Origin: Anaerolineae bacterium
GTDB taxonomy: Bacteria; Chloroflexota; Anaerolineae; Aggregatilineales; Phototrophicaceae
Assembly (NCBI GenBank): GCA_022843745.1
Contig: JALHNB010000001.1
Span: forward strand, 90,019-154,018
Direction of reading: 5' to 3'
Length of the DNA stretch: 64,000 nucleotides
Both the position numbers and the translations under genes were made by a program. The notes under the pieces were generated by a model. That model worked only from the letters and a program-made list of their open reading frames with translations, had not been told where the DNA came from and did no database searches. Of the stretch, positions 1-64,000 are shown piece after piece (position 1 is the first letter of the stretch; the number at the start of each line of letters is the position of its first letter).

Positions 1-2
1 AT

Positions 3-167
3 GAGGCCGCTGCCATGTATAATGGTGTGGTCGAACTGCGCGACATCGCACGTGAGGCCGCTAAACAGCAGTATCAGATCACGCTGATTCCGATGCGCCG
101 TTATCGTAAGCCAAATAGCACTGATGAAGTTCTGGAAACTGTGCCGGGTGAGATGCACGAAATGTGA
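3..167 (+). CDS. C-terminal fragment of an unknown protein
   Basis: An open frame enters from the left edge and ends with TGA at 165-167, leaving 54 residues. The fragment is mixed helical and basic in the middle (ITLIPMRRYRKP) and ends EMHEM. I do not recognise the family. It is on the same strand as the next gene, 33 bases away, so the two may share a transcript. The start lies outside the window. Confidence 0.55.
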   Translation, partial: EAAAMYNGVVELRDIAREAAKQQYQITLIPMRRYRKPNSTDEVLETVPGEMHEM

Positions 168-200
168 CGTTTTGTATCGCTCTGGCGCGACAACGTAGCC

Positions 201-968
201 ATGCCAACACCATTCACGCACCTGCAAACTGCGCAACAACTGCTCAAAGATGAACAAATTGCGCCATCCATCCGTGCGCTGCTCAACACTGAACGCAGCG
301 CGTTTTTGCTTGGTAACGTCGCTGCCGACGCGCGTGTTGATTCGGGCATGATGCGTGCTGATACGCATTTCTATCAATACGACAAGCCAATGGTCGATCA
401 CCCCTGGCGCGTCATGATGGATCGCTTTCCGACACTTAAAGAAGCAAAAAGCGAGGCGCAGCAGGCTTTTTTGGCTGGGTACGTCGCGCATCTTTCGATG
501 GATGAAATCTGGTCGCTGGATATGCTGGGGCCACATTTTGTTGACCGCCAATGGGGAACACGCGACCTGCGCTTTCTGATGCTGCACGTGATCCTCATTT
601 ATATGGATGAGCGCGATTACGCCGCGTTGGAGAATTGGCACAAGGCCAACCTGTGCGCTGCGCAGCCGGAGTCCTGGCTGCCGTTTATGAGCGATCCGGT
701 GCTTATTGGCTGGCGCGATCTGATCGGGGCGCAGCTTCCCCCAGATGGGAAAAGCTTGACATTGGAAATTTTCGGGCCGCGTATTGGCAAAACGCCCAAC
801 GAATTTCGTGCGATTCTCGATTCGCTGGAACAGATGCAGCTCAAGTTGTGGGATAACATCGCGCCGGAAATACTCGCACAGGTTGAAACACGGATGTACG
901 AGTTCGCGCGTGAGCAGATGCTGGCTTATTGGGATGAATTTGCCGCGCTGATTTCCAACTCCACCTGA
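201..968 (+). CDS. zinc-dependent phospholipase C-like protein
   Basis: This 255-residue protein has the layout of the Zn-dependent phospholipase C / S1-P1 nuclease-like family. It starts MPTPFTHLQTA, has FLLGNVAADARVD at about residues 35-47, a DTHFY motif near residue 54, and YVAHLSMDEIW around residue 94, whose His and Asp would be metal ligands. Family members hydrolyse phospholipids or act as metal-dependent hydrolases; the substrate here is unknown. No signal peptide is evident, so a cytoplasmic protein is likely. The last 43 bases overlap the 3' end of the convergent gene on the other strand. The fold call is fairly safe, the activity is inferred. Confidence 0.7.
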   Translation: MPTPFTHLQTAQQLLKDEQIAPSIRALLNTERSAFLLGNVAADARVDSGMMRADTHFYQYDKPMVDHPWRVMMDRFPTLKEAKSEAQQAFLAGYVAHLSMDEIWSLDMLGPHFVDRQWGTRDLRFLMLHVILIYMDERDYAALENWHKANLCAAQPESWLPFMSDPVLIGWRDLIGAQLPPDGKSLTLEIFGPRIGKTPNEFRAILDSLEQMQLKLWDNIAPEILAQVETRMYEFAREQMLAYWDEFAALISNST

Positions 969-1915
969 AGCGGCAGATGATCCGAGCCGACGGGCTGGGG
1001 CTGGTGCGCCTTAAGTGTGCGAAAACCCTCGCTGTGCCACAAATAATCAATGCGAATCAACGGCGGCAGAAATGCGGGCAATCCCCTCACAGCGCTCACA
1101 GGCCAACTCGCCCCAAAACCAACCCCTGCCTCACGAAATGAATCGTGCATTTGCGCTGCGATGCGGTTATAAGTTGCCGATTGGTCACTGGTGTTGAAGT
1201 CGCCGCCGACCAGATAGGGATATGGCTCTTTTTTCAGATGATCGAGCAGATTTGTGATTTGCTGGTTGCGGGAACGGTCATCAAATCCCAGAGCGACACG
1301 CCAGTATAAGCTGTCTACAGGTGGTGGCAGGCGCGGCTCAGATACAGGCCACGCAAGATGAACGTTATAGACGGCGATGCGCTGACCATTGACATCAATG
1401 ACACTGCGCTGCGGCTCTGGCAAGACCTGTAAATCAACATAGTCGTTTTCGATAATTGGATAGCGCGAGAGGGTGATAATGCCGCCCCAGCGTGTCGAAT
1501 CTGGCTGGCTGAACTGATAAGGATACAGGTCGATCAGGTTGGGCAGGCTGTCTGTCGCATAGGCCGGAGAGATTTCTTGCAGCAGGACAATATCGGCGTT
1601 CACCCCGCGTACCCAGGTTTCGATACGGCTGAGGTCGTTGTTATTACCCCATACATTGAGAGTCAGTACGCGGATCACGCTGCCCGTTGGGGTTAGCAGA
1701 TTCTTGGGCAGAAAATATGGCCCGAACCACAAGCCGCCGATGAGCATGAACGGGAGCATTCGTAAAATTGGCTGTCGGGTGCGTATCAGCAGCGCCAGCG
1801 GTACGAAAAGTAGCAGCGGCAAGAACAGCAGATGCGCGAAGGTATTGAGCAGAGACAGCCACCAGAAGCGATCTCCGAAAAGCACCCGTAGAAGCAGATA
1901 GATGACCAGCAGCAA
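926..1915 (-). CDS. endonuclease/exonuclease/phosphatase family membrane protein
   Basis: About 329 residues. The N-terminus holds two to three hydrophobic helices (LLVIYLLLRVLF; LLFLPLLLFVPLALLI). The remainder is an EEP-superfamily catalytic domain with LTLNVWG, ADIVLLQEIS, GGDFNTS and the terminal GSDHLPLQ motif, supplying the usual Asn, Glu, Asp and His metal/catalytic residues. EEP enzymes cleave phosphodiesters of nucleic acids or phosphoinositides/sphingomyelin; the membrane anchor with external catalytic domain suggests a surface enzyme. The start is uncertain: the listed start is TTG with no clear ribosome-binding site, and the frame stays open about 31 codons upstream without ATG or GTG. 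The 3' end overlaps the phospholipase-like gene by 43 bases. Confidence 0.8.
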   Translation of the reverse strand: MLLVIYLLLRVLFGDRFWWLSLLNTFAHLLFLPLLLFVPLALLIRTRQPILRMLPFMLIGGLWFGPYFLPKNLLTPTGSVIRVLTLNVWGNNNDLSRIETWVRGVNADIVLLQEISPAYATDSLPNLIDLYPYQFSQPDSTRWGGIITLSRYPIIENDYVDLQVLPEPQRSVIDVNGQRIAVYNVHLAWPVSEPRLPPPVDSLYWRVALGFDDRSRNQQITNLLDHLKKEPYPYLVGGDFNTSDQSATYNRIAAQMHDSFREAGVGFGASWPVSAVRGLPAFLPPLIRIDYLWHSEGFRTLKAHQPQPVGSDHLPLQVELEISAANSSQ

Positions 1916-2074
1916 TACATATATGCTGGCACTAAGGACAACTGCGATTTTGGGGGAAAACGGTAATTTATTCGTCGCTCGATCTCCTGCTAATTTACGA
2001 CTGCTTATTTACAGCAGTTTTATCTCCGCTAATTTTCCAGAAGTATAGGAGAGTCGCCTTACAGACGACTATCT

Positions 2075-3682
2075 TCAATCGACTTCAAATAGCCGCAGCA
2101 GCTTGAGAGCGACTTGCAAATTGGTGCGTGTTACAGGGTCGGAAAGATCGCATTCGCAGATTTCGCTGATACGCTGAAGGCGATAATTGAGCGTACTGCG
2201 ATGAATGTGGAGCGCTTCGGCTGTGCCGACTCCGTTGCCGCCCTGGTCGAGATAGGCTTCGAGCGTGTTGAAAAGATCGGCTTGCTGTTCATCGAGCAGT
2301 TTGCGCAGTTCTGGCACGTGTGGGTTGCTGGCGAGGCTCTCCGCCCCGGCATGATAGAGCGTGTGCAGGTAGCCGAGGTGATGAAAACTGACGATTCGCT
2401 CTTTCATCCCCATACGCTGGTGAATGTGCAGTGCCTCGCGACATTGGTGATAGGCGGGCGCGACACCATTTGCGCCCCGCTGTACAGCACTGATGCCGAC
2501 TTGGGTGTTGGCGGTCTGTGCGATAATGCGTTCCGCAAGCTTGTCTAATTCCGAATCCGCTTGCGCCAAAATTACGACCTGTCCGGCGAATTGCCCGACC
2601 ACAACGGGCCATTCCTGCGTCGTTGCCAGCCGATTCACGCGGCGATAAAGCTGAAGGAGTTTTTGCGATGTACGATCCCCGTTTTCCAGCATCATCAGCA
2701 CGAACGGAGCGTTCAGATCGAAGCCAAATCGTAGCGCTTGGTCGGTCAGAACGGCTTCACGTCCGGCAGCGCTGTCGATAAGCTGGGCCAGCAGACTGCC
2801 CCGTAACGAAGCCTCGGCGCTTTGCACGGCTTCCTGATGAAGCAGCATGAGCGCGGCAATCGTCGCCCCGCTTTCAATCGCCATGTGGTCGAGATCAGAA
2901 AGTGGGCGATCATGGGCGATGATCCACACATAGCCATAAATATCGCCATGCACGACAATCGGCGCGAGGATGCGTTCCATTTCCAGACCGACATCAGGCA
3001 TCTGGGGGATCGAAACCGGACGGAGCGTACCACGAATCTGGCCGAGAACATCACGCTCTTCTAATGCCTGAACCAATCGAGGATCGGTGCGGCCTTCGCT
3101 GAGGGTGTAGCGCCGCGCTTCGTCAACCGGGGCAACATTGGCACTGGCGAGTGCTTCAAATCGCTCATTTTCGATGCTCACCGATTGGCCGATCAACCCC
3201 GCCAGCGTGTTCGCCAGCGCTTTCAGGTCGCCGCCATCGAGTACCAATTGCGTCAGTACGCGGTTGATGGTCAGGGCGCGTGTCACCAGCGCCATATTTT
3301 CCTGCGCGATGCGCTCGTTGGTCACTTTTGCGACATCGACAAAGCGTGCCTCAAACGGAATCTCGATCAATGGAAAATTGTTGTGATCGGCTACTTCGCG
3401 TAGATGCTGTGGTGCGTGGTCGATATAGCGTCCAATCGCCAACGCTAGCGCGACAACGCCTTTATCGGCTAACGCTTGAATATAATCGCGCTGTTCCTGG
3501 GGCGCGGAGGGCATGTTGATCGCTGTCGTCAGAATCAACTCGCCGCCATTGACCCAACGGGCAGCGTCCGGCACACCAATGACGTGTACCCAGGCAATGG
3601 CTTTATCAACGCCGCCCTTCCCTGCGACGACCTGCGCCCCGGCAAAAGGTTCGAGTTTGAGGGCTTCCGCAACTGTGAGCAT
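2075..3682 (-). CDS. PucR family transcriptional regulator
   Basis: The 535-residue protein begins MLTVAEALKLEPFAGAQVVAG, a typical PucR N-terminal sensor domain (first about 125 residues), followed by a GAF-like/GGDEF-like middle region and a C-terminal PucR helix-turn-helix (EALHIHRSTLNYRLQRI near residue 500). Family members often regulate purine, amino acid or amine catabolism, but no target is adjacent. I chose ATG at 3682 because the domain starts exactly there; the open frame continues 111 codons upstream into the 3' end of the glycosyltransferase gene, and that extension has no domain character. It sits 50 bases downstream of the glycosyltransferase, so co-transcription is possible. 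Confidence 0.85.
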   Translation of the reverse strand: MLTVAEALKLEPFAGAQVVAGKGGVDKAIAWVHVIGVPDAARWVNGGELILTTAINMPSAPQEQRDYIQALADKGVVALALAIGRYIDHAPQHLREVADHNNFPLIEIPFEARFVDVAKVTNERIAQENMALVTRALTINRVLTQLVLDGGDLKALANTLAGLIGQSVSIENERFEALASANVAPVDEARRYTLSEGRTDPRLVQALEERDVLGQIRGTLRPVSIPQMPDVGLEMERILAPIVVHGDIYGYVWIIAHDRPLSDLDHMAIESGATIAALMLLHQEAVQSAEASLRGSLLAQLIDSAAGREAVLTDQALRFGFDLNAPFVLMMLENGDRTSQKLLQLYRRVNRLATTQEWPVVVGQFAGQVVILAQADSELDKLAERIIAQTANTQVGISAVQRGANGVAPAYHQCREALHIHQRMGMKERIVSFHHLGYLHTLYHAGAESLASNPHVPELRKLLDEQQADLFNTLEAYLDQGGNGVGTAEALHIHRSTLNYRLQRISEICECDLSDPVTRTNLQVALKLLRLFEVD

Positions 3683-3732
3683 AACACCTGCATAATTTAT
3701 CGGTGCAAATGACTGTATTGTATCATGTCGGT

Positions 3733-5109
3733 TTATGGGTGTTGAAGCGGCTGGTTGGATGGCGTGTCGGCTGTCGAAATTCGGGTACTTTTCGTTGCAG
3801 TCCAGAGCGCCACCCCGGCGAAAATCCACCAGAAAACATCGTTGGGGAACAGATAGCGTGGCAGTGCTGTCAATACAAGATGGATCAGTGTTGTGTAAGC
3901 AATAAAGCCGATCAAAGGTAGCGTGACACGCCATTGGCGGCGCGAGAGCCACATGCCAATCAATCCGGCGATGAAACCGAGATAGTGAAAAATATAGAGG
4001 CTCAATTTCGGCCAAAAAGCTTCCCCGCGTGTGATCTCGAATAATCCGCTGATACTTCGGTCATCGCGCAGCCAGCCGAGTGCGAGTTCTCGCAGGCTTT
4101 CGCCGCTAAAGAACAGTGTACCGTGTGGTTGAAGATAGGCTTCAGCCAGTTCGCTGACGCGGCGGCGCACATATCCGAGTGGGTGGCTGCTGATGATCTG
4201 CTGCGCACCTTCGGTATAGCGTTCCTGCTGGTCGGCGGGATCATCTGGCAGATTTTCGCCGAGCGATTGGTCAACCGCCGCCGGCCCCTGCCAACCTGCA
4301 TCCGACGCGCCAATGTAGAGAAATGCCGCAAAACCCTCGCCCGCGATCACCCAGCGATCCCAACGCACGAGATTGTAAACCGTCCAGGTCGATACCGTCA
4401 GCCCGTAGACAATGAGCAGAATAAGCGCTTGCCGCAGCCCTTTGCGCAAGCCGTAAACCATGAGCAAATGCAGCGCCAAGCCAAGAGGAAAAAGCAGCAG
4501 AACTGCGCGTGTGAGCGTCGCCAGCCCCAAAATAACGCCGACAAAAATCAGCCGCCATGCCTCGCGATCTTTGAAATTTGGCTTGACATACAGCCACAGC
4601 CCACCCGTGACCAGAAAAATATAGAGCGTTTCCGTCGCGATTTGCGCCGATTCCATCACCAATGCGGGTGAGATAGCTAAAACGCCAGCGGTAATTAAAC
4701 CCGCGCGTTCGTCGTTCGCGATGGTCGCTGCCAGTCGATAGGCAAAATAGCAGGTCGCGGCGCTCATGATGGCCTGGATGAGCCGGATCGCGATAATGGC
4801 GTTTTCGTGAGAAAAAAGCCGCTGGGCGAAGCCGATCATGAGCAAGTAAAGCGGCGGCGTGGGCAGATTTTCCAGCGCAATCGGATATTGACCTGTGCCA
4901 TACCCTTCGAGATTTCCGCGCTCAAAGCCTGTCGCCAGCGCAAAACCGTTCGCCAGATACCAGGCGCTGTCCCCACCCATGTTGCCGTATGGCTCGGCAT
5001 GATCCTGCGACAGTCCGTAGATCAAGCGCAGCGTCAATGCCAGTACCAGAATTGCGATGAGCCAATAGCGATGCCGGATCATCGGTTGCGGTATTCTGAT
5101 CGCTGTCAT
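3733..5109 (-). CDS. ArnT/GT39-like membrane glycosyltransferase
   Basis: A 458-residue polytopic protein. The first loop after helix 1 carries GGDSAWYL, corresponding to the acidic catalytic loop of GT-C glycosyltransferases (PMT/ArnT/RgtA type), and is followed by PTPPLYLLMIG. Many hydrophobic helices follow and the C-terminus is short and polar. GT-C enzymes transfer sugars from polyprenyl-phosphate donors to proteins or lipids on the outer face of the membrane. The start overlaps the stop of the upstream paralogue by four bases (ATGA), indicating translational coupling. Substrate and acceptor cannot be read from sequence. Confidence 0.82.
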   Translation of the reverse strand: MTAIRIPQPMIRHRYWLIAILVLALTLRLIYGLSQDHAEPYGNMGGDSAWYLANGFALATGFERGNLEGYGTGQYPIALENLPTPPLYLLMIGFAQRLFSHENAIIAIRLIQAIMSAATCYFAYRLAATIANDERAGLITAGVLAISPALVMESAQIATETLYIFLVTGGLWLYVKPNFKDREAWRLIFVGVILGLATLTRAVLLLFPLGLALHLLMVYGLRKGLRQALILLIVYGLTVSTWTVYNLVRWDRWVIAGEGFAAFLYIGASDAGWQGPAAVDQSLGENLPDDPADQQERYTEGAQQIISSHPLGYVRRRVSELAEAYLQPHGTLFFSGESLRELALGWLRDDRSISGLFEITRGEAFWPKLSLYIFHYLGFIAGLIGMWLSRRQWRVTLPLIGFIAYTTLIHLVLTALPRYLFPNDVFWWIFAGVALWTATKSTRISTADTPSNQPLQHP

Positions 5110-6659
5110 GGTGTGACACTCGCCTCAAAATCGAAGCCAAACAGCTTCACATTGATACCCGGCACATCGGCGGCGTGAACGAAACGTGGATCGCTCTCTG
5201 TTCCCAGATATAGGGGATCGAGCGAGGGGCGATCCGGCGGCATCATCAGATAATCGACATGATAATGCTGAGCGGCTTCCAGCACTTTTTCACGGCTTTC
5301 CATCGGAACCATGACGGAGCGCATTCCAAAATAGCGCAGCATAAAGGGGTCTTGCGCCATCAGGATGATCTGCCCGTCCCCGTTGGTATCCGGCAGCGAC
5401 TCGGCTGTTTCGACAGTTGCTCGGATGTAATCGAGATAGGTATCGGTGAAACGGGCATCGGCGCGAACGAGTTCGACGGCATTCGCACCCATAAAGCCCA
5501 GCGCGAGGATCATCGCACCCATCCGAATGCGCGAATCGGTGATGGCGCGTTCCAGCGCGTAAGCTGCCAGCGGGATGAGCAGCGGAATGAGCGCGAGGTC
5601 AAATTTTTTGAAGCTTCCACTCTGACTTTTGTAAGGTACGAAAACAGTGTAGAAGAAAAATGCGCCACCCATCAGAATCAATGTGGGTGCGAAAAGTAGC
5701 AACCGTTCTCGATCCCGCGTCAAAATGAGCAAAACCAGCCCACCCAGAACGGCGATAGGCAAAAAGATGTCGAGTGTGGTGTACAGCAGCTTGGCGGCGG
5801 CAGCGATTTCGAATAAACGTTTGCCAATAATCTGCGCGGGTGTTTGCTGCGCCAGCATCGTTTCCAGGCTGAACTCGCGCATATAGGAATAGTGATCGCG
5901 CTGGTCGGTGTAAAAGTACATATAGCTTGTTTCGGTTGCTGTAGCATGACCGAGAACCTGGATGTTACGAATGAGCCAGGGTGCAGCGACAAGCAGCGCA
6001 GCCAGCGGCATTAAAATCGCAAGATAGGCACGTTTAAGATTTCCCCAAAGGGCATGAACGATCAATGTGACAACCAACATTGGCAGAAGCAAAATTACGT
6101 CGTTGCGTGTGAGATAGGCCAGCCCCGCCAGCAGGCCACTGCCGATAAATGACCACGCACCGCCGTTTTTCAGGCCACCATTCAACAGCAAAATACTGCC
6201 GCACACAAACAGGCTGAACGGAATTGTCGTATCGGTTCGCACAGAATTGAGGACAAATTCGGGCAGGAAGCCTACCGCTGCCGCCGCGAATAGACTCGCA
6301 TTTTCGCCGCATCCGAACTGGCGTGCCGCCCAATATCCGATCAGGCACAGCAGCGCCCCGATAATAATAAACGGGAGCAGCGCCGCAAAAACATTTTCGC
6401 CGAGCAGTTTCATGCCACCTGCCACCATCACGCCACTCAGGGGCAGCCAATGGTCATCGGGGTGAACGATGTCAGGGTGAATATCGTTATAGTGCCAGAC
6501 GTAATCAATATTGAAGCCATGACCCTCCACCAACTGTACGCCCAGGTTGTAGTAGTGATTGGGATCACCAATGCCGGGATGATGGACGAACTGCGCGGCG
6601 ATGATGCGAAAAATCAACGCACCGAGGCAAATGAGGATCAGCTTTTGATAGGGCTTCAT
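5106..6659 (-). CDS. GT39-like membrane glycosyltransferase
   Basis: Predicted 517 residues with many transmembrane helices. After helix 1 the loop reads HHPGIGDPNHYYNLG, an ArnT/PMT-like acidic loop (GDPNHYY), again with a GT-C architecture. A large soluble C-terminal region contains TNGDGQIILMAQDPFMLRYF. I prefer ATG at 6659, preceded by AGGA with a four-base spacer, over the ATG at 6746; the upstream 29 residues are polar and unlike a GT-C N-terminus. It lies between the anti-sigma gene (72-base gap) and a second GT-C gene that it overlaps by four bases. The linkage to an ECF sigma/anti-sigma pair suggests envelope-stress or surface-glycan control, which is inference. Confidence 0.8.
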   Translation of the reverse strand: MKPYQKLILICLGALIFRIIAAQFVHHPGIGDPNHYYNLGVQLVEGHGFNIDYVWHYNDIHPDIVHPDDHWLPLSGVMVAGGMKLLGENVFAALLPFIIIGALLCLIGYWAARQFGCGENASLFAAAAVGFLPEFVLNSVRTDTTIPFSLFVCGSILLLNGGLKNGGAWSFIGSGLLAGLAYLTRNDVILLLPMLVVTLIVHALWGNLKRAYLAILMPLAALLVAAPWLIRNIQVLGHATATETSYMYFYTDQRDHYSYMREFSLETMLAQQTPAQIIGKRLFEIAAAAKLLYTTLDIFLPIAVLGGLVLLILTRDRERLLLFAPTLILMGGAFFFYTVFVPYKSQSGSFKKFDLALIPLLIPLAAYALERAITDSRIRMGAMILALGFMGANAVELVRADARFTDTYLDYIRATVETAESLPDTNGDGQIILMAQDPFMLRYFGMRSVMVPMESREKVLEAAQHYHVDYLMMPPDRPSLDPLYLGTESDPRFVHAADVPGINVKLFGFDFEASVTP

Positions 6660-6730
6660 GCAATCCTGACGATCTAGCGAATTTAACAGGTGCGCATTAT
6701 AGCGGTAATCGACGGGTTCGGGTATTGGGG

Positions 6731-6976
6731 TTAACTTTTTTTCCAATTGCGGAAGAGAGCGAGGAGTTGGTCTTTGGCTTCTGGATCAATGGTTTCTTCG
6801 GAGAGCTTGCCAGTGATTTCAATCGTGTGGCGCATCTGGTTAACGTAGGTCGTACAGCCATGACAGCGAGACAGGTGATTTTCGAATCGCGCACGGTCTT
6901 CTTCGGGCATCACGCCTTCAAGATATTGTGTCACCAATTCGACAAGTTCCTGACAGGATAGAGGGTTGAGATTCAT
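6731..6976 (-). CDS. putative zinc-finger anti-sigma factor
   Basis: An 81-residue soluble protein with the ZAS-type motif H-x3-C-x2-C in FENHLSRCHGCTTY (residues 31-44), preceded by a helical CQELVELVTQYLEG segment. Such domains bind an ECF sigma factor and release it in response to redox or other stress. There is no transmembrane helix, so this resembles soluble RsrA-like regulators more than membrane anti-sigmas. The gene starts six bases after the sigma factor stop codon, consistent with a co-transcribed sigma/anti-sigma pair. Confidence 0.8.
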   Translation of the reverse strand: MNLNPLSCQELVELVTQYLEGVMPEEDRARFENHLSRCHGCTTYVNQMRHTIEITGKLSEETIDPEAKDQLLALFRNWKKS

Positions 6977-6982
6977 CGCGGC

Positions 6983-7633
6983 TTATTGTACCTGGCTGTT
7001 GAGATAGATTTCGAGCGCCTGCCTGACGCGGGAACGCGCCCGGTGCAGGAGAACTCGTTGATTTGTCTCGCTAATCATCAAAACATTACAAACTTCTTCC
7101 GAACTCCAACCTTCGATGTCACGCAGAGTCATGACCTCGCGCTGGTTGGGTGGCAGAGCATCCATCGCCCTGCGAATCATGTCGCGCGTTTCCTGGGAGA
7201 GCAGGCGTTCTTCCGGGATTTCATCCCAACGGCGCGGGAGTGAGACCCAGTGCCCGCTGTGTTGGTCTGTGGGGGAGAAACGATCCAGCGGCACAGAAGG
7301 TTCATCCGTTTCGAGGTCGTCATATTCTGTAAATTGGACATAGCGATCTTCGCGTTTGGTGAGCGTTTTGGCGCGGTTGACGAGGATGCTGAAAATCCAG
7401 GTTTTGAGCGAGGAACGGCCTTCGAAACGATCCAACCCGCGCAGTACAGCGATCCACGTTTCCTGGATGACTTCTTCGGCGATCCGACTGTCGAGTACGT
7501 AAATCGTCGCCAGGCGCAGCATGGCCGCGTAATGCTGCTCGACCATTTGTGCAAACGCCGATTCATCACCGCTGCGCAGCGCCAAAATCATTTGGCTGTC
7601 GTCAGCCGGATTAATTGCCCTTTGAGTCATCAA
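6983..7633 (-). CDS. ECF-type sigma-70 family RNA polymerase sigma factor
   Basis: A 216-residue ECF sigma factor. Region 2 spans about residues 25-95 (FAQMVEQHYAAMLRLATIYV ... EEVIQETWIAVLRGLDRFEG ... LKTWIFSILVNRAKT) and region 4 about 150-208 (ALPPNQREVMTLRDIEGWSS, then EEVCNVLMISETNQRVLLHRA). The linker between them is unusually long, about 55 residues, and acidic. It precedes a soluble zinc-finger anti-sigma gene. Its regulon probably includes the two downstream glycosyltransferases if they are on the same transcript; that is an inference from order and spacing. Confidence 0.9.
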   Translation of the reverse strand: MMTQRAINPADDSQMILALRSGDESAFAQMVEQHYAAMLRLATIYVLDSRIAEEVIQETWIAVLRGLDRFEGRSSLKTWIFSILVNRAKTLTKREDRYVQFTEYDDLETDEPSVPLDRFSPTDQHSGHWVSLPRRWDEIPEERLLSQETRDMIRRAMDALPPNQREVMTLRDIEGWSSEEVCNVLMISETNQRVLLHRARSRVRQALEIYLNSQVQ

Positions 7634-7767
7634 GTGCCTGCCGGAAGTACCTACCGAAAGTGCCAGGGATTGTAAAAGCCTTCACCATGATAGCGCAAAA
7701 TGCTACCGAACGCCTATTTTCTGCGTATAGGATAACAGAACTGTAGTTTACCCAGGAGGAATTTGAT

Positions 7768-7929
7768 ATGGGATGTGGACGTGCGCTTTTGTGTATTATC
7801 TTTCCGCCGCTGGCTGTGCTGGATCGCGGCTGTGGAACGGTGGTGATCGTGCTGGCGCTGACGATAGCGGGCTGGATACCTGGCGCGATTGCGGCGCTGC
7901 TGATTAATTATCAGGCTCAAAATCGGTAA
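7768..7929 (+). CDS. YqaE/Pmp3 family small membrane protein
   Basis: A 53-residue gene with a strong AGGAGGA ribosome-binding site eight bases before ATG. The product has the Pmp3/YqaE (UPF0057) pattern: LLCIIFPPLAVLDRGCG, then a second hydrophobic segment VIVLALTIAGWIPGAIAALLI and a short polar tail. Family proteins are two-helix membrane microproteins linked to salt, cold or membrane-potential stress. It is monocistronic, divergent from the sigma operon and closed by a good intrinsic terminator. Confidence 0.85.
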   Translation: MGCGRALLCIIFPPLAVLDRGCGTVVIVLALTIAGWIPGAIAALLINYQAQNR

Positions 7930-7950
7930 TCCATCAGTCATGTAATTGAG

Positions 7951-7983
7951 AAGGGTAGGCTGAATGCCTATCCTTTATTTTTT
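7951..7983 (+). terminator. intrinsic terminator after the YqaE-like gene
   Basis: AAGGGTAGGC at 7951-7960 pairs with GCCTATCCTT at 7966-7975 (10 pairs, one G.T) around a five-base loop. A run of eight T in ten bases follows. It sits 22 bases after the stop codon. Confidence 0.8.
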
Positions 7984-8098
7984 CACCCCAAATGATGTTT
8001 CACCTCAATGATGTTTAATCGCTATCTCCATTTCACGTTTATTGCGAACGGCAAATTTTGTCGGCATACTTGGCGGCATGTCATTTTGGAGGTGAGTC

Positions 8099-9145
8099 AT
8101 GACGACAATTGATGAATTGGAAACCCCCAGTGTTTTAATCGACCTGGAACGTATGGAGCGAAATATCGCTCGGATGCAGGAATATTGTAATCAACATGGG
8201 CTTGGTTTTCGCCCACATATGAAGACCCACAAAATCCCCGATATTGCACGGTTGCAAATCGAAGCGGGTGCGGTGGGGATTGCTTGCCAGAAGCTCACCG
8301 AAGCACAGGTGTTTATTGATGAGGGCTTCGACAATATCCAGATACCGTACAATATTGTCGGAGCGCAAAAGACAGCGCGGCTGGCGGATATGTCGATGTA
8401 TAACCGCATCACGGTCAGCGCTGATCATCCCGCAGTGATTTCGGGGTTGGCGGATGCGGCGCGGGCAAACGGGATTACGATTCGCGTCATGGTCGATCTT
8501 GTCACCGAGATTAATCGTACTGGCGCACCCGTTGAAGAAATGGTGACGCTGGCACAGTTGATTGACGCTGACGAAAATCTGCATTTCGCCGGAATTCTGG
8601 TTTATCCCAGCAATCCGACTATTCGCCCACAGCTTCAGGAAGCGATTGCGGCTCTGAATCAGGCAGGTATCGGCGTGGATAGCGTCAGCGGTGGTGGTTT
8701 AGGCGCATCATTCCACGCGCATGAAGTCCCAGAATTGACTGAAATCCGCGTTGGGACATATGTTTTTAACGATTGGGGCAGCGTGGTCAAAGGCTGGGCA
8801 TCGCTGGATGACTGCGCGATGAGCGTTTTGGCGACAGTGGTCAGCCGCCCGACTTCGGATCGCGTGATCCTCGATTCTGGCAACAAAACCCTCGCTGCGG
8901 ATCGAATCAATGATGGGCATGGCTATATTGTCGAATATCCCGAAGCGCATATCTACCAGTTGAATGAGGAACATGGCCTCGTCGATATGAGTAAGTGTGA
9001 TGATCGTCCGATTATCGGCGAACGGGTGCATGTGATCCCGGTGCATACCTGTGTCGTGACCAATCTGCACAACCAGATTTACGGCGTGCGCGGCGATGAA
9101 GTTGAGGTGATCTGGCCTGTAGCGGCACGTGGGTTGGTGTGGTAA
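8099..9145 (+). CDS. D-threonine aldolase/DSD1-like PLP enzyme
   Basis: A 348-residue fold-type III PLP enzyme. The N-terminus (TPSVLIDLERMERNI) leads into RPHMKTHK, whose lysine would carry PLP, and the barrel contains VDLVTEINRTG. The C-terminal domain ends with HVIPVHTCVVTN, the His/Cys pair that binds metal in D-threonine aldolase and D-serine dehydratase (DSD1) relatives. The likely reaction is retro-aldol cleavage of D-3-hydroxy amino acids or dehydration of D-serine; the sequence alone does not decide. A GGAGGTGA site lies immediately upstream of ATG. It stands alone, with a palindromic repeat downstream. Confidence 0.85.
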   Translation: MTTIDELETPSVLIDLERMERNIARMQEYCNQHGLGFRPHMKTHKIPDIARLQIEAGAVGIACQKLTEAQVFIDEGFDNIQIPYNIVGAQKTARLADMSMYNRITVSADHPAVISGLADAARANGITIRVMVDLVTEINRTGAPVEEMVTLAQLIDADENLHFAGILVYPSNPTIRPQLQEAIAALNQAGIGVDSVSGGGLGASFHAHEVPELTEIRVGTYVFNDWGSVVKGWASLDDCAMSVLATVVSRPTSDRVILDSGNKTLAADRINDGHGYIVEYPEAHIYQLNEEHGLVDMSKCDDRPIIGERVHVIPVHTCVVTNLHNQIYGVRGDEVEVIWPVAARGLVW

Positions 9146-9192
9146 GAAGTTAGCAGTAATGTTCAGGAAATTCATTCAACCTCACCCCCCAA

Positions 9193-9220
9193 CCCCCTCT
9201 CCAATGCGTTGGAGAGGGGG
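9193..9220. repeat. CCCCTCTCC-type intergenic palindrome, copy 1
   Basis: CCCCCTCTCCAA at 9193-9204 and its exact complement at 9209-9220 enclose the tetraloop TGCG. Related hairpins occur near 59.07 and 62.61 kb, always between genes. There is no T-run, so it is not a classical terminator. Confidence 0.8.
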
Positions 9221-9313
9221 AGGCAAAACAGGTTTTCTGTGGCAGATGTGGATGTGAAATGAATATTCAAACAGGTTCTGAACGATCAGGGGTCATAGAC
9301 TACAAAGAAATAA

Positions 9314-9350
9314 ATTCTCTGTGTCCTCTGTGCCTCAGTGGTTCAAATAT
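9314..9350. repeat. CTCTGTGTCCTCTGTGCCTC-type intergenic sequence
   Basis: The stretch contains two overlapping near-repeats (CTCTGTGTCC, CTCTGTGCCTC) followed by GTGGTTCAAAT. From memory, very similar boilerplate sequence recurs between genes in several bacterial genomes. Only one copy is in this window, so its repeat nature cannot be proven here. It ends just before the stop of the malic enzyme gene. Confidence 0.35.
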
Positions 9351-9352
9351 TT

Positions 9353-11605
9353 CTACTTGCTATCCCTTGACTGAGCGTCCATCGCGGCGACGGCAGCCAT
9401 CGCGACAATATCCTCTACTTCGTCAACCGCTTGTAGGACGTGAACAGGCGCACCGATACCCAGCAAAATTGGGCCGATGGTTGTCGCATCTGTCAATCGC
9501 GCCAGCAGCTTATAGGCGATGTTGGCTGAGTTCAAATCCGGGAAAACCATCACATTGGCATCTTTGACGCGGCTGAACGGATAGCGTTGTTCGACGATTT
9601 CCGGGACGACAGCGGTATCGGCCTGCATTTCGCCATCGACTGGAATATCGGGGCGTTTTTGGCGCACGAGTTCGACAGCCTTGCTCACTTTTTCCGATTG
9701 CGGATGCGGCGCGCTGCCAAAATTCGAGAATGACAGCATCGCGACCTGCGGCTCTATATCCAGCGTTCGGGCAAAATCCGCCGCCAGTATCGCGATTTCA
9801 GAGAGCGTGTCAGCATCCGGGTCGATATTGACTGTCGCATCCGTGAAGAAATACACCCGGTTTTTTACCAGGACGAGATAAACGCCGCTGGCTTTCCGTG
9901 AGCCAGGGCGCGTATGGAAAATTTGCAGCGCCGGACGGATGACTTCGGGATATTCATAATTAAGGCCGTTGAGGTAAGCATCGGCATCGCCCTGATGCAC
10001 CATCATCAGCCCAAAAATCGTCGGGCGGGTGAGCAGCGAACGCAGCCGCGCGCGCGTAATGCCCTTCCGCTGGCGCAGTTGGTAGAGCGCATCCTCATAG
10101 CGAGAGTGATCATCGACATACGGCTCGATAATCTCAGGTTTGAAATTCAACCCCAATTCTTTAATCGTCTGGCCGATAAGCTCTCTGCGTCCCAGCAAAA
10201 TCGGTGTAGCGATGCCTTCGTCCTGTACCTGCGCCGCTGCACGGATAATTTTACTTTCTTCGCCTTCAGGGAAAACGACACGCTTTTTCGCGCCCATACG
10301 CGCCTTGCTGATGATATTGCTGCGTACCTGCTGGCCGATGCCCTGACGCTGGATAAGCTGTATGCGATATTCATCCAGGTCGATCTGGCGGCGGGCAACA
10401 CCACTTTGAATGGCAGCCTCGGCGACGGCGGGCGATACCCACAGCATGACACGTGGGTCGAGTGGTTTGGGAATCAGATAATCACGCCCGAATTTGATGG
10501 ATGTTTGCCCATAGGCGGAAAGCACACTGTCGGGTACATCCTCATGTGCTAACGCCGCCAGCGCTTTTGACGCGGCCATTTTCATTTCTTCGTTGATGGT
10601 TGAGGCATAGACATCCAGTGCGCCCCGGAAAATGAACGGGAAGCCCAGAACATTGTTGATCTGATTCGGATAGTCACTGCGCCCTGTACCGACAATTGCA
10701 TCCGGGCGGGCGGCAAGTACATCCTCCGGCATAATTTCTGGCACCGGGTTCGCCAGCGCGAAAATAAACGGATTAGGAGCCATCGACTTCACCATATCCT
10801 GGGTCACGATATTGGGTGCAGACAGTCCTATAAAGGCGTTTGCGCCCACCATCGCATCAGCCAGAGTACGGGCATCGGTGTAGTTGGCGAATCTGACTTT
10901 ATATTCGTTCATCTCCTCTTCACGACCCGCATAGATCACACCCCAGGGATCAACCATGAGGATATGCTCACGCTTAACGCCCAATTTGACGTAGAACTCG
11001 CCGGACGCAATGGCGGCAGCTCCCGCGCCAGTGATGACGATTTTCAGCTCATCCAGCTTTTTATCCATAATCTCGCAGGCATTAATGAGTGCCGCGCCGG
11101 AGATAATCGCTGTGCCATGCTGGTCATCGTGAAAAACGGGAATATCCAGTTCGGCTCTCAGGCGGGTTTCGATCTCAAAACATTCCGGGGATTTAATGTC
11201 TTCCAGGTTGATGCCGCCAAATGTGGGGGCAATCGCTCGGCAGGCGGCGATCACTTCATCGACGGTTTTTGCATTCAGCTCAATGTCAAAAACATCCACA
11301 TCGGCAAAACGTTTGAACAGTACGCCTTTGCCTTCCATCACCGCTTTGGAGGGAAGTGGCCCCAGATTACCCAACCCCAGAATCGCAGTGCCATTTGTAA
11401 CCACAGCGACCAGATTGGCTTTGGCGGTTAATTCATAAGCGGTTAACGGATCGCGGGCGATTTCCAGCACAGCCTCGGCTACACCCGGTGTGTAGGCCAG
11501 CGAGAGATCGCGCTGTGTCGAGAGTGGCTTGGTCGCCCTAACCTCAATTTTTCCGGCGCGTCCTTTGCGATGATAATCCAGTACATCTTGTTTGGTAATC
11601 GCCAT
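9353..11605 (-). CDS. maeB: NADP-dependent malic enzyme with phosphotransacetylase-like domain
   Basis: A 750-residue MaeB-type fusion. The malic enzyme part covers roughly residues 1-420, with LAYTPGVAE, the metal/substrate motif [10 protein letters not shown] and the dinucleotide-binding [12 protein letters not shown]. The C-terminal 320 residues resemble phosphate acetyltransferase ([20 protein letters not shown] ... [11 protein letters not shown]). MaeB decarboxylates malate to pyruvate with NADP; in characterised homologues the Pta domain is regulatory (acetyl-CoA binding) rather than catalytic. The length matches the family. It is monocistronic, with a 204-base upstream region. Confidence 0.95.
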
Positions 11606-11809
11606 AAAATTAACGCTCCTATTTGGGGGGATATGTCTATCCCAAAATTACAAATTTTACTTCTATTAACTTCGTAAAGAAAACCGAATTTTGTCTGAAT
11701 TTTGACTTCCAATAGCCCGTAGGTACTGGCGCTTTGATAAAAATTGTCTTAGGATAACCGTAGCCTTAATTGTGCATCAATTGATTAACCTAACGCGAGG
11801 TGTTTCAAA

Positions 11810-12589
11810 ATGACGTACTTCTCTTATACAGACCATATTGCTCTGAGTTACGGTAAAGAACAAGATCCAAGCGCTGGAGACCAGACTGTCTCCAAATTTT
11901 ACAATTTACACAAAGCGCTCTACGAACGCATCCGCAGCGGCCACCTGGACTTACACCCACACTGGCAAAAGTCGAATGTGATCTCTGATATGTCGGCTAC
12001 CAGCCCAATGTCCACTGGCACACTGAGCCTGCCCTATTTTCGCTCACTTGAGCAGGCGCAGATGGTCGAAAAACTAATGGGCATTGAAGTGTCGCCCACT
12101 CAGAATAGTGTCTATCCCTATCGCCACCCCGTTATTGAACTCCGGCTTGCGCCAGATCATTTCGCGATTGAACTCGTTCTCTCGCCCTATGCCCTGTGGG
12201 ATCAGCAAAATCTGATCGGGAAGCTCGATCTGGAACGTCACCGCATGACTCTGCGCTCCCTGCTGCGCAACATGGATACCGACTACGCTTTCGGCTTCTG
12301 GGAAGGTACGCATTTTAATGATATGCACCTCACCACCTGGCAGTTGACACATGGTAAAGTTATGGACGAGTGGATGCAGACTTTTGCCGATGGGCAGGAC
12401 TGGCTGCGCTTTGGTGTCTGGTATGAACCAGAACACTCCGCCCTGGACGACGATACGATTGTAGCCGAAGCTTTTGCCCGTGTGAACGAACTTTACACCC
12501 TCTACGATTTTATGTTGTGGACGAGTAATAATAATTTCCACAGTTTTTATGAGAAACGCCAACGGTACATGCGCCGCGTATACGCCTAG
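11810..12589 (+). CDS. uncharacterised protein
   Basis: A 259-residue soluble protein I do not recognise. It has no signal peptide or membrane helix and is rich in aromatic and charged residues (VIELRLAPDHFAIELVLSP; DYAFGFWEGTHFNDMHLT; DWLRFGVWYEP). The even distribution of Trp/Tyr/His suggests a real globular fold, perhaps a nucleic-acid- or ligand-binding alpha/beta protein, but I assign no function. A GAGGTG site precedes ATG. It stands alone between MaeB (divergent) and the TPR-protein cluster. Confidence 0.75.
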   Translation: MTYFSYTDHIALSYGKEQDPSAGDQTVSKFYNLHKALYERIRSGHLDLHPHWQKSNVISDMSATSPMSTGTLSLPYFRSLEQAQMVEKLMGIEVSPTQNSVYPYRHPVIELRLAPDHFAIELVLSPYALWDQQNLIGKLDLERHRMTLRSLLRNMDTDYAFGFWEGTHFNDMHLTTWQLTHGKVMDEWMQTFADGQDWLRFGVWYEPEHSALDDDTIVAEAFARVNELYTLYDFMLWTSNNNFHSFYEKRQRYMRRVYA

Positions 12590-12671
12590 CCAGTTTTATC
12601 GGCATGGCGCATCATCACTAAATCGTTATCATTTTTCCTAATCTCTGCACGAATTTCACAAAATCTCAATC

Positions 12672-12699
12672 GTCGCCTGGTACAATCGGACTAGGCGAC
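12672..12699. repeat. inverted repeat upstream of the first TPR gene
   Basis: GTCGCCT at 12672-12678 and AGGCGAC at 12693-12699 flank a 14-base spacer containing TACAAT. It may be an operator over a promoter or a small hairpin; no partner copy was seen. It is about 75 bases ahead of the next start codon. Confidence 0.35.
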
Positions 12700-12774
12700 T
12701 ATTCGCATTTGTTAAGATGCTGTATAGAATAGAGCTATAGTCATTTTGCGAACATAACCAGGGATTCTTGAAAG

Positions 12775-13143
12775 ATGTCTAGCAGCTCTAATCAACCCAA
12801 CCGCGAGGAACTGCTTCAGATGGCGATTCGCTCGGCCAAAGCGGGAAACAAAGAAGGCGCGCGCGTCATGTTTCGCCAGGTCTTGAGCGAAGATAAACGT
12901 AACGAACGAGCGATGATCTGGATGGCACAGATCGCCACCACCAAAGCCGAGCGTAAACAATGGCTTGAGCGCGTTATCAGCATTAACCCTGATAACGATC
13001 AGGCCAGACAAGCATTGAAAAAAATAGCCTATAAGCGCAGCTCCAGAGAGAATCGGACACTGCTGATTTTCGGTGTCGTTGCGGGTGTACTGCTGGTGCT
13101 GCTGCTTGTCGTGGTGGTTGCCATCGTTATCAACGGCAGCTGA
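12775..13143 (+). CDS. TPR-like tail-anchored membrane protein
   Basis: A 122-residue protein with a helical TPR-like domain at about residues 8-85 (AIRSAKAGNKEGARVMFRQV; WLERVISINPDNDQARQALK). One strongly hydrophobic helix at 97-118 follows, with almost nothing beyond it, a tail-anchor arrangement with the repeats in the cytoplasm. It is the first of four same-strand paralogues; the next two add an outer propeller domain. A scaffold or interaction role is likely; partners are unknown. Confidence 0.75.
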   Translation: MSSSSNQPNREELLQMAIRSAKAGNKEGARVMFRQVLSEDKRNERAMIWMAQIATTKAERKQWLERVISINPDNDQARQALKKIAYKRSSRENRTLLIFGVVAGVLLVLLLVVVVAIVINGS

Positions 13144-13247
13144 GAGCCTGTGATGGCAAAACATACTGCCTTTGTTTGATTCTGCGCTCAAGGCCAAATT
13201 GATATACAATTAAAACGACATTTATCCGATTAACCGGGAGAATGTTC

Positions 13248-14768
13248 TTGGCTCAAGATAGCGTGCAAGAAAAATTAAAGTTGGGTATCGAAGCAGCGCG
13301 GCGTGGTGACAAAGCCGCTGCGCAGATTTTGCTGCGTCAGGTCGTCGCCATTGATGAAGACAATGAACTGGCGTGGATGTGGCTCGCTTCAGCTGTCGAA
13401 AGTGTGACAGAACGACGCACATGCCTGGAACGGGCGCTGCAAATTAACCCGAATAACACCCGTGCGAGGGAAGCACTCAGCCGCCTGGAACCCGCGCAAA
13501 CGACTCGTCGCGCCCCGGAGCCGCAGCGCCGGGCTGCCGATCAACCCCTTCGTACCGCGCGTGTGGCCGAACCTGAACCCGAACCGGCTGGCAACGGCCC
13601 CGGAATTGTGACGATTGTGATCGGCGCAATCGTGGTGTTGGCGGTGATCGGCGGAATAATTTTCGCGCTTGTCTATTTACAGCAGGCCAATCCGCTGGTT
13701 GCCCCGACAGAAGTCAATGTTGAGGCACTTTTCAACCCAACCGAGACTCCGTCGCCAGACCCAGCGCGTTTTACAGCAACACCTTTCCTGGGGGTGATCG
13801 TCACACGTGCGCCAGAAGATAATCTTTTGCCGCCGACCTTTACACCGACCTTTACGCCCAGCCCGACCATTACATCCACGCCGACGGCAACGGCCTTCCC
13901 CGTAGCCAATTTTGTGATGATCTATACCAGCCTCACAACAGGCGAATCTGCGCCTCGGCTCTATCGTGCTGCCGGTGATGGCAGCGGCGAAGAATCACTT
14001 GGCGAAAATATACGTGATGTGGCATATGACCCATCCGGTGAGCGCATTGCCTTTGTACGCGATGTGACTATTGCCGAAGGGGACGATGCCGGAACCACAG
14101 CCACTGAATTATTTGTCGCGCCGATTAACGATCTGGGTGCAGCGCGACAGATCACAACGCTGGGGGGCATCGTTTCCAGCCCCAACTGGGCAGCAGACGG
14201 AATCCGAATTACCTTTGTCAGTGATTATGACGGTGATACGGAAATCTGGACGATTACTGAAGACGGCAACAACATCACGCAGATTACCAACAATGAAAGC
14301 ATTGATAAAGACCCGGCGTGGTCGCCAGATGACAGCCTGATCGCTTACGCATCTGACCTGGAAAGCCCTGGTTTGACGAAGATTTTCACGATGAACTCTG
14401 CTGGTGAGAATAACACACGCCTGACGACGAACGGTGGCAATAGTTTTGCGCCTCGCTGGTCGCTGGATGGTCGTCGTATCACCTTCGTAAACGATGCCAA
14501 CGGTGATGGTGACATTTATATCATGGATGCCGATGGGCAGGCATCGCTGCTGCTCACGCCTGATGATGATGCCGCTGAAGACGACAGTCCGGTTTTTACA
14601 CCTGATGCGAACTGGATTTATTTTGTTTCGAATCGCGGCGGCGGTGCATTTCAAATTTATCGAGTAGATTTGCGGGGCAACCTGCCGGAGCGGATCACGC
14701 AGAACGAACGTGATGAGCAATCCATTGATTTCCGGCCAGAACTGTTTTTGCGCCTGCGTCAAAGCTGA
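13248..14768 (+). CDS. TPR-transmembrane-TolB-like propeller protein
   Basis: About 506 residues. Cytoplasmic TPR-like region at 1-85 (GIEAARRGDKAAAQILLRQV; CLERALQINPNNTRAREAL), a membrane helix near 120-145, a Thr/Pro-rich linker (TFTPTFTPSPTITSTPTATA), then a TolB/PD40-type propeller with recurring D/NGxxITFVSDxDGDxEI units to the C-terminus. The propeller would be extracytoplasmic. I prefer TTG at 13248 (MAQDSVQ) over ATG at 13242 because GGGAG at 13236-13240 is only one base from the ATG but seven from the TTG. TolB-like propellers bind proteins; here sensing or scaffolding is plausible. Confidence 0.8.
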   Translation: MAQDSVQEKLKLGIEAARRGDKAAAQILLRQVVAIDEDNELAWMWLASAVESVTERRTCLERALQINPNNTRAREALSRLEPAQTTRRAPEPQRRAADQPLRTARVAEPEPEPAGNGPGIVTIVIGAIVVLAVIGGIIFALVYLQQANPLVAPTEVNVEALFNPTETPSPDPARFTATPFLGVIVTRAPEDNLLPPTFTPTFTPSPTITSTPTATAFPVANFVMIYTSLTTGESAPRLYRAAGDGSGEESLGENIRDVAYDPSGERIAFVRDVTIAEGDDAGTTATELFVAPINDLGAARQITTLGGIVSSPNWAADGIRITFVSDYDGDTEIWTITEDGNNITQITNNESIDKDPAWSPDDSLIAYASDLESPGLTKIFTMNSAGENNTRLTTNGGNSFAPRWSLDGRRITFVNDANGDGDIYIMDADGQASLLLTPDDDAAEDDSPVFTPDANWIYFVSNRGGGAFQIYRVDLRGNLPERITQNERDEQSIDFRPELFLRLRQS

Positions 14769-14784
14769 CCCAAAGGATGACAAT

Positions 14785-16287
14785 GTGAGTGAAGAAAAAG
14801 ACGTTCAACAGCTTCTACGTGAAGGCATTGAGGCCGCGCGCGCAGGCGATAAAGCGACTGCCCGCGAAAATTTTGAGAAAGTTGTTGAACTAGACGAGAA
14901 TAACGAACGTGGCTGGTACTGGCTGGCATCGGTGGTCGAAACCGATGAAGAAAAGCGCGTTTGTCTGGCGAATGTTCTCGTTATTAACCCTAATAACGAA
15001 AAAGCCCGCGCGATGATGGACAAGCTGGAAACCAAGAAGCGCCAGACCGCCGGTGATGAAGAAGTCATGCCCGGTGTTTCGCGTCGCCAATTGACACTCA
15101 TCGGTGGCGGTGGCGCAATTGCTGTTATTTTGATTGTTGGTATATTTTTGGCGATCACCGTCTCGAATAACAACCGCGCGGCAGCCGAAGCAGCCCAAGC
15201 GACCAAGCTGGTGCAGGCGCAAACGTCAACCGTTGAGGCGCTTGCTGTCATAAGCGCAAATGAGACGGCCACCCAAATGGCCGTTGCGCCCCCCACCGCG
15301 ACTGAGCGTGTCATCCCGACGCTTGCGCCGACCTGGACACCCACATCAACTGAAACCCCGCTGCCAGGTCTTGAATCGCTGCCATTCCCGCCGGGTACTG
15401 TACCCGGCAGTTTAGCCGTGTGGGGTGGGCGTGATCGACTCAGCAACGGTGCGCTACGACCATTAATCTTCCCGGTAGGCGGTGGCGGTGTATCGACCCC
15501 TATCACCGAAAACCTGGGGCGTGATGTTCGCTTTGCAGGCAGTGACCAGCGTGTGATTTACAGCCGTTATTTCACGGCGACATTCGATTTTGGTATCGTA
15601 GCGATCAATGTCAATGGTACGCAGGAACAGCCGATTCTGCCTTCTCAACCGCCCATTTTCAAATTGGAACAGCCGGATCGCTGTATGACCGCGAACCGTG
15701 TCGTGTTCATTGCTGTTCCGCGCGAAGGCCCCAGCGCTGATACCGTGAATTTTGATGATACGCCACCGACCAAACTCTATGTCACCGATCTTGATACGAA
15801 TAACACGATTCTGCTCACGACTGACGCGGCAGCCTATACCAATCCCGCCTTTTCGCCGGATTGTACGCGGGTTGCGGTTGTGCGAAATGATGAAAATAGC
15901 GCTCAGGCTGGCCCTGATATTGTCGTGATTGATGTCGCTAACGGCACATTAACGCCCGTTACGACGGACCTATCTGGTTTTGCCGAGTCGACTCCGCGTT
16001 GGGCAGCGGATGGTACGCAGATTATTTTCGCGGCTGCACCAGCCAACGCACCTAACAATAACGACATCATTGTCGTGAATGCTGATGGCAGTGGGACACC
16101 ACAACTTCTCGTCCGCAGCGAGTTCGACGATAGAAACCCGGTAGCCAGCCCGGATGGACAATATCTGGCCTTTTCCAGTAAACGGGGTGAGTTCTATAAT
16201 ATCTATGTCACCAGTCTGGGAGACGGCACGTTGTGGCAGTTAACCAGCAGCGGCGGTGATTTCTTTGCCGGGGATTGGTGGCAATAG
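14785..16287 (+). CDS. TPR-transmembrane-TolB-like propeller protein
   Basis: About 500 residues and clearly paralogous to the preceding gene: TPR-like region (GIEAARAGDKATARENFEKV; CLANVLVINPNNEKARAMM), a membrane helix near 100-122, an Ala/Gln-rich then Thr/Pro-rich stalk, and a PD40-type propeller (YTNPAFSPDCTRVAVVRND; FAESTPRWAADGTQIIFAAA; PVASPDGQYLAFSSKRGE). The start is GTG at 14785, with AAAGGA seven bases upstream; a longer frame to 14710 only overlaps the previous gene's 3' end. The stop-to-start gap is 16 bases, so it is probably in an operon with its neighbours. Confidence 0.8.
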   Translation: MSEEKDVQQLLREGIEAARAGDKATARENFEKVVELDENNERGWYWLASVVETDEEKRVCLANVLVINPNNEKARAMMDKLETKKRQTAGDEEVMPGVSRRQLTLIGGGGAIAVILIVGIFLAITVSNNNRAAAEAAQATKLVQAQTSTVEALAVISANETATQMAVAPPTATERVIPTLAPTWTPTSTETPLPGLESLPFPPGTVPGSLAVWGGRDRLSNGALRPLIFPVGGGGVSTPITENLGRDVRFAGSDQRVIYSRYFTATFDFGIVAINVNGTQEQPILPSQPPIFKLEQPDRCMTANRVVFIAVPREGPSADTVNFDDTPPTKLYVTDLDTNNTILLTTDAAAYTNPAFSPDCTRVAVVRNDENSAQAGPDIVVIDVANGTLTPVTTDLSGFAESTPRWAADGTQIIFAAAPANAPNNNDIIVVNADGSGTPQLLVRSEFDDRNPVASPDGQYLAFSSKRGEFYNIYVTSLGDGTLWQLTSSGGDFFAGDWWQ

Positions 16288-16310
16288 TCAAGATCAGTAG
16301 GGCGAGGCAT

Positions 16311-16745
16311 ATGACTGCACAAATCTACCAATCGGACAGTAACCCGGATTTTGGGCGCTTGATGAGCGATGGCCGTAATGCTTATAACAAGGGTGATCGC
16401 AAACTGGCGCATGATCTGTGGCGGCAGGCTGCCATGCTTGATCCTTACAATGAGCATGTCTGGCTGGCGTTGCTGGATGTGCTGGATAAAAAAGAAGATC
16501 GACAGGTGTGTTTGCAAAATATCCTGTCGATCAATCCCATGAATATTCAGGCGCGGCGTATGTTGCGATCTTACGATACCGCAGAACAGCGTGAGACACA
16601 TAAACGCGAAAAGACGAAGCAGCGTGCCAAAGCGGTGAAACGTCAGCGCTGGGTGCTGGTGCGCCGTGCGATCCTGATGGGCATTTTGTTGGGCGTTACG
16701 GGTATCATTTTTGCCATTGTCCTGAGCATTCTGCTTTACGGTTAA
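16311..16745 (+). CDS. TPR-like tail-anchored membrane protein
   Basis: About 144 residues: TPR-like helices (GRNAYNKGDRKLAHDLWRQA; CLQNILSINPMNIQARRML), a very basic linker (KREKTKQRAKAVKRQRW) and a C-terminal hydrophobic helix ending at the C-terminus (GILLGVTGIIFAIVLSILLYG minus flanks). ATG at 16311 with GCGAGG upstream is preferred to ATG at 16275, which overlaps the previous gene. The positive linker before the helix implies the N-terminal domain is cytoplasmic. It is the fourth member of the cluster and the most divergent. Confidence 0.72.
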   Translation: MTAQIYQSDSNPDFGRLMSDGRNAYNKGDRKLAHDLWRQAAMLDPYNEHVWLALLDVLDKKEDRQVCLQNILSINPMNIQARRMLRSYDTAEQRETHKREKTKQRAKAVKRQRWVLVRRAILMGILLGVTGIIFAIVLSILLYG

Positions 16746-16803
16746 TAATTATAAAGTATCCTGCTCTACGGTTAACAGCGCGAAGCACTCGCTTTACGGC
16801 TGA
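16731..16803. repeat. 30-bp tandem duplication at a convergent gene end
   Basis: CTGCTTTACGGTTAA at 16731-16745 recurs as CTGCTCTACGGTTAA at 16761-16775 and as a diverged copy at 16789-16803, giving about two and a half units of 30 bp. The first copy contains the stop of the TPR gene and the last contains the reverse-strand stop of the chemoreceptor-like gene. Confidence 0.65.
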
Positions 16804-18209
16804 TAGATCGTGTCCTGACCGACAGCAGCCTGAAGCTCGGATGACAGGTGCCTCAAATTATGCGAAACCGTTTCGACCATGCGTGTGCTGGTGAGGTTTT
16901 GCTGCGTGATACGTTCGATGCGCTCCATGCTGATCGCGATCTGTTCCAAATCTTCCATTTGCTGGCGGATCACTTCGTAAATTGATTTGACCGATTGGTA
17001 GGACTCACCCACATTACTTGCGAGATGCTGCATCACCTGGTCAGCTTCCTGAGTCATGGTGACACCTGCATCAACGCCCTTTGTTCCAACCTGCGTCGCC
17101 TCAACCGTTTCTTTCATCGCATGTTGAATTTCGCTCAAAATCGCGCGGACTTGTTTGGCTGCTGAGGTGGACTGCTGCGAGAGTGAGCGCACTTCGTCGG
17201 CGACGACAGCAAATCCACGCCCATGTGCTCCTGCCCGCGCCGCTTCAATCGAGGCATTCAGCGCTAACAGATTGGACTGCGTGGCGATTTCGCTCACCGA
17301 GGTGATAATTTCATCAATGCGCCGTGTCAGTTGGCTCAATTGAATGATGGTGTGGGCGATAGCCGCGACCTGGGTGCGAATTTCGCTCATCCCCGCAATC
17401 GCTTGCTGGATCGCCCGCTGGCCTTTATCCGAAAATTCGGCAGTATGTCCGGCCATGAGCGTCACCGAGCGTGCCTGCTCACGAATTTGCTCCGAAAGAC
17501 TCAAAAAATTATCGAGCAAATCATTCGTCTGACCGATTGCTTCAGCCTGTTCTGCCGCGCCACTCGATTGTTGGATCGTGACCTCGTTAATGGCTTGTGT
17601 CGCCCGTGCAAGGCCGTCCGCTGTCACACGAATGTGCATCGTCAGTTGGTCGGTATCTGCTTCGCTTAATGGATCAGACACCACTTCTGAGCGAGAGGGC
17701 GTCACCAGTAGAAAAATGACAGCAGGCTGCCCCAGAATCAGGATACCAAGACCGAGCGTGATATGTTCCAGTGTGAGCGCGGGGTATAAAACACCCCAGC
17801 GGAGAATTGAAACGGCGGCAACAGCGACGACATGACCCAGCGAGAGCAGCAGCGCCCGTTCCGTCGAAAGTTGCGCCGCCTGTGCCACCAGCACCAGCGC
17901 TAATCCTATGAGCGCCATCCACCAGGCATCATAAATGGTAAAAAAGAGCAGGCCAAATCCGGTTACAGCCGACAGCAATACCTGAATCGTGCCGTCCCAC
18001 GCCGAAGAACGATCTCGCAGCGCCAGGCCAATCGCGCACAGGCCAAGAACAAGATAGGCTGCCGCTAACAGCCATTTGAGCGGTTGCGGCGATTCGGCGG
18101 CGGCGATGAGAAACAGGATTCCCGCGCCAAGCCCGACGATACCTGAGCGAAATGTGTAGGGATAGCGCGCGAGTGTTTGTGCGGTGGATGCCCGAAGATT
18201 TTCAATCAT
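16794..18209 (-). CDS. methyl-accepting chemotaxis-like membrane protein
   Basis: A 471-residue protein. The first about 175 residues contain roughly six membrane helices with little extracytoplasmic sequence. The cytoplasmic part is an MCP signalling domain with the highly conserved hairpin tip near residues 305-345: [20 protein letters not shown] read as [20 protein letters not shown], followed by [20 protein letters not shown]. No HAMP or external sensor domain is evident, so the membrane part itself may sense energy state or ligands. No che or flagellar genes are in the window. The start overlaps the stop of the upstream hydrolase gene by eight bases. Confidence 0.85.
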
Positions 18210-19179
18210 TGTTGTTGCCTATCAGGTTTTTCTGGAAAAACGCGGTCAATTTTTGCTCATATTCTTCCGTATAATCGAACATCGCTCCGACGTGAGCGCT
18301 CCCCGGTGCGATCCAGGATTCTGCCTGGGGAATCGCGTCCATGAGTGTGTAGGCATGGTGAACGGGCAGCAAGGCATCGGCATCCCCATGCGCGATAAAA
18401 ATCGGGCGTCCGTTCAGATTGGCTACTTCGTTAAGTGGGCTGGGAGCGCTGATGTCATCGCCACTGATGAAGCGTCCGACCACAGGGGCGGCGGGTGCGA
18501 AAAATGCCGGGAAGCCGTTGGCTGAGAGGAAATCGCTGATTGCGACCTGAATATCTGCGTAACTGCTGTCTTCCCAGGTTGCGGCGATTCGAGGTTCTTC
18601 GCCTGTGGCAATCATCACACTGGCCGCACCCAACGATGTACCGAACAGGCCGATGTCTTCCGGCGCGAAGTCTTTTTCGCTGACCAGCCAATCCCACGCG
18701 CCCAGCACATCGCGATATTCTTCTGTGCCGCCTGCAAAACGTCCATCTTCGATCTGCGAATCGCCGTGATCGCGCAGATCGAACATCAGCACATTGAAAC
18801 CCGCGCGATGCAGCATTCCCGCCGGGAGCAGGATGCTGGGTGCGCGTTTGCAGCCGTTCAAGCCGTGTACCAGAATGACCGCCGTCGTCGATTCTTCCGC
18901 CGGAACGAACCAGCCGCTTAAGGTCAAATTCTCGTCACGGCTGGAAAAAGTCACCTCTTCATAATCAACCATCTCGTAGGGAGTCATATCGAGAGTTCTA
19001 CCCTGAGCGCTAAAATCATCCGGGGTATTGCTCTGAGGCGTGATCGCAGACTTTTCGCATTTGGGTGCTGCGAGAGAAAGTCGATTATAAATGAACGCGC
19101 CCGCCACTCCATAGCCGGTAGTGAGCAGCAGGGCTATAGCGACAAATATAATGATAAACAGGCGGTTGCGACGGCTCAT
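18202..19179 (-). CDS. membrane-anchored alpha/beta hydrolase
   Basis: A 325-residue protein with an N-terminal membrane anchor ([21 protein letters not shown] minus one flank) and an alpha/beta-hydrolase domain. VILVHGLNG marks the oxyanion strand, [11 protein letters not shown] the nucleophile elbow with its Ser, HGDADALLP the acidic residue and GSAHVGA the catalytic His. The closest resemblance is to BAAT/DUF-type peptidase-esterases of the S9/S33 group. The substrate is unknown. GGAG five bases before ATG supports the start. Upstream is a pair of 32-bp direct repeats that may be regulatory. Confidence 0.82.
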
Positions 19180-19196
19180 AAAGACTCCAAACTACG

Positions 19197-19260
19197 TTGA
19201 ACACATCCACATAGAGGATGTATATAAATTGAACACATCCATCATGGAGGATATACATAA
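19197..19260. repeat. two 32-bp direct repeats upstream of the hydrolase gene
   Basis: Two adjacent units, 19197-19228 and 19229-19260, both begin TTGAACACATCCA and continue with AGGAT(G/A)TA-rich sequence. Each contains ACATCC facing an AGGATGT-like half, so each is also an imperfect inverted repeat. They end 18 bases from the hydrolase start region and are good operator candidates. Confidence 0.65.
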
Positions 19261-19294
19261 TTTGTATTATAGCCGTTTGTGTCGAAATGATAGA

Positions 19295-20050
19295 TTAAGC
19301 TGAAATCATATTCATTGGCAGGTGGTCAGTCCGGTTCATAAAATTGACTTCGAGTGTGCCATCTGTGCGAAATTCGATGTGGGTAATGGCGGTATTGTAG
19401 TGATGATAAAAAACGTGACGACCCGGCAGTTGGTTAAACAGAGCTTTCAGGAGCGCGTCGAGAAATGTGCCATGTGAAACGATGCCGATTCGTTCATTGC
19501 TGTAATCCAGAGGTGTTCCGTTTGGCTCTGCCCATTTGCGAAGTTGATCCGCCACACGGATCGCGCGTCCCTGGGATACCGAATAGGTTTCGAAATCGCG
19601 ATTCCACCAGCCTTTATCCGTGAGATCATCCGGCAAAATGTAATCTTCAAAGAGCGCTTTAACCTCGGCGCTGGTCAGCCCCGGATGCCCGATTGTCCTG
19701 CCTGTCAGCGGATCGTCAACATAAATGCCGCCCTGTTCGTGAATATCGACCCAGATTTGCGGCGCGATTCCGAGCGCTTTGCCAATTGGCTGCGCGGTTT
19801 GCAATGCGCGGTGCATGGCACTGCAATACAGGCGGGTGATGCCGTAGCCACGCCGTTCTTCGAGCTTGGCGGATTCCGTGTGATGGCTGGCGACAAATTC
19901 CGGGTGGACGGCGCTTGCCAGATAGTCGCCGACCAGCGCGGCCTGTTTGTGTCCGAGTTCGGTCAGCGGTGCGTCCGGCACTCGGTGAGTCATGTCCAGA
20001 CCAAGCGCATTATTGGTTGATTGTCCGTGTCGGATGAGAAAGAGTTCCAT
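19295..20050 (-). CDS. histidine phosphatase family protein
   Basis: A 251-residue phosphoglycerate-mutase-like phosphatase. The catalytic motif LIRHGQS is at residues 5-11, and SHGTFLDAL with the second His is near residue 197. RLYCSAMHRALQTAQPIG carries the conserved Arg of the family. An insertion of about 60 residues rich in aromatic and charged residues separates the two halves. These enzymes remove phosphate from sugars, nucleotides or proteins via phospho-His; the specific substrate is not evident. No close operon partner. Confidence 0.88.
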   Translation of the reverse strand: MELFLIRHGQSTNNALGLDMTHRVPDAPLTELGHKQAALVGDYLASAVHPEFVASHHTESAKLEERRGYGITRLYCSAMHRALQTAQPIGKALGIAPQIWVDIHEQGGIYVDDPLTGRTIGHPGLTSAEVKALFEDYILPDDLTDKGWWNRDFETYSVSQGRAIRVADQLRKWAEPNGTPLDYSNERIGIVSHGTFLDALLKALFNQLPGRHVFYHHYNTAITHIEFRTDGTLEVNFMNRTDHLPMNMISA

Positions 20051-20131
20051 GCGTGTGTATCTCGCTTTCAGATGTGGGTTGTGCAGCCTGAAAGTTTAGC
20101 AGAGAATTTTTAAGCCAACATTGGCAAATTT

Positions 20132-20458
20132 TTAGGGGTTTTGAACAGGAATCTGTTCGCCCTTGTACGCGAGGATGATTTTTTCGCGTGGAACGCCGCC
20201 ATTGACCATCAGCGCTTCGACGAGAGGCTTGTCAGTTATATCCTCAATGATGACGACTTTATCTTCAACAATTTGTGCCATGACGATAACCCAGGCAGGA
20301 CGATCTTCGGCATTTCCGGGGACAATGACGACAGCGTAGGTTTTATTGGCATCATCCAGAAGTGAATAGAGCATATCAGTATCACTTGTCCCGGCGTACA
20401 ACTGAACTTCGCGCCGCACGATAGCTTCCAGAGTTATATCGGGTGCTGGCGGTTCCAT
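20132..20458 (-). CDS. xisI: XisI-family protein
   Basis: About 108 residues from ATG at 20458, which shares one base with the xisH stop (TAATG); an in-frame ATG at 20470 would add four residues. The pattern matches XisI (fdxN excision controlling factor family): YAVVIVPGNAEDRPAWVIVM, then DKVVIIEDITDKPLVEALM and GVPREKIILAY. XisI and XisH were first named from cyanobacterial fdxN element excision, but pairs occur widely without that element, and their biochemical role is not settled. Coupling to xisH is tight. Confidence 0.75.
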   Translation of the reverse strand: MEPPAPDITLEAIVRREVQLYAGTSDTDMLYSLLDDANKTYAVVIVPGNAEDRPAWVIVMAQIVEDKVVIIEDITDKPLVEALMVNGGVPREKIILAYKGEQIPVQNP

Positions 20459-20859
20459 TATCCTAACCATTGCTCAATCACCTCCTGCTCTATATCAACG
20501 ACGATCAATTTAATCTTTGTTTCGTTTATAACCACCATTCCCATATCTCTAAAGATACCATGATATGCTGACGATGGTACAGCGAGGTAGAGTTCGTGAC
20601 TGATGCCAAGTTGATTGAGCAAAGCGCGATAGACAAGGTATTGACCAATCGCTGTATAAAGCTCACCTCGCGGATCAATCTGAAAACACTTGATTTCGGC
20701 TACGATAATTTTGCTTGTATTGAGTTGTGCGCTCAAATCCGCATACAAAGGCCTTTTTCTGCCAGGAACACGAATAACATATGGGCCTGTAGAGACTGCC
20801 CATCCCGCTTTTTGGAGCGCGTTCACGACTTGTGGGTGGTAAATGTCTAAAGCAGGCAT
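20458..20859 (-). CDS. xisH: XisH-family protein, PD-(D/E)XK nuclease-like
   Basis: A 133-residue protein beginning MPALDIYHPQVVNALQKAGW, a typical XisH start. A PD-(D/E)XK-like core is visible: the Asp in LYADLSAQ followed by VAEIKCF with the E-x-K pair, then QYLVYRALLNQLG and LYLAVPSSAY. The family is associated with fdxN element excision in cyanobacteria and is always next to xisI. The start lies three bases after the tsaD stop with no separate ribosome-binding site, so it should be co-translated with tsaD. No integrated element with xisF-like recombinase is in the window. Confidence 0.78.
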   Translation of the reverse strand: MPALDIYHPQVVNALQKAGWAVSTGPYVIRVPGRKRPLYADLSAQLNTSKIIVAEIKCFQIDPRGELYTAIGQYLVYRALLNQLGISHELYLAVPSSAYHGIFRDMGMVVINETKIKLIVVDIEQEVIEQWLG

Positions 20860-20862
20860 AGA

Positions 20863-21927
20863 TTACGTTGTTTCGTAAGCATCACTCGTCAGCGGCCACA
20901 TCGGGATGACTTCCATATCCCAATCGCTGCGCAGCCCAGCCTCGAAGCGATAATATCCGGCGGTGGCGATCATAGCGGCGTTATCGGTACACAGATTTAG
21001 CGGTGGGTAGCGCACCGGGAGTTCGGTTTCTTTACGCATGGCTTTGCGCAGCGCTTGGTTGGCACTCACGCCTCCCGCCAAGAGAATCTCGGTGACGTTA
21101 TAGGCTTTGGTGGCGCGGGCGGTCTTTTCCACCAACGCCTCAACCAGTGCTTGCTGGAAGCTGGCGGCGACATCGCTGACGGAGATGCCGGAGCGAAGCT
21201 GTGCTTTCGTTTCGGTGCCACGTGCGCGTCGGGCATCCGCTGATGGCATCACGGTTGCCTCGCGCATCACGGCTGTTTTGAGGCCAGAAAAGCTGAAATC
21301 ATAGCTTTGATCGCGTTTTGCACGGGGGAAATTGTAACTTGCGGGGCTGCCCTGTGCCGCCACACGCTCGATATTTGGCCCGCCAGGGAAGGGCAAGCCC
21401 AGAATACGGCCTATTTTGTCGAAAGCTTCACCCGCTGCGTCGTCCAGTGTCCCGCCCAGGCGCTCATATTTGCCGTGATCGGTCATCAACAGCAGTTCGG
21501 TGTGCCCGCCGGAGACGATCAAGACCAATACCGGAAAAACGATTTCACGGTGCTGCTCGGTCAGCCAGAGTGAGTAAACATGGCCTTCCAGATGATTGAT
21601 GCCGAGCAGCGGCTTATTGGCTGCCAGCGCCAGCCCTTTGGCGTAATTAATGCCCACCAGCAGCGACCCGACCAATCCAGGCCCGCGCGTGACAGCAATC
21701 GCATCCAGTTTTTCGATTCCCATTCCGGCATCCAGCATGGCCTGATCGACCACCGCGCTGATCGCTTCGACATGAGCGCGGGAAGCAAGCTCCGGGAAAA
21801 CGCCGCCATATTGTGCGTGAAGATCAATTTGTGAAGCGACGACATTTGAGGCGATGGTTTTGCCGTTGATGACGACAGAAGCCGCCGTCTCGTCGCATGA
21901 GGTTTCAATTCCGAGAATGTTGGTCAT
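20863..21927 (-). CDS. tsaD: tRNA N6-threonylcarbamoyladenosine transferase TsaD
   Basis: A 354-residue TsaD with all hallmark motifs: ILGIETSCDETAAS at the N-terminus, LGINHLEGHVYS with the two metal-binding histidines near residues 112-116, IVSGGHTELL and a C-terminal CTDNAAMIA. It transfers threonylcarbamoyl from TC-AMP to A37 of ANN-decoding tRNAs together with TsaB and TsaE. TsaC, which makes TC-AMP, is encoded separately at 43.7 kb. The start overlaps the biotin-carrier stop by four bases, placing tsaD within a six-gene minus-strand unit. Confidence 0.96.
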   Translation of the reverse strand: MTNILGIETSCDETAASVVINGKTIASNVVASQIDLHAQYGGVFPELASRAHVEAISAVVDQAMLDAGMGIEKLDAIAVTRGPGLVGSLLVGINYAKGLALAANKPLLGINHLEGHVYSLWLTEQHREIVFPVLVLIVSGGHTELLLMTDHGKYERLGGTLDDAAGEAFDKIGRILGLPFPGGPNIERVAAQGSPASYNFPRAKRDQSYDFSFSGLKTAVMREATVMPSADARRARGTETKAQLRSGISVSDVAASFQQALVEALVEKTARATKAYNVTEILLAGGVSANQALRKAMRKETELPVRYPPLNLCTDNAAMIATAGYYRFEAGLRSDWDMEVIPMWPLTSDAYETT

Positions 21928-22406
21928 GATTCAAACTCCAATAACAATTGTCCACGTTCAACTACCTGACCTTTTGTGACCAGGAGGCGTTTTACCACAC
22001 CATCACTTGGCGCGGCGACGCGAATTTCCATTTTCATGGCTTCCAGAATCACGAGGGTTTGCCCGCGTGTGACTGATTCGCCTGCTGCTACCAGCACACT
22101 CACGACCTGACCCGGCATTTGCGTGGTCAAATCGCCTGCGCCTGCGGCTGTTTTTCGGCGTGTACTGCGGGCATCGGGTACAGTCAGCGTAAAATTCTCG
22201 CCGTTCACAAAAACATAGCGTTCGCTGCCCTGCGCCGCGCTGTAGGCGATGATCTGCTGCCCGTTCATCTGAAGCAGCCATCCACCATCTGCAAGCGATT
22301 CCGTCCGGATGATATGTGTCTGTTCGCCAATCGTCACGGTGAATTGATCGTCAGAAAGCGGCGAAATATTGACGTTAAAAATTTCGCTATTGATCTGAAA
22401 CTGCAT
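21924..22406 (-). CDS. biotin carboxyl carrier protein
   Basis: A 160-residue acyl-CoA carboxylase carrier. The last about 70 residues form a biotinyl/lipoyl domain with EAMKMEIRVAAPSDG; the Lys of AMKM is the biotinylation site. The N-terminal half is a beta-rich region similar to that in carboxylase alpha subunits. It carries the carboxybiotin between the biotin carboxylase encoded two genes upstream and a carboxyltransferase not present in the window. The separation of carrier from carboxylase by a secreted-protein gene is unusual. It overlaps tsaD by four bases. Confidence 0.88.
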   Translation of the reverse strand: MQFQINSEIFNVNISPLSDDQFTVTIGEQTHIIRTESLADGGWLLQMNGQQIIAYSAAQGSERYVFVNGENFTLTVPDARSTRRKTAAGAGDLTTQMPGQVVSVLVAAGESVTRGQTLVILEAMKMEIRVAAPSDGVVKRLLVTKGQVVERGQLLLEFES

Positions 22407-22427
22407 TAGCGGGTGCAGTCCGCCAGA

Positions 22428-22940
22428 TCAAGGATACAGCCGTGTGGCGTAATCGTCGAGTCCAGCCACATCAGCCGACGGGAAGACGATAAACATCGCT
22501 TTGACGCGCGTATCACTAACTGGCTCGACCCAATAACGCATCGCAAAATCAGTCTCGTAAAGCTTCAGATTGAATTTATGCAGGGTAACATCGCCATCGT
22601 AGCAAACGCCGACCTTACGGAAACTTTCGTAATTGGCGAAGGCGGCCTCAAACCAGGCGCTATCAAAATACGTGGCAACATCCTCTGGCTTAATGCCCTC
22701 GTCAAAATGGCGATAGACGACATAAGACAGCGCACCCAGGGTACGCGCCTCCCACTGTGCTGTCGTCATTCCCAGCGTTTCAGTTGCGCTGGCAAACCAC
22801 AGGTCTGGTTCGAATACATCATCTCCGTAGGACAAAACCTTGTAAATCTCGCGCAGTGGCGGCTTCTCATCCTGTGCGCTGGTCAAAAGCGCCGCGCCAA
22901 AGATTACGATAAGTGCCAGAAGTAGCTTTTTAAACATCAA
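22428..22940 (-). CDS. secreted protein of unknown function
   Basis: A 170-residue protein with a clear signal peptide (MMFKKLLLALIVIFGAALL then TSAQDE). The mature part is acidic and aromatic (GDDVFEPDLWFASATETLGM; YDGDVTLHKFNLKLYETDF) and I do not recognise it. It overlaps the 3' end of the biotin carboxylase gene by four bases and lies 21 bases before the biotin carrier gene, so it is embedded in a metabolic operon although it should be exported. Confidence 0.75.
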   Translation of the reverse strand: MMFKKLLLALIVIFGAALLTSAQDEKPPLREIYKVLSYGDDVFEPDLWFASATETLGMTTAQWEARTLGALSYVVYRHFDEGIKPEDVATYFDSAWFEAAFANYESFRKVGVCYDGDVTLHKFNLKLYETDFAMRYWVEPVSDTRVKAMFIVFPSADVAGLDDYATRLYP

Positions 22941-24508
22941 CCCTGCTCCTTTTTATGACCCAATCGAAAGCTGTCTGCCCGCGACCAGGGGGTGTGACTG
23001 TCACGATTTGCGTTGGTAGGAGGTCTCAGACTTGCCCCCACATTATCATGCCTAATATTACGCGAATCGGTCAATGCTGCAATGATGAGTGCTATGTCGG
23101 GAACAGGGATTTCGGCGGGCAGGAGCGATTCGAGATTCGCATCCACAAAACCGGTATCGACTTCGCCAGCCAGAAAAGCCGGATTCGCCAGCAGTGCGCG
23201 TAAAAAAGAGATGTTGGTGGTTACGCCAAGAATCACGGTGTTTGCAAGTGCCTGCTGCATTCGGTTGATGGTTTCGGCGCGTGTGTGACCATAGACAATC
23301 AGTTTGGCGATCATCGGGTCGTAATGAATCGTGATCGCATCGCCGGATTGAATGCCGGAATCGACGCGGATTCCTGGCCCCGCTGGTGGGATAAAAGTCA
23401 GCACCTTGCCAATTGCTGGCAGGAAATGATTACGCGGGTCTTCAGCGTAGATACGGCATTCAATCGCATGTCCGCGCTGCGTTACCTCCGGTTGCGTGAA
23501 TGGCAAGGGTTGCCCGTCGGCGATCAGGAATTGCCATTTCACGATGTCGAGTCCGGTCACAAACTCGGTGACAGGGTGTTCGACCTGTAAGCGTGTATTC
23601 ATCTCTAAAAAGTAAAATTCGCCATCAGGCGTGACCAAAAATTCGACTGTTCCGGCGTTGACATAGCCGACAGCACGTGCCGCCTCGACAGCCGCCGCAC
23701 CCATCCGCGTTCGCAGGTCGTCTGTGAGCAGTGGCGAGGGCGATTCCTCGATAATTTTCTGGTGTCGGCGTTGGGCGCTGCATTCACGCTCGAACAGGTG
23801 AAGCGTGTTTCCATGCGAATCCGCCAGAATTTGGATTTCGACATGCCGCGCCGATTCGATATATTTTTCGAGGAACACGCGCGGGTCGCCAAAAGCATTT
23901 TGCGCTTCGTGACGCGCGGAAGCCAGCGCTTCGGCTAGGGTATCCGGCTGATAAACCACGCGAATGCCCTTGCCGCCGCCGCCACCCGCTGCCTTGACCA
24001 TGACCGGATAACCGATAGATTCCGCTGCCACCAAAAATTCGTCATCCGCAGCATAATCCGACTGAAAACCCGGCACGAGTGGAACTCCGGCCTGCTGCAT
24101 CAAGGCGCGTGCCTCAGTTTTTACGCCCATCAGCCGGATCGAATCCGGACTCGGCCCGACCCACGTCAGACCTGCGTCGATGACCGCTTGCGCGAATTGC
24201 TCCGATTCCGAAAGGAAGCCGTAGCCCGGATGAACACAATCACAGCCGGATTTACGCGCGATGTCGATCAATTTTGTGATATTCAGATAGCTTTCGGTAG
24301 GCGAGGCCGCGCCGATGTTGTAGGCTTCGTCCGCAAGCTGCACATGATAAGCGTGTGAATCGGCCTCGGAATAAACTGCAACAGCGTGAATGCCAAGTTC
24401 ACGGCAGGCACGGATAATGCGGACGGCGATTTCACCCCGATTGGCGATGAGGCATTTTTTTAAGTGATGAGTAGCGAGTAATGAGTGATGTGTGAAATTT
24501 GGGGTCAT
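22937..24508 (-). CDS. accC: acyl-CoA carboxylase biotin carboxylase subunit
   Basis: About 523 residues with the biotin carboxylase order: KCLIANRGEIAVRIIRACRE, HPGYGFLSE, VMVKAAGGGGGKGIRVV (ATP-binding glycine-rich loop), ECSAQRRHQKIIEESPS and FLEMNTRLQVEHPVTE with catalytic Glu and Arg. It carboxylates biotin using ATP and bicarbonate for acetyl- or propionyl-CoA carboxylase. I use ATG at 24508; an earlier in-frame TTG at 24529 is less likely. The first 16 codons precede the domain and are made of ACTCAT/ACTCGC-like repeat DNA, so the N-terminal extension is probably adventitious. The C-terminus also has a non-family tail of about 55 residues. Confidence 0.93.
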   Translation of the reverse strand: MTPNFTHHSLLATHHLKKCLIANRGEIAVRIIRACRELGIHAVAVYSEADSHAYHVQLADEAYNIGAASPTESYLNITKLIDIARKSGCDCVHPGYGFLSESEQFAQAVIDAGLTWVGPSPDSIRLMGVKTEARALMQQAGVPLVPGFQSDYAADDEFLVAAESIGYPVMVKAAGGGGGKGIRVVYQPDTLAEALASARHEAQNAFGDPRVFLEKYIESARHVEIQILADSHGNTLHLFERECSAQRRHQKIIEESPSPLLTDDLRTRMGAAAVEAARAVGYVNAGTVEFLVTPDGEFYFLEMNTRLQVEHPVTEFVTGLDIVKWQFLIADGQPLPFTQPEVTQRGHAIECRIYAEDPRNHFLPAIGKVLTFIPPAGPGIRVDSGIQSGDAITIHYDPMIAKLIVYGHTRAETINRMQQALANTVILGVTTNISFLRALLANPAFLAGEVDTGFVDANLESLLPAEIPVPDIALIIAALTDSRNIRHDNVGASLRPPTNANRDSHTPWSRADSFRLGHKKEQG

Positions 24509-24587
24509 GGTTTCAGCTATATAAATCAAAAGCGGGACATATCATGATTATATGCCCCGCTGTCATATTTAACCTGAGCCAGGTGGC

Positions 24588-25163
24588 TTATGTGAGTTCG
24601 CGATTGCTCAGATATTCATCAAGCTGCGAACGCGCGATCTGATAGCGATAATTCACACGCGCGGCGGTCAGTTTGCCCGCTTCAATCAGATGAAACACGT
24701 CGTCTTCCGACACATTCAGATATTCTGCGGCTTCCTTTGTCGTGAGAATCGGCTTCGTGGTTTTCGGCGCAGGCGGTGGCTGTTCAACAGACGTGTGGGG
24801 TGCGGGAATCGTAACTGTTTTCCGGGCTTGTTGCGGCTGCTGTGACTGCAAATTGCCCAATATGCCGGGTAAAGGCGGCGCACCAGATGGATTCGTGATC
24901 ATGCGATAGGCGACGAATAATGCCACGAATATGCCAGCGATCTCCAGCAGGAACAGGAGATTCACCAGATTCATGAGCGTCTCGACATTCCCGTCGAACA
25001 GTGTGCCGATGACCAGTCCCAGCAAAAATGACCCAAAAGCGGGGAGCATCAAAATGATGCCTGCGCTTTTGACGTGTTTACCCTCGGCATTAATGGAGCC
25101 GATTTTAATTTTTCCTCTGTAGTACAACACTGCACCGATAATCAGTAGAATTAGCGCCAGCAT
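24588..25163 (-). CDS. membrane protein with C-terminal excisionase-like HTH
   Basis: A 191-residue protein with three hydrophobic segments in the first 90 residues (LALILLIIGAVLYY; AGIILMLPAFGSFLLGLVIG; LVNLLFLLEIAGIFVALFVA), a Gln/Pro/Lys linker, and a C-terminal MerR/excisionase-type HTH (TTKEAAEYLNVSEDDVFHLI, then AGKLTAARVNYRYQIARSQL). The HTH end would be cytoplasmic. This combination resembles membrane-bound regulators in outline but I know no named family with it. The HTH may bind DNA or serve as a protein-binding module. Confidence 0.75.
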   Translation of the reverse strand: MLALILLIIGAVLYYRGKIKIGSINAEGKHVKSAGIILMLPAFGSFLLGLVIGTLFDGNVETLMNLVNLLFLLEIAGIFVALFVAYRMITNPSGAPPLPGILGNLQSQQPQQARKTVTIPAPHTSVEQPPPAPKTTKPILTTKEAAEYLNVSEDDVFHLIEAGKLTAARVNYRYQIARSQLDEYLSNRELT

Positions 25164-25267
25164 TAGGTATCCCTTTCAACGTTCTGTTTCTAACTTACCG
25201 GAGCAACATAAGAGTGACATGAAAACGAACACTCTAACCGCATAAAAACTCTCTTTTAGCCCAATTT

Positions 25268-25927
25268 CTAGGGGTCTTTCCGTTTTTGGTGATAGCGTGC
25301 TTCGCTCAGAACGTAATCTACCGTTGCCGCAATTGTCGGGTCGGGAAGCGTATTCGAACTCATCATAAAAATTTCGTGTGCCTGGATCGCCAGTGTGCCG
25401 TTTCCAATTCGACTGCCGACCTGAATCATGCCTACCTGTCCAGTGTTAATGGTGGCGAGATAGAGCGTGTGACCGTCGATTCGCGTCGTTTCATGTGGTG
25501 AAAGGATAATTCGCAAATCGTGGGAGCGATTGTCACACAAGTTTGCGGTGATGAGAATGCCCTTATCATGCCAGGGATGCGACTCGTCCACCAGCGCGAC
25601 CTTCAAAAAATTAGCGTCGAGTTTGGTACGGCTTTCGGGTGTCAGAATGCCCGAAACGTTGACGGCATGATAACCCATCGCGTCCAGCACCAGCAGGGTT
25701 GAGCGTCCCGCGGTTTCGGCGCAGTGCCATACATCCGGCGCACATGAATCGCCCAGGTCGAGCAGGAGCGTTCGCCGTACCAGCGGCTCGACAGCGCAGA
25801 GCATAACTTCATCCTCATCGACAATCGGCTGTGCTTTCAATTGGCGGATAAAGGTATGCAGCCGGGGCAGCAATTCCAGATCACCCCGAATGTTGGCGGT
25901 ATAGAAAATGGCTAACGATTTTTCCAT
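25268..25927 (-). CDS. degenerate UshA-like metallophosphoesterase protein
   Basis: A 219-residue protein that follows the outline of the 5'-nucleotidase metallophosphatase domain: IFYTANIRGDLELLPRLHTF in place of the usual D-x-H-G metal motif, LLLDLGDSCAPD for the GD-x-x motif, and LVLDAMGYHAVNVSG in place of the ALGYD...GNHE motif. Key histidines and the GNHE motif are missing, so catalysis by the standard two-metal mechanism is unlikely. There is no signal peptide, which is unusual for this group. The start overlaps the enoyl-CoA hydratase stop by 16 bases. Confidence 0.65.
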   Translation of the reverse strand: MEKSLAIFYTANIRGDLELLPRLHTFIRQLKAQPIVDEDEVMLCAVEPLVRRTLLLDLGDSCAPDVWHCAETAGRSTLLVLDAMGYHAVNVSGILTPESRTKLDANFLKVALVDESHPWHDKGILITANLCDNRSHDLRIILSPHETTRIDGHTLYLATINTGQVGMIQVGSRIGNGTLAIQAHEIFMMSSNTLPDPTIAATVDYVLSEARYHQKRKDP

Positions 25928-26688
25928 TGTGGTGCGCGTTTCTCGATAAAGGCTTTCATACCCTCGGCTTTGTCCTCTGTGCCGAACAGCAAATAAAAAT
26001 TGCGCTTCTCGTAATCGAGTGCTTGTGAGAGGCCGAATTCGTAGGCTTTGTTAACCGTTTCTTTAATCAGGCGGACGGCGACCTGGGGCATTCCGGCGAC
26101 TTTACCAGCGAGTTTGATCGTTTCGTCGAGATAATTTTCCACCGGATAGACTCGGTTAACCAGCCCATATTGAAGTGCTTCTTGGGCTGTCAAGTTGCGA
26201 TCACCAAGCATCACTTCCATTGCAATCGCCTTGCCCACGGCGTGAGTCAAGCGCTGCGTGCCGCCTGCGCCGGGCATGATGCCAATTTTGACTTCAGGCT
26301 GACCGAATTTCGCGGTTTCCGAGGCTACGATCATGTCGCACATCATAGCCAGTTCGCAACCGCCGCCCAGCGCCCAGCCGGATACTGCCGCGATGATCGG
26401 TTTGCGGACACGCACCATGCGCGACCAATCGGTGAAATCGCTGCCGGACATCATTTTGATAACGTCCGTGTCTTCCATTTGTTTGATGTCGGCTCCGGCG
26501 GCGAAAGCTCTATCGCTGCCGGTGAGGACGATGCAGCCGATGGAAGGATCAGCATCAAAAGTTTCCATCGCGGAAAATGCCTCGCCTGTCATCTGGCCGT
26601 TGAGAGCATTGAGCGCCTGCGGGCGATTGAATCGGATAAGGCCGACACCGGGTGCAGGATTTTCGACAAGGATGGTTTCGTAGGTCAT
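25912..26688 (-). CDS. enoyl-CoA hydratase/isomerase family protein
   Basis: About 258 residues of the crotonase fold. FNRPQALNAL at the N-terminus, AFAAGADIKQME forming the first oxyanion-hole segment, and SGWALGGGCELAMMCD forming the second, with PEVKIGIMPGAGGTQRL carrying the catalytic Glu region. It hydrates 2-enoyl-CoA during beta-oxidation or related acyl-CoA catabolism. ATG at 26688 fits the family length; ten upstream residues to 26718 are not typical. It is paired with a degenerate phosphatase-like gene by a 16-base overlap. Confidence 0.92.
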   Translation of the reverse strand: MTYETILVENPAPGVGLIRFNRPQALNALNGQMTGEAFSAMETFDADPSIGCIVLTGSDRAFAAGADIKQMEDTDVIKMMSGSDFTDWSRMVRVRKPIIAAVSGWALGGGCELAMMCDMIVASETAKFGQPEVKIGIMPGAGGTQRLTHAVGKAIAMEVMLGDRNLTAQEALQYGLVNRVYPVENYLDETIKLAGKVAGMPQVAVRLIKETVNKAYEFGLSQALDYEKRNFYLLFGTEDKAEGMKAFIEKRAPQWKNR

Positions 26689-26745
26689 GGTGGATACCTG
26701 AAAAAATGTTTCTATCAAGTTTATTTTACCATCAAACTCATCGCG

Positions 26746-26773
26746 TTGAGGATGCCGCTTATTCTGCTACAAT
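26746..26773 (+). promoter_or_regulatory. promoter of the antitoxin-like gene
   Basis: TTGAGG at 26746-26751 and TACAAT at 26768-26773 are separated by 16 bases, with TGC just before the -10 (extended -10). AGGAGG at 26795-26800 then precedes the ATG at 26810 by nine bases. Confidence 0.55.
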
Positions 26774-26809
26774 TGAAGGTGAAACAGGTTATCAGGAGGT
26801 CTGTAAAAG

Positions 26810-27085
26810 ATGGTACTCACGATTCGCGCTGTTTATCATGAAGGCCAACTTCAATTATTAGACCCGGTTGATCTGCCGGAAGGTCAGCAGGTTAAAATCA
26901 GCATCGAGACGATGACTGAAGAAGAGGCTGTCCGCGCAGCGCTCGGCGATTCGGTACGGTGGCACGACCCAAATATTAATATACATCCAGAAATTGAAGC
27001 AGAAGCGCAGGCAATTGAAGATGCTTTTAAGGGGGCGCGTCCATTATCTGAAATCATTATTGAAGAGCGCGGGACACAATTGTGA
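26810..27085 (+). CDS. DUF104/AF2212-like antitoxin
   Basis: A 91-residue protein whose first 35 residues match the UPF0165/DUF104 antitoxin pattern: VLTIRAVYHEGQLQLLDPVD followed by LPEGQQVKISIE. The C-terminal part is acidic and extended, as expected for a toxin-wrapping region. Such antitoxins pair with PIN-domain (VapC) RNases. The stop overlaps a GTG that begins a truncated PIN reading frame (GTGA), the normal coupling of such operons. The toxin appears lost, so this is probably an orphan antitoxin. Confidence 0.78.
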   Translation: MVLTIRAVYHEGQLQLLDPVDLPEGQQVKISIETMTEEEAVRAALGDSVRWHDPNINIHPEIEAEAQAIEDAFKGARPLSEIIIEERGTQL

Positions 27086-27225
27086 CCGTTTATTTCTTCG
27101 ATAGCAGTGCATTTACCAAACCTCCTCAATTTAACTACTTATCGTTCCAGTACCACATCCGAACACGCGAACGCGCTGCACAACAGACGGTAATTATCCT
27201 CGATTTCCCAGCGATCAATACTTAA
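27082..27225 (+). pseudogene. truncated PIN-domain (VapC-like) toxin remnant
   Basis: GTG at 27082 overlaps the antitoxin stop. The frame reads VTVYFFDSSAFTK, a typical VapC start with the first catalytic Asp in FDSSA. After codon 13 the sequence runs into the 3' end of the opposite-strand ferredoxin gene and the reading frame (to TAA at 27223-27225) loses PIN character. A deletion therefore appears to have removed about 120 residues of toxin. The remaining peptide cannot form a PIN active site. Confidence 0.7.
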
Positions 27226-27414
27226 TTCGTCGGCATATTCCGGGTCATGTTTGACCACGCCAGACAATACGCGCGTCATACACGAACGGCAGGTTCCGCT
27301 GCGGCAGCTAAACGACAGCACCAGACCGGCACGCTCGGCAGCTTCGAGAATCAATTCGTCGGCTTCTGCTTCAAATTCCTGGCCGGATTTTTCCAGCCGC
27401 ACGATGAATGTCAC
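27139..27414 (-). CDS. plant-type 2Fe-2S ferredoxin
   Basis: A 91-residue ferredoxin. The cluster ligands are visible as C-x4-C-x2-C in SFSCRSGTCRSCMTRV and the distal Cys in YRLLCSAF. The N-terminal beta-grasp pattern (TFIVRLEKSGQEFEAEADE) is normal. It transfers single electrons to a partner enzyme. The start overlaps the stop of the upstream ferritin-like gene by four bases, so the two proteins are made together and the ferredoxin is the obvious electron donor for that protein. Confidence 0.9.
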   Translation of the reverse strand: MTFIVRLEKSGQEFEAEADELILEAAERAGLVLSFSCRSGTCRSCMTRVLSGVVKHDPEYADELSIDRWEIEDNYRLLCSAFACSDVVLER

Positions 27415-28826
27415 GGCTGTTGCAAGACCTCTTCATCGGCGACGACGGGTGCCCACTGAATATTGAGGCCGTCATCCGGTATTTCGTGAATTTCAGCGGC
27501 GATTACATCATAAAGACGGTCAAAATAGGGCGCGAGTTTGGCTTGCGGGTCGTCCTTATGTTTGCGGACAAACTGTGCCAATATCTCACGGGCTTCGTCG
27601 GTCAGGCGTTTGAGTTCAGCCTGTCCCGCGTTGTCCTCGCCTGTCAGATGTTTGAGCCACTTAAATCCATAGCTGACGTGAATGGCCTCGTCTGCCCAAT
27701 CGAAATCCATATCCTGAACGCTGCCATCATCCTGCGCGGATTCGAGAATTTTGATCTCGATCTGTTTCGTGCCGGAGCGCAGCAAGCCTTCTTCATAATA
27801 ATAGAGCAGCGCCAAACGCTGAATCGGCGGCATCGGCCCCATCGCGTTATAGAGCGCGTTGCCCCAGGGAATCAAATCGGGCGCATCCCAACCCCAGCCT
27901 TCGAGCGCACGATAGCCCATCGTGCTATGACGGGTTTCATCCGATGACCAGCGGGCAAGATCGAGGTAAAAGTCCCAGGGTTGATCCTGTAAATCCCACA
28001 TCGAGGCAGCGACGACTTCGGCAGCCCAGATTTCGTTAAAATGGCTGATCGCTGACCAGACCTGCATGGCGATGCGCTTATCAAGCTGCTCGATTCGCTG
28101 CCACGCTTTTCGCCCTTCAACATCATATTTATTCTCGTGCGGAAGGTGATAAAGCGAAGGTCGCCAGCGGGAATCGCGCGTGACCTGTCTGCCCACTTCG
28201 TAGGTTGGTCGTCCGGCGCAGGCATGATTTTCCGGTTTTGCTTTGCGTTCATCCGTTCCCGAAAAACCGCCAATGCTTGCCAGATATTGACGCAAATAAT
28301 CACGCCACTCGACGGTGTTCGTGTCCAGTGCGCCGGGAATCACGCGGTTGACAAGCGCCTGCATCCGGTAAATCTGTGCCTGCTTGTCCATGACGATGTG
28401 GCGCAGGGCGTATACCGTCGGCGCGTCATCCAGCAAATCGGTGCGATCCAGATAAGCGTTATAGGCTTGCAGCAGTTCCGGCAGCAGCAGACCATAGACC
28501 CCCGCCACGAACTCCTCAGAACTGGACGCTTTGGCGACTTCGCCCATAAACGCCAGAATTTCAGGGTCATATTTTTTATCGACATCGCGGCGTGGGTAGC
28601 GCAGTTCCAGAACGCGCGAACGCAGCGCATCGGCGTGGAGGGATGTTTCCCGCATGTCCAGGGAGAGCTGGCGCTTCAAATCCCACTGGCTGGTATCGAC
28701 AAACCACGCGCTCAACGTACACATCATGCGGCGTTCGACCACATAGCAGCGTTTGAGAAAAAACGACGCATTATCGACTCGGGTATCTTCATGTGGGTGG
28801 CGCGAAGCCGGTAATACTTTAGCCAT
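27411..28826 (-). CDS. ferritin-like superfamily protein, possible di-iron oxygenase
   Basis: A 471-residue, mostly helical protein I cannot place in a named family. It carries several metal-type ExxH motifs in helical context: RETSLHAD near residue 61, SSDETRHS near 292, and WADEAIHVSYG near 380, plus isolated Glu in helices (VVERRMM, YYYEEGLL). This is the ligand pattern of ferritin-like di-iron proteins. Coupling to a 2Fe-2S ferredoxin suggests a reductively activated di-iron oxidase or oxygenase, as in several di-iron monooxygenase systems; substrate unknown. There is no signal peptide. Confidence 0.7.
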   Translation of the reverse strand: MAKVLPASRHPHEDTRVDNASFFLKRCYVVERRMMCTLSAWFVDTSQWDLKRQLSLDMRETSLHADALRSRVLELRYPRRDVDKKYDPEILAFMGEVAKASSSEEFVAGVYGLLLPELLQAYNAYLDRTDLLDDAPTVYALRHIVMDKQAQIYRMQALVNRVIPGALDTNTVEWRDYLRQYLASIGGFSGTDERKAKPENHACAGRPTYEVGRQVTRDSRWRPSLYHLPHENKYDVEGRKAWQRIEQLDKRIAMQVWSAISHFNEIWAAEVVAASMWDLQDQPWDFYLDLARWSSDETRHSTMGYRALEGWGWDAPDLIPWGNALYNAMGPMPPIQRLALLYYYEEGLLRSGTKQIEIKILESAQDDGSVQDMDFDWADEAIHVSYGFKWLKHLTGEDNAGQAELKRLTDEAREILAQFVRKHKDDPQAKLAPYFDRLYDVIAAEIHEIPDDGLNIQWAPVVADEEVLQQP

Positions 28827-29008
28827 GTGATTGTCCTCCCTGTGCGTTCAGTGCCATTTTTTGCGATATTTTAACGGGCGTATTGCTGTATATACATCCG
28901 GGTATTGTGCATTGTGCTGTACATATTTCCCAAGATGTTTATATGAATTGGCATGATTTTGGTTCCCACCCATCGTAACAAGGATTTATGGAGAGGTCAA
29001 ATCAAAAT

Positions 29009-29072
29009 TTGACAGGATGATCGAATATCACGTATATTCAAAGGTATAGACCTATTTCAAAATGTATAGTCC
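29009..29072 (+). promoter_or_regulatory. promoter and paired operator-like repeats of the GntR/mannosidase operon
   Basis: A consensus -35 TTGACA at 29009-29014 is 18 bases from TATATT at 29033-29038. Just downstream, GTATAGACC at 29044-29052 and GTATAGTCC at 29064-29072 form a direct repeat with exact 20-bp period, placed where a bound repressor would block transcription start. Autoregulation by the adjacent GntR-type protein is likely. Confidence 0.62.
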
Positions 29073-29081
29073 AAGTTCACT

Positions 29082-30200
29082 ATGTCACAATCACTAGAGC
29101 GTGGTAATGACGCGCAACCTTTATATGTCCAGGTCGCCAGCATCTTAAAACAGCGTATTTTGAGTGGTGTCTGGCGTGAAGGCGAGGGCATCCCGCCCGA
29201 AAAGACACTTTGTGTTGAGTTCGAAATCGCGCGGGGTACGCTGCGTCAGGCCTTGAAAATCCTGGAGGACGAAGGCTATCTGCGCCGTGAGCAGGGGCGT
29301 GGGACATTCATCACGCTGCCGGAACGCGGCGCGAATGGCGGGACAAAAACTCATCATCTGGCGTTTGTCGTCCCTTATGTGCGCGATTCTTCGGTTTCGA
29401 CGATTCTGGTTGGCTTCCAGCGTGTCGCTGAACAATCTGGCTATTCTGTTATTTTTAATCATGTAAATAACGATTTCGCACAGCAGGAAGAAGTTGTGCG
29501 CAAACTTGTGCGCCAGGGCGTGATGGGTATCGCGCTCTACCCTGTTGATTCGGAACACACATCGCCAGTAACCGAGTTAGCAGCGTCCGGCTATCCGATT
29601 GTGCTGGTGGATCGCTATCTCAAGGGACTCTCGACGGATTATGTCATGACCGATCATTTCGGCGGTGCGCTGCGAGGTGTCCATTATTTGCTGAATCTTG
29701 GTCATCAGCGTGTCGGTTTTGTCACCTGGCTTTCCCCCGCGATCAGCATGGAACATCGAATGCTGGGCTATATGCAAGCGCTTCGTGAGCGTGGCATCCA
29801 GCCCGATAATGATCTGATTTGCCACGTCAAGGGTTATCCAACTGTTGACCTGACTTCATTACAAACCTACCTCTCCAGCAAACAGCGCCCAACAGCGATT
29901 TTCGCGGCCAATGACCAGATCGCTATCGCGCTTTACCGGGCAGCGGCGGCGGTTGGCTTGCGTGTGCCGGAAGATTTGGCAGTCGTTGGTTTTGATAACC
30001 TCGATATTTCGGTGCATCTCGACCCGCCATTGACGACAGTTTCACAGCCATTTATGAAAATTGGCGAGACGGTGGTTGAGCTTTTGCTGCGCCGGATTCG
30101 CGGTGAGGCCGGACATTTACAGCAAATTACCCTCACGCCGGAGCTGGTAATCCGGCAGTCGTGTCTGGCGCTGGAAGGCGCAGAACGGAGCGCAATGTGA
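29082..30200 (+). CDS. GntR-type regulator with LacI-like sugar-binding domain
   Basis: A 372-residue AraR-like regulator. The winged helix at about residues 12-80 includes PLYVQVASILKQRILSGVW, GTLRQALKILEDEGYLRREQ and GRGTF. The remaining part is a periplasmic-binding-protein-like sensor: HLAFVVPYV, GIALYPVD, PTAIFAANDQIAIALYRAA and a C-terminal QSCLALEGA. Such repressors bind carbohydrates and lift repression of a neighbouring sugar gene. It overlaps the GH38 gene by four bases, so its effector is probably a mannoside or mannose derivative. Confidence 0.9.
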   Translation: MSQSLERGNDAQPLYVQVASILKQRILSGVWREGEGIPPEKTLCVEFEIARGTLRQALKILEDEGYLRREQGRGTFITLPERGANGGTKTHHLAFVVPYVRDSSVSTILVGFQRVAEQSGYSVIFNHVNNDFAQQEEVVRKLVRQGVMGIALYPVDSEHTSPVTELAASGYPIVLVDRYLKGLSTDYVMTDHFGGALRGVHYLLNLGHQRVGFVTWLSPAISMEHRMLGYMQALRERGIQPDNDLICHVKGYPTVDLTSLQTYLSSKQRPTAIFAANDQIAIALYRAAAAVGLRVPEDLAVVGFDNLDISVHLDPPLTTVSQPFMKIGETVVELLLRRIRGEAGHLQQITLTPELVIRQSCLALEGAERSAM

Positions 30201-32956
30201 TAACCTCGACCAAGCAACCCTGGCGCGTGAATCTGGTCAGCCATACACATTGGGATCGTGCATGGTATGTGACCTTTCAGGAATATCGGATGCGGTTGGT
30301 GCAGTTGATTGATCGTTTAATCGACATTCTCGATGCCGATCCGAACTACACCTACTACATGCTCGATGGGCAGATGAGCGTACTGGACGATTATCTGGAA
30401 GTGCGCCCACAGCAAAAGGCTAAATTACAAGCGCTTACACAGTCAGGACGGGTACAGGTTGGCCCCTGGTTCGTGCTGGCGGATGAATTTCTCGTCAGTC
30501 CAGAATCGCTGATCCGCAACCTGATGCTTGGTCATCGTATTGGGCAGGACTACGGCGGCGTGATGAAAATCGGCTACGTGCCGGATGGCTTCGGTCATAT
30601 TGCCCAGCTTCCGCAAATTTTTCGCGGTTTTGGCATCGACAATGCCTTTTTTTGGCGCGGGATGGGCGTGGAAGGTGACAAGCTCGGCACTGAATTCGAG
30701 TGGCGTGCGCCGGATGGCTCATCCGTGACGACGATTCTCATGCCCTGGGGCTATCATACTGCCAGCAATCTTGGCTATGGCGTGCATTGGGGAGATTTTT
30801 CGCAAATGCAGTTTGACATGAATCTGGCGCAGACCAAGCTGGACAGATTTATCGACAAGCTGACACCGATGGCGCATACCGACGCGATTTTGCTGATGAA
30901 CGGTATTGACCACCAGGAAGCCGAGCCGGAAATTCCGAGTGTTCTGAAACAGGCTAACGCGCGTTGGGATGAAGATATTTTCATCAAACAATCCACCGTC
31001 GCCAATCATTTAGCTGACGTTCGCAAATATGTGGCTTCACATAATCTGAAATTACCGGAGTTTGAGGGTGAATTTCGCTGGGGACGCTACTCCGAAATTT
31101 TGCAGGGCGTTCATGCGACTCGTTTGCACCTCAAGCGGCGCAATCATGGCATCGAGACGCTGTTGGAGCGCGTAACCGAGCCGTTGATTGCGATGGCATG
31201 GATGGCGGGCGCGACCAAGCAGGAACAACAGGACGGCACGGATGATTTGCTGTGGACGGCGTGGCGCTGGCTGCTGCTTAATCACCCGCACGACGATATG
31301 TACGGTTGCGGCATTGACCAGGTTCATCACGAAATGGAATATCGCTTCAGCCAGGCCGAGCAAATCGCCGAATTTTTAGCGCGAGATAACCTGCGGGCGC
31401 TGACACGACACGTCGATTTCACCGCGCACGACGGCATCCCGCTGATTTTCGTCAACCCGCTTAACTGGCAGCGCGACGAAATGGTCGAGATCGACATTTT
31501 CTTCGATCATGACGATCCGACAGCCGACGAATTTGAAATTGTCACGGCGGATGGCGTGGTTGTGCCGCATCAACATCGCGGTGAGGAGCAGACCTTCTGG
31601 ATGGAAACGCTCAAGGCCAACCGTAAACATCGCGTGCGGGTGTCGGTTCCAGTGAGCGTACCGCCGTGTGGATATACGACGCTTTACGTGCAAAAACGAG
31701 AAGACCTGGCACTCGAAGTCGAGGATGACGATTGGAGAATTGATGCACGTGGCGCGGAAAATCGTTATCTGAGTTTGCAAATCGAAGAAGATGGCAGCCT
31801 GACAATGACGCACAAAGCCAGCGGCGTAACCTATCGCGGCTTGAATCATTTTGAAGATGTGGCTGATGCGGGGGATGCGTATACATTCTGCCCGCTGCCA
31901 GGAGACACGCCTGTAAAATCGGGCGACTATCCTGCCGATGTACGGGTGATATGCGCAGGATCAAATACCGCCGAATTTGAGATTGTTTATCCTTTTTACC
32001 TACCGCAAGGCCTGATGTCGGATCGCCAATCCCGTATTCCAGATGCTTTGCCAGCAGTTATCACCTCGATCATCACTCTGGAACGTGATTGCCCTTATCT
32101 TCGCGTACAAACGTCGTTCTATAATTCGGTCAACGATCATAAGCTGTCGGTCATTTTTCCAACTGATCTAATGCCAGATGTGGCCCATGTGGATGAATCG
32201 TTCGCGGTTGTCGAGCGACAAATTGAACTGCCACCCTCCGAAGGCTGGGTTGAAGACCCGACTCCGCTGATGCACCAGCGCAGTTTTACCGATTTGAGCG
32301 ATGGGAAACGCGGACTGGCGATTCTGAATCGCGGCTCTGCGGCTGTCGAAGTGACGCGAGCCGACGGTGGAACGCGCATCGGTGTGCCACTGGTACGCTC
32401 GGTTGGCTGGCTCTCGCGGGATGACCTGTGGATTCGACGCATCGCTGCGGGGCCACTGGTTTCGACTCCCGGCGCACAATGTATTGGCGCGGTCAACGCG
32501 GAATACGCCATTTTCCCGCATAGCGGCGATTGGGAAAGCGTCTATCGCACCGCCTATGAATATGTCACGCCGATTACGTCAGGTCGTGCCGATACCCACG
32601 CGGGAATCGACCTGCACGATATGAATATTACCCGCGATGACCCATCGAAAATTACGCATATTCCGTTTCCAAGCGGCGGCGAACTGCCTGATACGCACAG
32701 TTTTGTTAATGTAGAAGGTGAGGGCATTATCCTGAGTGCGCTCCGGCGGGGCGCGGAGCAGGCTGTCGTCCGCTTCTACAACGTGACGGCGCGTCCCACG
32801 ACGGCGGTTATCACATCCGGTAAGGCGTTAAAAGCTGCCAGCAGCTTAAACTTAAATGAAGAATCGCTCGAATCATTGACGATTGAAAACGCGCACACTT
32901 TAAAAATTGACGTGCGCCCTGGTGAAATCGTTACCATTGGTTTGGTTTTTGCCTAG
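30197..32956 (+). CDS. glycoside hydrolase family 38 alpha-mannosidase
   Basis: About 919 residues. The GH38 catalytic domain begins NLVSHTHWDRAW with zinc-binding His and Asp, followed by YYMLDGQMSVLDDYLE, QVGPWFVLADEFLVS and GYVPDGFGHIAQ, whose Asp corresponds to the nucleophile position. A helical middle domain and beta-rich C-terminal domains follow. GH38 enzymes release alpha-mannose from glycans or mannosylglycerate-type solutes. No signal peptide, so the enzyme acts in the cytoplasm on imported oligosaccharide. GTG at 30197 is chosen: GGAG lies six bases upstream and GTGA couples it to the regulator stop. Confidence 0.93.
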   Translation: MITSTKQPWRVNLVSHTHWDRAWYVTFQEYRMRLVQLIDRLIDILDADPNYTYYMLDGQMSVLDDYLEVRPQQKAKLQALTQSGRVQVGPWFVLADEFLVSPESLIRNLMLGHRIGQDYGGVMKIGYVPDGFGHIAQLPQIFRGFGIDNAFFWRGMGVEGDKLGTEFEWRAPDGSSVTTILMPWGYHTASNLGYGVHWGDFSQMQFDMNLAQTKLDRFIDKLTPMAHTDAILLMNGIDHQEAEPEIPSVLKQANARWDEDIFIKQSTVANHLADVRKYVASHNLKLPEFEGEFRWGRYSEILQGVHATRLHLKRRNHGIETLLERVTEPLIAMAWMAGATKQEQQDGTDDLLWTAWRWLLLNHPHDDMYGCGIDQVHHEMEYRFSQAEQIAEFLARDNLRALTRHVDFTAHDGIPLIFVNPLNWQRDEMVEIDIFFDHDDPTADEFEIVTADGVVVPHQHRGEEQTFWMETLKANRKHRVRVSVPVSVPPCGYTTLYVQKREDLALEVEDDDWRIDARGAENRYLSLQIEEDGSLTMTHKASGVTYRGLNHFEDVADAGDAYTFCPLPGDTPVKSGDYPADVRVICAGSNTAEFEIVYPFYLPQGLMSDRQSRIPDALPAVITSIITLERDCPYLRVQTSFYNSVNDHKLSVIFPTDLMPDVAHVDESFAVVERQIELPPSEGWVEDPTPLMHQRSFTDLSDGKRGLAILNRGSAAVEVTRADGGTRIGVPLVRSVGWLSRDDLWIRRIAAGPLVSTPGAQCIGAVNAEYAIFPHSGDWESVYRTAYEYVTPITSGRADTHAGIDLHDMNITRDDPSKITHIPFPSGGELPDTHSFVNVEGEGIILSALRRGAEQAVVRFYNVTARPTTAVITSGKALKAASSLNLNEESLESLTIENAHTLKIDVRPGEIVTIGLVFA

Positions 32957-33010
32957 CTGACACGCGGCATTATAAAGAAAATTTGGATCGTAGGGGATTT
33001 CGTCGGCGGT

Positions 33011-33032
33011 GGGGCGCATAGCTATGCGCCCC
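33011..33032. repeat. GGGGCGCA-type perfect palindrome
   Basis: A 22-base perfect palindrome, GGGGCGCATAG followed directly by its complement, and then TAC. It lies between the convergent mannosidase and SDR-like genes and belongs to the GTAGGGGCG class with copies at 55125 and 57004. Confidence 0.8.
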
Positions 33033-33049
33033 TACAATAGAAGCTGCTT

Positions 33050-33847
33050 TTAATCTTCATCCTCATCTGTCGGTGGTGTCCATCCGAACGGGGTGTCCTC
33101 GCCGAGCAAATCAAATGGCTTGACCGGGCGGCTGCGCATGATTTCTTCATTAGTAACGCTGGGCGCAGAACGTCGAGCTTCCTGAGCCGTGTTACGCGCT
33201 CGTAAATCACGCGCATAGTAAATCATTTTTTTCTGTTTGGTGTCCAGGGTAATACGGGCGACACCACGTGCCAGCATATCAATCGGCATCGGCGCGATTC
33301 GCCCGAAAACGAACCACGAAGTCGGCGGGATGCTGCCCAACATCGTCATCAGAATGAAAAACAGCGGGCGGCGTTGACCACGCATGTAGGCCAGTGGTGC
33401 GCGAATGATCGTTGGACGCACCCCAATGCCCTGTATATAAACTTCTGCCTCACGTTTGGCGCGGATATATTGTCGGTTTACCCAGGGCGCACGCACGCTG
33501 CTCATCAAAACCATCTGTGGACAACCGTCGCTGACACACATATTGGCAACATTACGCGCCGACGCAAAATTGAGCCACTGGTGATTGAGTCCACGCGCAG
33601 GGTCAGCGATCATGCTGCCGACAGTATGAATCACAGCGGCATGAGAACGTGCTCTCCCACGCAGACTCCCAGGATTCCATACGTCCGCTGTCCACCAACG
33701 AGTACGCTGCGCCAGTGGCCCCAGTTTATCCTCTGCGCCGGGACGCACCAGCAGGGTCACTTCCGCGCCTTCTGCCAGCAGTGCTGCCGCGATGCTATCG
33801 CCCAGGAATGTGCCACCCCCGGTGACAAGAATAGGTCTGCTCGTCAT
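33050..33847 (-). CDS. atypical SDR/NAD(P)-binding protein
   Basis: A 265-residue protein with an N-terminal Rossmann motif (ILVTGGGTFLGDSIAAALLA) and QYIRAKREAEVYIQ, where Tyr and Lys match the SDR YxxxK spacing. It resembles atypical extended SDRs such as the NDUFA9/NmrA-like group, whose members bind NAD(P) and often act in quinone- or stress-related roles without known catalysis. The C-terminal 55 residues are polar and acidic. Monocistronic; the 5' side faces the promoter of the structured RNA. Confidence 0.75.
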   Translation of the reverse strand: MTSRPILVTGGGTFLGDSIAAALLAEGAEVTLLVRPGAEDKLGPLAQRTRWWTADVWNPGSLRGRARSHAAVIHTVGSMIADPARGLNHQWLNFASARNVANMCVSDGCPQMVLMSSVRAPWVNRQYIRAKREAEVYIQGIGVRPTIIRAPLAYMRGQRRPLFFILMTMLGSIPPTSWFVFGRIAPMPIDMLARGVARITLDTKQKKMIYYARDLRARNTAQEARRSAPSVTNEEIMRSRPVKPFDLLGEDTPFGWTPPTDEDED

Positions 33848-33920
33848 CGATACTCAATCCTTCTATGCGCTTAAACAACAGGGATTCTAGCCGCCACGAG
33901 GCAAAGCGACAAAATGCCAG

Positions 33921-33950
33921 TTGTGAAGTTCATTAAAAAAGGGCTATAAT
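33921..33950 (+). promoter_or_regulatory. promoter of the structured RNA upstream of recX
   Basis: TTGTGA at 33921-33926 and a perfect TATAAT at 33945-33950 are separated by 18 bases. Transcription would start near 33957. No coding sequence of family character follows for 380 bases, so the promoter supports an RNA gene or long leader. Confidence 0.6.
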
Positions 33951-33956
33951 ATGTCT

Positions 33957-34324
33957 ACAGGTTCATTTATTCCGATTTAATAATCGGTAACTATTAAATA
34001 ATCTGATAGGAAAAGTTCACTCGACATGACAGCATGAAAGCTGTCTCATGGTTGTTCATTGCGATCTGGTTGAAATACGAATCCACCCCCCAAATTGGGT
34101 GGAATGGCATTTGCGCTAACACTGAGATTCGAGCCAGCAACTATAGTTTAGCCAGAGGCTCAACGGTTTTTAATAGATTCGACCTTCGTCGGCTCAGACG
34201 ATGTAGATATGCAATTAAACCTAAAACGTTAATCGAAGGCGCGAAAGCGCACGGCGCAACGTCATATCTCGCAACTTCTACGCAATGAACAACCGTGGTT
34301 TCTAAGATCACGGTTGTTTGTTTT
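33957..34324 (+). ncRNA. unidentified structured RNA or riboswitch-like leader
   Basis: About 370 bases between a promoter and a terminator. CATGGTTGTTCATTGCG at 34047-34063 pairs with CGCAATGAACAACCGTG at 34281-34297 (17 pairs, one G.T) and encloses several local hairpins: TCCACCC/GGGTGGA at 34082-34103, CGACcttcGTCG near 34170, and a GCGCgaaaGCGC hairpin near 34240. Upstream hairpins are CCGATT/AATCGG near 33972 and GACAGC/GCTGTC at 34028-34045. The 3' strand of the long closing stem is also the 5' strand of the terminator, so the two structures exclude each other, as in a riboswitch. I cannot match it to tmRNA, RNase P RNA, SRP RNA or 6S RNA. The remaining intergenic bases 33848-33920 hold nothing evident. 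Confidence 0.55.
34288..34324 (+). terminator. intrinsic terminator before recX
   Basis: AACAACCGTG at 34288-34297 pairs perfectly with CACGGTTGTT at 34309-34318 around an 11-base loop, followed by TGTTTT. It would stop the upstream RNA 12 bases ahead of the recX start, unless the 17-bp long-range stem forms instead. Confidence 0.75.
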
Positions 34325-34336
34325 GGGAATTTGGCG

Positions 34337-34993
34337 ATGCAGATCACAGCGCTGGAAATTCAGAAACGCAACAAAGAGCGCGTCAACGTTTATCTGGACG
34401 GCGAGTATGCCTTCAGCCTGAACGTAATGAAGGCGGCCACTCTGCGTAAAGGCCAGCAGTTGACCGAATCGGAAATCGCCGCATTGCAGGGCGAGGACAG
34501 TGTCGGACAAGCAGTGGACAGCGCCGCGCGTTTTCTGGCTTTTAGGCCGCGCAGCACAGCCGAAGTGCGGCGCAACCTGCTCGATAAAGGAATGCCGGAC
34601 GTGGCTATCGACAAGGCCATCGAACGGCTAGGGCAAATGGGCTATCTGGATGACCATGCCTTTGCGAAATTCTGGGTGGAGAACCGCCAGAATTTTAAGC
34701 CTTTGAGCCAACGCGCTCTGCGCTATGAACTGCGCCAAAAGGGTGTCGTGGACGACATTATCAACGAAACGCTTGGCAGCCTGGAAGATGAAAAAGCCGC
34801 CTACCATGCTGCGCAGCTTCAGGCACGCCGTCTGCGGAACAGCACACCTAAAACTTTCCGAACCAAAGTCGGTGCCTTTTTACAGCGCCGAGGCTTTTCT
34901 CATCATATCGCCCATGATGTGATTAACCAGTTGATCGAAGAAATCAGAACACAGGACGAAACATACTTTGATGAAACCCAAATCGAGGAGTAA
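34337..34993 (+). CDS. recX: regulatory protein RecX
   Basis: About 218 residues with the RecX three-helix repeat pattern: ARFLAFRPRSTAEVRRNLLD, AIERLGQMGYLDDHAFAKFW, RALRYELRQKGVVDDIINET and RGFSHHIAHDVINQLIEE. RecX binds RecA filaments and inhibits or modulates recombination. recA is not next to it, unlike in many genomes; instead it precedes rny by nine bases. The N-terminal about 55 residues (ITALEIQKRNKERVNVYLDG) form a beta-rich extension seen in many RecX. ATG at 34337 is preferred over an upstream TTG/GTG inside the RNA terminator. Confidence 0.9.
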   Translation: MQITALEIQKRNKERVNVYLDGEYAFSLNVMKAATLRKGQQLTESEIAALQGEDSVGQAVDSAARFLAFRPRSTAEVRRNLLDKGMPDVAIDKAIERLGQMGYLDDHAFAKFWVENRQNFKPLSQRALRYELRQKGVVDDIINETLGSLEDEKAAYHAAQLQARRLRNSTPKTFRTKVGAFLQRRGFSHHIAHDVINQLIEEIRTQDETYFDETQIEE

Positions 34994-35002
34994 ACACACA
35001 AA

Positions 35003-36541
35003 ATGGACATCGGCGCTGCCCTAGTAGTATTACTTGCCCTAGTGGTCGGGGTAGCTCTTGGAGGCGTGGCTCTCAATTACTATCAAACTTCGCAGGGTAA
35101 AAACCGGCGAGTACAGGCCGAAGAACAGGCCAGAGTCATCGTTGAACAGGCTACAGAACAGGCCACCCGCACAACACGCGAGGCGGATGAAAAAGCAAAA
35201 GAACTGAGTGAAGAAACCGATAAGAACCTGACCCGGCGCAGACGTGAAATGGATAAAGAGGATGAACGCCTCCGAAGCCGCCGGGAAGACCTGGACAAGC
35301 GGCTGGAAAAACTGGAACTGCGTGAGCAAAATCTGAATAAACGCCAGAGCCGCATGGATAAGCAGCAGAATGAACTTGCCAAACTGGAAGAAGAACGGAC
35401 AGCAGAACTCCAGAAAATTGCACAGATGACCCAGGAAGAAGCTCGCACGGAACTTCTGACGGTGGTCGAAATAGACTCCCGTAACGACATGGCGCGTATT
35501 ATTCGTCAGGTCGAAGCTGAAGCCCGTGAAGAAGCGGATAACCGCGCTCGTGACGTGATCTCGTTAGCCGTGCAGCGCCTGGCCTCGGATCATGTCAGCG
35601 AAATCTCGGTGAGTGTGGTACCGCTCCCAAGCGACGAAATGAAAGGGCGAATTATCGGACGCAATGGTCGTAATATTCGCGCTTTTGAGCTGGCAGCCGG
35701 AGTCGATGTCGTCGTGGATGACACGCCGGAAGCCGTGACGATCAGCAGTTTTGACCCCATCCGACGCGAAGTTGCCAAACGAGCATTGGCAAAATTGGTG
35801 GTTGATGGTCGCATTCACCCAGCGCGTATCGAAAAACTGATCGAGGATGCCAAAGAAGAAGTCGAGCAAAGTATCCGCGAAGAAGGTGAACGGGCGGCCT
35901 ATGAAACGGGCGTGCATGGCCTCCATCCTGAAGTTCTGAAGCTGCTCGGACGTTTGAAATACCGCTACAGCTATGGACAAAATCAACATGCGCACTCGAT
36001 TGAAACCGCGCATGTCGCCGGGATGATTGCCGCTGAACTCGGCGCGGATGTGAATCTCGCCAAAGCGGGTGGCCTGCTGCACGACATCGGCAAGGCGATT
36101 GACCACGAAGTCGAAGGCACACACGCGATCCTGGGGGCAGAATTTATCAAGCGTTACGGCGTGAATGCCAAGATCATTAACTGCGTTGCCAGCCATCATC
36201 ATGAAGTCGAGCAGGAATGCGTCGAGGCCTACATTGTCGAGGCTGCGGACGCGATTTCTGGCGCACGTCCTGGCGCGCGTCGCGAAAGCCTAGAATCGTA
36301 CATCAAGCGTGTCAAAACCCTCGAAGACATCGCGACCAGTTTCGATGGTGTGGAGCAGAGCTATGCGCTCCAGGCAGGGCGTGAAGTTCGCATCATCGTT
36401 CGCCCCGATGTGATCGACGATCTGGCATCGCTCCGTCTGGCGCGTGATATTGCCAAGAAAATTGAAGAAACGATGCAGTATCCGGGTCAAATCAAGGTAC
36501 AGGTCATTCGCGAGACTCGCGCTATCGATTATGCGAAGTAA
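35003..36541 (+). CDS. rny: ribonuclease Y
   Basis: A 512-residue RNase Y with its family order: N-terminal membrane helix ([20 protein letters not shown]), a long charged coiled coil to about residue 190, a KH domain ([20 protein letters not shown] near 215-235) and an HD domain ([31 protein letters not shown]). It is an endoribonuclease initiating mRNA decay at the membrane. It follows recX by nine bases and is followed without gap by a metallophosphatase gene (TAA then GTG). Confidence 0.96.
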
Positions 36542-37330
36542 GTGGCTGTGTATATCATCGGCGATATACATGGTCATTATGGCCGTCTGATTGCGCTTTT
36601 GCAGAACGCTCGCCTCATGGGAGATGATCTCTCATGGGCGGGCGGCGATTCGACCTTGTGGTTTTTGGGTGATTTTTTTGATCGCGGCCCCGATGGTATC
36701 GGTGTCGTCAATCTGGTGATGCGTTTGCAGCGCGAGGCACAGGCGGCAGGCGGGCGTATCGAAGCGCTGGTCGGCAACCATGAGCTTACGCTGCTTTCGG
36801 CGCATCATTTCGGTCAACAGGCCAGCACAGGGCCGGGGCGAACGTTTCTGGCGGATTGGAAGCGAAACGGCGGCATCGACCAGGACTTGGCGCGGCTGAC
36901 CGATCAGCATATTGAGTGGCTTTCGAACCTCCCCGCGATGGCAAAAATCGACAACCGACTGTTGGCTCACGCCGATGCTCTGGCGTATACGCGCTATGGG
37001 CTTTCCATTGTTGAAGTGAATGACAGCTTTGCGGCAATGATGCGCAGCGAAGATGACAAATTGTGGGATGAAGCACTGGAAGCTTTTAGCGAACATGAGG
37101 CTTTCATCGACAGCCGAGAGGATGGCGCATCCCGTGCGCAGGCATTTTTGCGCATTTTCGGCGCGGAACAATTGATTCACGGACATACGCCCATCAGCAA
37201 AGTCACTCGCCAGCCAGCCAGGTCAATCACGGGCGCACTCGTTTACGCCAATGGCTTGTGCGTCAATGTCGATGGCGGAATCTACCAGGGTGGGTCGGGT
37301 TTCGTGTATGAAGTTCCATCCCTGAATTAG
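36542..37330 (+). CDS. serine/threonine-phosphatase-like metallophosphoesterase
   Basis: A 262-residue protein with the calcineurin-type metal motifs: YIIGDIHGHYGRL (GDIHG) near residues 6-12, FLGDFFDRGPDG (GDxxDRG) near 40 and ALVGNHELTLL (GNHE) near 80, and a late GHTPIS. The pattern fits bacterial PPP-type phosphatases and ApaH-like/Shelphs. The substrate could be phosphoprotein or dinucleoside polyphosphate. Its GTG start directly follows the rny stop codon, implying co-translation with RNase Y. Confidence 0.85.
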   Translation: MAVYIIGDIHGHYGRLIALLQNARLMGDDLSWAGGDSTLWFLGDFFDRGPDGIGVVNLVMRLQREAQAAGGRIEALVGNHELTLLSAHHFGQQASTGPGRTFLADWKRNGGIDQDLARLTDQHIEWLSNLPAMAKIDNRLLAHADALAYTRYGLSIVEVNDSFAAMMRSEDDKLWDEALEAFSEHEAFIDSREDGASRAQAFLRIFGAEQLIHGHTPISKVTRQPARSITGALVYANGLCVNVDGGIYQGGSGFVYEVPSLN

Positions 37331-37385
37331 CGTTGTTATAAAATGCTATCTCTGATTGAGTAGTTCATAACCCTATGAAGTATAG

Positions 37386-37412
37386 AAAAGGCGCTGTAGA
37401 AAGCGTCTTTTT
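37386..37412 (+). terminator. terminator after the recX-rny-phosphatase operon
   Basis: AAAAGGCGCT at 37386-37395 pairs with AGCGTCTTTT at 37402-37411 (one G.T) around a six-base loop and runs directly into a T-tract. It closes the plus-strand operon. Confidence 0.75.
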
Positions 37413-37558
37413 ATATCCACGCTTTGTAAATTCATTTCAAATTTAAGTAGTTATACTCAATCCATGAACGCCCAGATGCCTTATACTTTTCTATCTTACG
37501 CAATTAAGACAAAAATTCTGTAAAACATGGATAGGGAAAATGATAAGGAGGCAAGATC

Positions 37559-38125
37559 ATGTTAGGGGCAATGACTCGCAATTGGTGGACGCTGGTTCTG
37601 CGGGGTGTCTTGGCGATTCTTTTTGGCATCATTGTCATTCTGACGCCACTCATCGCGCTGACATCCCTGATTCTGTTATGGGGCGCTTATGTGCTGGTTG
37701 ATGGCGTGATGGCGGTCTTTGTAGCGATCCGGCATCGCAGTGAGTATCCACAGTGGTGGGTGACTTTGCTTGAAGGCATCGCTGGAATTATTGCAGGTAT
37801 TATCGCATTCCTGTTCCCACCTCTGACGGCCATTATTATGGTCTACTATGTGGCCGCGTGGGCGATTATCACAGGTGTTATGCAAATCGCCGCGGCGATT
37901 CAACTGCGTAAGGAAATTGAAGGCGAATTCTGGCTGGGGTTGGGTGGGCTGCTATCGGTGATCTTCGGCGTTTTTCTGGTTTTATCGCCCGGAGAAGGCA
38001 TTCTGACCTTGTTGTTGCTGGTCGGCATTTACTCGATTATTTTCGGGGTTTCTTTACTGATGCTGGGATTGCGTGTTCGAGGCATGTCCGACCAGACACG
38101 TCCAACAACACCCAGGGCGGCTTAA
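37559..38125 (+). CDS. HdeD family membrane protein
   Basis: A 188-residue protein with six predicted hydrophobic helices of the HdeD/DUF308 type: WWTLVLRGVLAILFGIIVIL, TSLILLWGAYVLVDGVMAVF, GIAGIIAGIIAFLFPPLTAI, YYVAAWAIITGVMQIAAAI and so on. HdeD is linked to acid resistance in enterobacteria; in other phyla it is a general stress-associated membrane protein of unknown action. AAGGAGG eight bases before ATG gives strong translation. It is monocistronic, enclosed by two hairpins. Confidence 0.88.
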   Translation: MLGAMTRNWWTLVLRGVLAILFGIIVILTPLIALTSLILLWGAYVLVDGVMAVFVAIRHRSEYPQWWVTLLEGIAGIIAGIIAFLFPPLTAIIMVYYVAAWAIITGVMQIAAAIQLRKEIEGEFWLGLGGLLSVIFGVFLVLSPGEGILTLLLLVGIYSIIFGVSLLMLGLRVRGMSDQTRPTTPRAA

Positions 38126-38149
38126 ATCCAACCTGCAATCTATAAATCA

Positions 38150-38191
38150 GGGTAGGTCTGCGAAATGTTTCAACACTTTCCAGACCTACCC
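38150..38191. terminator. hairpin between convergent hdeD-like and clpC genes
   Basis: GGGTAGGTCTG at 38150-38160 pairs perfectly with CAGACCTACCC at 38181-38191 around a 20-base loop that can itself pair in part. No strong T-run follows. It may act as a bidirectional terminator or RNA-end stabiliser. Confidence 0.55.
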
Positions 38192-38207
38192 CTAACTCTA
38201 GCGGCGA

Positions 38208-40697
38208 TTAAAGCACGTCGCTGTCCATCAGGTTATCCTGATTGATCTGTAAGTAATCGGTTGTGGCATCGGCGTGGCGCTCAAAAATAAGCTGCCCGCC
38301 GATTTCGTCGATCATGACCAGATCACCGGGACGGAAATCGCCCTTTAGTAACTGGATACTGAGTGGATTCTCCACATAACGCTGTAAAGAACGGCGGAGT
38401 GGGCGAGCGCCAAACTGCGGGTCATAGCCCTTTGCGGCTAACCAATGTCGCGCGGGTTCTGTCAGGTGAACGTTGATGCCTGCATCACCCAGGCGTTCAA
38501 CGAGGCCTTTCATCTGCAAATCCACGATGCGCTCGACATCCTGAAGCGACAGCGGCGAGAAAATGATGATCTCGTCAATACGATTCAAAAATTCAGGTCG
38601 GAACGTATCGCGCATCGCTTTTTCGATTTTCTGATGATCGGCGACAGCCTGTGGATCGCTGGCCTGGATAAAGCCAAGTGCGCCACCTTTTTTCGCAAAT
38701 TCTGTACCCAGGTTGCTGGTCATGATGATGACGGCGTTGCGGAAATCCACGACGCGCCCCTGCCCATCGGTCAATCGTCCGTCTTCGAGGATTTGTAATA
38801 GCGCGTTCCAGACATCAGGATGCGCTTTTTCAATCTCATCAAACAGGATGACACGGTAAGGGCGACGACGTACTGCTTCGGTCAATTGACCGCCGTCTTC
38901 ATAACCGACATATCCGGGAGGCGCACCGAACAGGCGGCTGACGTTGTGCTGTTCACGATATTCGCTCATGTCGATGCGAACGAGCGCTTCTTCGTCGTCA
39001 AACATAAATTCAGCCAGCGATTTTGCCAGTTCCGTTTTACCGACACCGCTTGCGCCCAGGAAAATGAACGAGCCGATAGGCCGCTTGGGGTCTTTAAGAC
39101 CGCTGCGTGAGCGGCGAATGGCATCGGCGATGGCGGAAACGGCCTCATCCTGCCCAATCACACGATTGTGAAGGGTTTCTTCCATGCGCAGGAGTTTTTC
39201 GCTCTCGGTTTCCAGCATTTGATTGACTGGAATGCCCGTCCATTGCCCCACGACGGAGGCGATGTCCTCGCTATCAACCACTTCGTCCAGCGTGTGTTCC
39301 TGCTGCCAGATATAGCGTTCGCGCTCAAAATCCTCTTCCATTTGCAGGCGGCGCATTTTGTATTCGGCAGCACGTTCATACTCACGGGCGAGTCCAGCGG
39401 CTTCTTCATCGGCGGACAGCCGGGAAATGCCGTCTTTCATCTCTTTGAGTTGGGGGGGCATCGAATACAGCGCGACACGCAGCTTGGCGGCGGCCTCATC
39501 CAGCAGGTCAATCGCTTTGTCGGGCAGCTTGCGATCCGTCACGTAGCGCTGTGCCAACCGTGCGGCAGCGACAATCGCTTCGTCAGAGATCGTGACTTTG
39601 TGATGCGCTTCGTAGCGGTCACGGAGTCCATAAAGCATTTCAATGGTGTCTTCGACGCTCGGCTCTTCGACAAATACCGGCGCAAAACGTCGATCCAGCG
39701 CACCATCTTTTTCGATGAACTGACGATATTCATCCAGGGTGGTCGCGCCAATCGCATGAAGCTCACCACGCGCCAACGCTGGTTTCATCATATTGCCCGC
39801 GTCCAGTGCGCCCTGTGCCGCACCCGCGCCGACGACTTGATGGAGTTCGTCGATAAACAGGATAATGTCACCCTCGGAGCGCTGAATTTCTTCGATCACG
39901 GCTTTCAGGCGTTCTTCAAATTCACCGCGAAAACGGCTGCCCGCCAGCATTCCGCCCAGGTCAAGGCTGACGACGGTTTTGCCCTGCAAAATTTCCGGCA
40001 CATCGCCCGAATAAATTTTCTGCGCCAAACCTTCGACAATGGCGGTTTTACCGACTCCGGCCTCACCAATCAGCACCGGGTTATTCTTGGTGCGGCGGCT
40101 CAAAATCTGAATCACACGCAAAATTTCGGCATCGCGCCCGATCACGGGGTCGAGTTTGCCTTCCGCTGCCATGCGCGTCATATCACGGCTGTATTTTTCC
40201 AGTGTGCGATAACGGCTTTCCGCCTGGGGATCGGTCACGCGCTGGCCACCGCGCACTTCCTTGATCGCTTCGTAAACACGATCACGGGTGACGCTGTTAT
40301 CCGACAAAATCTTGGTGACTGCCGTATTACGTTCGCTGATGATCGCCAGAAAAATGTGTTCCGTCGAGATGTATTCATCGCGCAGGCGATTCGCTTCTTC
40401 GTTCGCCAGGTCGATAATACGTTTGACGCGCGGGGTGATAAATACCTGACCCGTCCCGCCGCCGTAAATTGCGGCCTTTGGGCTGGCTTTTAGAATTTCG
40501 TCCAAACGTGTGCGGATCACGTTGACATCAACATTCATGCGTTCGAGAATTTGGGGGATGACCCCATCGGCTTGTTCGAGCAGCGCCAGCAGGATGTGTT
40601 CGGTATCGACCTGATTATGGCCGTAACGTTGTAGAATTTCATACGCTCTCGAAGCAGCATCCTGTGCGCGTTCTGTGAAACGGTCAAACCGCATCAT
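38208..40697 (-). CDS. clpC: ATP-dependent Clp protease ATP-binding subunit ClpC
   Basis: An 829-residue class I Hsp100. Two Clp_N repeats (1-145), first AAA+ module with GEAGVGKTA near residue 210, a short middle domain around 410-465, second AAA+ module with GASGVGKTE and the sensor region. The short middle domain and the ClpP-docking tripeptide LGF in KGGALGFIQ indicate ClpC rather than ClpB. It unfolds substrates for ClpP. No clpP or mcsAB/ctsR genes are nearby. ClpB is encoded about 6.5 kb further right on the same strand. Confidence 0.92.
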
Positions 40698-40886
40698 AAT
40701 GGTTTCTGTTCCTCACTGACTTCATAAATGATGGCTGAGGTGCAGTGCATATTTCGTATATTGTACTGGAGCTTCCGAATGCCCACGAACTCAACCTCAA
40801 CTTCGGGGGGAAAGTGGATTCCTGCATTTAGCATGTGTTCCAATTTACCACGCGCTGTATAAAAATTGCGTTGGCAATGTGTAAAC

Positions 40887-40950
40887 GCAAGGCAAGAGAA
40901 TATGTGAATGCAGGGCAAGAGAATACGTGAATGCAAAGCAAGAGATCATG
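40887..40950. repeat. 23-bp tandem repeat upstream of clpC
   Basis: Units at 40887-40909, 40910-40932 and a partial one at 40933-40950 share GCA(A/G)(G/A)GCAAGAGA followed by ATA(T/C)GTGAAT. The last unit reaches into the 3' end of the adjacent unknown gene. It may be a simple slippage product or a multi-site operator for clpC. Confidence 0.7.
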
Positions 40951-42235
40951 GCCGGGGAATGCGCGAACGGCGCAAGGAATCTTCTGCTCCAGCCAGCAGC
41001 GTTTTCGTGAGCTTGAAGATGGTAATGGCCTCCCCGGTGAATAACTTGGAGCGTCCTTTGAGCGCTTCCTGCAATTCAGCCAGCATAATCCAGGGATTCT
41101 CGGATTTTACAGTCGCGAACTGGTTGATGATGATGCCACCCATCACCAGCGGCAGGTAGGCATAGCTCAGATCAGCCTGTCCCTGTCCGGCGTACCACGC
41201 CAGAATACGATTGGCATAGCTGATTTTTTCCGCGTCATTACCGAGGTTTTCGGAAATCTTGGGTTGTGCCACGCCGAATCCCAACAGGATCGAGTCAAAA
41301 AGCACCGCCTCGAACAGGTAGCGGACAGCCAATGTTCCCTTATCCCAATCTTCAACGCTTTCATCATGCGCCAGCACCTGGCACAGCGTCTGGAACCAGC
41401 GACTCTCTTCCATATTGAAGCCCGGCTCAAGCTCCATGCCTTCGTCCAGGGTGTAGGTCATCATCTTGGCAATCGCTTTGGCCTCGCCAGGATGGAGTGG
41501 GAGGTCGCGGTTGGCAAAACGTTCCTCAATGGCAGCGAGGAATGGCAGATAAACGCTGCTGCGAGTCAGGCCGTTGGAAACGCGACGCGCGTCTTCAACT
41601 TTCGAGTTGACCAACTCACGCTCCTCGGCCATATCTTCATGCGTCCAGAGCGATTCGTACTGGGGTTTCAACTCGGTGTTGAGATCGGGCATGATCTTGG
41701 GCGCGATGTCAAAATAGGACGTAATGATGTCGGTTGATTGATTCCAGGTATGCGCGGAGAATGGCACATCGCGCAGCACTTGTAATTTGAAGGACGAAAC
41801 GCTCAAAATGGATGGTGGTGCGCCCCCAGCGGGCGGGCGGATGACTTTCCCCGGCTTGGCAGTACGGAAGCGAACGGCTACCCGAACCGGAAATTTCGTC
41901 CCGGCTGCCGTTGGTGGGCGTGGGACAATCGGTGTTCGCAGAACGCCTACTTCGCCCGGTTTCAGGCTGAGTGTCAGCGTTTTGCGCGGCGTATCCATCA
42001 CCACTGGTTGGCCTTTTTTGTCTTCGCTGGGCAGTTGAACACCAACCTTCACCTGCATGGTTTCATCCACCATATTTTGCAGGATGAGAATCATCTCAAC
42101 AGGCTGGTTGAGATATGTTCGCTGCGGGAAGACTCCCAAGGCGACCTGCAACTGATCCATATTGATACGGGTTCCGCCCGTAATAGCTCCCAGAACGTCA
42201 GGGTAGAGTGGTTCAAATTTGAGGTTGTTATTCAT
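40946..42235 (-). CDS. uncharacterised protein, tandem paralogue B
   Basis: A 429-residue soluble protein. Residues 1-150 look like a beta-sandwich (LYPDVLGAITGGTRINMDQL; YLNQPVEMILILQNMVDETM; GEVGVLRTPIVP), the rest is helical and ends with YAYLPLVMGGIIINQFATVK. The start overlaps the stop of its upstream paralogue by four bases. Shared marks are YPDxLGxITGG at the N-terminus and Y(L/M)PLV(M/I)GGIII near the C-terminus. I do not recognise the family. The N-terminal part resembles arrestin/CARDB-like sandwiches in character only. Confidence 0.8.
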   Translation of the reverse strand: MNNNLKFEPLYPDVLGAITGGTRINMDQLQVALGVFPQRTYLNQPVEMILILQNMVDETMQVKVGVQLPSEDKKGQPVVMDTPRKTLTLSLKPGEVGVLRTPIVPRPPTAAGTKFPVRVAVRFRTAKPGKVIRPPAGGAPPSILSVSSFKLQVLRDVPFSAHTWNQSTDIITSYFDIAPKIMPDLNTELKPQYESLWTHEDMAEERELVNSKVEDARRVSNGLTRSSVYLPFLAAIEERFANRDLPLHPGEAKAIAKMMTYTLDEGMELEPGFNMEESRWFQTLCQVLAHDESVEDWDKGTLAVRYLFEAVLFDSILLGFGVAQPKISENLGNDAEKISYANRILAWYAGQGQADLSYAYLPLVMGGIIINQFATVKSENPWIMLAELQEALKGRSKLFTGEAITIFKLTKTLLAGAEDSLRRSRIPRP

Positions 42236-43578
42236 ATCTGGAATCCGAATCTCTGTAACGAACGATTGACCATCTGCTTGGTTATCATAAATACCAGATC
42301 ATTATTCTCATCGACTTCGGGTTCGCGCTCACTCAGAACCTCGTGCATCCCGCGCAGCGAATCGCTGATTTCTTCAGCGTTAGAAATCACCCGGTCATAA
42401 ATGATGATGCCACCAATCACCAGCGGCATGTATACGTGTGTAAAATTCATGCCGGATTTTTCATCGAGAATTTTGATGGTATTTTCGACGTAATCCTGGA
42501 TTTCCGCATCAGTCCCCAAATCCTCGCCCGTGATGGTTTTAATCATCTTAAAGGCGTAGGGGATCGCATCTCGCAGCAGGTCGTCATAAAGTGTCTCTGT
42601 CACAACCTCGACCAGATCATTGTTCGCCTTCTTCTCATCCTGGGCGATGATCTCCAGCAGGCTGTTGCACCAGTGTGGAAAACGTGGCCCACCGCCGGGA
42701 GAAAATCCCTTTTTGATCGTCTCAGCGATATTAAAGACCGGATAGCCCAAATAATCGAAGGATTCTTCCGTTGGCTCGGCCATCTCCAAAATCAGCGTGA
42801 GTAATTTGGCGATATACAGGCTCTCCAGCGGTTTGAGAGGATAACCAGCAGCGCCAAAACGCCGGTTGGTGGTTTCGACAAGTGCATCCAGGACAAAGGC
42901 TTTTTTGAGGCGCGGCAAAATGGATTTTGTCAGCAGCGTGCCATACTTTTCCAGCACCAGACGTTCATCAACATAATCGGTGATATGCCAGAGGTTGACC
43001 CACCCCGGCTGGAAATCCACCATCTGCCCCATCCGCCCCGGCATCACGCTGAAAGTAGCTTCGAGGACATCGCGCAGGCCGAAACGCTTGGTGGTTGCGA
43101 AAACCAATTTTTTCAGGTCGTCCAGTTTTTCTCGTGGTTCGTCGCGCAGATCATCGAGTACCAGATCGCCGCCGCCTTCGGGAGTGCGAATACGTGAAGG
43201 CTTCTTGAGTGGTTTGACGCTGATCTCCATTTCGATTTTATAACTATCGCTGACGGCGGTATCCGGCAAACACGACATAGGGAGAACAACATAGCCCACT
43301 TCCGCAGGTCGAACGCCAACCAGCAGGCGATTCTTTTTCGAAATGAACCGACCCTTCTGTTTTTTAGCATCGACTTCAGGCAGGGTGAGTGCGGCTGTGA
43401 CATCAACATCAACATCGGAAGCATTCTGCACCAGTAAAATCGTTTCAAAAGGTCGTCCGGCTCGTACCACGCGGGGGCGAACCGCAAGCGCTAACTGCAC
43501 CACATTGATGTTGCAGCGCTCTCCGCCAGTGATGTATCCGAGAATGTCGGGATAATTGATAGTTGTCGGTTCCGTCAT
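42232..43578 (-). CDS. uncharacterised protein, tandem paralogue A
   Basis: A 448-residue soluble protein, first of a translationally coupled pair. It has INYPDILGYITGGERCNINV near the start, a beta-rich region (RPFETILLVQNASDVDVDVT) to about residue 150, a helical second half and HVYMPLVIGGIIIYDRVISN near residue 385. Paralogue B shows the same order with low but clear similarity. The two may form a heteromer. Function unknown; no catalytic motif stands out and there is no signal or membrane segment. Confidence 0.8.
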   Translation of the reverse strand: MTEPTTINYPDILGYITGGERCNINVVQLALAVRPRVVRAGRPFETILLVQNASDVDVDVTAALTLPEVDAKKQKGRFISKKNRLLVGVRPAEVGYVVLPMSCLPDTAVSDSYKIEMEISVKPLKKPSRIRTPEGGGDLVLDDLRDEPREKLDDLKKLVFATTKRFGLRDVLEATFSVMPGRMGQMVDFQPGWVNLWHITDYVDERLVLEKYGTLLTKSILPRLKKAFVLDALVETTNRRFGAAGYPLKPLESLYIAKLLTLILEMAEPTEESFDYLGYPVFNIAETIKKGFSPGGGPRFPHWCNSLLEIIAQDEKKANNDLVEVVTETLYDDLLRDAIPYAFKMIKTITGEDLGTDAEIQDYVENTIKILDEKSGMNFTHVYMPLVIGGIIIYDRVISNAEEISDSLRGMHEVLSEREPEVDENNDLVFMITKQMVNRSLQRFGFQI

Positions 43579-43703
43579 AGCAGCTCATCTGTTGTATCAG
43601 CTTCGTTATGTTTTGATTATAATACGTTTTGCAACTCATACTTCTGGTACGCTGGTTTGTTATTTCCAATCTAGCCTGAATTTTTTGTGAAGGTTTGTTA
43701 CAG

Positions 43704-44774
43704 ATGACCTATTCGACCCGCACACGGCTTTATACAACGGAAGTCGAAAATCTCGATTTAGCCGTGATTCGTCTTGCGGCAGATTGTCTGCTGGCGGGCG
43801 GGCTGGTCGCGTTTCCCACTGAAACGGTTTACGGTCTGGGTGCAAACGCGCTGGATGCCGATGCGGTGAATCGCATTTACAGCGCCAAAGGCCGTCCGGC
43901 GAATAATCCGCTGATCGTGCATATCGCCTCGCCAGAGCAGCTCGAGCAGGTTGCTATGGAGATTCCAGACATCGCGCGTGAATTAGCGATGGCGTTCTGG
44001 CCGGGGCCTCTGACGATGGTTTTGAAATGGCCTGCACACCTGCCACCCAATATTTCCGCCGGTGGTAAAACCATCGCCGTGCGGATGCCCGCGCATCCAG
44101 TGGCGTTGGCGTTGATACGCGCGGCGGATGTGCCTGTAGCAGCCCCCAGTGCTAATTTATTTACCCGTCCGAGCGCGACGACTGCCCAGCACGTCCTGGC
44201 TGATCTCGATGGGCGCGTGGATGTGATTCTCGACGGTGGCCCAACACACATCGGCCTGGAATCGACGGTGCTTGATCTGACGAGCGAAAAGCCGACCATC
44301 CTCCGGCCTGGCGGTATCACGCTTGAAGCGCTGCGCGAAATCAACGTGTCTATCGAACTTCGCCATCAAACGATAGCGATGGACGATACAGAAGCCGCGC
44401 CGCTTTCGCCGGGGATGCTCTTAAAACATTATTCGCCCAACGCCGAACTTTTATTGTTTGCTGGCGATTTTGACGCAGTAACCGCGCGGATGCAGCAAAC
44501 GGCACGTGAACAGATTGCGACTGGAAAGCGTGTCGGTATACTCGCGCTCGATGAAGAACATACTTTTTTTGACGGAATCGGTGCGCAAATTGTGCCGCTT
44601 GGATCAAAAAATGATCTGGAAAGAGTTGGGCATAATCTGTTTGCGGGCTTGCGCACACTGGACGAAATGGGCGCGGATGTGATACTCGTGCGCGGCTTCG
44701 AGCAGGCGGGATTGGGAGCCACCATTCAGGATCGTCTGCTACGCGCGGCGGAAGGGCGGGTGATTGATGCCTAA
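43704..44774 (+). CDS. tsaC: threonylcarbamoyl-AMP synthase (Sua5-type)
   Basis: About 356 residues. The YrdC/Sua5 domain covers residues 20-205: GGLVAFPTETVYGLGANALD, IYSAKGRPANNPLIVHI, MVLKWP and VPVAAPSANLFTRPSATTA, then ESTVLDLTSEKPTILRPGGI. The remaining 140 residues form the Sua5 C-terminal domain (LSPGMLLKHYSPNAELLLF), so this is the two-domain form. It makes threonylcarbamoyl-AMP from threonine, bicarbonate and ATP for t6A37 synthesis with TsaD. ATG at 43704 with GAAGG upstream is preferred to TTG at 43695. It overlaps kptA by eight bases. Confidence 0.93.
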   Translation: MTYSTRTRLYTTEVENLDLAVIRLAADCLLAGGLVAFPTETVYGLGANALDADAVNRIYSAKGRPANNPLIVHIASPEQLEQVAMEIPDIARELAMAFWPGPLTMVLKWPAHLPPNISAGGKTIAVRMPAHPVALALIRAADVPVAAPSANLFTRPSATTAQHVLADLDGRVDVILDGGPTHIGLESTVLDLTSEKPTILRPGGITLEALREINVSIELRHQTIAMDDTEAAPLSPGMLLKHYSPNAELLLFAGDFDAVTARMQQTAREQIATGKRVGILALDEEHTFFDGIGAQIVPLGSKNDLERVGHNLFAGLRTLDEMGADVILVRGFEQAGLGATIQDRLLRAAEGRVIDA

Positions 44775-45330
44775 CCTGACCAAACTCTCCAAATTTCTCT
44801 CGCTGCTGCTGCGTCACCGCGCCGCCGATTTCGACATAACACTTGACTCGGAAGGATTCACCGATACTGATGCCGTGTGGGAGCAGGTGCAAAAACACTA
44901 TCCGGGCGTCTATACCTATAAAGATTTACTTCAGGCAGCTGAAGAAGGCGCCGACGGGAAAAAGCGATATGAGATCGTCGGCAGGCGTATCCGCGCACGT
45001 TATGGTCACAGCGCTGTGCAAACCATCACCTATCCGCCCGTGACACCGCCGGAATATCTCTATCACGGCACGACACGGGAAGCACTCGACTCAATCCGTG
45101 AGCAGGGGCTGATCTCCCAGAATCGACAGTTTGTACATCTCTCGCTCGATCCTGATTGGGCGCAAAGCGTGGGGGCGCGGCATTCTAAAAATACCGTTGT
45201 CCTGCGCGTCAGGGCTTTGGAGGCGCATCTCGCCGGACATGCTTTCCATCACCCCGAACCGAAGCATTATCTGGCGTTGTCGATTCCGCCAGCGTTTATT
45301 GATTTCCCCGAAACACTGCGCGGCAGTTGA
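44767..45330 (+). CDS. kptA: RNA 2'-phosphotransferase KptA/Tpt1
   Basis: About 187 residues with Tpt1/KptA hallmarks: LSKFLSLLLRHRAADFDITL near the N-terminus with the Arg-His pair, YEIVGRRIRARYGHS, YHGTTREALDSIREQGL and VHLSLDPDWAQSVGARH, then VVLRVRALEAHLAGH. The enzyme removes an internal 2'-phosphate from RNA using NAD. In eukaryotes it finishes tRNA splicing; the bacterial role is unclear. It is coupled to tsaC by overlap, giving a small RNA-modification operon. The last 64 bases overlap the convergent histidine kinase gene. Confidence 0.92.
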   Translation: MPNLTKLSKFLSLLLRHRAADFDITLDSEGFTDTDAVWEQVQKHYPGVYTYKDLLQAAEEGADGKKRYEIVGRRIRARYGHSAVQTITYPPVTPPEYLYHGTTREALDSIREQGLISQNRQFVHLSLDPDWAQSVGARHSKNTVVLRVRALEAHLAGHAFHHPEPKHYLALSIPPAFIDFPETLRGS

Positions 45331-47057
45331 ATCTCGAAGGTTGAGCCTGCTTTTTCCTGGCTGAGACAGGTAATTGTTCCGCCGTGAAGTTCGACAGCAG
45401 TTTTGGCAATCGTCAGGCCAAGCCCCATGCCGCGTGTCCCGGCGGCATTTTTGCAGCGATAAAAGGCCTCGTAAATTTTTTCAGTTTCGTCGGCTGGTAT
45501 GCCAATGCCGTTATCGCTGATCCGGATGATTGCCCCCTGCCCGTTACAGCTAAGTTCGAACGCTATGAGGCTGCCTTCGGGCGAAAATTTGACCGTGTTG
45601 GAGAGCAGGCTCCAGAGTGTGCGCCTCCAGAGTCTGGGATCAATCTGGTAAGGTTGGTCGCAGGGGGTTGAAATCTTGAAAGCCCACTGGTGCGCAGTAC
45701 CCAGGGATGTTTTGAAATCTTCAAAAACATCGCTGCAAAACAAGCCGAGTGAGGTTGATTCGGGTTGGAACTCCAGAATGCCGGAGTTGGCTTTGTTGAG
45801 CATGAGGATGTCATCGACCATCGCGACCATCGTTTTGACCTGCATTTCGATTTTGCGCAGGTACTCTACCCGCTGCTCCTCGTTGATGCGGCTGTGATAC
45901 CGTTCCAGTAAATCCTTTGAAGATTGTATGACGCTCAATGGCGTTCGAAATTCATGTGAAACGAGGCGGATAAAATTGTCTTTCAGATTTAGCCATTTGC
46001 GCTCTTTTTCCAATTCGACTCGCAGCGTTTCTGCATGGAATCGCTCCTCTTCGACATGTTTGCGCTCTGTAATGTCCGTGATGACACTGAGCAATGCCGG
46101 TTGTGCTTGATACGTTATCGGGATCATACCCAGTTGAATATCGATTTTCGTCCCATCGAGTCGTCGAATAGCGTATTCTACAGAGGTACTCGACTTTTCC
46201 TTAATAAGCCGGGTGGCAGTTAACCCGACAGTTTCGGCAAACTCTGGCAGCACCAAACTCACTAATGAGACGGTTTTGAGGTCGTCAAAGCTGTTAGCAC
46301 CAATCAGCTTCAGCCCGGCTGGATTGGCATAAAGCATTTGCGTTGTTGAGTCGATGACATTAATGGCTATTGGTGACATTTCGAGCAGTTGACGGTAGCG
46401 TTCCTCACTCTCGCGCAGCGCAGTTTCGACTTGATGTCGCCCGGTGATTTCATGTTCCAGTTTTTGGTTATTTTCCTTGAGCGCGTATTCGTTACTTCGG
46501 GCGAGTCCAAAAGCCTGTTTGATACGCTGATCTGCCAGATAAAGCAAAAACGCGCTGACAAAAAACTCCGCTCCCAGCATTATGACGGCTGTCGTTGGAT
46601 TGGGCGTAAATTGTTGGATAGATGCATCGTAGCTGAGTGAAATCAAGCCACTGAAGGCGCTTATGATTGCGAATATTGCGGCAGCCCGTCCGCCGAGTAG
46701 CAAACCAGCGATCAGAATGACGACAATGTAGGCGCCAAAAATTGGATTGAGCACGCCGCCCATATTCCACATGCCTGCTGTAATGCCAACCCAAAATGTG
46801 ATACAGGTCAGAACGCTGGTCAACGTGATATGACCCTGATGGGTGAGATACAGGAGGCCGATGAGCATCACAAATGTAATGAGGTTGATTGGAAGCGTAG
46901 AAGCAGAGTGGGCATTAAAAAGTAAAATCGAGGCTGCATCAAGAGCGTTCATAACGATGCTGAATAAAAGGATGATCTTTAGCAACCCGGCGACTCGCGT
47001 TTTATCTTCATCCTCAAAAGTTGGGGTGCTCAACCATTTCCGCACGACATCAACCAT
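45267..47057 (-). CDS. membrane PAS-domain sensor histidine kinase
   Basis: A 596-residue sensor kinase. Five to six membrane helices occupy residues 25-185 in a MASE-like arrangement, followed by a PAS domain (RYRQLLEMSPIAINVIDSTT), HisKA with LVSHEFRTPLSVIQ near residue 365 (phosphoacceptor His) and an HATPase domain with LLSNTVKFSPEG (N box), ISDNGIGIPADE (G1) and GTRGMGLGLTIAK (G2). No response regulator is adjacent, so it is an orphan kinase. The 3' end overlaps kptA on the other strand by 64 bases. Confidence 0.92.
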   Translation of the reverse strand: MVDVVRKWLSTPTFEDEDKTRVAGLLKIILLFSIVMNALDAASILLFNAHSASTLPINLITFVMLIGLLYLTHQGHITLTSVLTCITFWVGITAGMWNMGGVLNPIFGAYIVVILIAGLLLGGRAAAIFAIISAFSGLISLSYDASIQQFTPNPTTAVIMLGAEFFVSAFLLYLADQRIKQAFGLARSNEYALKENNQKLEHEITGRHQVETALRESEERYRQLLEMSPIAINVIDSTTQMLYANPAGLKLIGANSFDDLKTVSLVSLVLPEFAETVGLTATRLIKEKSSTSVEYAIRRLDGTKIDIQLGMIPITYQAQPALLSVITDITERKHVEEERFHAETLRVELEKERKWLNLKDNFIRLVSHEFRTPLSVIQSSKDLLERYHSRINEEQRVEYLRKIEMQVKTMVAMVDDILMLNKANSGILEFQPESTSLGLFCSDVFEDFKTSLGTAHQWAFKISTPCDQPYQIDPRLWRRTLWSLLSNTVKFSPEGSLIAFELSCNGQGAIIRISDNGIGIPADETEKIYEAFYRCKNAAGTRGMGLGLTIAKTAVELHGGTITCLSQEKAGSTFEIQLPRSVSGKSINAGGIDNAR

Positions 47058-47144
47058 TATTTTCCCTTAACTGATTGTTGTCCAATTGTATCGCAAGACA
47101 TGAGAGGGTTGATATGAAGTGCAAATAATCTGAATGGTCAAAAT

Positions 47145-47178
47145 AAAACAGGGTAATCACGATGACTACCCTGTTTTT
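47145..47178. terminator. bidirectional terminator between the kinase and clpB
   Basis: AAAACAGGGTA at 47145-47155 pairs perfectly with TACCCTGTTTT at 47167-47177 around an 11-base loop. Both strands show a T-rich exit. On the minus strand it follows the clpB stop by about 20 bases. Confidence 0.8.
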
Positions 47179-47196
47179 GTTGATTTATGGCGCTTG

Positions 47197-49809
47197 TTAG
47201 GCGGATTCGATTTCGCTCTGGTCAATCGTGGTGAAGATCAGCCCATCGTTTTCCAGGTTCACATCCACGACAATGTGATCGCCGTCGTGTACCTGGCCTT
47301 CCAGAATGTGCATAGCCAGCGGGTCTTGCAATTCGCGCTGGATGGCACGCTTTAGTGGACGCGCACCATAAACAGGGTCAAACCCACGCTCTGCCAGATA
47401 AGCCCGCGCTTCTGCCGTCAGTTGTATTTTGATGCGGCGTTCGGCAAGTCGTTTTTCCAGGCGTTGCAGTTGAATACCGACAATATGGGCGATTTCGGTC
47501 TGGCTCAGGGAATGGAACATGATGATTTCGTCCAGACGATTGAGAAATTCAGGACGGAATACGCCATCGAGTTCGGATAGCACGGCGTCGCGCAGCACTT
47601 TTTTATCGACATTCGACCCCATCTGTTTGATGATCTGGCTGCCAACATTGCTGGTCATGATAATCACCGTGTTGGTGAAATTGACGGTACGTCCTTGTCC
47701 ATCGGTCAAACGACCATCGTCAAAGACTTGCAGGAAGATGTTGAAAACTTCCGGGTTGGCTTTTTCAACCTCGTCAAACAGCACGACACTGTAGGGGCGG
47801 CGGCGCACGGCTTCGGTCAATTGACCACCTTCCTCGTAGCCGACATATCCCGGCGGCGCACCGATTAAACGAGCGACGGTATGGCGTTCGCTGTATTCGC
47901 TCATGTCGATGCGGATCATCGCGTCTGGATCGTCAAAGAGAAATTCCGCCAATGAACGCGCCAGTTCGGTTTTACCGACACCTGTCGGGCCGAGGAACAG
48001 GAACGTACCAACTGGACGATTCGGGTCTTGCAACCCCGCTCGACTGCGACGGACGGCTGCGGCTACCGCACCTACCGCATCATTCTGACCGATCACACGA
48101 TCATGCAGACGATCTTCCATTTTGAGCAGTTTTTCGATTTCGCCTTCGAGCAAGCGTGAAACAGGGACACCCGTCCAGCGCGAAACGACTTCGGCGATTT
48201 CGTCAGCATCCACTTCTTCCTTGAGCATCGTGCTGTTGGCTTGCAATTCACGCATATGCGCTTCGCTTTGGCCCAACTGACGATTCAAATCCGGCAGCGT
48301 GCCGTAACGTAAACGGGCTGCGCCTTCCAGATCGGAACGCCGCTCCGCTTGCTCAAGCTGAATTTTCGCCTCGTCAATTTTGGTTTTGATGTCGCGAATT
48401 TCCTGAATAGCGCCTTTTTCGGTCTGCCAACGCGCGGATAGGGCATTCAATTCTTCGCGCACATTCGCCAGTTCGACCTCAAGTGTTTCAAGGCGCTGCT
48501 GGGAAGCTTTGTCGCGCTCTTTTCGCAGGGCTTCGCGCTCGATCTCTAGCTGCATGATATGGCGTTCGATGGTATCCAGCGCAGCTGGTTTTGAGTCGAT
48601 CTGCATTTTCAGATGGGCGGCGGCCTCATCAATCAGGTCAATCGCTTTATCCGGCAGTTGACGATCCGGCAAATAACGATGACTGAGCGTGGCGGCGGCG
48701 ATGACCGCGCTGTCCTGAATCCGCACGCCATGATGCACCTCATAACGCTCTTTCAGGCCGCGCAGAATGCTGATCGTGTCCTCGACGCTCGGTTCTTCGA
48801 CAAAAACGGGCTGGAAACGTCGTTCGAGCGCTGCATCTTTTTCGATATGTTTGCGATATTCGTCCAGTGTGGTCGCGCCGATACAATGAAGTTCGCCACG
48901 TGCCAGCATCGGCTTGAGCATATTGCTGGCGTCCATCGCGCCTTCTGCCGCGCCCGCGCCCACGATGGTGTGCAGTTCGTCCAGGAACATGATGATCTGA
49001 CCGCTGCTGTCAGAAACTTCCTTGAGGACAGCTTTCAGACGTTCTTCAAATTCGCCGCGATATTTTGCGCCCGCAACCAATGCACCCATGTCCAGCGAGA
49101 TTATGCGCTTGCTGCGCAGGCCTTCCGGCACATCGCCGTTGACAATGCGCTGGCTGAGTCCCTCGACAATTGCCGTTTTACCGACACCTGCTTCGCCAAT
49201 TAACACCGGATTATTTTTGCTGCGGCGGCTGAGTACCTGGACGACGCGGCGAATTTCCTCGTCACGGCCAATTACAGGATCGAGCTTACCCTGGCGAGCA
49301 AGTGCTGTTAGGTCGCGCCCATATTTTTCAAGGCTCTGGTAAGTGCCTTCCGGGTCTTGGGACGTGACGCGCTGGCTGCCGCGAATGGTTGTCAGCGCTT
49401 TTAAAATAGCGTCATAGCTGATGCTGTTACGTTCTAAAACGCCTTTGACCGAATTTTCTTCAGTGAGCGCCAGCAGCATATGCTCGGTGCTGACATATTC
49501 ATCGCGCATTTTGGCGGCTTCACGCTCCGCGCGGGAAAAAACCTGCTGTGAGGCGCGGCTGAGTGTGACATCGGCGTTGCTGCCGGAAACGCGCGGTTTT
49601 CCTTCCAGGATGCCTTCAAGTTCATTCAAGAGGGCTGCCGGACGTGCGCCAATTTTGGCGATGACTTCCGGCGCAATGCCGTCTTGCTGCTGCAAAAGTG
49701 CAATCAGGAGATGCAGCGGTTCCAGCGATGGATGGCCGAACTCGACAGCCAGTGATTGCGCCCCCATCACAGCTTCTTGTGCTTTGTTGGTATATTTTTT
49801 TAAGTCCAT
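47197..49809 (-). CDS. clpB: ATP-dependent chaperone ClpB
   Basis: An 870-residue Hsp100 disaggregase: Clp_N domain, first AAA+ module with GEAGVGKTA near residue 205, long coiled-coil middle domain of about 130 residues ([20 protein letters not shown] to LRELQANST region), second AAA+ module with GPTGVGKTE. The long middle domain and the absence of the LGF/IGF ClpP loop separate it from the ClpC at 38.2-40.7 kb. It works with DnaK in disaggregation. A long inverted repeat lies in its leader. Confidence 0.94.
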
Positions 49810-49839
49810 AATGTTACTCTAGAATCACTCCTTCTTCGT

Positions 49840-49873
49840 CTTCTCATAATATAGCCCGAAACTATATGAGAAG
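49840..49873. promoter_or_regulatory. inverted repeat in the clpB leader
   Basis: CTTCTCATAATATAG at 49840-49854 faces CTATATGAGAAG at 49862-49873, giving nine perfect outer pairs plus CTATA/TATAG with a small bulge. It is 31 bases upstream of the clpB ATG on the minus strand. It is not the CIRCE (HrcA) sequence, so a different heat-shock operator or a structured leader is possible. Confidence 0.5.
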
Positions 49874-49938
49874 CGTCAAAAATGTATCGGAGTTGTGTTG
49901 TTAGGGTTATGAAAGTTAACAGTTAAGCGAGTTCGTAA

Positions 49939-49967
49939 TTTACTTCGTAACGCAAAAATGCTATATT
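49939..49967 (+). promoter_or_regulatory. promoter of the short-ORF leader region
   Basis: TTTACT at 49939-49944 and TATATT at 49962-49967 are 17 bases apart, with TGC immediately before the -10 (extended -10). Transcription would start near 49974, shortly before a very strong ribosome-binding site. Confidence 0.5.
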
Positions 49968-50003
49968 TAATGCATCGTCCAATGAGTAAAGGAGGTGGTC
50001 ATT

Positions 50004-50036
50004 TTGAAGAACAGTATGGTGGAGGTTCACCTCTAA
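50004..50036 (+). CDS. ten-codon leader peptide candidate
   Basis: AAAGGAGGTG at 49988-49997 is a near-perfect anti-16S match eight bases before TTG at 50004. The frame reads MKNSMVEVHL and stops at TAA 50034-50036. The following sequence can fold (GAGGT/ACCTC; GGGAG/CTCCC around GGGTACCC) and ends in a strong terminator at 50103-50138. This order, promoter-short ORF-hairpins-terminator, looks like a translation-controlled attenuator or a small RNA that carries a peptide. The intergenic stretch 49874-49938 and 50139-50279 shows no other gene. Confidence 0.4.
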   Translation: MKNSMVEVHL

Positions 50037-50102
50037 CCCCGTTCACCTCTTTGTAGGGAGCGCCTGTTAAGGGTACCCTCCCACCCGCTACTAGCAAGTA
50101 CA

Positions 50103-50138
50103 GACGGCCCGGTTTTTCCGGGCTGTCTCATTTTCTTT
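50103..50138 (+). terminator. intrinsic terminator after the leader peptide region
   Basis: GACGGCCCGG at 50103-50112 pairs with CCGGGCTGTC at 50118-50127 (one G.T) around a TTTTT loop, and TCATTTTCTTT follows. It is 142 bases before the kinase gene start. Confidence 0.8.
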
Positions 50139-50279
50139 ATGCCCTATGCAAGTTTTCTGTTATAGTCTGAAAGAAACCGCCGAACGCTTATGCCTTCAGG
50201 ATTATTGGATTTCTTGTTTATCTTGGTAGGATAGCGTAACATTAGAGAGATGTTGTACACCTCTCCGTGAGCAAAACCT

Positions 50280-53200
50280 ATGGAAAACCTCGTTGGACAG
50301 CGTATCAAAGGCTATGAATTGCGTGAAACAATTGGCGCAGGTGGCTTTGGCGCTGTTTATCGCGCCCATCAACCCCTGGTCGGGCGTGAAGTAGCCATCA
50401 AAATTATTCTGCCGCAGTATGCCAATCATCCTGATTTTATTCGTCGCTTTGAAGTCGAAGCCCAGGTGATCGCGCGGCTGGAACACCCACATATTATCCC
50501 GCTTTATGATTATTGGCGTGATGGCGAAGGCGCGTACCTGGTCATGCGCTTCTTGCGTGGGGGCAGTCTGCGTGCCACCATCAAGGGCAACCAGATGCCG
50601 CTGGAAGCTGCCAGCAAAATGCTCGATCATATTGCCGGAGCATTGGCAGTTGCCCATCGTCAAGGCGTAGTACATCGTGACATCAAGCCGGATAATATCC
50701 TGCTGGATGAAGAGGGTAACGCTTACCTGACCGACTTCGGCATTGCCAAAGAATTGGGCAATGAGGCCAGCAACGTGACCCAGGCAGATATGGTTGTTGG
50801 GTCGCCAGCCTATCTCTCTCCGGAACAGGTCAAATCCGAGACGGTGACGGCTCAATCGGATATTTACAGCCTGGGCGTGGTGCTTTATGAAGTGCTTACC
50901 GGACAGCATCCCTTCCCGGACGCAGGTGTTACGGCACTGCTGATTAAGCATCTTCAGGAGGCGCTGCCGCTGGTGCAGGACATCCGCGAAGATGTGCCTC
51001 CCGGCGTTGATGAGATTATTCAGCGGGCAACCGCCAAAGACCCTGCCGAGCGTTACCCTGACGCTCCATCATTGGCGGCGGCTTTCCGGCGTGTCCTCAT
51101 GGCAAGTTCTAGTTTTACCGGTGATGCGACGATCCATCCAGGCAGCGTTACCCGCGAAATGGCGTTGGATCGCACACTACTCTTAGAAGAACTCGACGTT
51201 GATAACCCCTATAAAGGTTTGCAGGCGTTCGAAGAAGCCGATTCTGCGAATTTCTTTGGGCGCGATGCACTGATTGACCACCTGCTTAACAAAATACGCG
51301 AGCAGGATGATGAGCGTTTCCTGGCGGTCATCGGCCCCAGCGGCAGCGGTAAGTCAAGCGTTGTGCAGGCGGGCATGATTCCGCGTATGCGTCGGGGAAC
51401 AGTACCCGGCTCGGAGCGTTGGTTCGTGGTCGAGATGCTTCCGGGCGCACGTCCGCTTGAAGAATTGGAAGCGGCGCTGCTGCGAATCGCGGTTAACCCA
51501 CCCCAGAGTTTATTGGAACAGCTTAAAGAAGATGAACGCGGCCTCGTGCGGGCCACCAAGCGCGTTTTAGCTGATAACCGCAGCGAGTTGTTCTTATTCA
51601 TCGACCAATTCGAAGAAGTCTTTACCCTGGGCAAAGACAAAGCTGAAATCACGCACTTTTTAAACAGCATTGTGACTGCCGTGACCGATCCGCATTGTCA
51701 CCTCCGCGTGATTGTCACTCTCCGTGCCGATTTTTATGACCAACCGCTGCTTTATCCGGCTTTTGGTGATCTGGTGCGCCGTCATACCGAGGTCGTCCTG
51801 CCGATGACACCGGAAGAATTGGAACTGGCAATCGCAGGCCCGGCGGAACGGGTTGGGGTTCTGCCGGAACCCGGTTTGATACAGCAAATTACGGGGGACA
51901 TCAGCACACAACCGGGTGCTTTACCGCTGCTGCAATATGCGCTCACCGAATTATTTGATCGTCGCTCTGGTCGAGTCATGACGATGGCGGCTTATCATAA
52001 ACTTGGCGGCGCGTTAGGCGCATTGGCACGTCGCGCGGACGAAATTTACAGCGCACTTGATCCCAAAAGTCAGGAAGTCGCGCGGCAGCTTTTCCTGCGT
52101 CTCGTGAATCTGGGTGAAGGTGGTACGGATAACACCCGCCGTCGTGCTCTGCACACCGAGTTAAACTCGATTGGGAATGACCCCGCCGCGATGGAAAAAG
52201 TGATCGAATACTTTGGAAAATCGCGCCTGCTGACCTTTGACCACGACCCGCAAACTCGTGAACCGACTATCGAAGTGGCGCATGAGGCGCTGATTCGTGA
52301 GTGGCAGCAGCTTCGGGACTGGCTCGAAGATGGCCGTGAAGACCTTCTGATGCAGCGGCGACTGGAAGCTGCCTCCGTTGAATGGCTCAAATCCCGCAAA
52401 GACCGCAGTTTTCTGGCTTCTGGTGGGCGTTTGACACAGTTTGAGGAATGGCAGGCCAGATCAAATCTAGCCCTCAGCGCCGAAGAGTCCGAATACCTGC
52501 GCAACAGCATCGCGGAACGAGAGGCAATGGTCGCGCAGGAAAATGAGCGACAGGCGCGTGAACAAATGCTGGAAACGCGCTCACGTAATCGTCTGCGGCT
52601 GTTGGTCGCGGTCATGACGGTTGCTGCTCTCATCGCAGTCGGATTAGCAGGTTTGGCTTTTACCCAGGGACAGATCGCCCAGCAGGAACGCGTCAAAGCC
52701 GAAGATAACGCGAATGCGGCATCCACTGCGCAATTCGTTGCCGAGGCGAATCGACTGGAAGCAGAGGAAAACGCTGCCGATGCCGAACGCAGCGCGAATG
52801 CGGCGGCGACAGCTCAATCAGTTGCTGAAGCGAATCGCCTGGAGGCAGAAGCAAATGCCGCGATTGCCGAAGAAAATCGCCAAACGGCGGAGCAAAATGC
52901 TGCTAATGCCGAACGCAGCGCCAATGAAGCACGTAGTCTGGCGCTGGCAGCTAATTCCCGTAACCTTTTAAGTGAACATAATCCTAATCTGGCGCTGACA
53001 CTGGCAATTGAAGCCAGCAACGTTTATCAACCACCTGCCGCCGATATTCAGCAAACACTCGCGCAAATCGCCTATGGTTCATCAGCGCGTTTCCGCCTGG
53101 AAGGGCATAGCGGCTCGGTCTTGAGCGTTGCCTCCAACGATCAATCAGGTCTTTCGGTGTCGGCAGATGGCACCATGCACTTATGGAATTTGCTCGACGG

Positions 53201-55103
53201 TTCGGAAGCCGCCGTCACATTTAATCTGGATGGAGGCGTTGCCAACAGCGTCGCGATCAGCAGCGATAGCAAAACGGGCATTACGGGCATGTTCGATGGC
53301 AGTGTCATCCTTTGGAATTTGGAAACAGGTGAGCAGATACGCCGTCTTGAAGGCCATAGCGATATTGTGAACAGCGTGGAATTCAGCCCCGACGAAAGCC
53401 AGATTCTCAGCGCTTCGATGGATCGGACGATCCGGCTGTGGAACTTCCGTAATGGCCGGGAAATACAAAATATTGAGTCGCCTGGGGCAATCCTGAAGGC
53501 CGACTTTAGCCCGGACGGTCAATATGTCGTCACGGGTTCTGCCGATGTAACTGCTGCTTCCGGTCTCCCCGTTGAGGATCAGGATCGCACGGTGCGGGTA
53601 TGGAATCTCGAAACGGGCGAGGAAGTGCAGCGTTTTGAGCCGAGATCGGGCTTTGTACGTGCGGTAGCCTTCAGCCCGGATGGAAATCACGTCTTGTCTG
53701 GAACCTGGAATTCGGCTGATGGCGGCACACTGCAATATTGGGATATTGCAACGGGTGAACTCGAACGCCGCTTCTACGGTCATACCGACATCATCAGCGA
53801 AGTGAAATTCAGCACGGACGGAAAAAAGATATTGTCCGGCTCGTGGGATCGCAGTTTACGCCTTTGGGACGTGAATACTGGCGTTGAGCTTGAGCGTTTT
53901 GACGGACATCATGACCGCATTTTGAGCGCATCTTTTGGCCTGAATGATGAATATATCCTGGTGGGGACGGGCAATATTGGCAACAATATCCCGAATCCAC
54001 AGGTCGATACGGTGGCTGATCCCAGCGTATGGCTTTGGGATTTGCGCAACCGTGCGCAGATTCATGCGCTGACTGGGCATCAGGATTGGATTTGGAGTGC
54101 CGTGATTAGCCCCAATGGTCGTTATGCCGCGACGGGCGCTGGCCCAATCAGTCTGCCGACCAATCGGACAGCCGATACCTCTGTGCGCCTGTGGGATTTA
54201 CAGACGGGCGAGGAAGTCCGGCGTTTTGAAGGCCACACCAATACGGTCAATATGGTCGCCTTCAGCCCGGATGGTCAAACGATTGCTTCAGCCAGTTGGG
54301 ATGGAACGGTGCGCCTGTGGGATGTGGCAACGGGCGAAGGCAGAATCGGCTTTGAAGGCCATACAAGCCGTGTGTTAAGTGTGAATTTCAGCCCGGATGG
54401 TCAATCGGCACTTTCGGCGGGCTGTGGTGAATTTAATGCGACGAATGCCTGTATCAAGGGTGAAATTATTCTATGGGATGTGGCAACGGGCGAAGAAATC
54501 CGGCGCTTTGAAGGCCACACCGCCGCTGTTAACAATGCCGTTTTCAGCCCGGATGGCAGCTTAATTGCGTCAGCCGCCGATGATAACAGTGTGCGCCTGT
54601 GGGATGCTGCGACGGGCGCTGAAACGAGTACGCTGCAAGGCCATACCAACCGTGTGACCAATGTAGTTTTCAGCCCGGATGCTACGATGCTCCTCTCTAG
54701 TGCCTGGGATACAACGGCGCGTTTGTGGGATGTGGCAACAGGCCGCGAACTTCGCCAGCTTGTTGGTCACAGCCGCGCGGTGTTCGGCGTGGCTTTCAGC
54801 CCGGACAGCAGAATGGCGCTTACCGGATCGGCAGATTTGACCATTCGCCTGTGGGATGTAGCAACGGGCGGCGAAATCCGGGAATTTGATGGGCATACCA
54901 ACTGGGTATTAAGCGTGGTTTTCAGCCCGGATGGCAGCTTTATCCTGAGTGGTGCGGAAGATAATACGGCGCGTACCTGGCATCTGGCGCGAACGCTGGA
55001 TGAGCTGATCGCCTGGGCGCGGGAAAATCGCTATGTGCCAGAACTTTCATGCGCGGAACGTGAGCAGTATCGCGTCGAGCCGCTTTGTGAAACTCAAAGC
55101 TAA
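50280..55103 (+). CDS. Ser/Thr kinase-STAND NTPase-WD40 protein
   Basis: A 1607-residue multidomain protein. An N-terminal Hanks-type kinase (about 12-270) has GAGGFGAVY, K41, HRDIKPDN (D134) and DFGIAK (D152), all intact. A linker leads into a nSTAND1 module starting NPYKGLQAFEEADSANFFGR with Walker A GPSGSGKS at 352-359 and the acidic LFLFIDQFEEVF. A membrane helix is at about 774-796, then an Ala/Glu/Asn coiled-coil with internal repeats (VAEANRLEAE twice), then about 14 WD40 blades from 937 to 1575 (RLWDVATGE-type), enough for two seven-bladed propellers. The kinase/STAND half would be cytoplasmic and the WD40 half outside if the helix spans. Its role may be signalling, development or immunity. 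Confidence 0.92.
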   Translation: MENLVGQRIKGYELRETIGAGGFGAVYRAHQPLVGREVAIKIILPQYANHPDFIRRFEVEAQVIARLEHPHIIPLYDYWRDGEGAYLVMRFLRGGSLRATIKGNQMPLEAASKMLDHIAGALAVAHRQGVVHRDIKPDNILLDEEGNAYLTDFGIAKELGNEASNVTQADMVVGSPAYLSPEQVKSETVTAQSDIYSLGVVLYEVLTGQHPFPDAGVTALLIKHLQEALPLVQDIREDVPPGVDEIIQRATAKDPAERYPDAPSLAAAFRRVLMASSSFTGDATIHPGSVTREMALDRTLLLEELDVDNPYKGLQAFEEADSANFFGRDALIDHLLNKIREQDDERFLAVIGPSGSGKSSVVQAGMIPRMRRGTVPGSERWFVVEMLPGARPLEELEAALLRIAVNPPQSLLEQLKEDERGLVRATKRVLADNRSELFLFIDQFEEVFTLGKDKAEITHFLNSIVTAVTDPHCHLRVIVTLRADFYDQPLLYPAFGDLVRRHTEVVLPMTPEELELAIAGPAERVGVLPEPGLIQQITGDISTQPGALPLLQYALTELFDRRSGRVMTMAAYHKLGGALGALARRADEIYSALDPKSQEVARQLFLRLVNLGEGGTDNTRRRALHTELNSIGNDPAAMEKVIEYFGKSRLLTFDHDPQTREPTIEVAHEALIREWQQLRDWLEDGREDLLMQRRLEAASVEWLKSRKDRSFLASGGRLTQFEEWQARSNLALSAEESEYLRNSIAEREAMVAQENERQAREQMLETRSRNRLRLLVAVMTVAALIAVGLAGLAFTQGQIAQQERVKAEDNANAASTAQFVAEANRLEAEENAADAERSANAAATAQSVAEANRLEAEANAAIAEENRQTAEQNAANAERSANEARSLALAANSRNLLSEHNPNLALTLAIEASNVYQPPAADIQQTLAQIAYGSSARFRLEGHSGSVLSVASNDQSGLSVSADGTMHLWNLLDGSEAAVTFNLDGGVANSVAISSDSKTGITGMFDGSVILWNLETGEQIRRLEGHSDIVNSVEFSPDESQILSASMDRTIRLWNFRNGREIQNIESPGAILKADFSPDGQYVVTGSADVTAASGLPVEDQDRTVRVWNLETGEEVQRFEPRSGFVRAVAFSPDGNHVLSGTWNSADGGTLQYWDIATGELERRFYGHTDIISEVKFSTDGKKILSGSWDRSLRLWDVNTGVELERFDGHHDRILSASFGLNDEYILVGTGNIGNNIPNPQVDTVADPSVWLWDLRNRAQIHALTGHQDWIWSAVISPNGRYAATGAGPISLPTNRTADTSVRLWDLQTGEEVRRFEGHTNTVNMVAFSPDGQTIASASWDGTVRLWDVATGEGRIGFEGHTSRVLSVNFSPDGQSALSAGCGEFNATNACIKGEIILWDVATGEEIRRFEGHTAAVNNAVFSPDGSLIASAADDNSVRLWDAATGAETSTLQGHTNRVTNVVFSPDATMLLSSAWDTTARLWDVATGRELRQLVGHSRAVFGVAFSPDSRMALTGSADLTIRLWDVATGGEIREFDGHTNWVLSVVFSPDGSFILSGAEDNTARTWHLARTLDELIAWARENRYVPELSCAEREQYRVEPLCETQS

Positions 55104-55124
55104 ATCCTCTTAAAATATTGTCGT

Positions 55125-55144
55125 AGGGCGCAGCCGTGCGCCCT
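55125..55144. repeat. GTAGGGCGCA-type hairpin after the kinase gene
   Basis: AGGGCGCA at 55125-55132 pairs with TGCGCCCT at 55137-55144 around GCCG, preceded by GT. Same class as 33011 and 57004. Confidence 0.75.
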
Positions 55145-55279
55145 GCGATTTCTCTGCCGCTGGTGCTCCATAATCCCTCGAATAACTGCCTCTCTCATAT
55201 CAGGACTCTCAGCCCACTTTTGTTTATATTCCTGCTGGGTATAATGGAAGGTGGGAAATATGAAAAAGGGCTGGTGGCG

Positions 55280-56992
55280 ATGAGACGGTATCCATTCTTC
55301 TTATTAGGTCTTGTTTTACTTCTTATCGGCGGATCGGTATTGGCTGTGCCATCACAGCAGACGAACCCGCTGGCATTGGATACGCGCGTTGACCTGGAAA
55401 CGCTGGCGAACGCCGTGTTGGGCGAAGAACAGCGCCCCGCATCCTGGACAGGTAACAGCGATGCTGCTTCGCCCAAGTTTGTTTCAGACTTGTGGTTCGA
55501 TAATGAGCAGCTTGCCAATTCCGTCTTTGGTGAGGGCATCCGTCCCTCGGAGTGGCTGGGCGCGACCAGCGTGAACGCGGCAGTTCTGGTGCGGAATATT
55601 CGCCATGACCTGGAACTCGCTGCCGATGAATTTTTCGGCAGTCGCAGCCGCCCACCGGAATGGATTGGCGCATCCGGCTTATTGCGTTGTGAACGTAACC
55701 TGCAAAATCTGGTCACGATGCTGCGCAATTTTTATACCATTGATATTCAAACGCCTGAATCAGCACTCGATTACTGCGCAACAGTGACGAATGATGTCGA
55801 AGATTCTTTACTGAACCAGGGTATTTTCCCAAGTGATAACGAAGCCTTAAAAGATTTGACCCTGGCGGTGCGCGGCGATCTGGAACGTCTGGCTGATGAA
55901 AAATTGGGGTTGGATAACCGTCCCGTCAACTGGGTCGGTAATAAAGATCGCGAATCCGCCTCGCTCATCGGCGATAATTTCCTTGATCTGGAAAGCCTTG
56001 CCAGCCAGTTACTAGGCGGCGACCAGCGTCCTCTCAACTGGGTTGGCGTTGTGGCGGCCTCACCGTATATTTCTTACCGTAATATGCGCCATGACCTTGA
56101 ACTCCTGGCCGATCAAACGATGGGTGATAGTTTAAGACCGCGCGGCTGGCAGGGACTGAATCCGATAGAGCGCTGCGAACCGCTGACGCAAGACCTGATT
56201 TTGATTACGCAGGCCAATTATGGCTTCACTACCGATACCATCGCGCTGGAAAATTTCTGTCAGGAAGTTGCCAATAACGCCAATTTGCTGATCGAAAATC
56301 CGCCGATTGAAGATGTGGTCGCGCAGGAAGAAAGAAGCCAATTCCTGGCTGAGGCAGAATCCGCATTTACCTATCTGGACATCAACGCATCTCAGTTTAT
56401 GGGCATTATGCCGCCGGGGACGAAATTCCGTGCCTGGTATCGCAATTTTGCCGCTTCGACGATGATGTTTGTCAGCGGTGATGATTTCGCGGTTTATCTT
56501 GACCAGCGCTGGACAACGCTCCCCATAGACATATTTGATAATCTGCCGACGCTGGAAGGGGTTGCGCCGCTGACCTTCTGCGATGCAAGCTGGTGTAATG
56601 GTCCTGGCCCAACGCCTACACCGACTGGCTCTGGTGCGCTGGCACTGCTGCTCAACCAGACAACGCCGGTTGCACCACCCAGTCAGGAAGAGATCAGCGA
56701 AAAGGTTCAGGTATCGTGGAACAATATCCGCGTGACTTATCTAGCGGATAATGCGCAAACCCGTACTGCACAGGTCGCGCTGGAAATTTGTGTTGAGCCT
56801 GCGCAGATCACTTGCGAACCCATTATTCGCGTCTTTGATAATGCGGTTGGCGCGGCCAAGCCTGTCCTCTCGCAGTCGCCCAACGGCCTGAATGTTTACG
56901 AGTTCCCCTACGGTTATTCGTCGAATCTGCTGATTGAAGGCACGACGCTCACTTCGCCGGACGTGTGGATCAGCGATCCGAGCATCCGCTAA
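55280..56992 (+). CDS. secreted protein with six DLExLA...RPxxWxG repeats
   Basis: About 570 residues from ATG at 55280, which gives a clean signal peptide (RYPFFLLGLVLLLIGGSVLA); the frame upstream to 55136 is not convincing. The mature protein carries six copies of a motif of the form DLExLAxxxLGxxxRPxxWxG, each about 25 residues, spaced by 15-75 residues: examples are DLETLANAVLGEEQRPASW, DLELAADEFFGSRSRPPEW and DLESLASQLLGGDQRPLNW. Two Cys-containing spacers (RCERNLQNL; RCEPLTQDL) separate them. The C-terminal half is a different, beta-rich region. I do not know the repeat family; surface binding is plausible. Confidence 0.8.
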   Translation: MRRYPFFLLGLVLLLIGGSVLAVPSQQTNPLALDTRVDLETLANAVLGEEQRPASWTGNSDAASPKFVSDLWFDNEQLANSVFGEGIRPSEWLGATSVNAAVLVRNIRHDLELAADEFFGSRSRPPEWIGASGLLRCERNLQNLVTMLRNFYTIDIQTPESALDYCATVTNDVEDSLLNQGIFPSDNEALKDLTLAVRGDLERLADEKLGLDNRPVNWVGNKDRESASLIGDNFLDLESLASQLLGGDQRPLNWVGVVAASPYISYRNMRHDLELLADQTMGDSLRPRGWQGLNPIERCEPLTQDLILITQANYGFTTDTIALENFCQEVANNANLLIENPPIEDVVAQEERSQFLAEAESAFTYLDINASQFMGIMPPGTKFRAWYRNFAASTMMFVSGDDFAVYLDQRWTTLPIDIFDNLPTLEGVAPLTFCDASWCNGPGPTPTPTGSGALALLLNQTTPVAPPSQEEISEKVQVSWNNIRVTYLADNAQTRTAQVALEICVEPAQITCEPIIRVFDNAVGAAKPVLSQSPNGLNVYEFPYGYSSNLLIEGTTLTSPDVWISDPSIR

Positions 56993-57003
56993 AATTATCT
57001 GAT

Positions 57004-57032
57004 GTAGGGGCGACTTACCGAGTCGCCCCTAC
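57004..57032. repeat. GTAGGGGCGACT-type perfect hairpin
   Basis: GTAGGGGCGACT at 57004-57015 and its exact complement at 57021-57032 flank the loop TACCG. It lies between the secreted-repeat gene and the CoA-transferase gene. Longest member of its class in the window. Confidence 0.8.
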
Positions 57033-57059
57033 GAATTTTCCTCATTAATGGAGATAAAA

Positions 57060-58229
57060 TTGACAGGTCAGGCCTTAGCAGGGATTCGGGTGCTGGATTT
57101 TACGCGCGTGCTGGCGGGGCCGTTCTGCACGATGCTGCTGGGCGATATGGGCGCGGATGTGGTGAAGATCGAGAATCCATCCAGTGGTGATGAGACGCGC
57201 CAATGGGGACCGCCCTGGGATACGAACGCCCTGAGTGCCTACTTTTTGAGCGTCAACCGTAACAAACACAGCCTGACATTGAATCTGAAAAGTGAAGCCG
57301 GACAATCCATTGCCCGTCAGCTTGCGGCTGAGAGCCACATCGTTATCGAAAATTTCAAGCCTGGTGAAATGGCACGATTCGGCTTGAGTTATGCGGATTT
57401 GCGACAAATCAACCCGGCGCTGGTGTATTGCAGCATTACCGGATTTGGGCAAACTGGCCCCTATCGTGACCAACCGGGCTACGATTACGCGATTCAGGCG
57501 ATGAGTGGCCTGATGTCGATCACTGGCCCAGTGGAGGGGGAATCCTACAAAGTTGGCGTGGCAATTTCGGATGTGGTGACAGGCTTGTTCGCGCTGTCGT
57601 CGATTCTGGCGGCGCTGCGTCACAGCGAACGGACAGGCGAAGGTCAGCAAATTGACATCGCGCTGCTCGATAGCCAGATTGCCTCGCTGGTGAATGTCGC
57701 CAGCAATTATCTCGTTTCCGGTCAAGCACCGCAGCGATTCGGCAACCAGCATCCCAATATTGTGCCATATCAGACATTTCGCGCCGCCGATGGCGAATTT
57801 GTGCTGGCGGTGGGTAATGATCGGCAGTTCGGCCAGCTTTGTGCGCTGCTGGAACGCCTGGATTTACGCGATGACCTGCGCTTTGCCACTAATCCGGCGC
57901 GTGTCGCCAACCGCGAAACCTTGATCCCCATTTTGCAGACGCTATTTCTTCAGCGCCACGCCAAAGCCTGGGTGGATGATCTGCTGAATTCTGGCATTCC
58001 TGCTGCGCCGATCAATGATATTCCGACGATTTTGAATGATCCACACGTTCAGGCACGGGGGCTGGTGCATGACGGTTTTATCGGCCCGCCGATGCAGTTT
58101 TCGGGGACACCCGCGCAGGTGATTTTGCCGCCACCCATGCTGGGACAGCATACGGATGAAATCCTGCGCCAACGGCTGAAGTTGGACGATGATACCATTG
58201 CAGCCTATCATGCGTCGGGTGTGGTGTAG
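57060..58229 (+). CDS. CaiB/BaiF family (class III) CoA-transferase
   Basis: About 389 residues. GIRVLDFTRVLAGPFCTMLL, then GDMGADVVKIENP, YFLSVNRNKHSLTLNLKS and LVYCSITGFGQTGPY are family hallmarks; the catalytic Asp is in PGYDYAIQAMSGL. It moves CoA between acyl groups such as dicarboxylates. The stretch from ATG at 57048 has no ribosome-binding site, whereas GGAGA lies seven bases before TTG at 57060, so I choose the TTG. It may serve acyl-CoA degradation with the enoyl-CoA hydratase encoded at 26 kb, but they are unlinked. Confidence 0.9.
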   Translation: MTGQALAGIRVLDFTRVLAGPFCTMLLGDMGADVVKIENPSSGDETRQWGPPWDTNALSAYFLSVNRNKHSLTLNLKSEAGQSIARQLAAESHIVIENFKPGEMARFGLSYADLRQINPALVYCSITGFGQTGPYRDQPGYDYAIQAMSGLMSITGPVEGESYKVGVAISDVVTGLFALSSILAALRHSERTGEGQQIDIALLDSQIASLVNVASNYLVSGQAPQRFGNQHPNIVPYQTFRAADGEFVLAVGNDRQFGQLCALLERLDLRDDLRFATNPARVANRETLIPILQTLFLQRHAKAWVDDLLNSGIPAAPINDIPTILNDPHVQARGLVHDGFIGPPMQFSGTPAQVILPPPMLGQHTDEILRQRLKLDDDTIAAYHASGVV

Positions 58230-58239
58230 AATTAAGCAG

Positions 58240-58322
58240 ATCAGCTATTCAGTGTCTCAGTATTTCAGCTTTTTGCTGACAAGCTGACGGGCTGAAATGC
58301 TGATGAGCTAACAGGCTGAAGG
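58240..58322. repeat. TCAGC/GCTGA-rich repetitive spacer
   Basis: The 80-base gap contains repeated TCAGCT, GCTGAC and GGCTGAA elements in both orientations (for example TTTCAGC followed by GCTGACAAGCTGA). A second patch of the same sort is at 60301-60343. Confidence 0.5.
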
Positions 58323-58329
58323 CTAAATT

Positions 58330-58977
58330 ATGCAACCAAAATGGCTTGATTGGGCACAGCGCTTACAGGCACTTGCCCAGACCGGACTGAATTACGGCCC
58401 ACACATTTTTGACCAGGAGCGCTACGAAGCCGTGCGGCAGATTGCGGCTGAGATGATGGCTGCTTACACCGACGCCGACATCGAAAAGGTGATGGGCATG
58501 TTTATCGGCCAGACGGGTCACGCCACGCCCAAGATTGATGTGCGCGGTGTTGTATTTCGCGACAACGCCATTTTGATGGTGCGCGAAAATCTCGATGGTG
58601 GGCGCTGGACACTCCCTGGTGGCTGGGCAGACATCAACGAATCGCCTGCCGAGGCGACGATGCGAGAAGTTTACGAAGAATCCGGTTATCGAACGCGGGC
58701 GGTCAAATTACTGGCGCTGTATGATCGCAACAAGCATCATCCGCCGTCGATTTTTCACGCCTACAAAGTGATAATCCAGTGTGAGTTGATCGGTGACGAG
58801 CCGGAAGACGACCACGCCGCGCAAGACAGCGCTTCATTTCAGGAAACGGGCGAGGCGACATTTTTTCGTGAAGGTCAACTGCCGCACGATTTGTCGATAG
58901 GCCGGATCACGCGCCCGCAAATCCTGCGCTTTTTCGAGCATAACCGCAATCCAGATTTACCGACGGATTTTGATTAG
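58330..58977 (+). CDS. NUDIX hydrolase with Nudix_N domain
   Basis: A 215-residue protein. The first 65 residues form the Nudix_N-type helical cap (LDWAQRLQALAQTGLNYGPH). The NUDIX box is intact at about 98-120: GGWADINESPAEATMREVYE followed by ESG, in G-x5-E-x7-REVYEESG form. Family members cleave nucleoside diphosphates linked to other groups; Nudix_N proteins often act on ADP-ribose or related molecules. The C-terminus is ordinary in length. Confidence 0.9.
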   Translation: MQPKWLDWAQRLQALAQTGLNYGPHIFDQERYEAVRQIAAEMMAAYTDADIEKVMGMFIGQTGHATPKIDVRGVVFRDNAILMVRENLDGGRWTLPGGWADINESPAEATMREVYEESGYRTRAVKLLALYDRNKHHPPSIFHAYKVIIQCELIGDEPEDDHAAQDSASFQETGEATFFREGQLPHDLSIGRITRPQILRFFEHNRNPDLPTDFD

Positions 58978-58981
58978 GTCA

Positions 58982-59144
58982 GGTCTGAGAGGGTGTTGAA
59001 ACCCCTCACACGCACCCTCATCGTGACGTAACACGCGCGAGGGACTTAAAATTAGCATTTCTCCCCTCTCCATGAGCTTGCGAAATGGGGAGGGGTCGGG
59101 GGAGGGGTTCTTAATAAAGCCCTTTATCAACACGCTCTCAGACC
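58982..59144. mobile_element. MITE-like inverted-repeat element
   Basis: GGTCTGAGAGGGTGTTGA at 58982-58999 is repeated inverted at 59127-59144 with 17 of 18 matches, giving a 163-bp unit without coding capacity. A nested CCCCTCTCCAT / ATGGGGAGGGG hairpin (59063-59095) belongs to the CCCCTCTCC class. No target-site duplication is obvious. Confidence 0.5.
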
Positions 59145-59197
59145 CGCCCCTACAATGAAAACGTATCTTAAATTATCTGTTATCAAGGGGAATTATT

Positions 59198-60292
59198 TTG
59201 TCAACGACGATACAAAGTTACCGCATTACCCGCTATGAATATCCGCGTTCGCGTGTGGTGGGCGATTCGCAAGTGCGCAGCGAGTGGAATCATAACGCCA
59301 CACTGGAACTCACCAGCAGTACCGGACAGATCGGCTTGGGATTTTTCGGTGCGCTCTTTCAACCTTTGCCGCCGCTGGTCGAACTAAACCGCGTTTTCGA
59401 ACGCGAAGTCGCGCCGTCGATCATCGGTCAGAATCCGTTTTCACTCGCCAACCGAGTCACACGTCCGCGTGGTGGCAACATCGGCAGAAGCATGTTCGCT
59501 GAGGCCATTAATCAGGCCTGCTGGGACTTGCAGGGCAAAGAATTGAACATGCCGCTGTATAAATTGCTGGGCGGTACGAGAAATCGCGTCCCGGCCTATG
59601 CCAGCGGCCTCGATTATCATCTGACGACGGACGAAGTTTGCAACTTTTTCGCTGCTGCTGCGATCAAAGGATTTTCGGCGTTCAAGATCAAGGTCGGTCA
59701 TCCTGATCTGAGTTGGGATATTGAGCGCTTACGGGCGATCTGGGATGCAGTAGGGCCGGGGGCGACATTCATGGTCGATTCGAACGAAGCCTGGTCGCCC
59801 AAAGAAGCTATCCGGCGGCTTCACGCCTATCATGACGCAGGCATTACCAATATTCTGTGGGCCGAAGACCCTATTTTGCGCGATGATTTTGAAGGACTCG
59901 CGATGGTTGCTCAGGAAGTGCCATTTATGCACATCAACAGCGGTGAGTACCTCGACGCACATGGTAAGCGTCAGTTGATGGAGCATCGTGCCGTCGATAT
60001 GCTCAATATTCACGGCAATATCACCGAGACGATGCGGTCCGGGTGGTTGGCGGCGGAACTGGGTATTCCGGTGACGCTGGGCAACACCTTCTGCGAACTC
60101 GGCGTGCATATGGCCTGTGCGCTGCCGGAAGCGCTCTGGCTGGAATACTCATTTTTGGATTGGAATGTGCTGGTCGAAGAACCCATCGTCTTTGAAAATG
60201 GCTATGCCATCGCGCCGGATCGTCCCGGACACGGCCTGACCGTATCGGAAATCGCGCGACGCGAATATGCGCGGACAGATATTGTGAGCTAA
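59198..60292 (+). CDS. enolase-superfamily (mandelate racemase-like) enzyme
   Basis: A 364-residue enolase-superfamily protein. The N-terminal lid domain (residues 1-130) precedes the barrel. FSAFKIKVG supplies the Lys-x-Lys acid/base pair, FMVDSNEAW the first metal Asp, LWAEDPI the Glu and INSGEYL the third acidic position; LNIHGNITE and NTFCELGVHMA follow. These enzymes abstract a proton alpha to a carboxylate, as sugar-acid dehydratases or racemases. A TTG start with AAGGGG nine bases upstream. Possible sugar-acid catabolism; no neighbours decide. Confidence 0.88.
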   Translation: MSTTIQSYRITRYEYPRSRVVGDSQVRSEWNHNATLELTSSTGQIGLGFFGALFQPLPPLVELNRVFEREVAPSIIGQNPFSLANRVTRPRGGNIGRSMFAEAINQACWDLQGKELNMPLYKLLGGTRNRVPAYASGLDYHLTTDEVCNFFAAAAIKGFSAFKIKVGHPDLSWDIERLRAIWDAVGPGATFMVDSNEAWSPKEAIRRLHAYHDAGITNILWAEDPILRDDFEGLAMVAQEVPFMHINSGEYLDAHGKRQLMEHRAVDMLNIHGNITETMRSGWLAAELGIPVTLGNTFCELGVHMACALPEALWLEYSFLDWNVLVEEPIVFENGYAIAPDRPGHGLTVSEIARREYARTDIVS

Positions 60293-60300
60293 GGGAGAGC

Positions 60301-60343
60301 CTGTCAGCTTGTCAGCTTGTCAGCCAGTCTGCTTGTCAGCTTT
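60301..60343. repeat. GTCAGCTT tandem repeat patch
   Basis: Four to five near-copies of TGTCAGCT in 43 bases (CTGTCAGCTTGTCAGCTTGT, then CAGCCAGTCTGCTTGTCAGC). The spacing is mostly nine bases. It follows the enolase-superfamily gene. Confidence 0.65.
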
Positions 60344-60385
60344 TGCCGTCTGAAAATCGAATTGATAATGAAAAGCGGTGCTGAG

Positions 60386-60754
60386 TTATCTCAATGCCGC
60401 TTTTCTTCGCTCTAAGCAAATCCCAGCATCATCTACTGCGAATCTCAGGCAAGTGAAGACAATGTATTCACGGCTGAAGGATGGGCCATAAGATTCCATA
60501 CCTGCTAACCATTCATCAAATACTCCATAATATTTCCCAACTTGGTCTATCAATTCTTCTAAATCATCATTTGTTGCTCTGCTGATAACTTCTTCACGAG
60601 CGACATCATCACTAATCCCCCACTTTTCAGCTTGAGTAATCAAATGTCTGAATTTGGCAGGAACATTTTCTGGGGATAGCTTTCCAGGCATATTCTCTTT
60701 TATCCAACTATCCATATCAATTTCATCATTGTCAATGTCATTTTCATCCACCAT
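60386..60754 (-). CDS. small acidic protein of unknown function
   Basis: About 122 residues, acidic at the N-terminus (VDENDIDNDEIDMDSWIKEN) and helical after that (KFRHLITQAEKWGISDDVAR; DLEELIDQVGKYYGVFDEWL). I do not recognise it; the small size, acidity and A+T-rich sequence fit an immunity-like or accessory protein but no toxin partner is present. ATG at 60754 is preferred because AGGA lies eight bases upstream and the -10 box would overlap the alternative start at 60784. Confidence 0.6.
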   Translation of the reverse strand: MVDENDIDNDEIDMDSWIKENMPGKLSPENVPAKFRHLITQAEKWGISDDVAREEVISRATNDDLEELIDQVGKYYGVFDEWLAGMESYGPSFSREYIVFTCLRFAVDDAGICLERRKAALR

Positions 60755-60786
60755 TGTCAAAGTCCTTAGAATGTTTGTTTCCATTG

Positions 60787-60792
60787 ATTATA
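60787..60792 (-). promoter_or_regulatory. -10 box of the small acidic protein gene
   Basis: A perfect TATAAT on the minus strand, read from 60792 to 60787. Transcription would start near 60780, between the two candidate start codons. The -35 region (CTGTAT) is weak. Confidence 0.45.
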
Positions 60793-60977
60793 GAGGCTTG
60801 GAAATTCAAATACAGTTACTAAATTCGGCTAGTTGATGAATTTGCGCACGTATAACGATTTTGTCACAGGCCTGCGCATGTTTATGACTCTCATGCTACA
60901 CTCGTTGAATTGGGGACGAAATCGACGAACTTATTTCCCTTATAGCAAAAATTCAATACAATTGGGAAGAACAACAC

Positions 60978-61040
60978 ATTCAAACCAGATTTGATTTATT
61001 CAAACCAGTGATTGCATATTCCGTTTGTATAGCGTTTAAT
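60978..61040 (+). promoter_or_regulatory. direct repeats and promoter upstream of the LysM gene
   Basis: ATTCAAACCAG occurs at 60978-60988 and again at 60998-61008, with an exact 20-bp period. Immediately downstream, TTGCAT at 61012-61017 and TTTAAT at 61035-61040 are 17 bases apart. The position suggests binding sites for an activator on the LysM-glycosidase gene. The rest of the 390-base gap is A+T-rich and holds no gene. Confidence 0.5.
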
Positions 61041-61144
61041 TAAGGTATTGAAATTGTTTGTTTAAGTCGTTTATTCAGAATTTTGAGCGCCCGCATTCTA
61101 AATATAGAGGCGATTTTTAATTTCTTATGACAAAAGGAGTTTGT

Positions 61145-62584
61145 ATGCGCCGTTTCATCGTTATCTTCGCGGCACTGCTGATGCTTTCGATAGGCACAGC
61201 CGTGTTAGCACAATCGAGTGGCACCACTCAGCACGTGGTACAACCGGGCGAAAACCTGTTCCGCATTTCGCTTCGGTATCGTGTTTCGATGGCGGCTATC
61301 CAGGCTGCCAATCCGATTATCCGCAATCCGAACCTGATCTATGCCGGATCGGTACTCATCATCCCGGCAGGCGGCACAGTCCCACCGCCGACAGCGGTTC
61401 CCGGTCAGCCGACCCCAACCCCGCAGCCCGGCCCTGGCACCGTTTATATCGTGGTGCGCGGTGATACCCTGTATCTGATCGCGCTGCGCTTTGGGACGAC
61501 CATTCAGGCAATCGCCGCAGCCAACAATATCGTCAACCCGAACCTGATCTATGTCGGTCAACGATTGACGATACCTGGCGCAAGCGGCCCCGGCCCAGCG
61601 CCCACCGATCAGCCGCCTACACAGCCTACACAGCCGCCTCCCCCACCGGGAAATACCTCGTTTGAACTAGGTGGACACATATTTGGCTTCCAGTACGCAG
61701 CTCAGATGCGTCAGGCAGGCATGACCTGGGCAAAAGTCCAGATTACCTGGAATCAGGGTGATCCCGCGAGCATCGCACAGGGCGCGATCAACGAAGCACG
61801 TTCGGCTGGCTTCAAAATTTTGCTCGGTATCAAGGGCAATCCAGAACAAATTCGGGCGAACCCAACCCAGTATTATCAGAATTTCGCTAATTTCCTGGGT
61901 GGTGTTGCGCAGTTGAGTCCAGACGGCATCGAAGTTTGGAACGAACAAAACATTGATCGCGAATGGCCTGTCGGACTCATCAGCCCGCAAGCCTACACGC
62001 AGATGTTGAGCGCAGCTTATCAGGCGATCAAGGGCGCGAACTCCAACGTCCTGGTTATCAGTGGTGCGCCTGCTCCAACCGGCTTCTTTGGCGGTGGCTG
62101 CACGGGCAATGGCTGCGATGACGACGCGTTTATCCGAGGTATGGCGGCGAACGGTGCAGCCAACTTTATGGACTGCGTAGGCATTCACTATAACGAAGGT
62201 ATTCTCAACCCAGACGCGACCAGCGGCGATCCGCGCGGCAACAGCGGCCATTACACGCGCTACTACCAGACAATGGTGAATCTGTATGCCAGTGTATTCC
62301 CCGGCAAACCGCTGTGCTTTACTGAACTCGGTTATCTCTCGCCAGAAGGTTACAGCCCGCTACCCGGTGGCTTTAGCTGGGCAGCCAATGTGACAGCACA
62401 GGATCAGGCCGAATGGCTGTCTCGCGCGACAGTGCTATCGCGACAAGGTGGTCGTGTGCGTTTGATGATTATCTGGAATGTCAATTCCACGACCTACGGC
62501 GCAGACCCGCAAGCCGGTTATGCGATCATCCGTCCGAACGGCACATGCCTCGCCTGCAATACTCTCAGCGCGGCTATGCAGTAG
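61145..62584 (+). CDS. secreted LysM protein with clan-A glycosidase-like domain
   Basis: About 479 residues from ATG at 61145; AAAGGAG lies five bases upstream and the frame's earlier ATG at 61127 has no such site. A signal peptide (FIVIFAALLMLSIGTAVLAQ) is followed by two LysM domains (HVVQPGENLFRISLRYRVSM; YIVVRGDTLYLIALRFGTTI), each with PNLIY, Pro/Gln linkers, and a barrel with DGIEVWNEQNIDREW as acid/base and LCFTELGYLSPEG as nucleophile candidate, as in GH39/GH5-like clan A enzymes. It probably binds cell-wall glycan and cleaves a beta-glycoside outside the cell. Confidence 0.85.
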   Translation: MRRFIVIFAALLMLSIGTAVLAQSSGTTQHVVQPGENLFRISLRYRVSMAAIQAANPIIRNPNLIYAGSVLIIPAGGTVPPPTAVPGQPTPTPQPGPGTVYIVVRGDTLYLIALRFGTTIQAIAAANNIVNPNLIYVGQRLTIPGASGPGPAPTDQPPTQPTQPPPPPGNTSFELGGHIFGFQYAAQMRQAGMTWAKVQITWNQGDPASIAQGAINEARSAGFKILLGIKGNPEQIRANPTQYYQNFANFLGGVAQLSPDGIEVWNEQNIDREWPVGLISPQAYTQMLSAAYQAIKGANSNVLVISGAPAPTGFFGGGCTGNGCDDDAFIRGMAANGAANFMDCVGIHYNEGILNPDATSGDPRGNSGHYTRYYQTMVNLYASVFPGKPLCFTELGYLSPEGYSPLPGGFSWAANVTAQDQAEWLSRATVLSRQGGRVRLMIIWNVNSTTYGADPQAGYAIIRPNGTCLACNTLSAAMQ

Positions 62585-62600
62585 AAATTTGAACCAAGTG

Positions 62601-62628
62601 TCCCCTCCCCATTGCGATGGGGAGGGGA
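62601..62628. repeat. CCCCTCCCC-type intergenic palindrome, copy 3
   Basis: TCCCCTCCCCAT at 62601-62612 and its exact complement at 62617-62628 flank TGCG, the same loop as copy 1 at 9193. It sits between the convergent LysM and last genes. Confidence 0.8.
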
Positions 62629-62649
62629 GTAAGGGGTGGGGATTTGGCA

Positions 62650-64000
62650 TTAATCCGTAAAATCTTCCTGCGCGAAACGGGCCAACGCCAGCATATCCAG
62701 AATCAATGATGCGGCGCTGCGCCAGTCCCAGTCCAGGCGATGCTGCTTTTGCGTCAGAATATCGGCAATAGAGGTAATAGGCTCGACCAAACGTACAAAC
62801 CCCAGCGCATGACCTTCCTGCGCCAACCGCTGCCATTGTTCGGCTGTCCGTCCGCTGGTACGCTGCAAGCCATTCAGCAAAATCTCGCTCAATGCAACCA
62901 TCACCTGCTTCGGATAATAAATCAGCGGATCGTTTGAATGCTGCTCGTCCATCAGCGTTGATGGTGGCAGGGCGTTCATTTCAGCTTCACGGCGCTGAAT
63001 CCAGGGCTGCATGAGATAGCGTTTGCCTTCATTTTCGAATACCAGCGATAGCGGCGCGAGTATCCCGCCGGGTCGCACACTTCCACAGACGAATTTCAGC
63101 GCACGATTTTGCAAATGCCACAATAGCGCATCCACACCCTCGCTCCCGCGCGAGGTGTAGGGGTGAATCATCAGTGTTGCCCCGCCTTCATGGTCGGTCA
63201 GTTGCGCGACAACGGCCTGATTAAAGGGGTCAAAAATCGCGTTTTCGACACTTTTGACGGCGCAAACCTGCAAATCTTCACCGACTCGACGGGGACGCAG
63301 TGTGGCAGGTGGTTGGGCGGCACGGCGGGCGCGGATTTCAGCAAAGCTGTCTGCCAGCAGGGGCGCTTTGAGTGCTTCCCAATTCAAGGGCTGTGCGATG
63401 ACGCTGGACGACGCGCGGCCCGTCACAAAAACTGACTCGGCGGTGCGCTTGCCGCCTTTGACGAGAAGCTGCTGCGCTCCCAACGCGCCAAATGAGGTAT
63501 CCCGCATCAGCGTCGAGCGTCCAAGCTGCCAGAACGCTAACGATTCCTGGTTATCCTTTGCCTCAAACTCGCGCTGGATGGCGACAATTTGCCCACTGTC
63601 AGTATCCTGAAGATAAACAGAAAGTCGTGTCGCGCCTTTCAGCGGCTCAACCACACATCCCAGGCCGATCATGCGGCTGGTGCTGATATTCGTGGCGACA
63701 TCGGCGGTGCTGCCCCGCACGAACAGGCCGGGAACGGCTCCTGTCGGCTGGCGAACAGCGCGGATGCGAATCAAGAGTTCACCGATGAGCGCGGCGGTAT
63801 GAACAGCCGAAAATCGAGCATCCTGCGCCGCATAACGGTCATATTCCTGTGCGATTTCGTCCAGAATTTCGGCGTGCCAGATGAGCGCCGAATCACGGCA
63901 TTGACCCGCAAGCTGACGCAAACGACCAATCGCCAGCGATGATGCCCCGGCGAATCCGATTTCAAAAAGATCATGGAGGCCATTTTCGAGCGCATCCAGC
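62650..64000 (-). CDS. uncharacterised protein, 5' end beyond the window
   Basis: The frame is open from the right edge (codon at 63999 reads LDALENGLHDLFEIGFAGAS) and ends at 62650, giving at least 450 residues; the TTG at 63921 is an arbitrary internal start. The visible part has helical regions (EILDEIAQEYDRYAAQDARF), beta-rich parts (GLGCVVEPLKGATRLSVYLQ; GGATLMIHPYTSRGSEGVDA) and a basic stretch RPRRVGEDLQ. I do not recognise the family with confidence; it could be the C-terminal part of a SWIM-domain-associated protein. Confidence 0.6.
   Translation of the reverse strand, partial: LDALENGLHDLFEIGFAGASSLAIGRLRQLAGQCRDSALIWHAEILDEIAQEYDRYAAQDARFSAVHTAALIGELLIRIRAVRQPTGAVPGLFVRGSTADVATNISTSRMIGLGCVVEPLKGATRLSVYLQDTDSGQIVAIQREFEAKDNQESLAFWQLGRSTLMRDTSFGALGAQQLLVKGGKRTAESVFVTGRASSSVIAQPLNWEALKAPLLADSFAEIRARRAAQPPATLRPRRVGEDLQVCAVKSVENAIFDPFNQAVVAQLTDHEGGATLMIHPYTSRGSEGVDALLWHLQNRALKFVCGSVRPGGILAPLSLVFENEGKRYLMQPWIQRREAEMNALPPSTLMDEQHSNDPLIYYPKQVMVALSEILLNGLQRTSGRTAEQWQRLAQEGHALGFVRLVEPITSIADILTQKQHRLDWDWRSAASLILDMLALARFAQEDFTD

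Follow-up and report, generated by a model that had tools for sequence, protein, structure and literature searches.

RNase levels are usually set through feedback on mRNA decay, and two endonuclease genes offer the closest comparison for the locus described here. In Bacillus subtilis, RNase Y autoregulates through its own 5' UTR, which it cuts; control of rny operates by mRNA decay and involves a 160-nt UTR, cleavages near the 5' end and RNase J1 (PMC10303841). In Escherichia coli, rne is controlled by faster cleavage of its mRNA (PMC10303841). The present locus resembles the former in having an RNase Y gene with its own leader as proposed control point, and the latter (Rfam rne5) in the long structured leader of a major decay-initiating endonuclease. 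The B. subtilis model nevertheless contains no antiterminator/terminator switch, whereas a structured attenuator of ~370 nt is predicted here, placed ahead of recX, the first gene of the operon. E. coli rne is also devoid of transcription terminator logic; it displays feedback on RNase level, which is a proposal in the present case, and rne5 does not match the leader of the window (the whole stretch of 64,000 nucleotides analysed).

Terminator/antiterminator riboswitches and T-box leaders share with this locus a multi-helix domain whose closing stem has a strand in common with an intrinsic terminator; unlike them, the window leader matches no Rfam family and its interior is poorly conserved. 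In the recA-recX unit of E. coli, the terminator of recA limits expression of recX, whose product regulates RecA, by leak-through. An intrinsic terminator also stands just before recX here, but it comes with a dedicated promoter and a structured leader. The neighbouring gene upstream is not recA and is divergently oriented, and the operon includes rny. To our knowledge, Anaerolineae are poorly studied and RNA regulation in this phylum is almost unstudied.

Segment 33951-34336 is probably the leader of a recX-rny operon and would work as a transcription attenuator; in the best reading, its long-range helix P1 is the antiterminator and the enclosed domain a putative sensor. Its features, together with the two genes, are as follows.

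33921..33950, + strand: promoter TTGTGA-18-TATAAT (sequence and scan, 10/12 matches)
33972..33987, + strand: 5' hairpin CCGATT-TAAT-AATCGG (predicted fold; CCTAATTGTAATATTAGG in the equivalent place in relative G023)
34028..34045, + strand: P0 hairpin GACAGC/GCTGTC, adjoining P1 (predicted folds)
34046..34063, + strand: U, the P1 5' arm and putative antiterminator strand, complementary to the terminator 5' arm (sequence, folds, co-variation)
34082..34103, + strand: P2 hairpin TCCACCC/GGGTGGA (predicted folds)
34104..34116, + strand: P3 5' strand ATGGC..TTGCGC (predicted folds; own-versus-swapped test)
34239..34250, + strand: P4 hairpin GCGC-GAAA-GCGC (sequence)
34254..34265, + strand: P3 3' strand GCGCAA..GTCAT (predicted folds)
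34281..34298, + strand: P1 3' arm, overlapping the terminator 5' arm (sequence, fold)
34288..34325, + strand: intrinsic terminator, stem 34288-34297/34309-34318 with U-rich tail (sequence, hairpin scoring)
34337..34993, + strand: recX, first gene of the operon (Pfam RecX_HTH1/2/3 above cutoff)
35003..36541, + strand: rny (RNase Y), next in the operon and probably its principal target (Pfam RNase_Y_N, KH_1 and HD above cutoff)

The initial annotation had described a promoter, a 17-bp long-range stem, a perfect terminator sharing one strand segment with that stem, and nested hairpins including a GAAA tetraloop, and all of these were recovered. TTGTGA (33921-33926) and TATAAT (33945-33950), separated by an 18-nt spacer, formed the only promoter-like site with at least 9/12 matches on the + strand from 33850 to the start of recX; many relatives displayed a TTGTG...CATAAT promoter at the equivalent place. 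P1 joined 34047-34063 (CATGGTTGTTCATTGCG) to 34281-34297 through 17 pairs, of which 16 were Watson-Crick and one G.U (34049/34295), with a duplex energy of -29.7 kcal/mol. The terminator, located between the leader promoter and recX, consisted of a 10-bp stem without mismatch, an 11-nt loop and adjacent TTTGTTTT (-20.0 kcal/mol); its U-tract was broken by one G, and a simple terminator scan missed it because of the loop length. As positions 34288-34297 belong to both helices, P1 and the terminator are mutually exclusive. We infer that the terminator is active in cells. The predicted fold of 33956-34325 reached -113 kcal/mol (z = -5.2), a value equalled by none of 100 shuffles, and the P1-closed part (34040-34300) gave z = -4.7 with no equal among 200 shuffles.

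Individual inner helices had recognizable counterparts. P4 was replaced by GCGC-UUUC-GCGC in G023, GCGUG..CACGC in G026 and GCGUGC..GCACGC in G008, and GTCATA of the P3 3' strand was kept in all three. Relatives of family f1 displayed GC-rich hairpins equivalent to P2, often with a GAURUGA-like sequence after them. A generic search for a hairpin followed by RTGR, however, was not clearly above shuffles (46/102 versus 21-40), which is why P2 and its motif are claimed for the closer families only.

Similarity at the DNA level was of little use across genera, E-values below 1e-3 being obtained for G023 and G026 only, and homologues were therefore sought via recX and rny. The region upstream of recX was collected from 94 genomes, 68 of which displayed a terminator-like hairpin (score of at least 20) before recX, compared to two out of 60 shuffles. 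Such hairpins preceded seven of 39 other genes in the window; the three that were inspected had an ordinary intergenic appearance. In most relatives the terminator ended ~15-40 nt before recX; its typical 5' arm was CAGCCGTGG, and an ACCACGG(T/C)TG-like segment was found near the leader start. The recX leaders of seven relatives (G057, G060, G017, G049, G046, G032 and G051) contained no recognizable terminator. Some of these displayed a hairpin near the start codon, which may reflect translational control.

The comparison of relatives proposed in the initial annotation indicated that competition between P1 and the terminator is conserved and co-varies in Anaerolineae. Among the 68 genomes, pairing of the terminator 5' arm with an upstream partner exceeded that of dinucleotide shuffles (mean z -1.17), while the 3'-arm control remained at -0.18. 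A second comparison, performed on 32 leaders of the same family and order, opposed each leader's own strands to strands swapped between leaders. U and the terminator 5' arm gave -19.95 kcal/mol for own pairs versus -15.76 for swapped ones (permutation SD 0.51, i.e. 8 SD; no equal in 20,000 permutations), and P3 gave -17.99 versus -15.74 (SD 0.48, 4.7 SD); since relatedness can inflate such values, and effects of relatedness and composition are not fully removed by swapping, these tests are rated strong but not final. The control pair U:P3b showed no significant difference between own and swapped strands (p 0.09). Two-sided changes occurred at several positions of the helix formed by U and the terminator 5' arm, e.g. 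from G-C to A-U and from A-U to C-G. The helix excluding the terminator was thus conserved with co-variation, strongly in the family and order of the window and more weakly outside that order (mean z 0.77 versus -0.06), where families f9 and f17 each offered isolated loci with a clear antiterminator.

Upstream of recX in loci L157 and L167, a segment of 10-15 nt (GCTGATTTTC) was complementary to the strand entering the terminator (z > 4). This suggests an antiterminator of another family, independent in appearance.

The genomic surroundings were informative as to the target. The gene upstream of the leader in the window lies on the opposite strand and encodes an NAD-binding/epimerase protein according to Pfam, and a divergent NAD-binding protein occupied the same place in G023 and G026; recA was not found directly upstream on the same strand in the window. 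Given this divergent orientation, the terminator does not serve the neighbouring protein gene, and a role as terminator of the upstream gene was rejected; as there is also no promoter-like site from the leader promoter to recX, transcripts of recX-rny must cross the switch. In seven genomes of family f7 without a recX match, leaders of like layout, assigned by layout and motif, stood directly upstream of rny and displayed a P2-like GTCCCGAT..AGGGAT hairpin and a GCCGT-type terminator. G099, of the same family, carried recX elsewhere without a leader while a leader was present at rny. The arrangement is thus leader-recX-rny in the order of the window and leader-rny in f7, a layout that favours a leader carried on the transcript of the RNase gene itself. 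The latter is viewed as retention rather than movement of the leader, since deletion of recX alone would leave it beside rny. From these arrangements, the leader appears to stay with RNase Y and not with RecX.

The locus had been said to fit none of the common RNA classes, and covariance models agreed. Rfam 15 at gathering thresholds gave no match in the window, E-values up to 10 yielded chance-level matches only, and nothing was found at the leader of 11 related loci. Scores for tmRNA, RNase P, 6S, SRP, riboswitches, T-box and rne5 all stayed below gathering threshold; ARAGORN found no tmRNA in the window, the tmRNA of this genome being located on contig 35. The main text of the structured-RNA surveys mentions neither recX nor rny, and the literature search returned no description of a recX-rny leader. 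The leader apparently represents an undescribed, conserved RNA that regulates the RNase Y operon in cis, as judged by comparative sequence analysis. Upstream of the recX region in G056, a Guanidine-II riboswitch scored above the gathering threshold (L037, 832-879, - strand).

The initial annotation had proposed the logic of a riboswitch or attenuator acting on recX-rny, or else a free-standing RNA; the former branch gained support and is developed here. RNA polymerase would start just after the TATAAT box, so that the U strand would emerge first, followed by a sensor domain of ~200 nt (P2, P3, P4 and inner helices) and then by the terminator 5' arm. Pairing of U with this arm would create P1, stabilised by the folded domain, preclude the terminator and allow transcription of recX-rny. 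If P1 failed, either because a 5' hairpin held U or because the domain was misfolded, bound or cleaved, the terminator would form at a distance of 15-40 nt from the first gene and transcription would yield no more than a short RNA. Synthesis of U long precedes that of the terminator, which gives P1 the chance to form first, and read-through would probably be the default; any condition freeing the terminator 5' arm would turn the operon off. The preferred trigger would be feedback from RNA-decay capacity, with free RNase Y or its products acting on the leader and lowering expression of the RNase Y operon, a natural first hypothesis given that the B. subtilis enzyme targets the 5' UTR of its own mRNA (PMC10303841). 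A small-molecule ligand or a different protein might act instead. Generalized to the class, an attenuator in which RNase Y or a decay-capacity signal influences a sensor that folds during transcription, and thereby decides whether antiterminator or terminator forms, can be put forward tentatively. If true, an RNase would autoregulate by transcription attenuation and not by mRNA cleavage alone; a conserved switch before RNase Y would differ from decay feedback and put RecX under the same control. The leader in any case is a well-defined element, open to experiment, and one that Rfam lacks.

Binding of a small molecule or ion by the inner domain of ~200 nt, setting the state of P1, would make the leader a riboswitch, which is a sub-case of the attenuator and overlaps with it in confidence. 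P1 and the terminator follow the standard riboswitch layout, in which the stem around a multi-helix domain competes with a terminator hairpin, and GGATGTGA recurred in 10 leaders while 0.73 were expected. The interior nevertheless varied widely from genus to genus, in length as well as in sequence, unlike most aptamers, with conservation restricted to short motifs (P2 and GGATGTGA); moreover, Rfam gave no riboswitch match at the leader, and the targeted gene codes for an RNase and has no metabolic role. This more specific identity is rather unlikely on such features. The leader was classed as a terminator/antiterminator attenuator and was not filed as a riboswitch.

The leader could also be a free-standing RNA of ~370 nt, extending from promoter to terminator and acting in trans, with recX-rny as a mere neighbour reached by leak-through. 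Its own promoter and terminator, very stable predicted fold, single copy and variable interior would suit such a gene. However, the terminator 5' arm has remained complementary to the 5' strand, which in a simple gene would make termination weaker, and the operon would then have no other visible promoter. Linkage to recX-rny or rny is maintained across the order at 15-40 nt from the start codon, and BLAST with a leader of the sister genus, unanchored on recX, matched recX loci only, so that no copy away from the operon was seen in that genus. A cis-acting leader is favoured by the short distance (~15-40 nt) from terminator to recX in most relatives, by the lack of a promoter-like site between these two in the window, and by the leaders that stand immediately ahead of rny at loci devoid of recX; a separate RNA gene is unlikely.

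Still less probable is a residue of the recA-recX unit, in which a descendant of the recA terminator would limit recX by leak-through and the leader would be a spacer folding by chance. This explanation draws on gene order: recA was still upstream of recX in some Anaerolineae families, and sampled genomes outside Anaerolineae, including L188, L191 and L194 (single-contig, ~1.5-Mb), displayed recA-terminator-recX-rny, terminator and recX being about 29 nt apart in these three. Against it stand the divergent gene for an NAD-binding protein, in place of recA, in G023, G026 and the window, the persistence of the leader before rny without recX, and a leader with a dedicated promoter, co-varying long-range helices and a fold 5 SD beyond chance. 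In other orders of the class, inspection by eye located a terminator just before recX in 20 of 22 recX-rny loci; recA was directly upstream, without a terminator, in the two others. The arrangement recA-terminator-recX-rny is possibly ancestral for the phylum. As the terminator directly follows recA in the sampled genomes of other classes, part of the present one could be an inherited recA terminator, and we infer that the attenuator may have grown from it.

In the aligned leaders of sister genus g13, a 5' hairpin GUGG..CCAC, counterpart of P0, overlapped the U strand and could occupy it, which would give the strand order 1:2, 2:3, 3:4 familiar from attenuators. Since P0 of the window adjoins P1 with hardly any overlap, no third state is put forward there. 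A trp-type mechanism based on a leader peptide, in which ribosome position selects the hairpin, could invoke this strand logic and an 84-aa ORF within the window leader, but is very improbable: the ORF had no match in the leaders of 93 relatives, where no common short ORF was seen, and a coding leader was rejected on the same ground.

Elsewhere in the window, positions 57004-57033 (GTAGGGGCGACTTACCGAGTCGCCCCTAC) lie between two genes and form an inverted repeat that is almost perfect; it may be a repeated element or a terminator.
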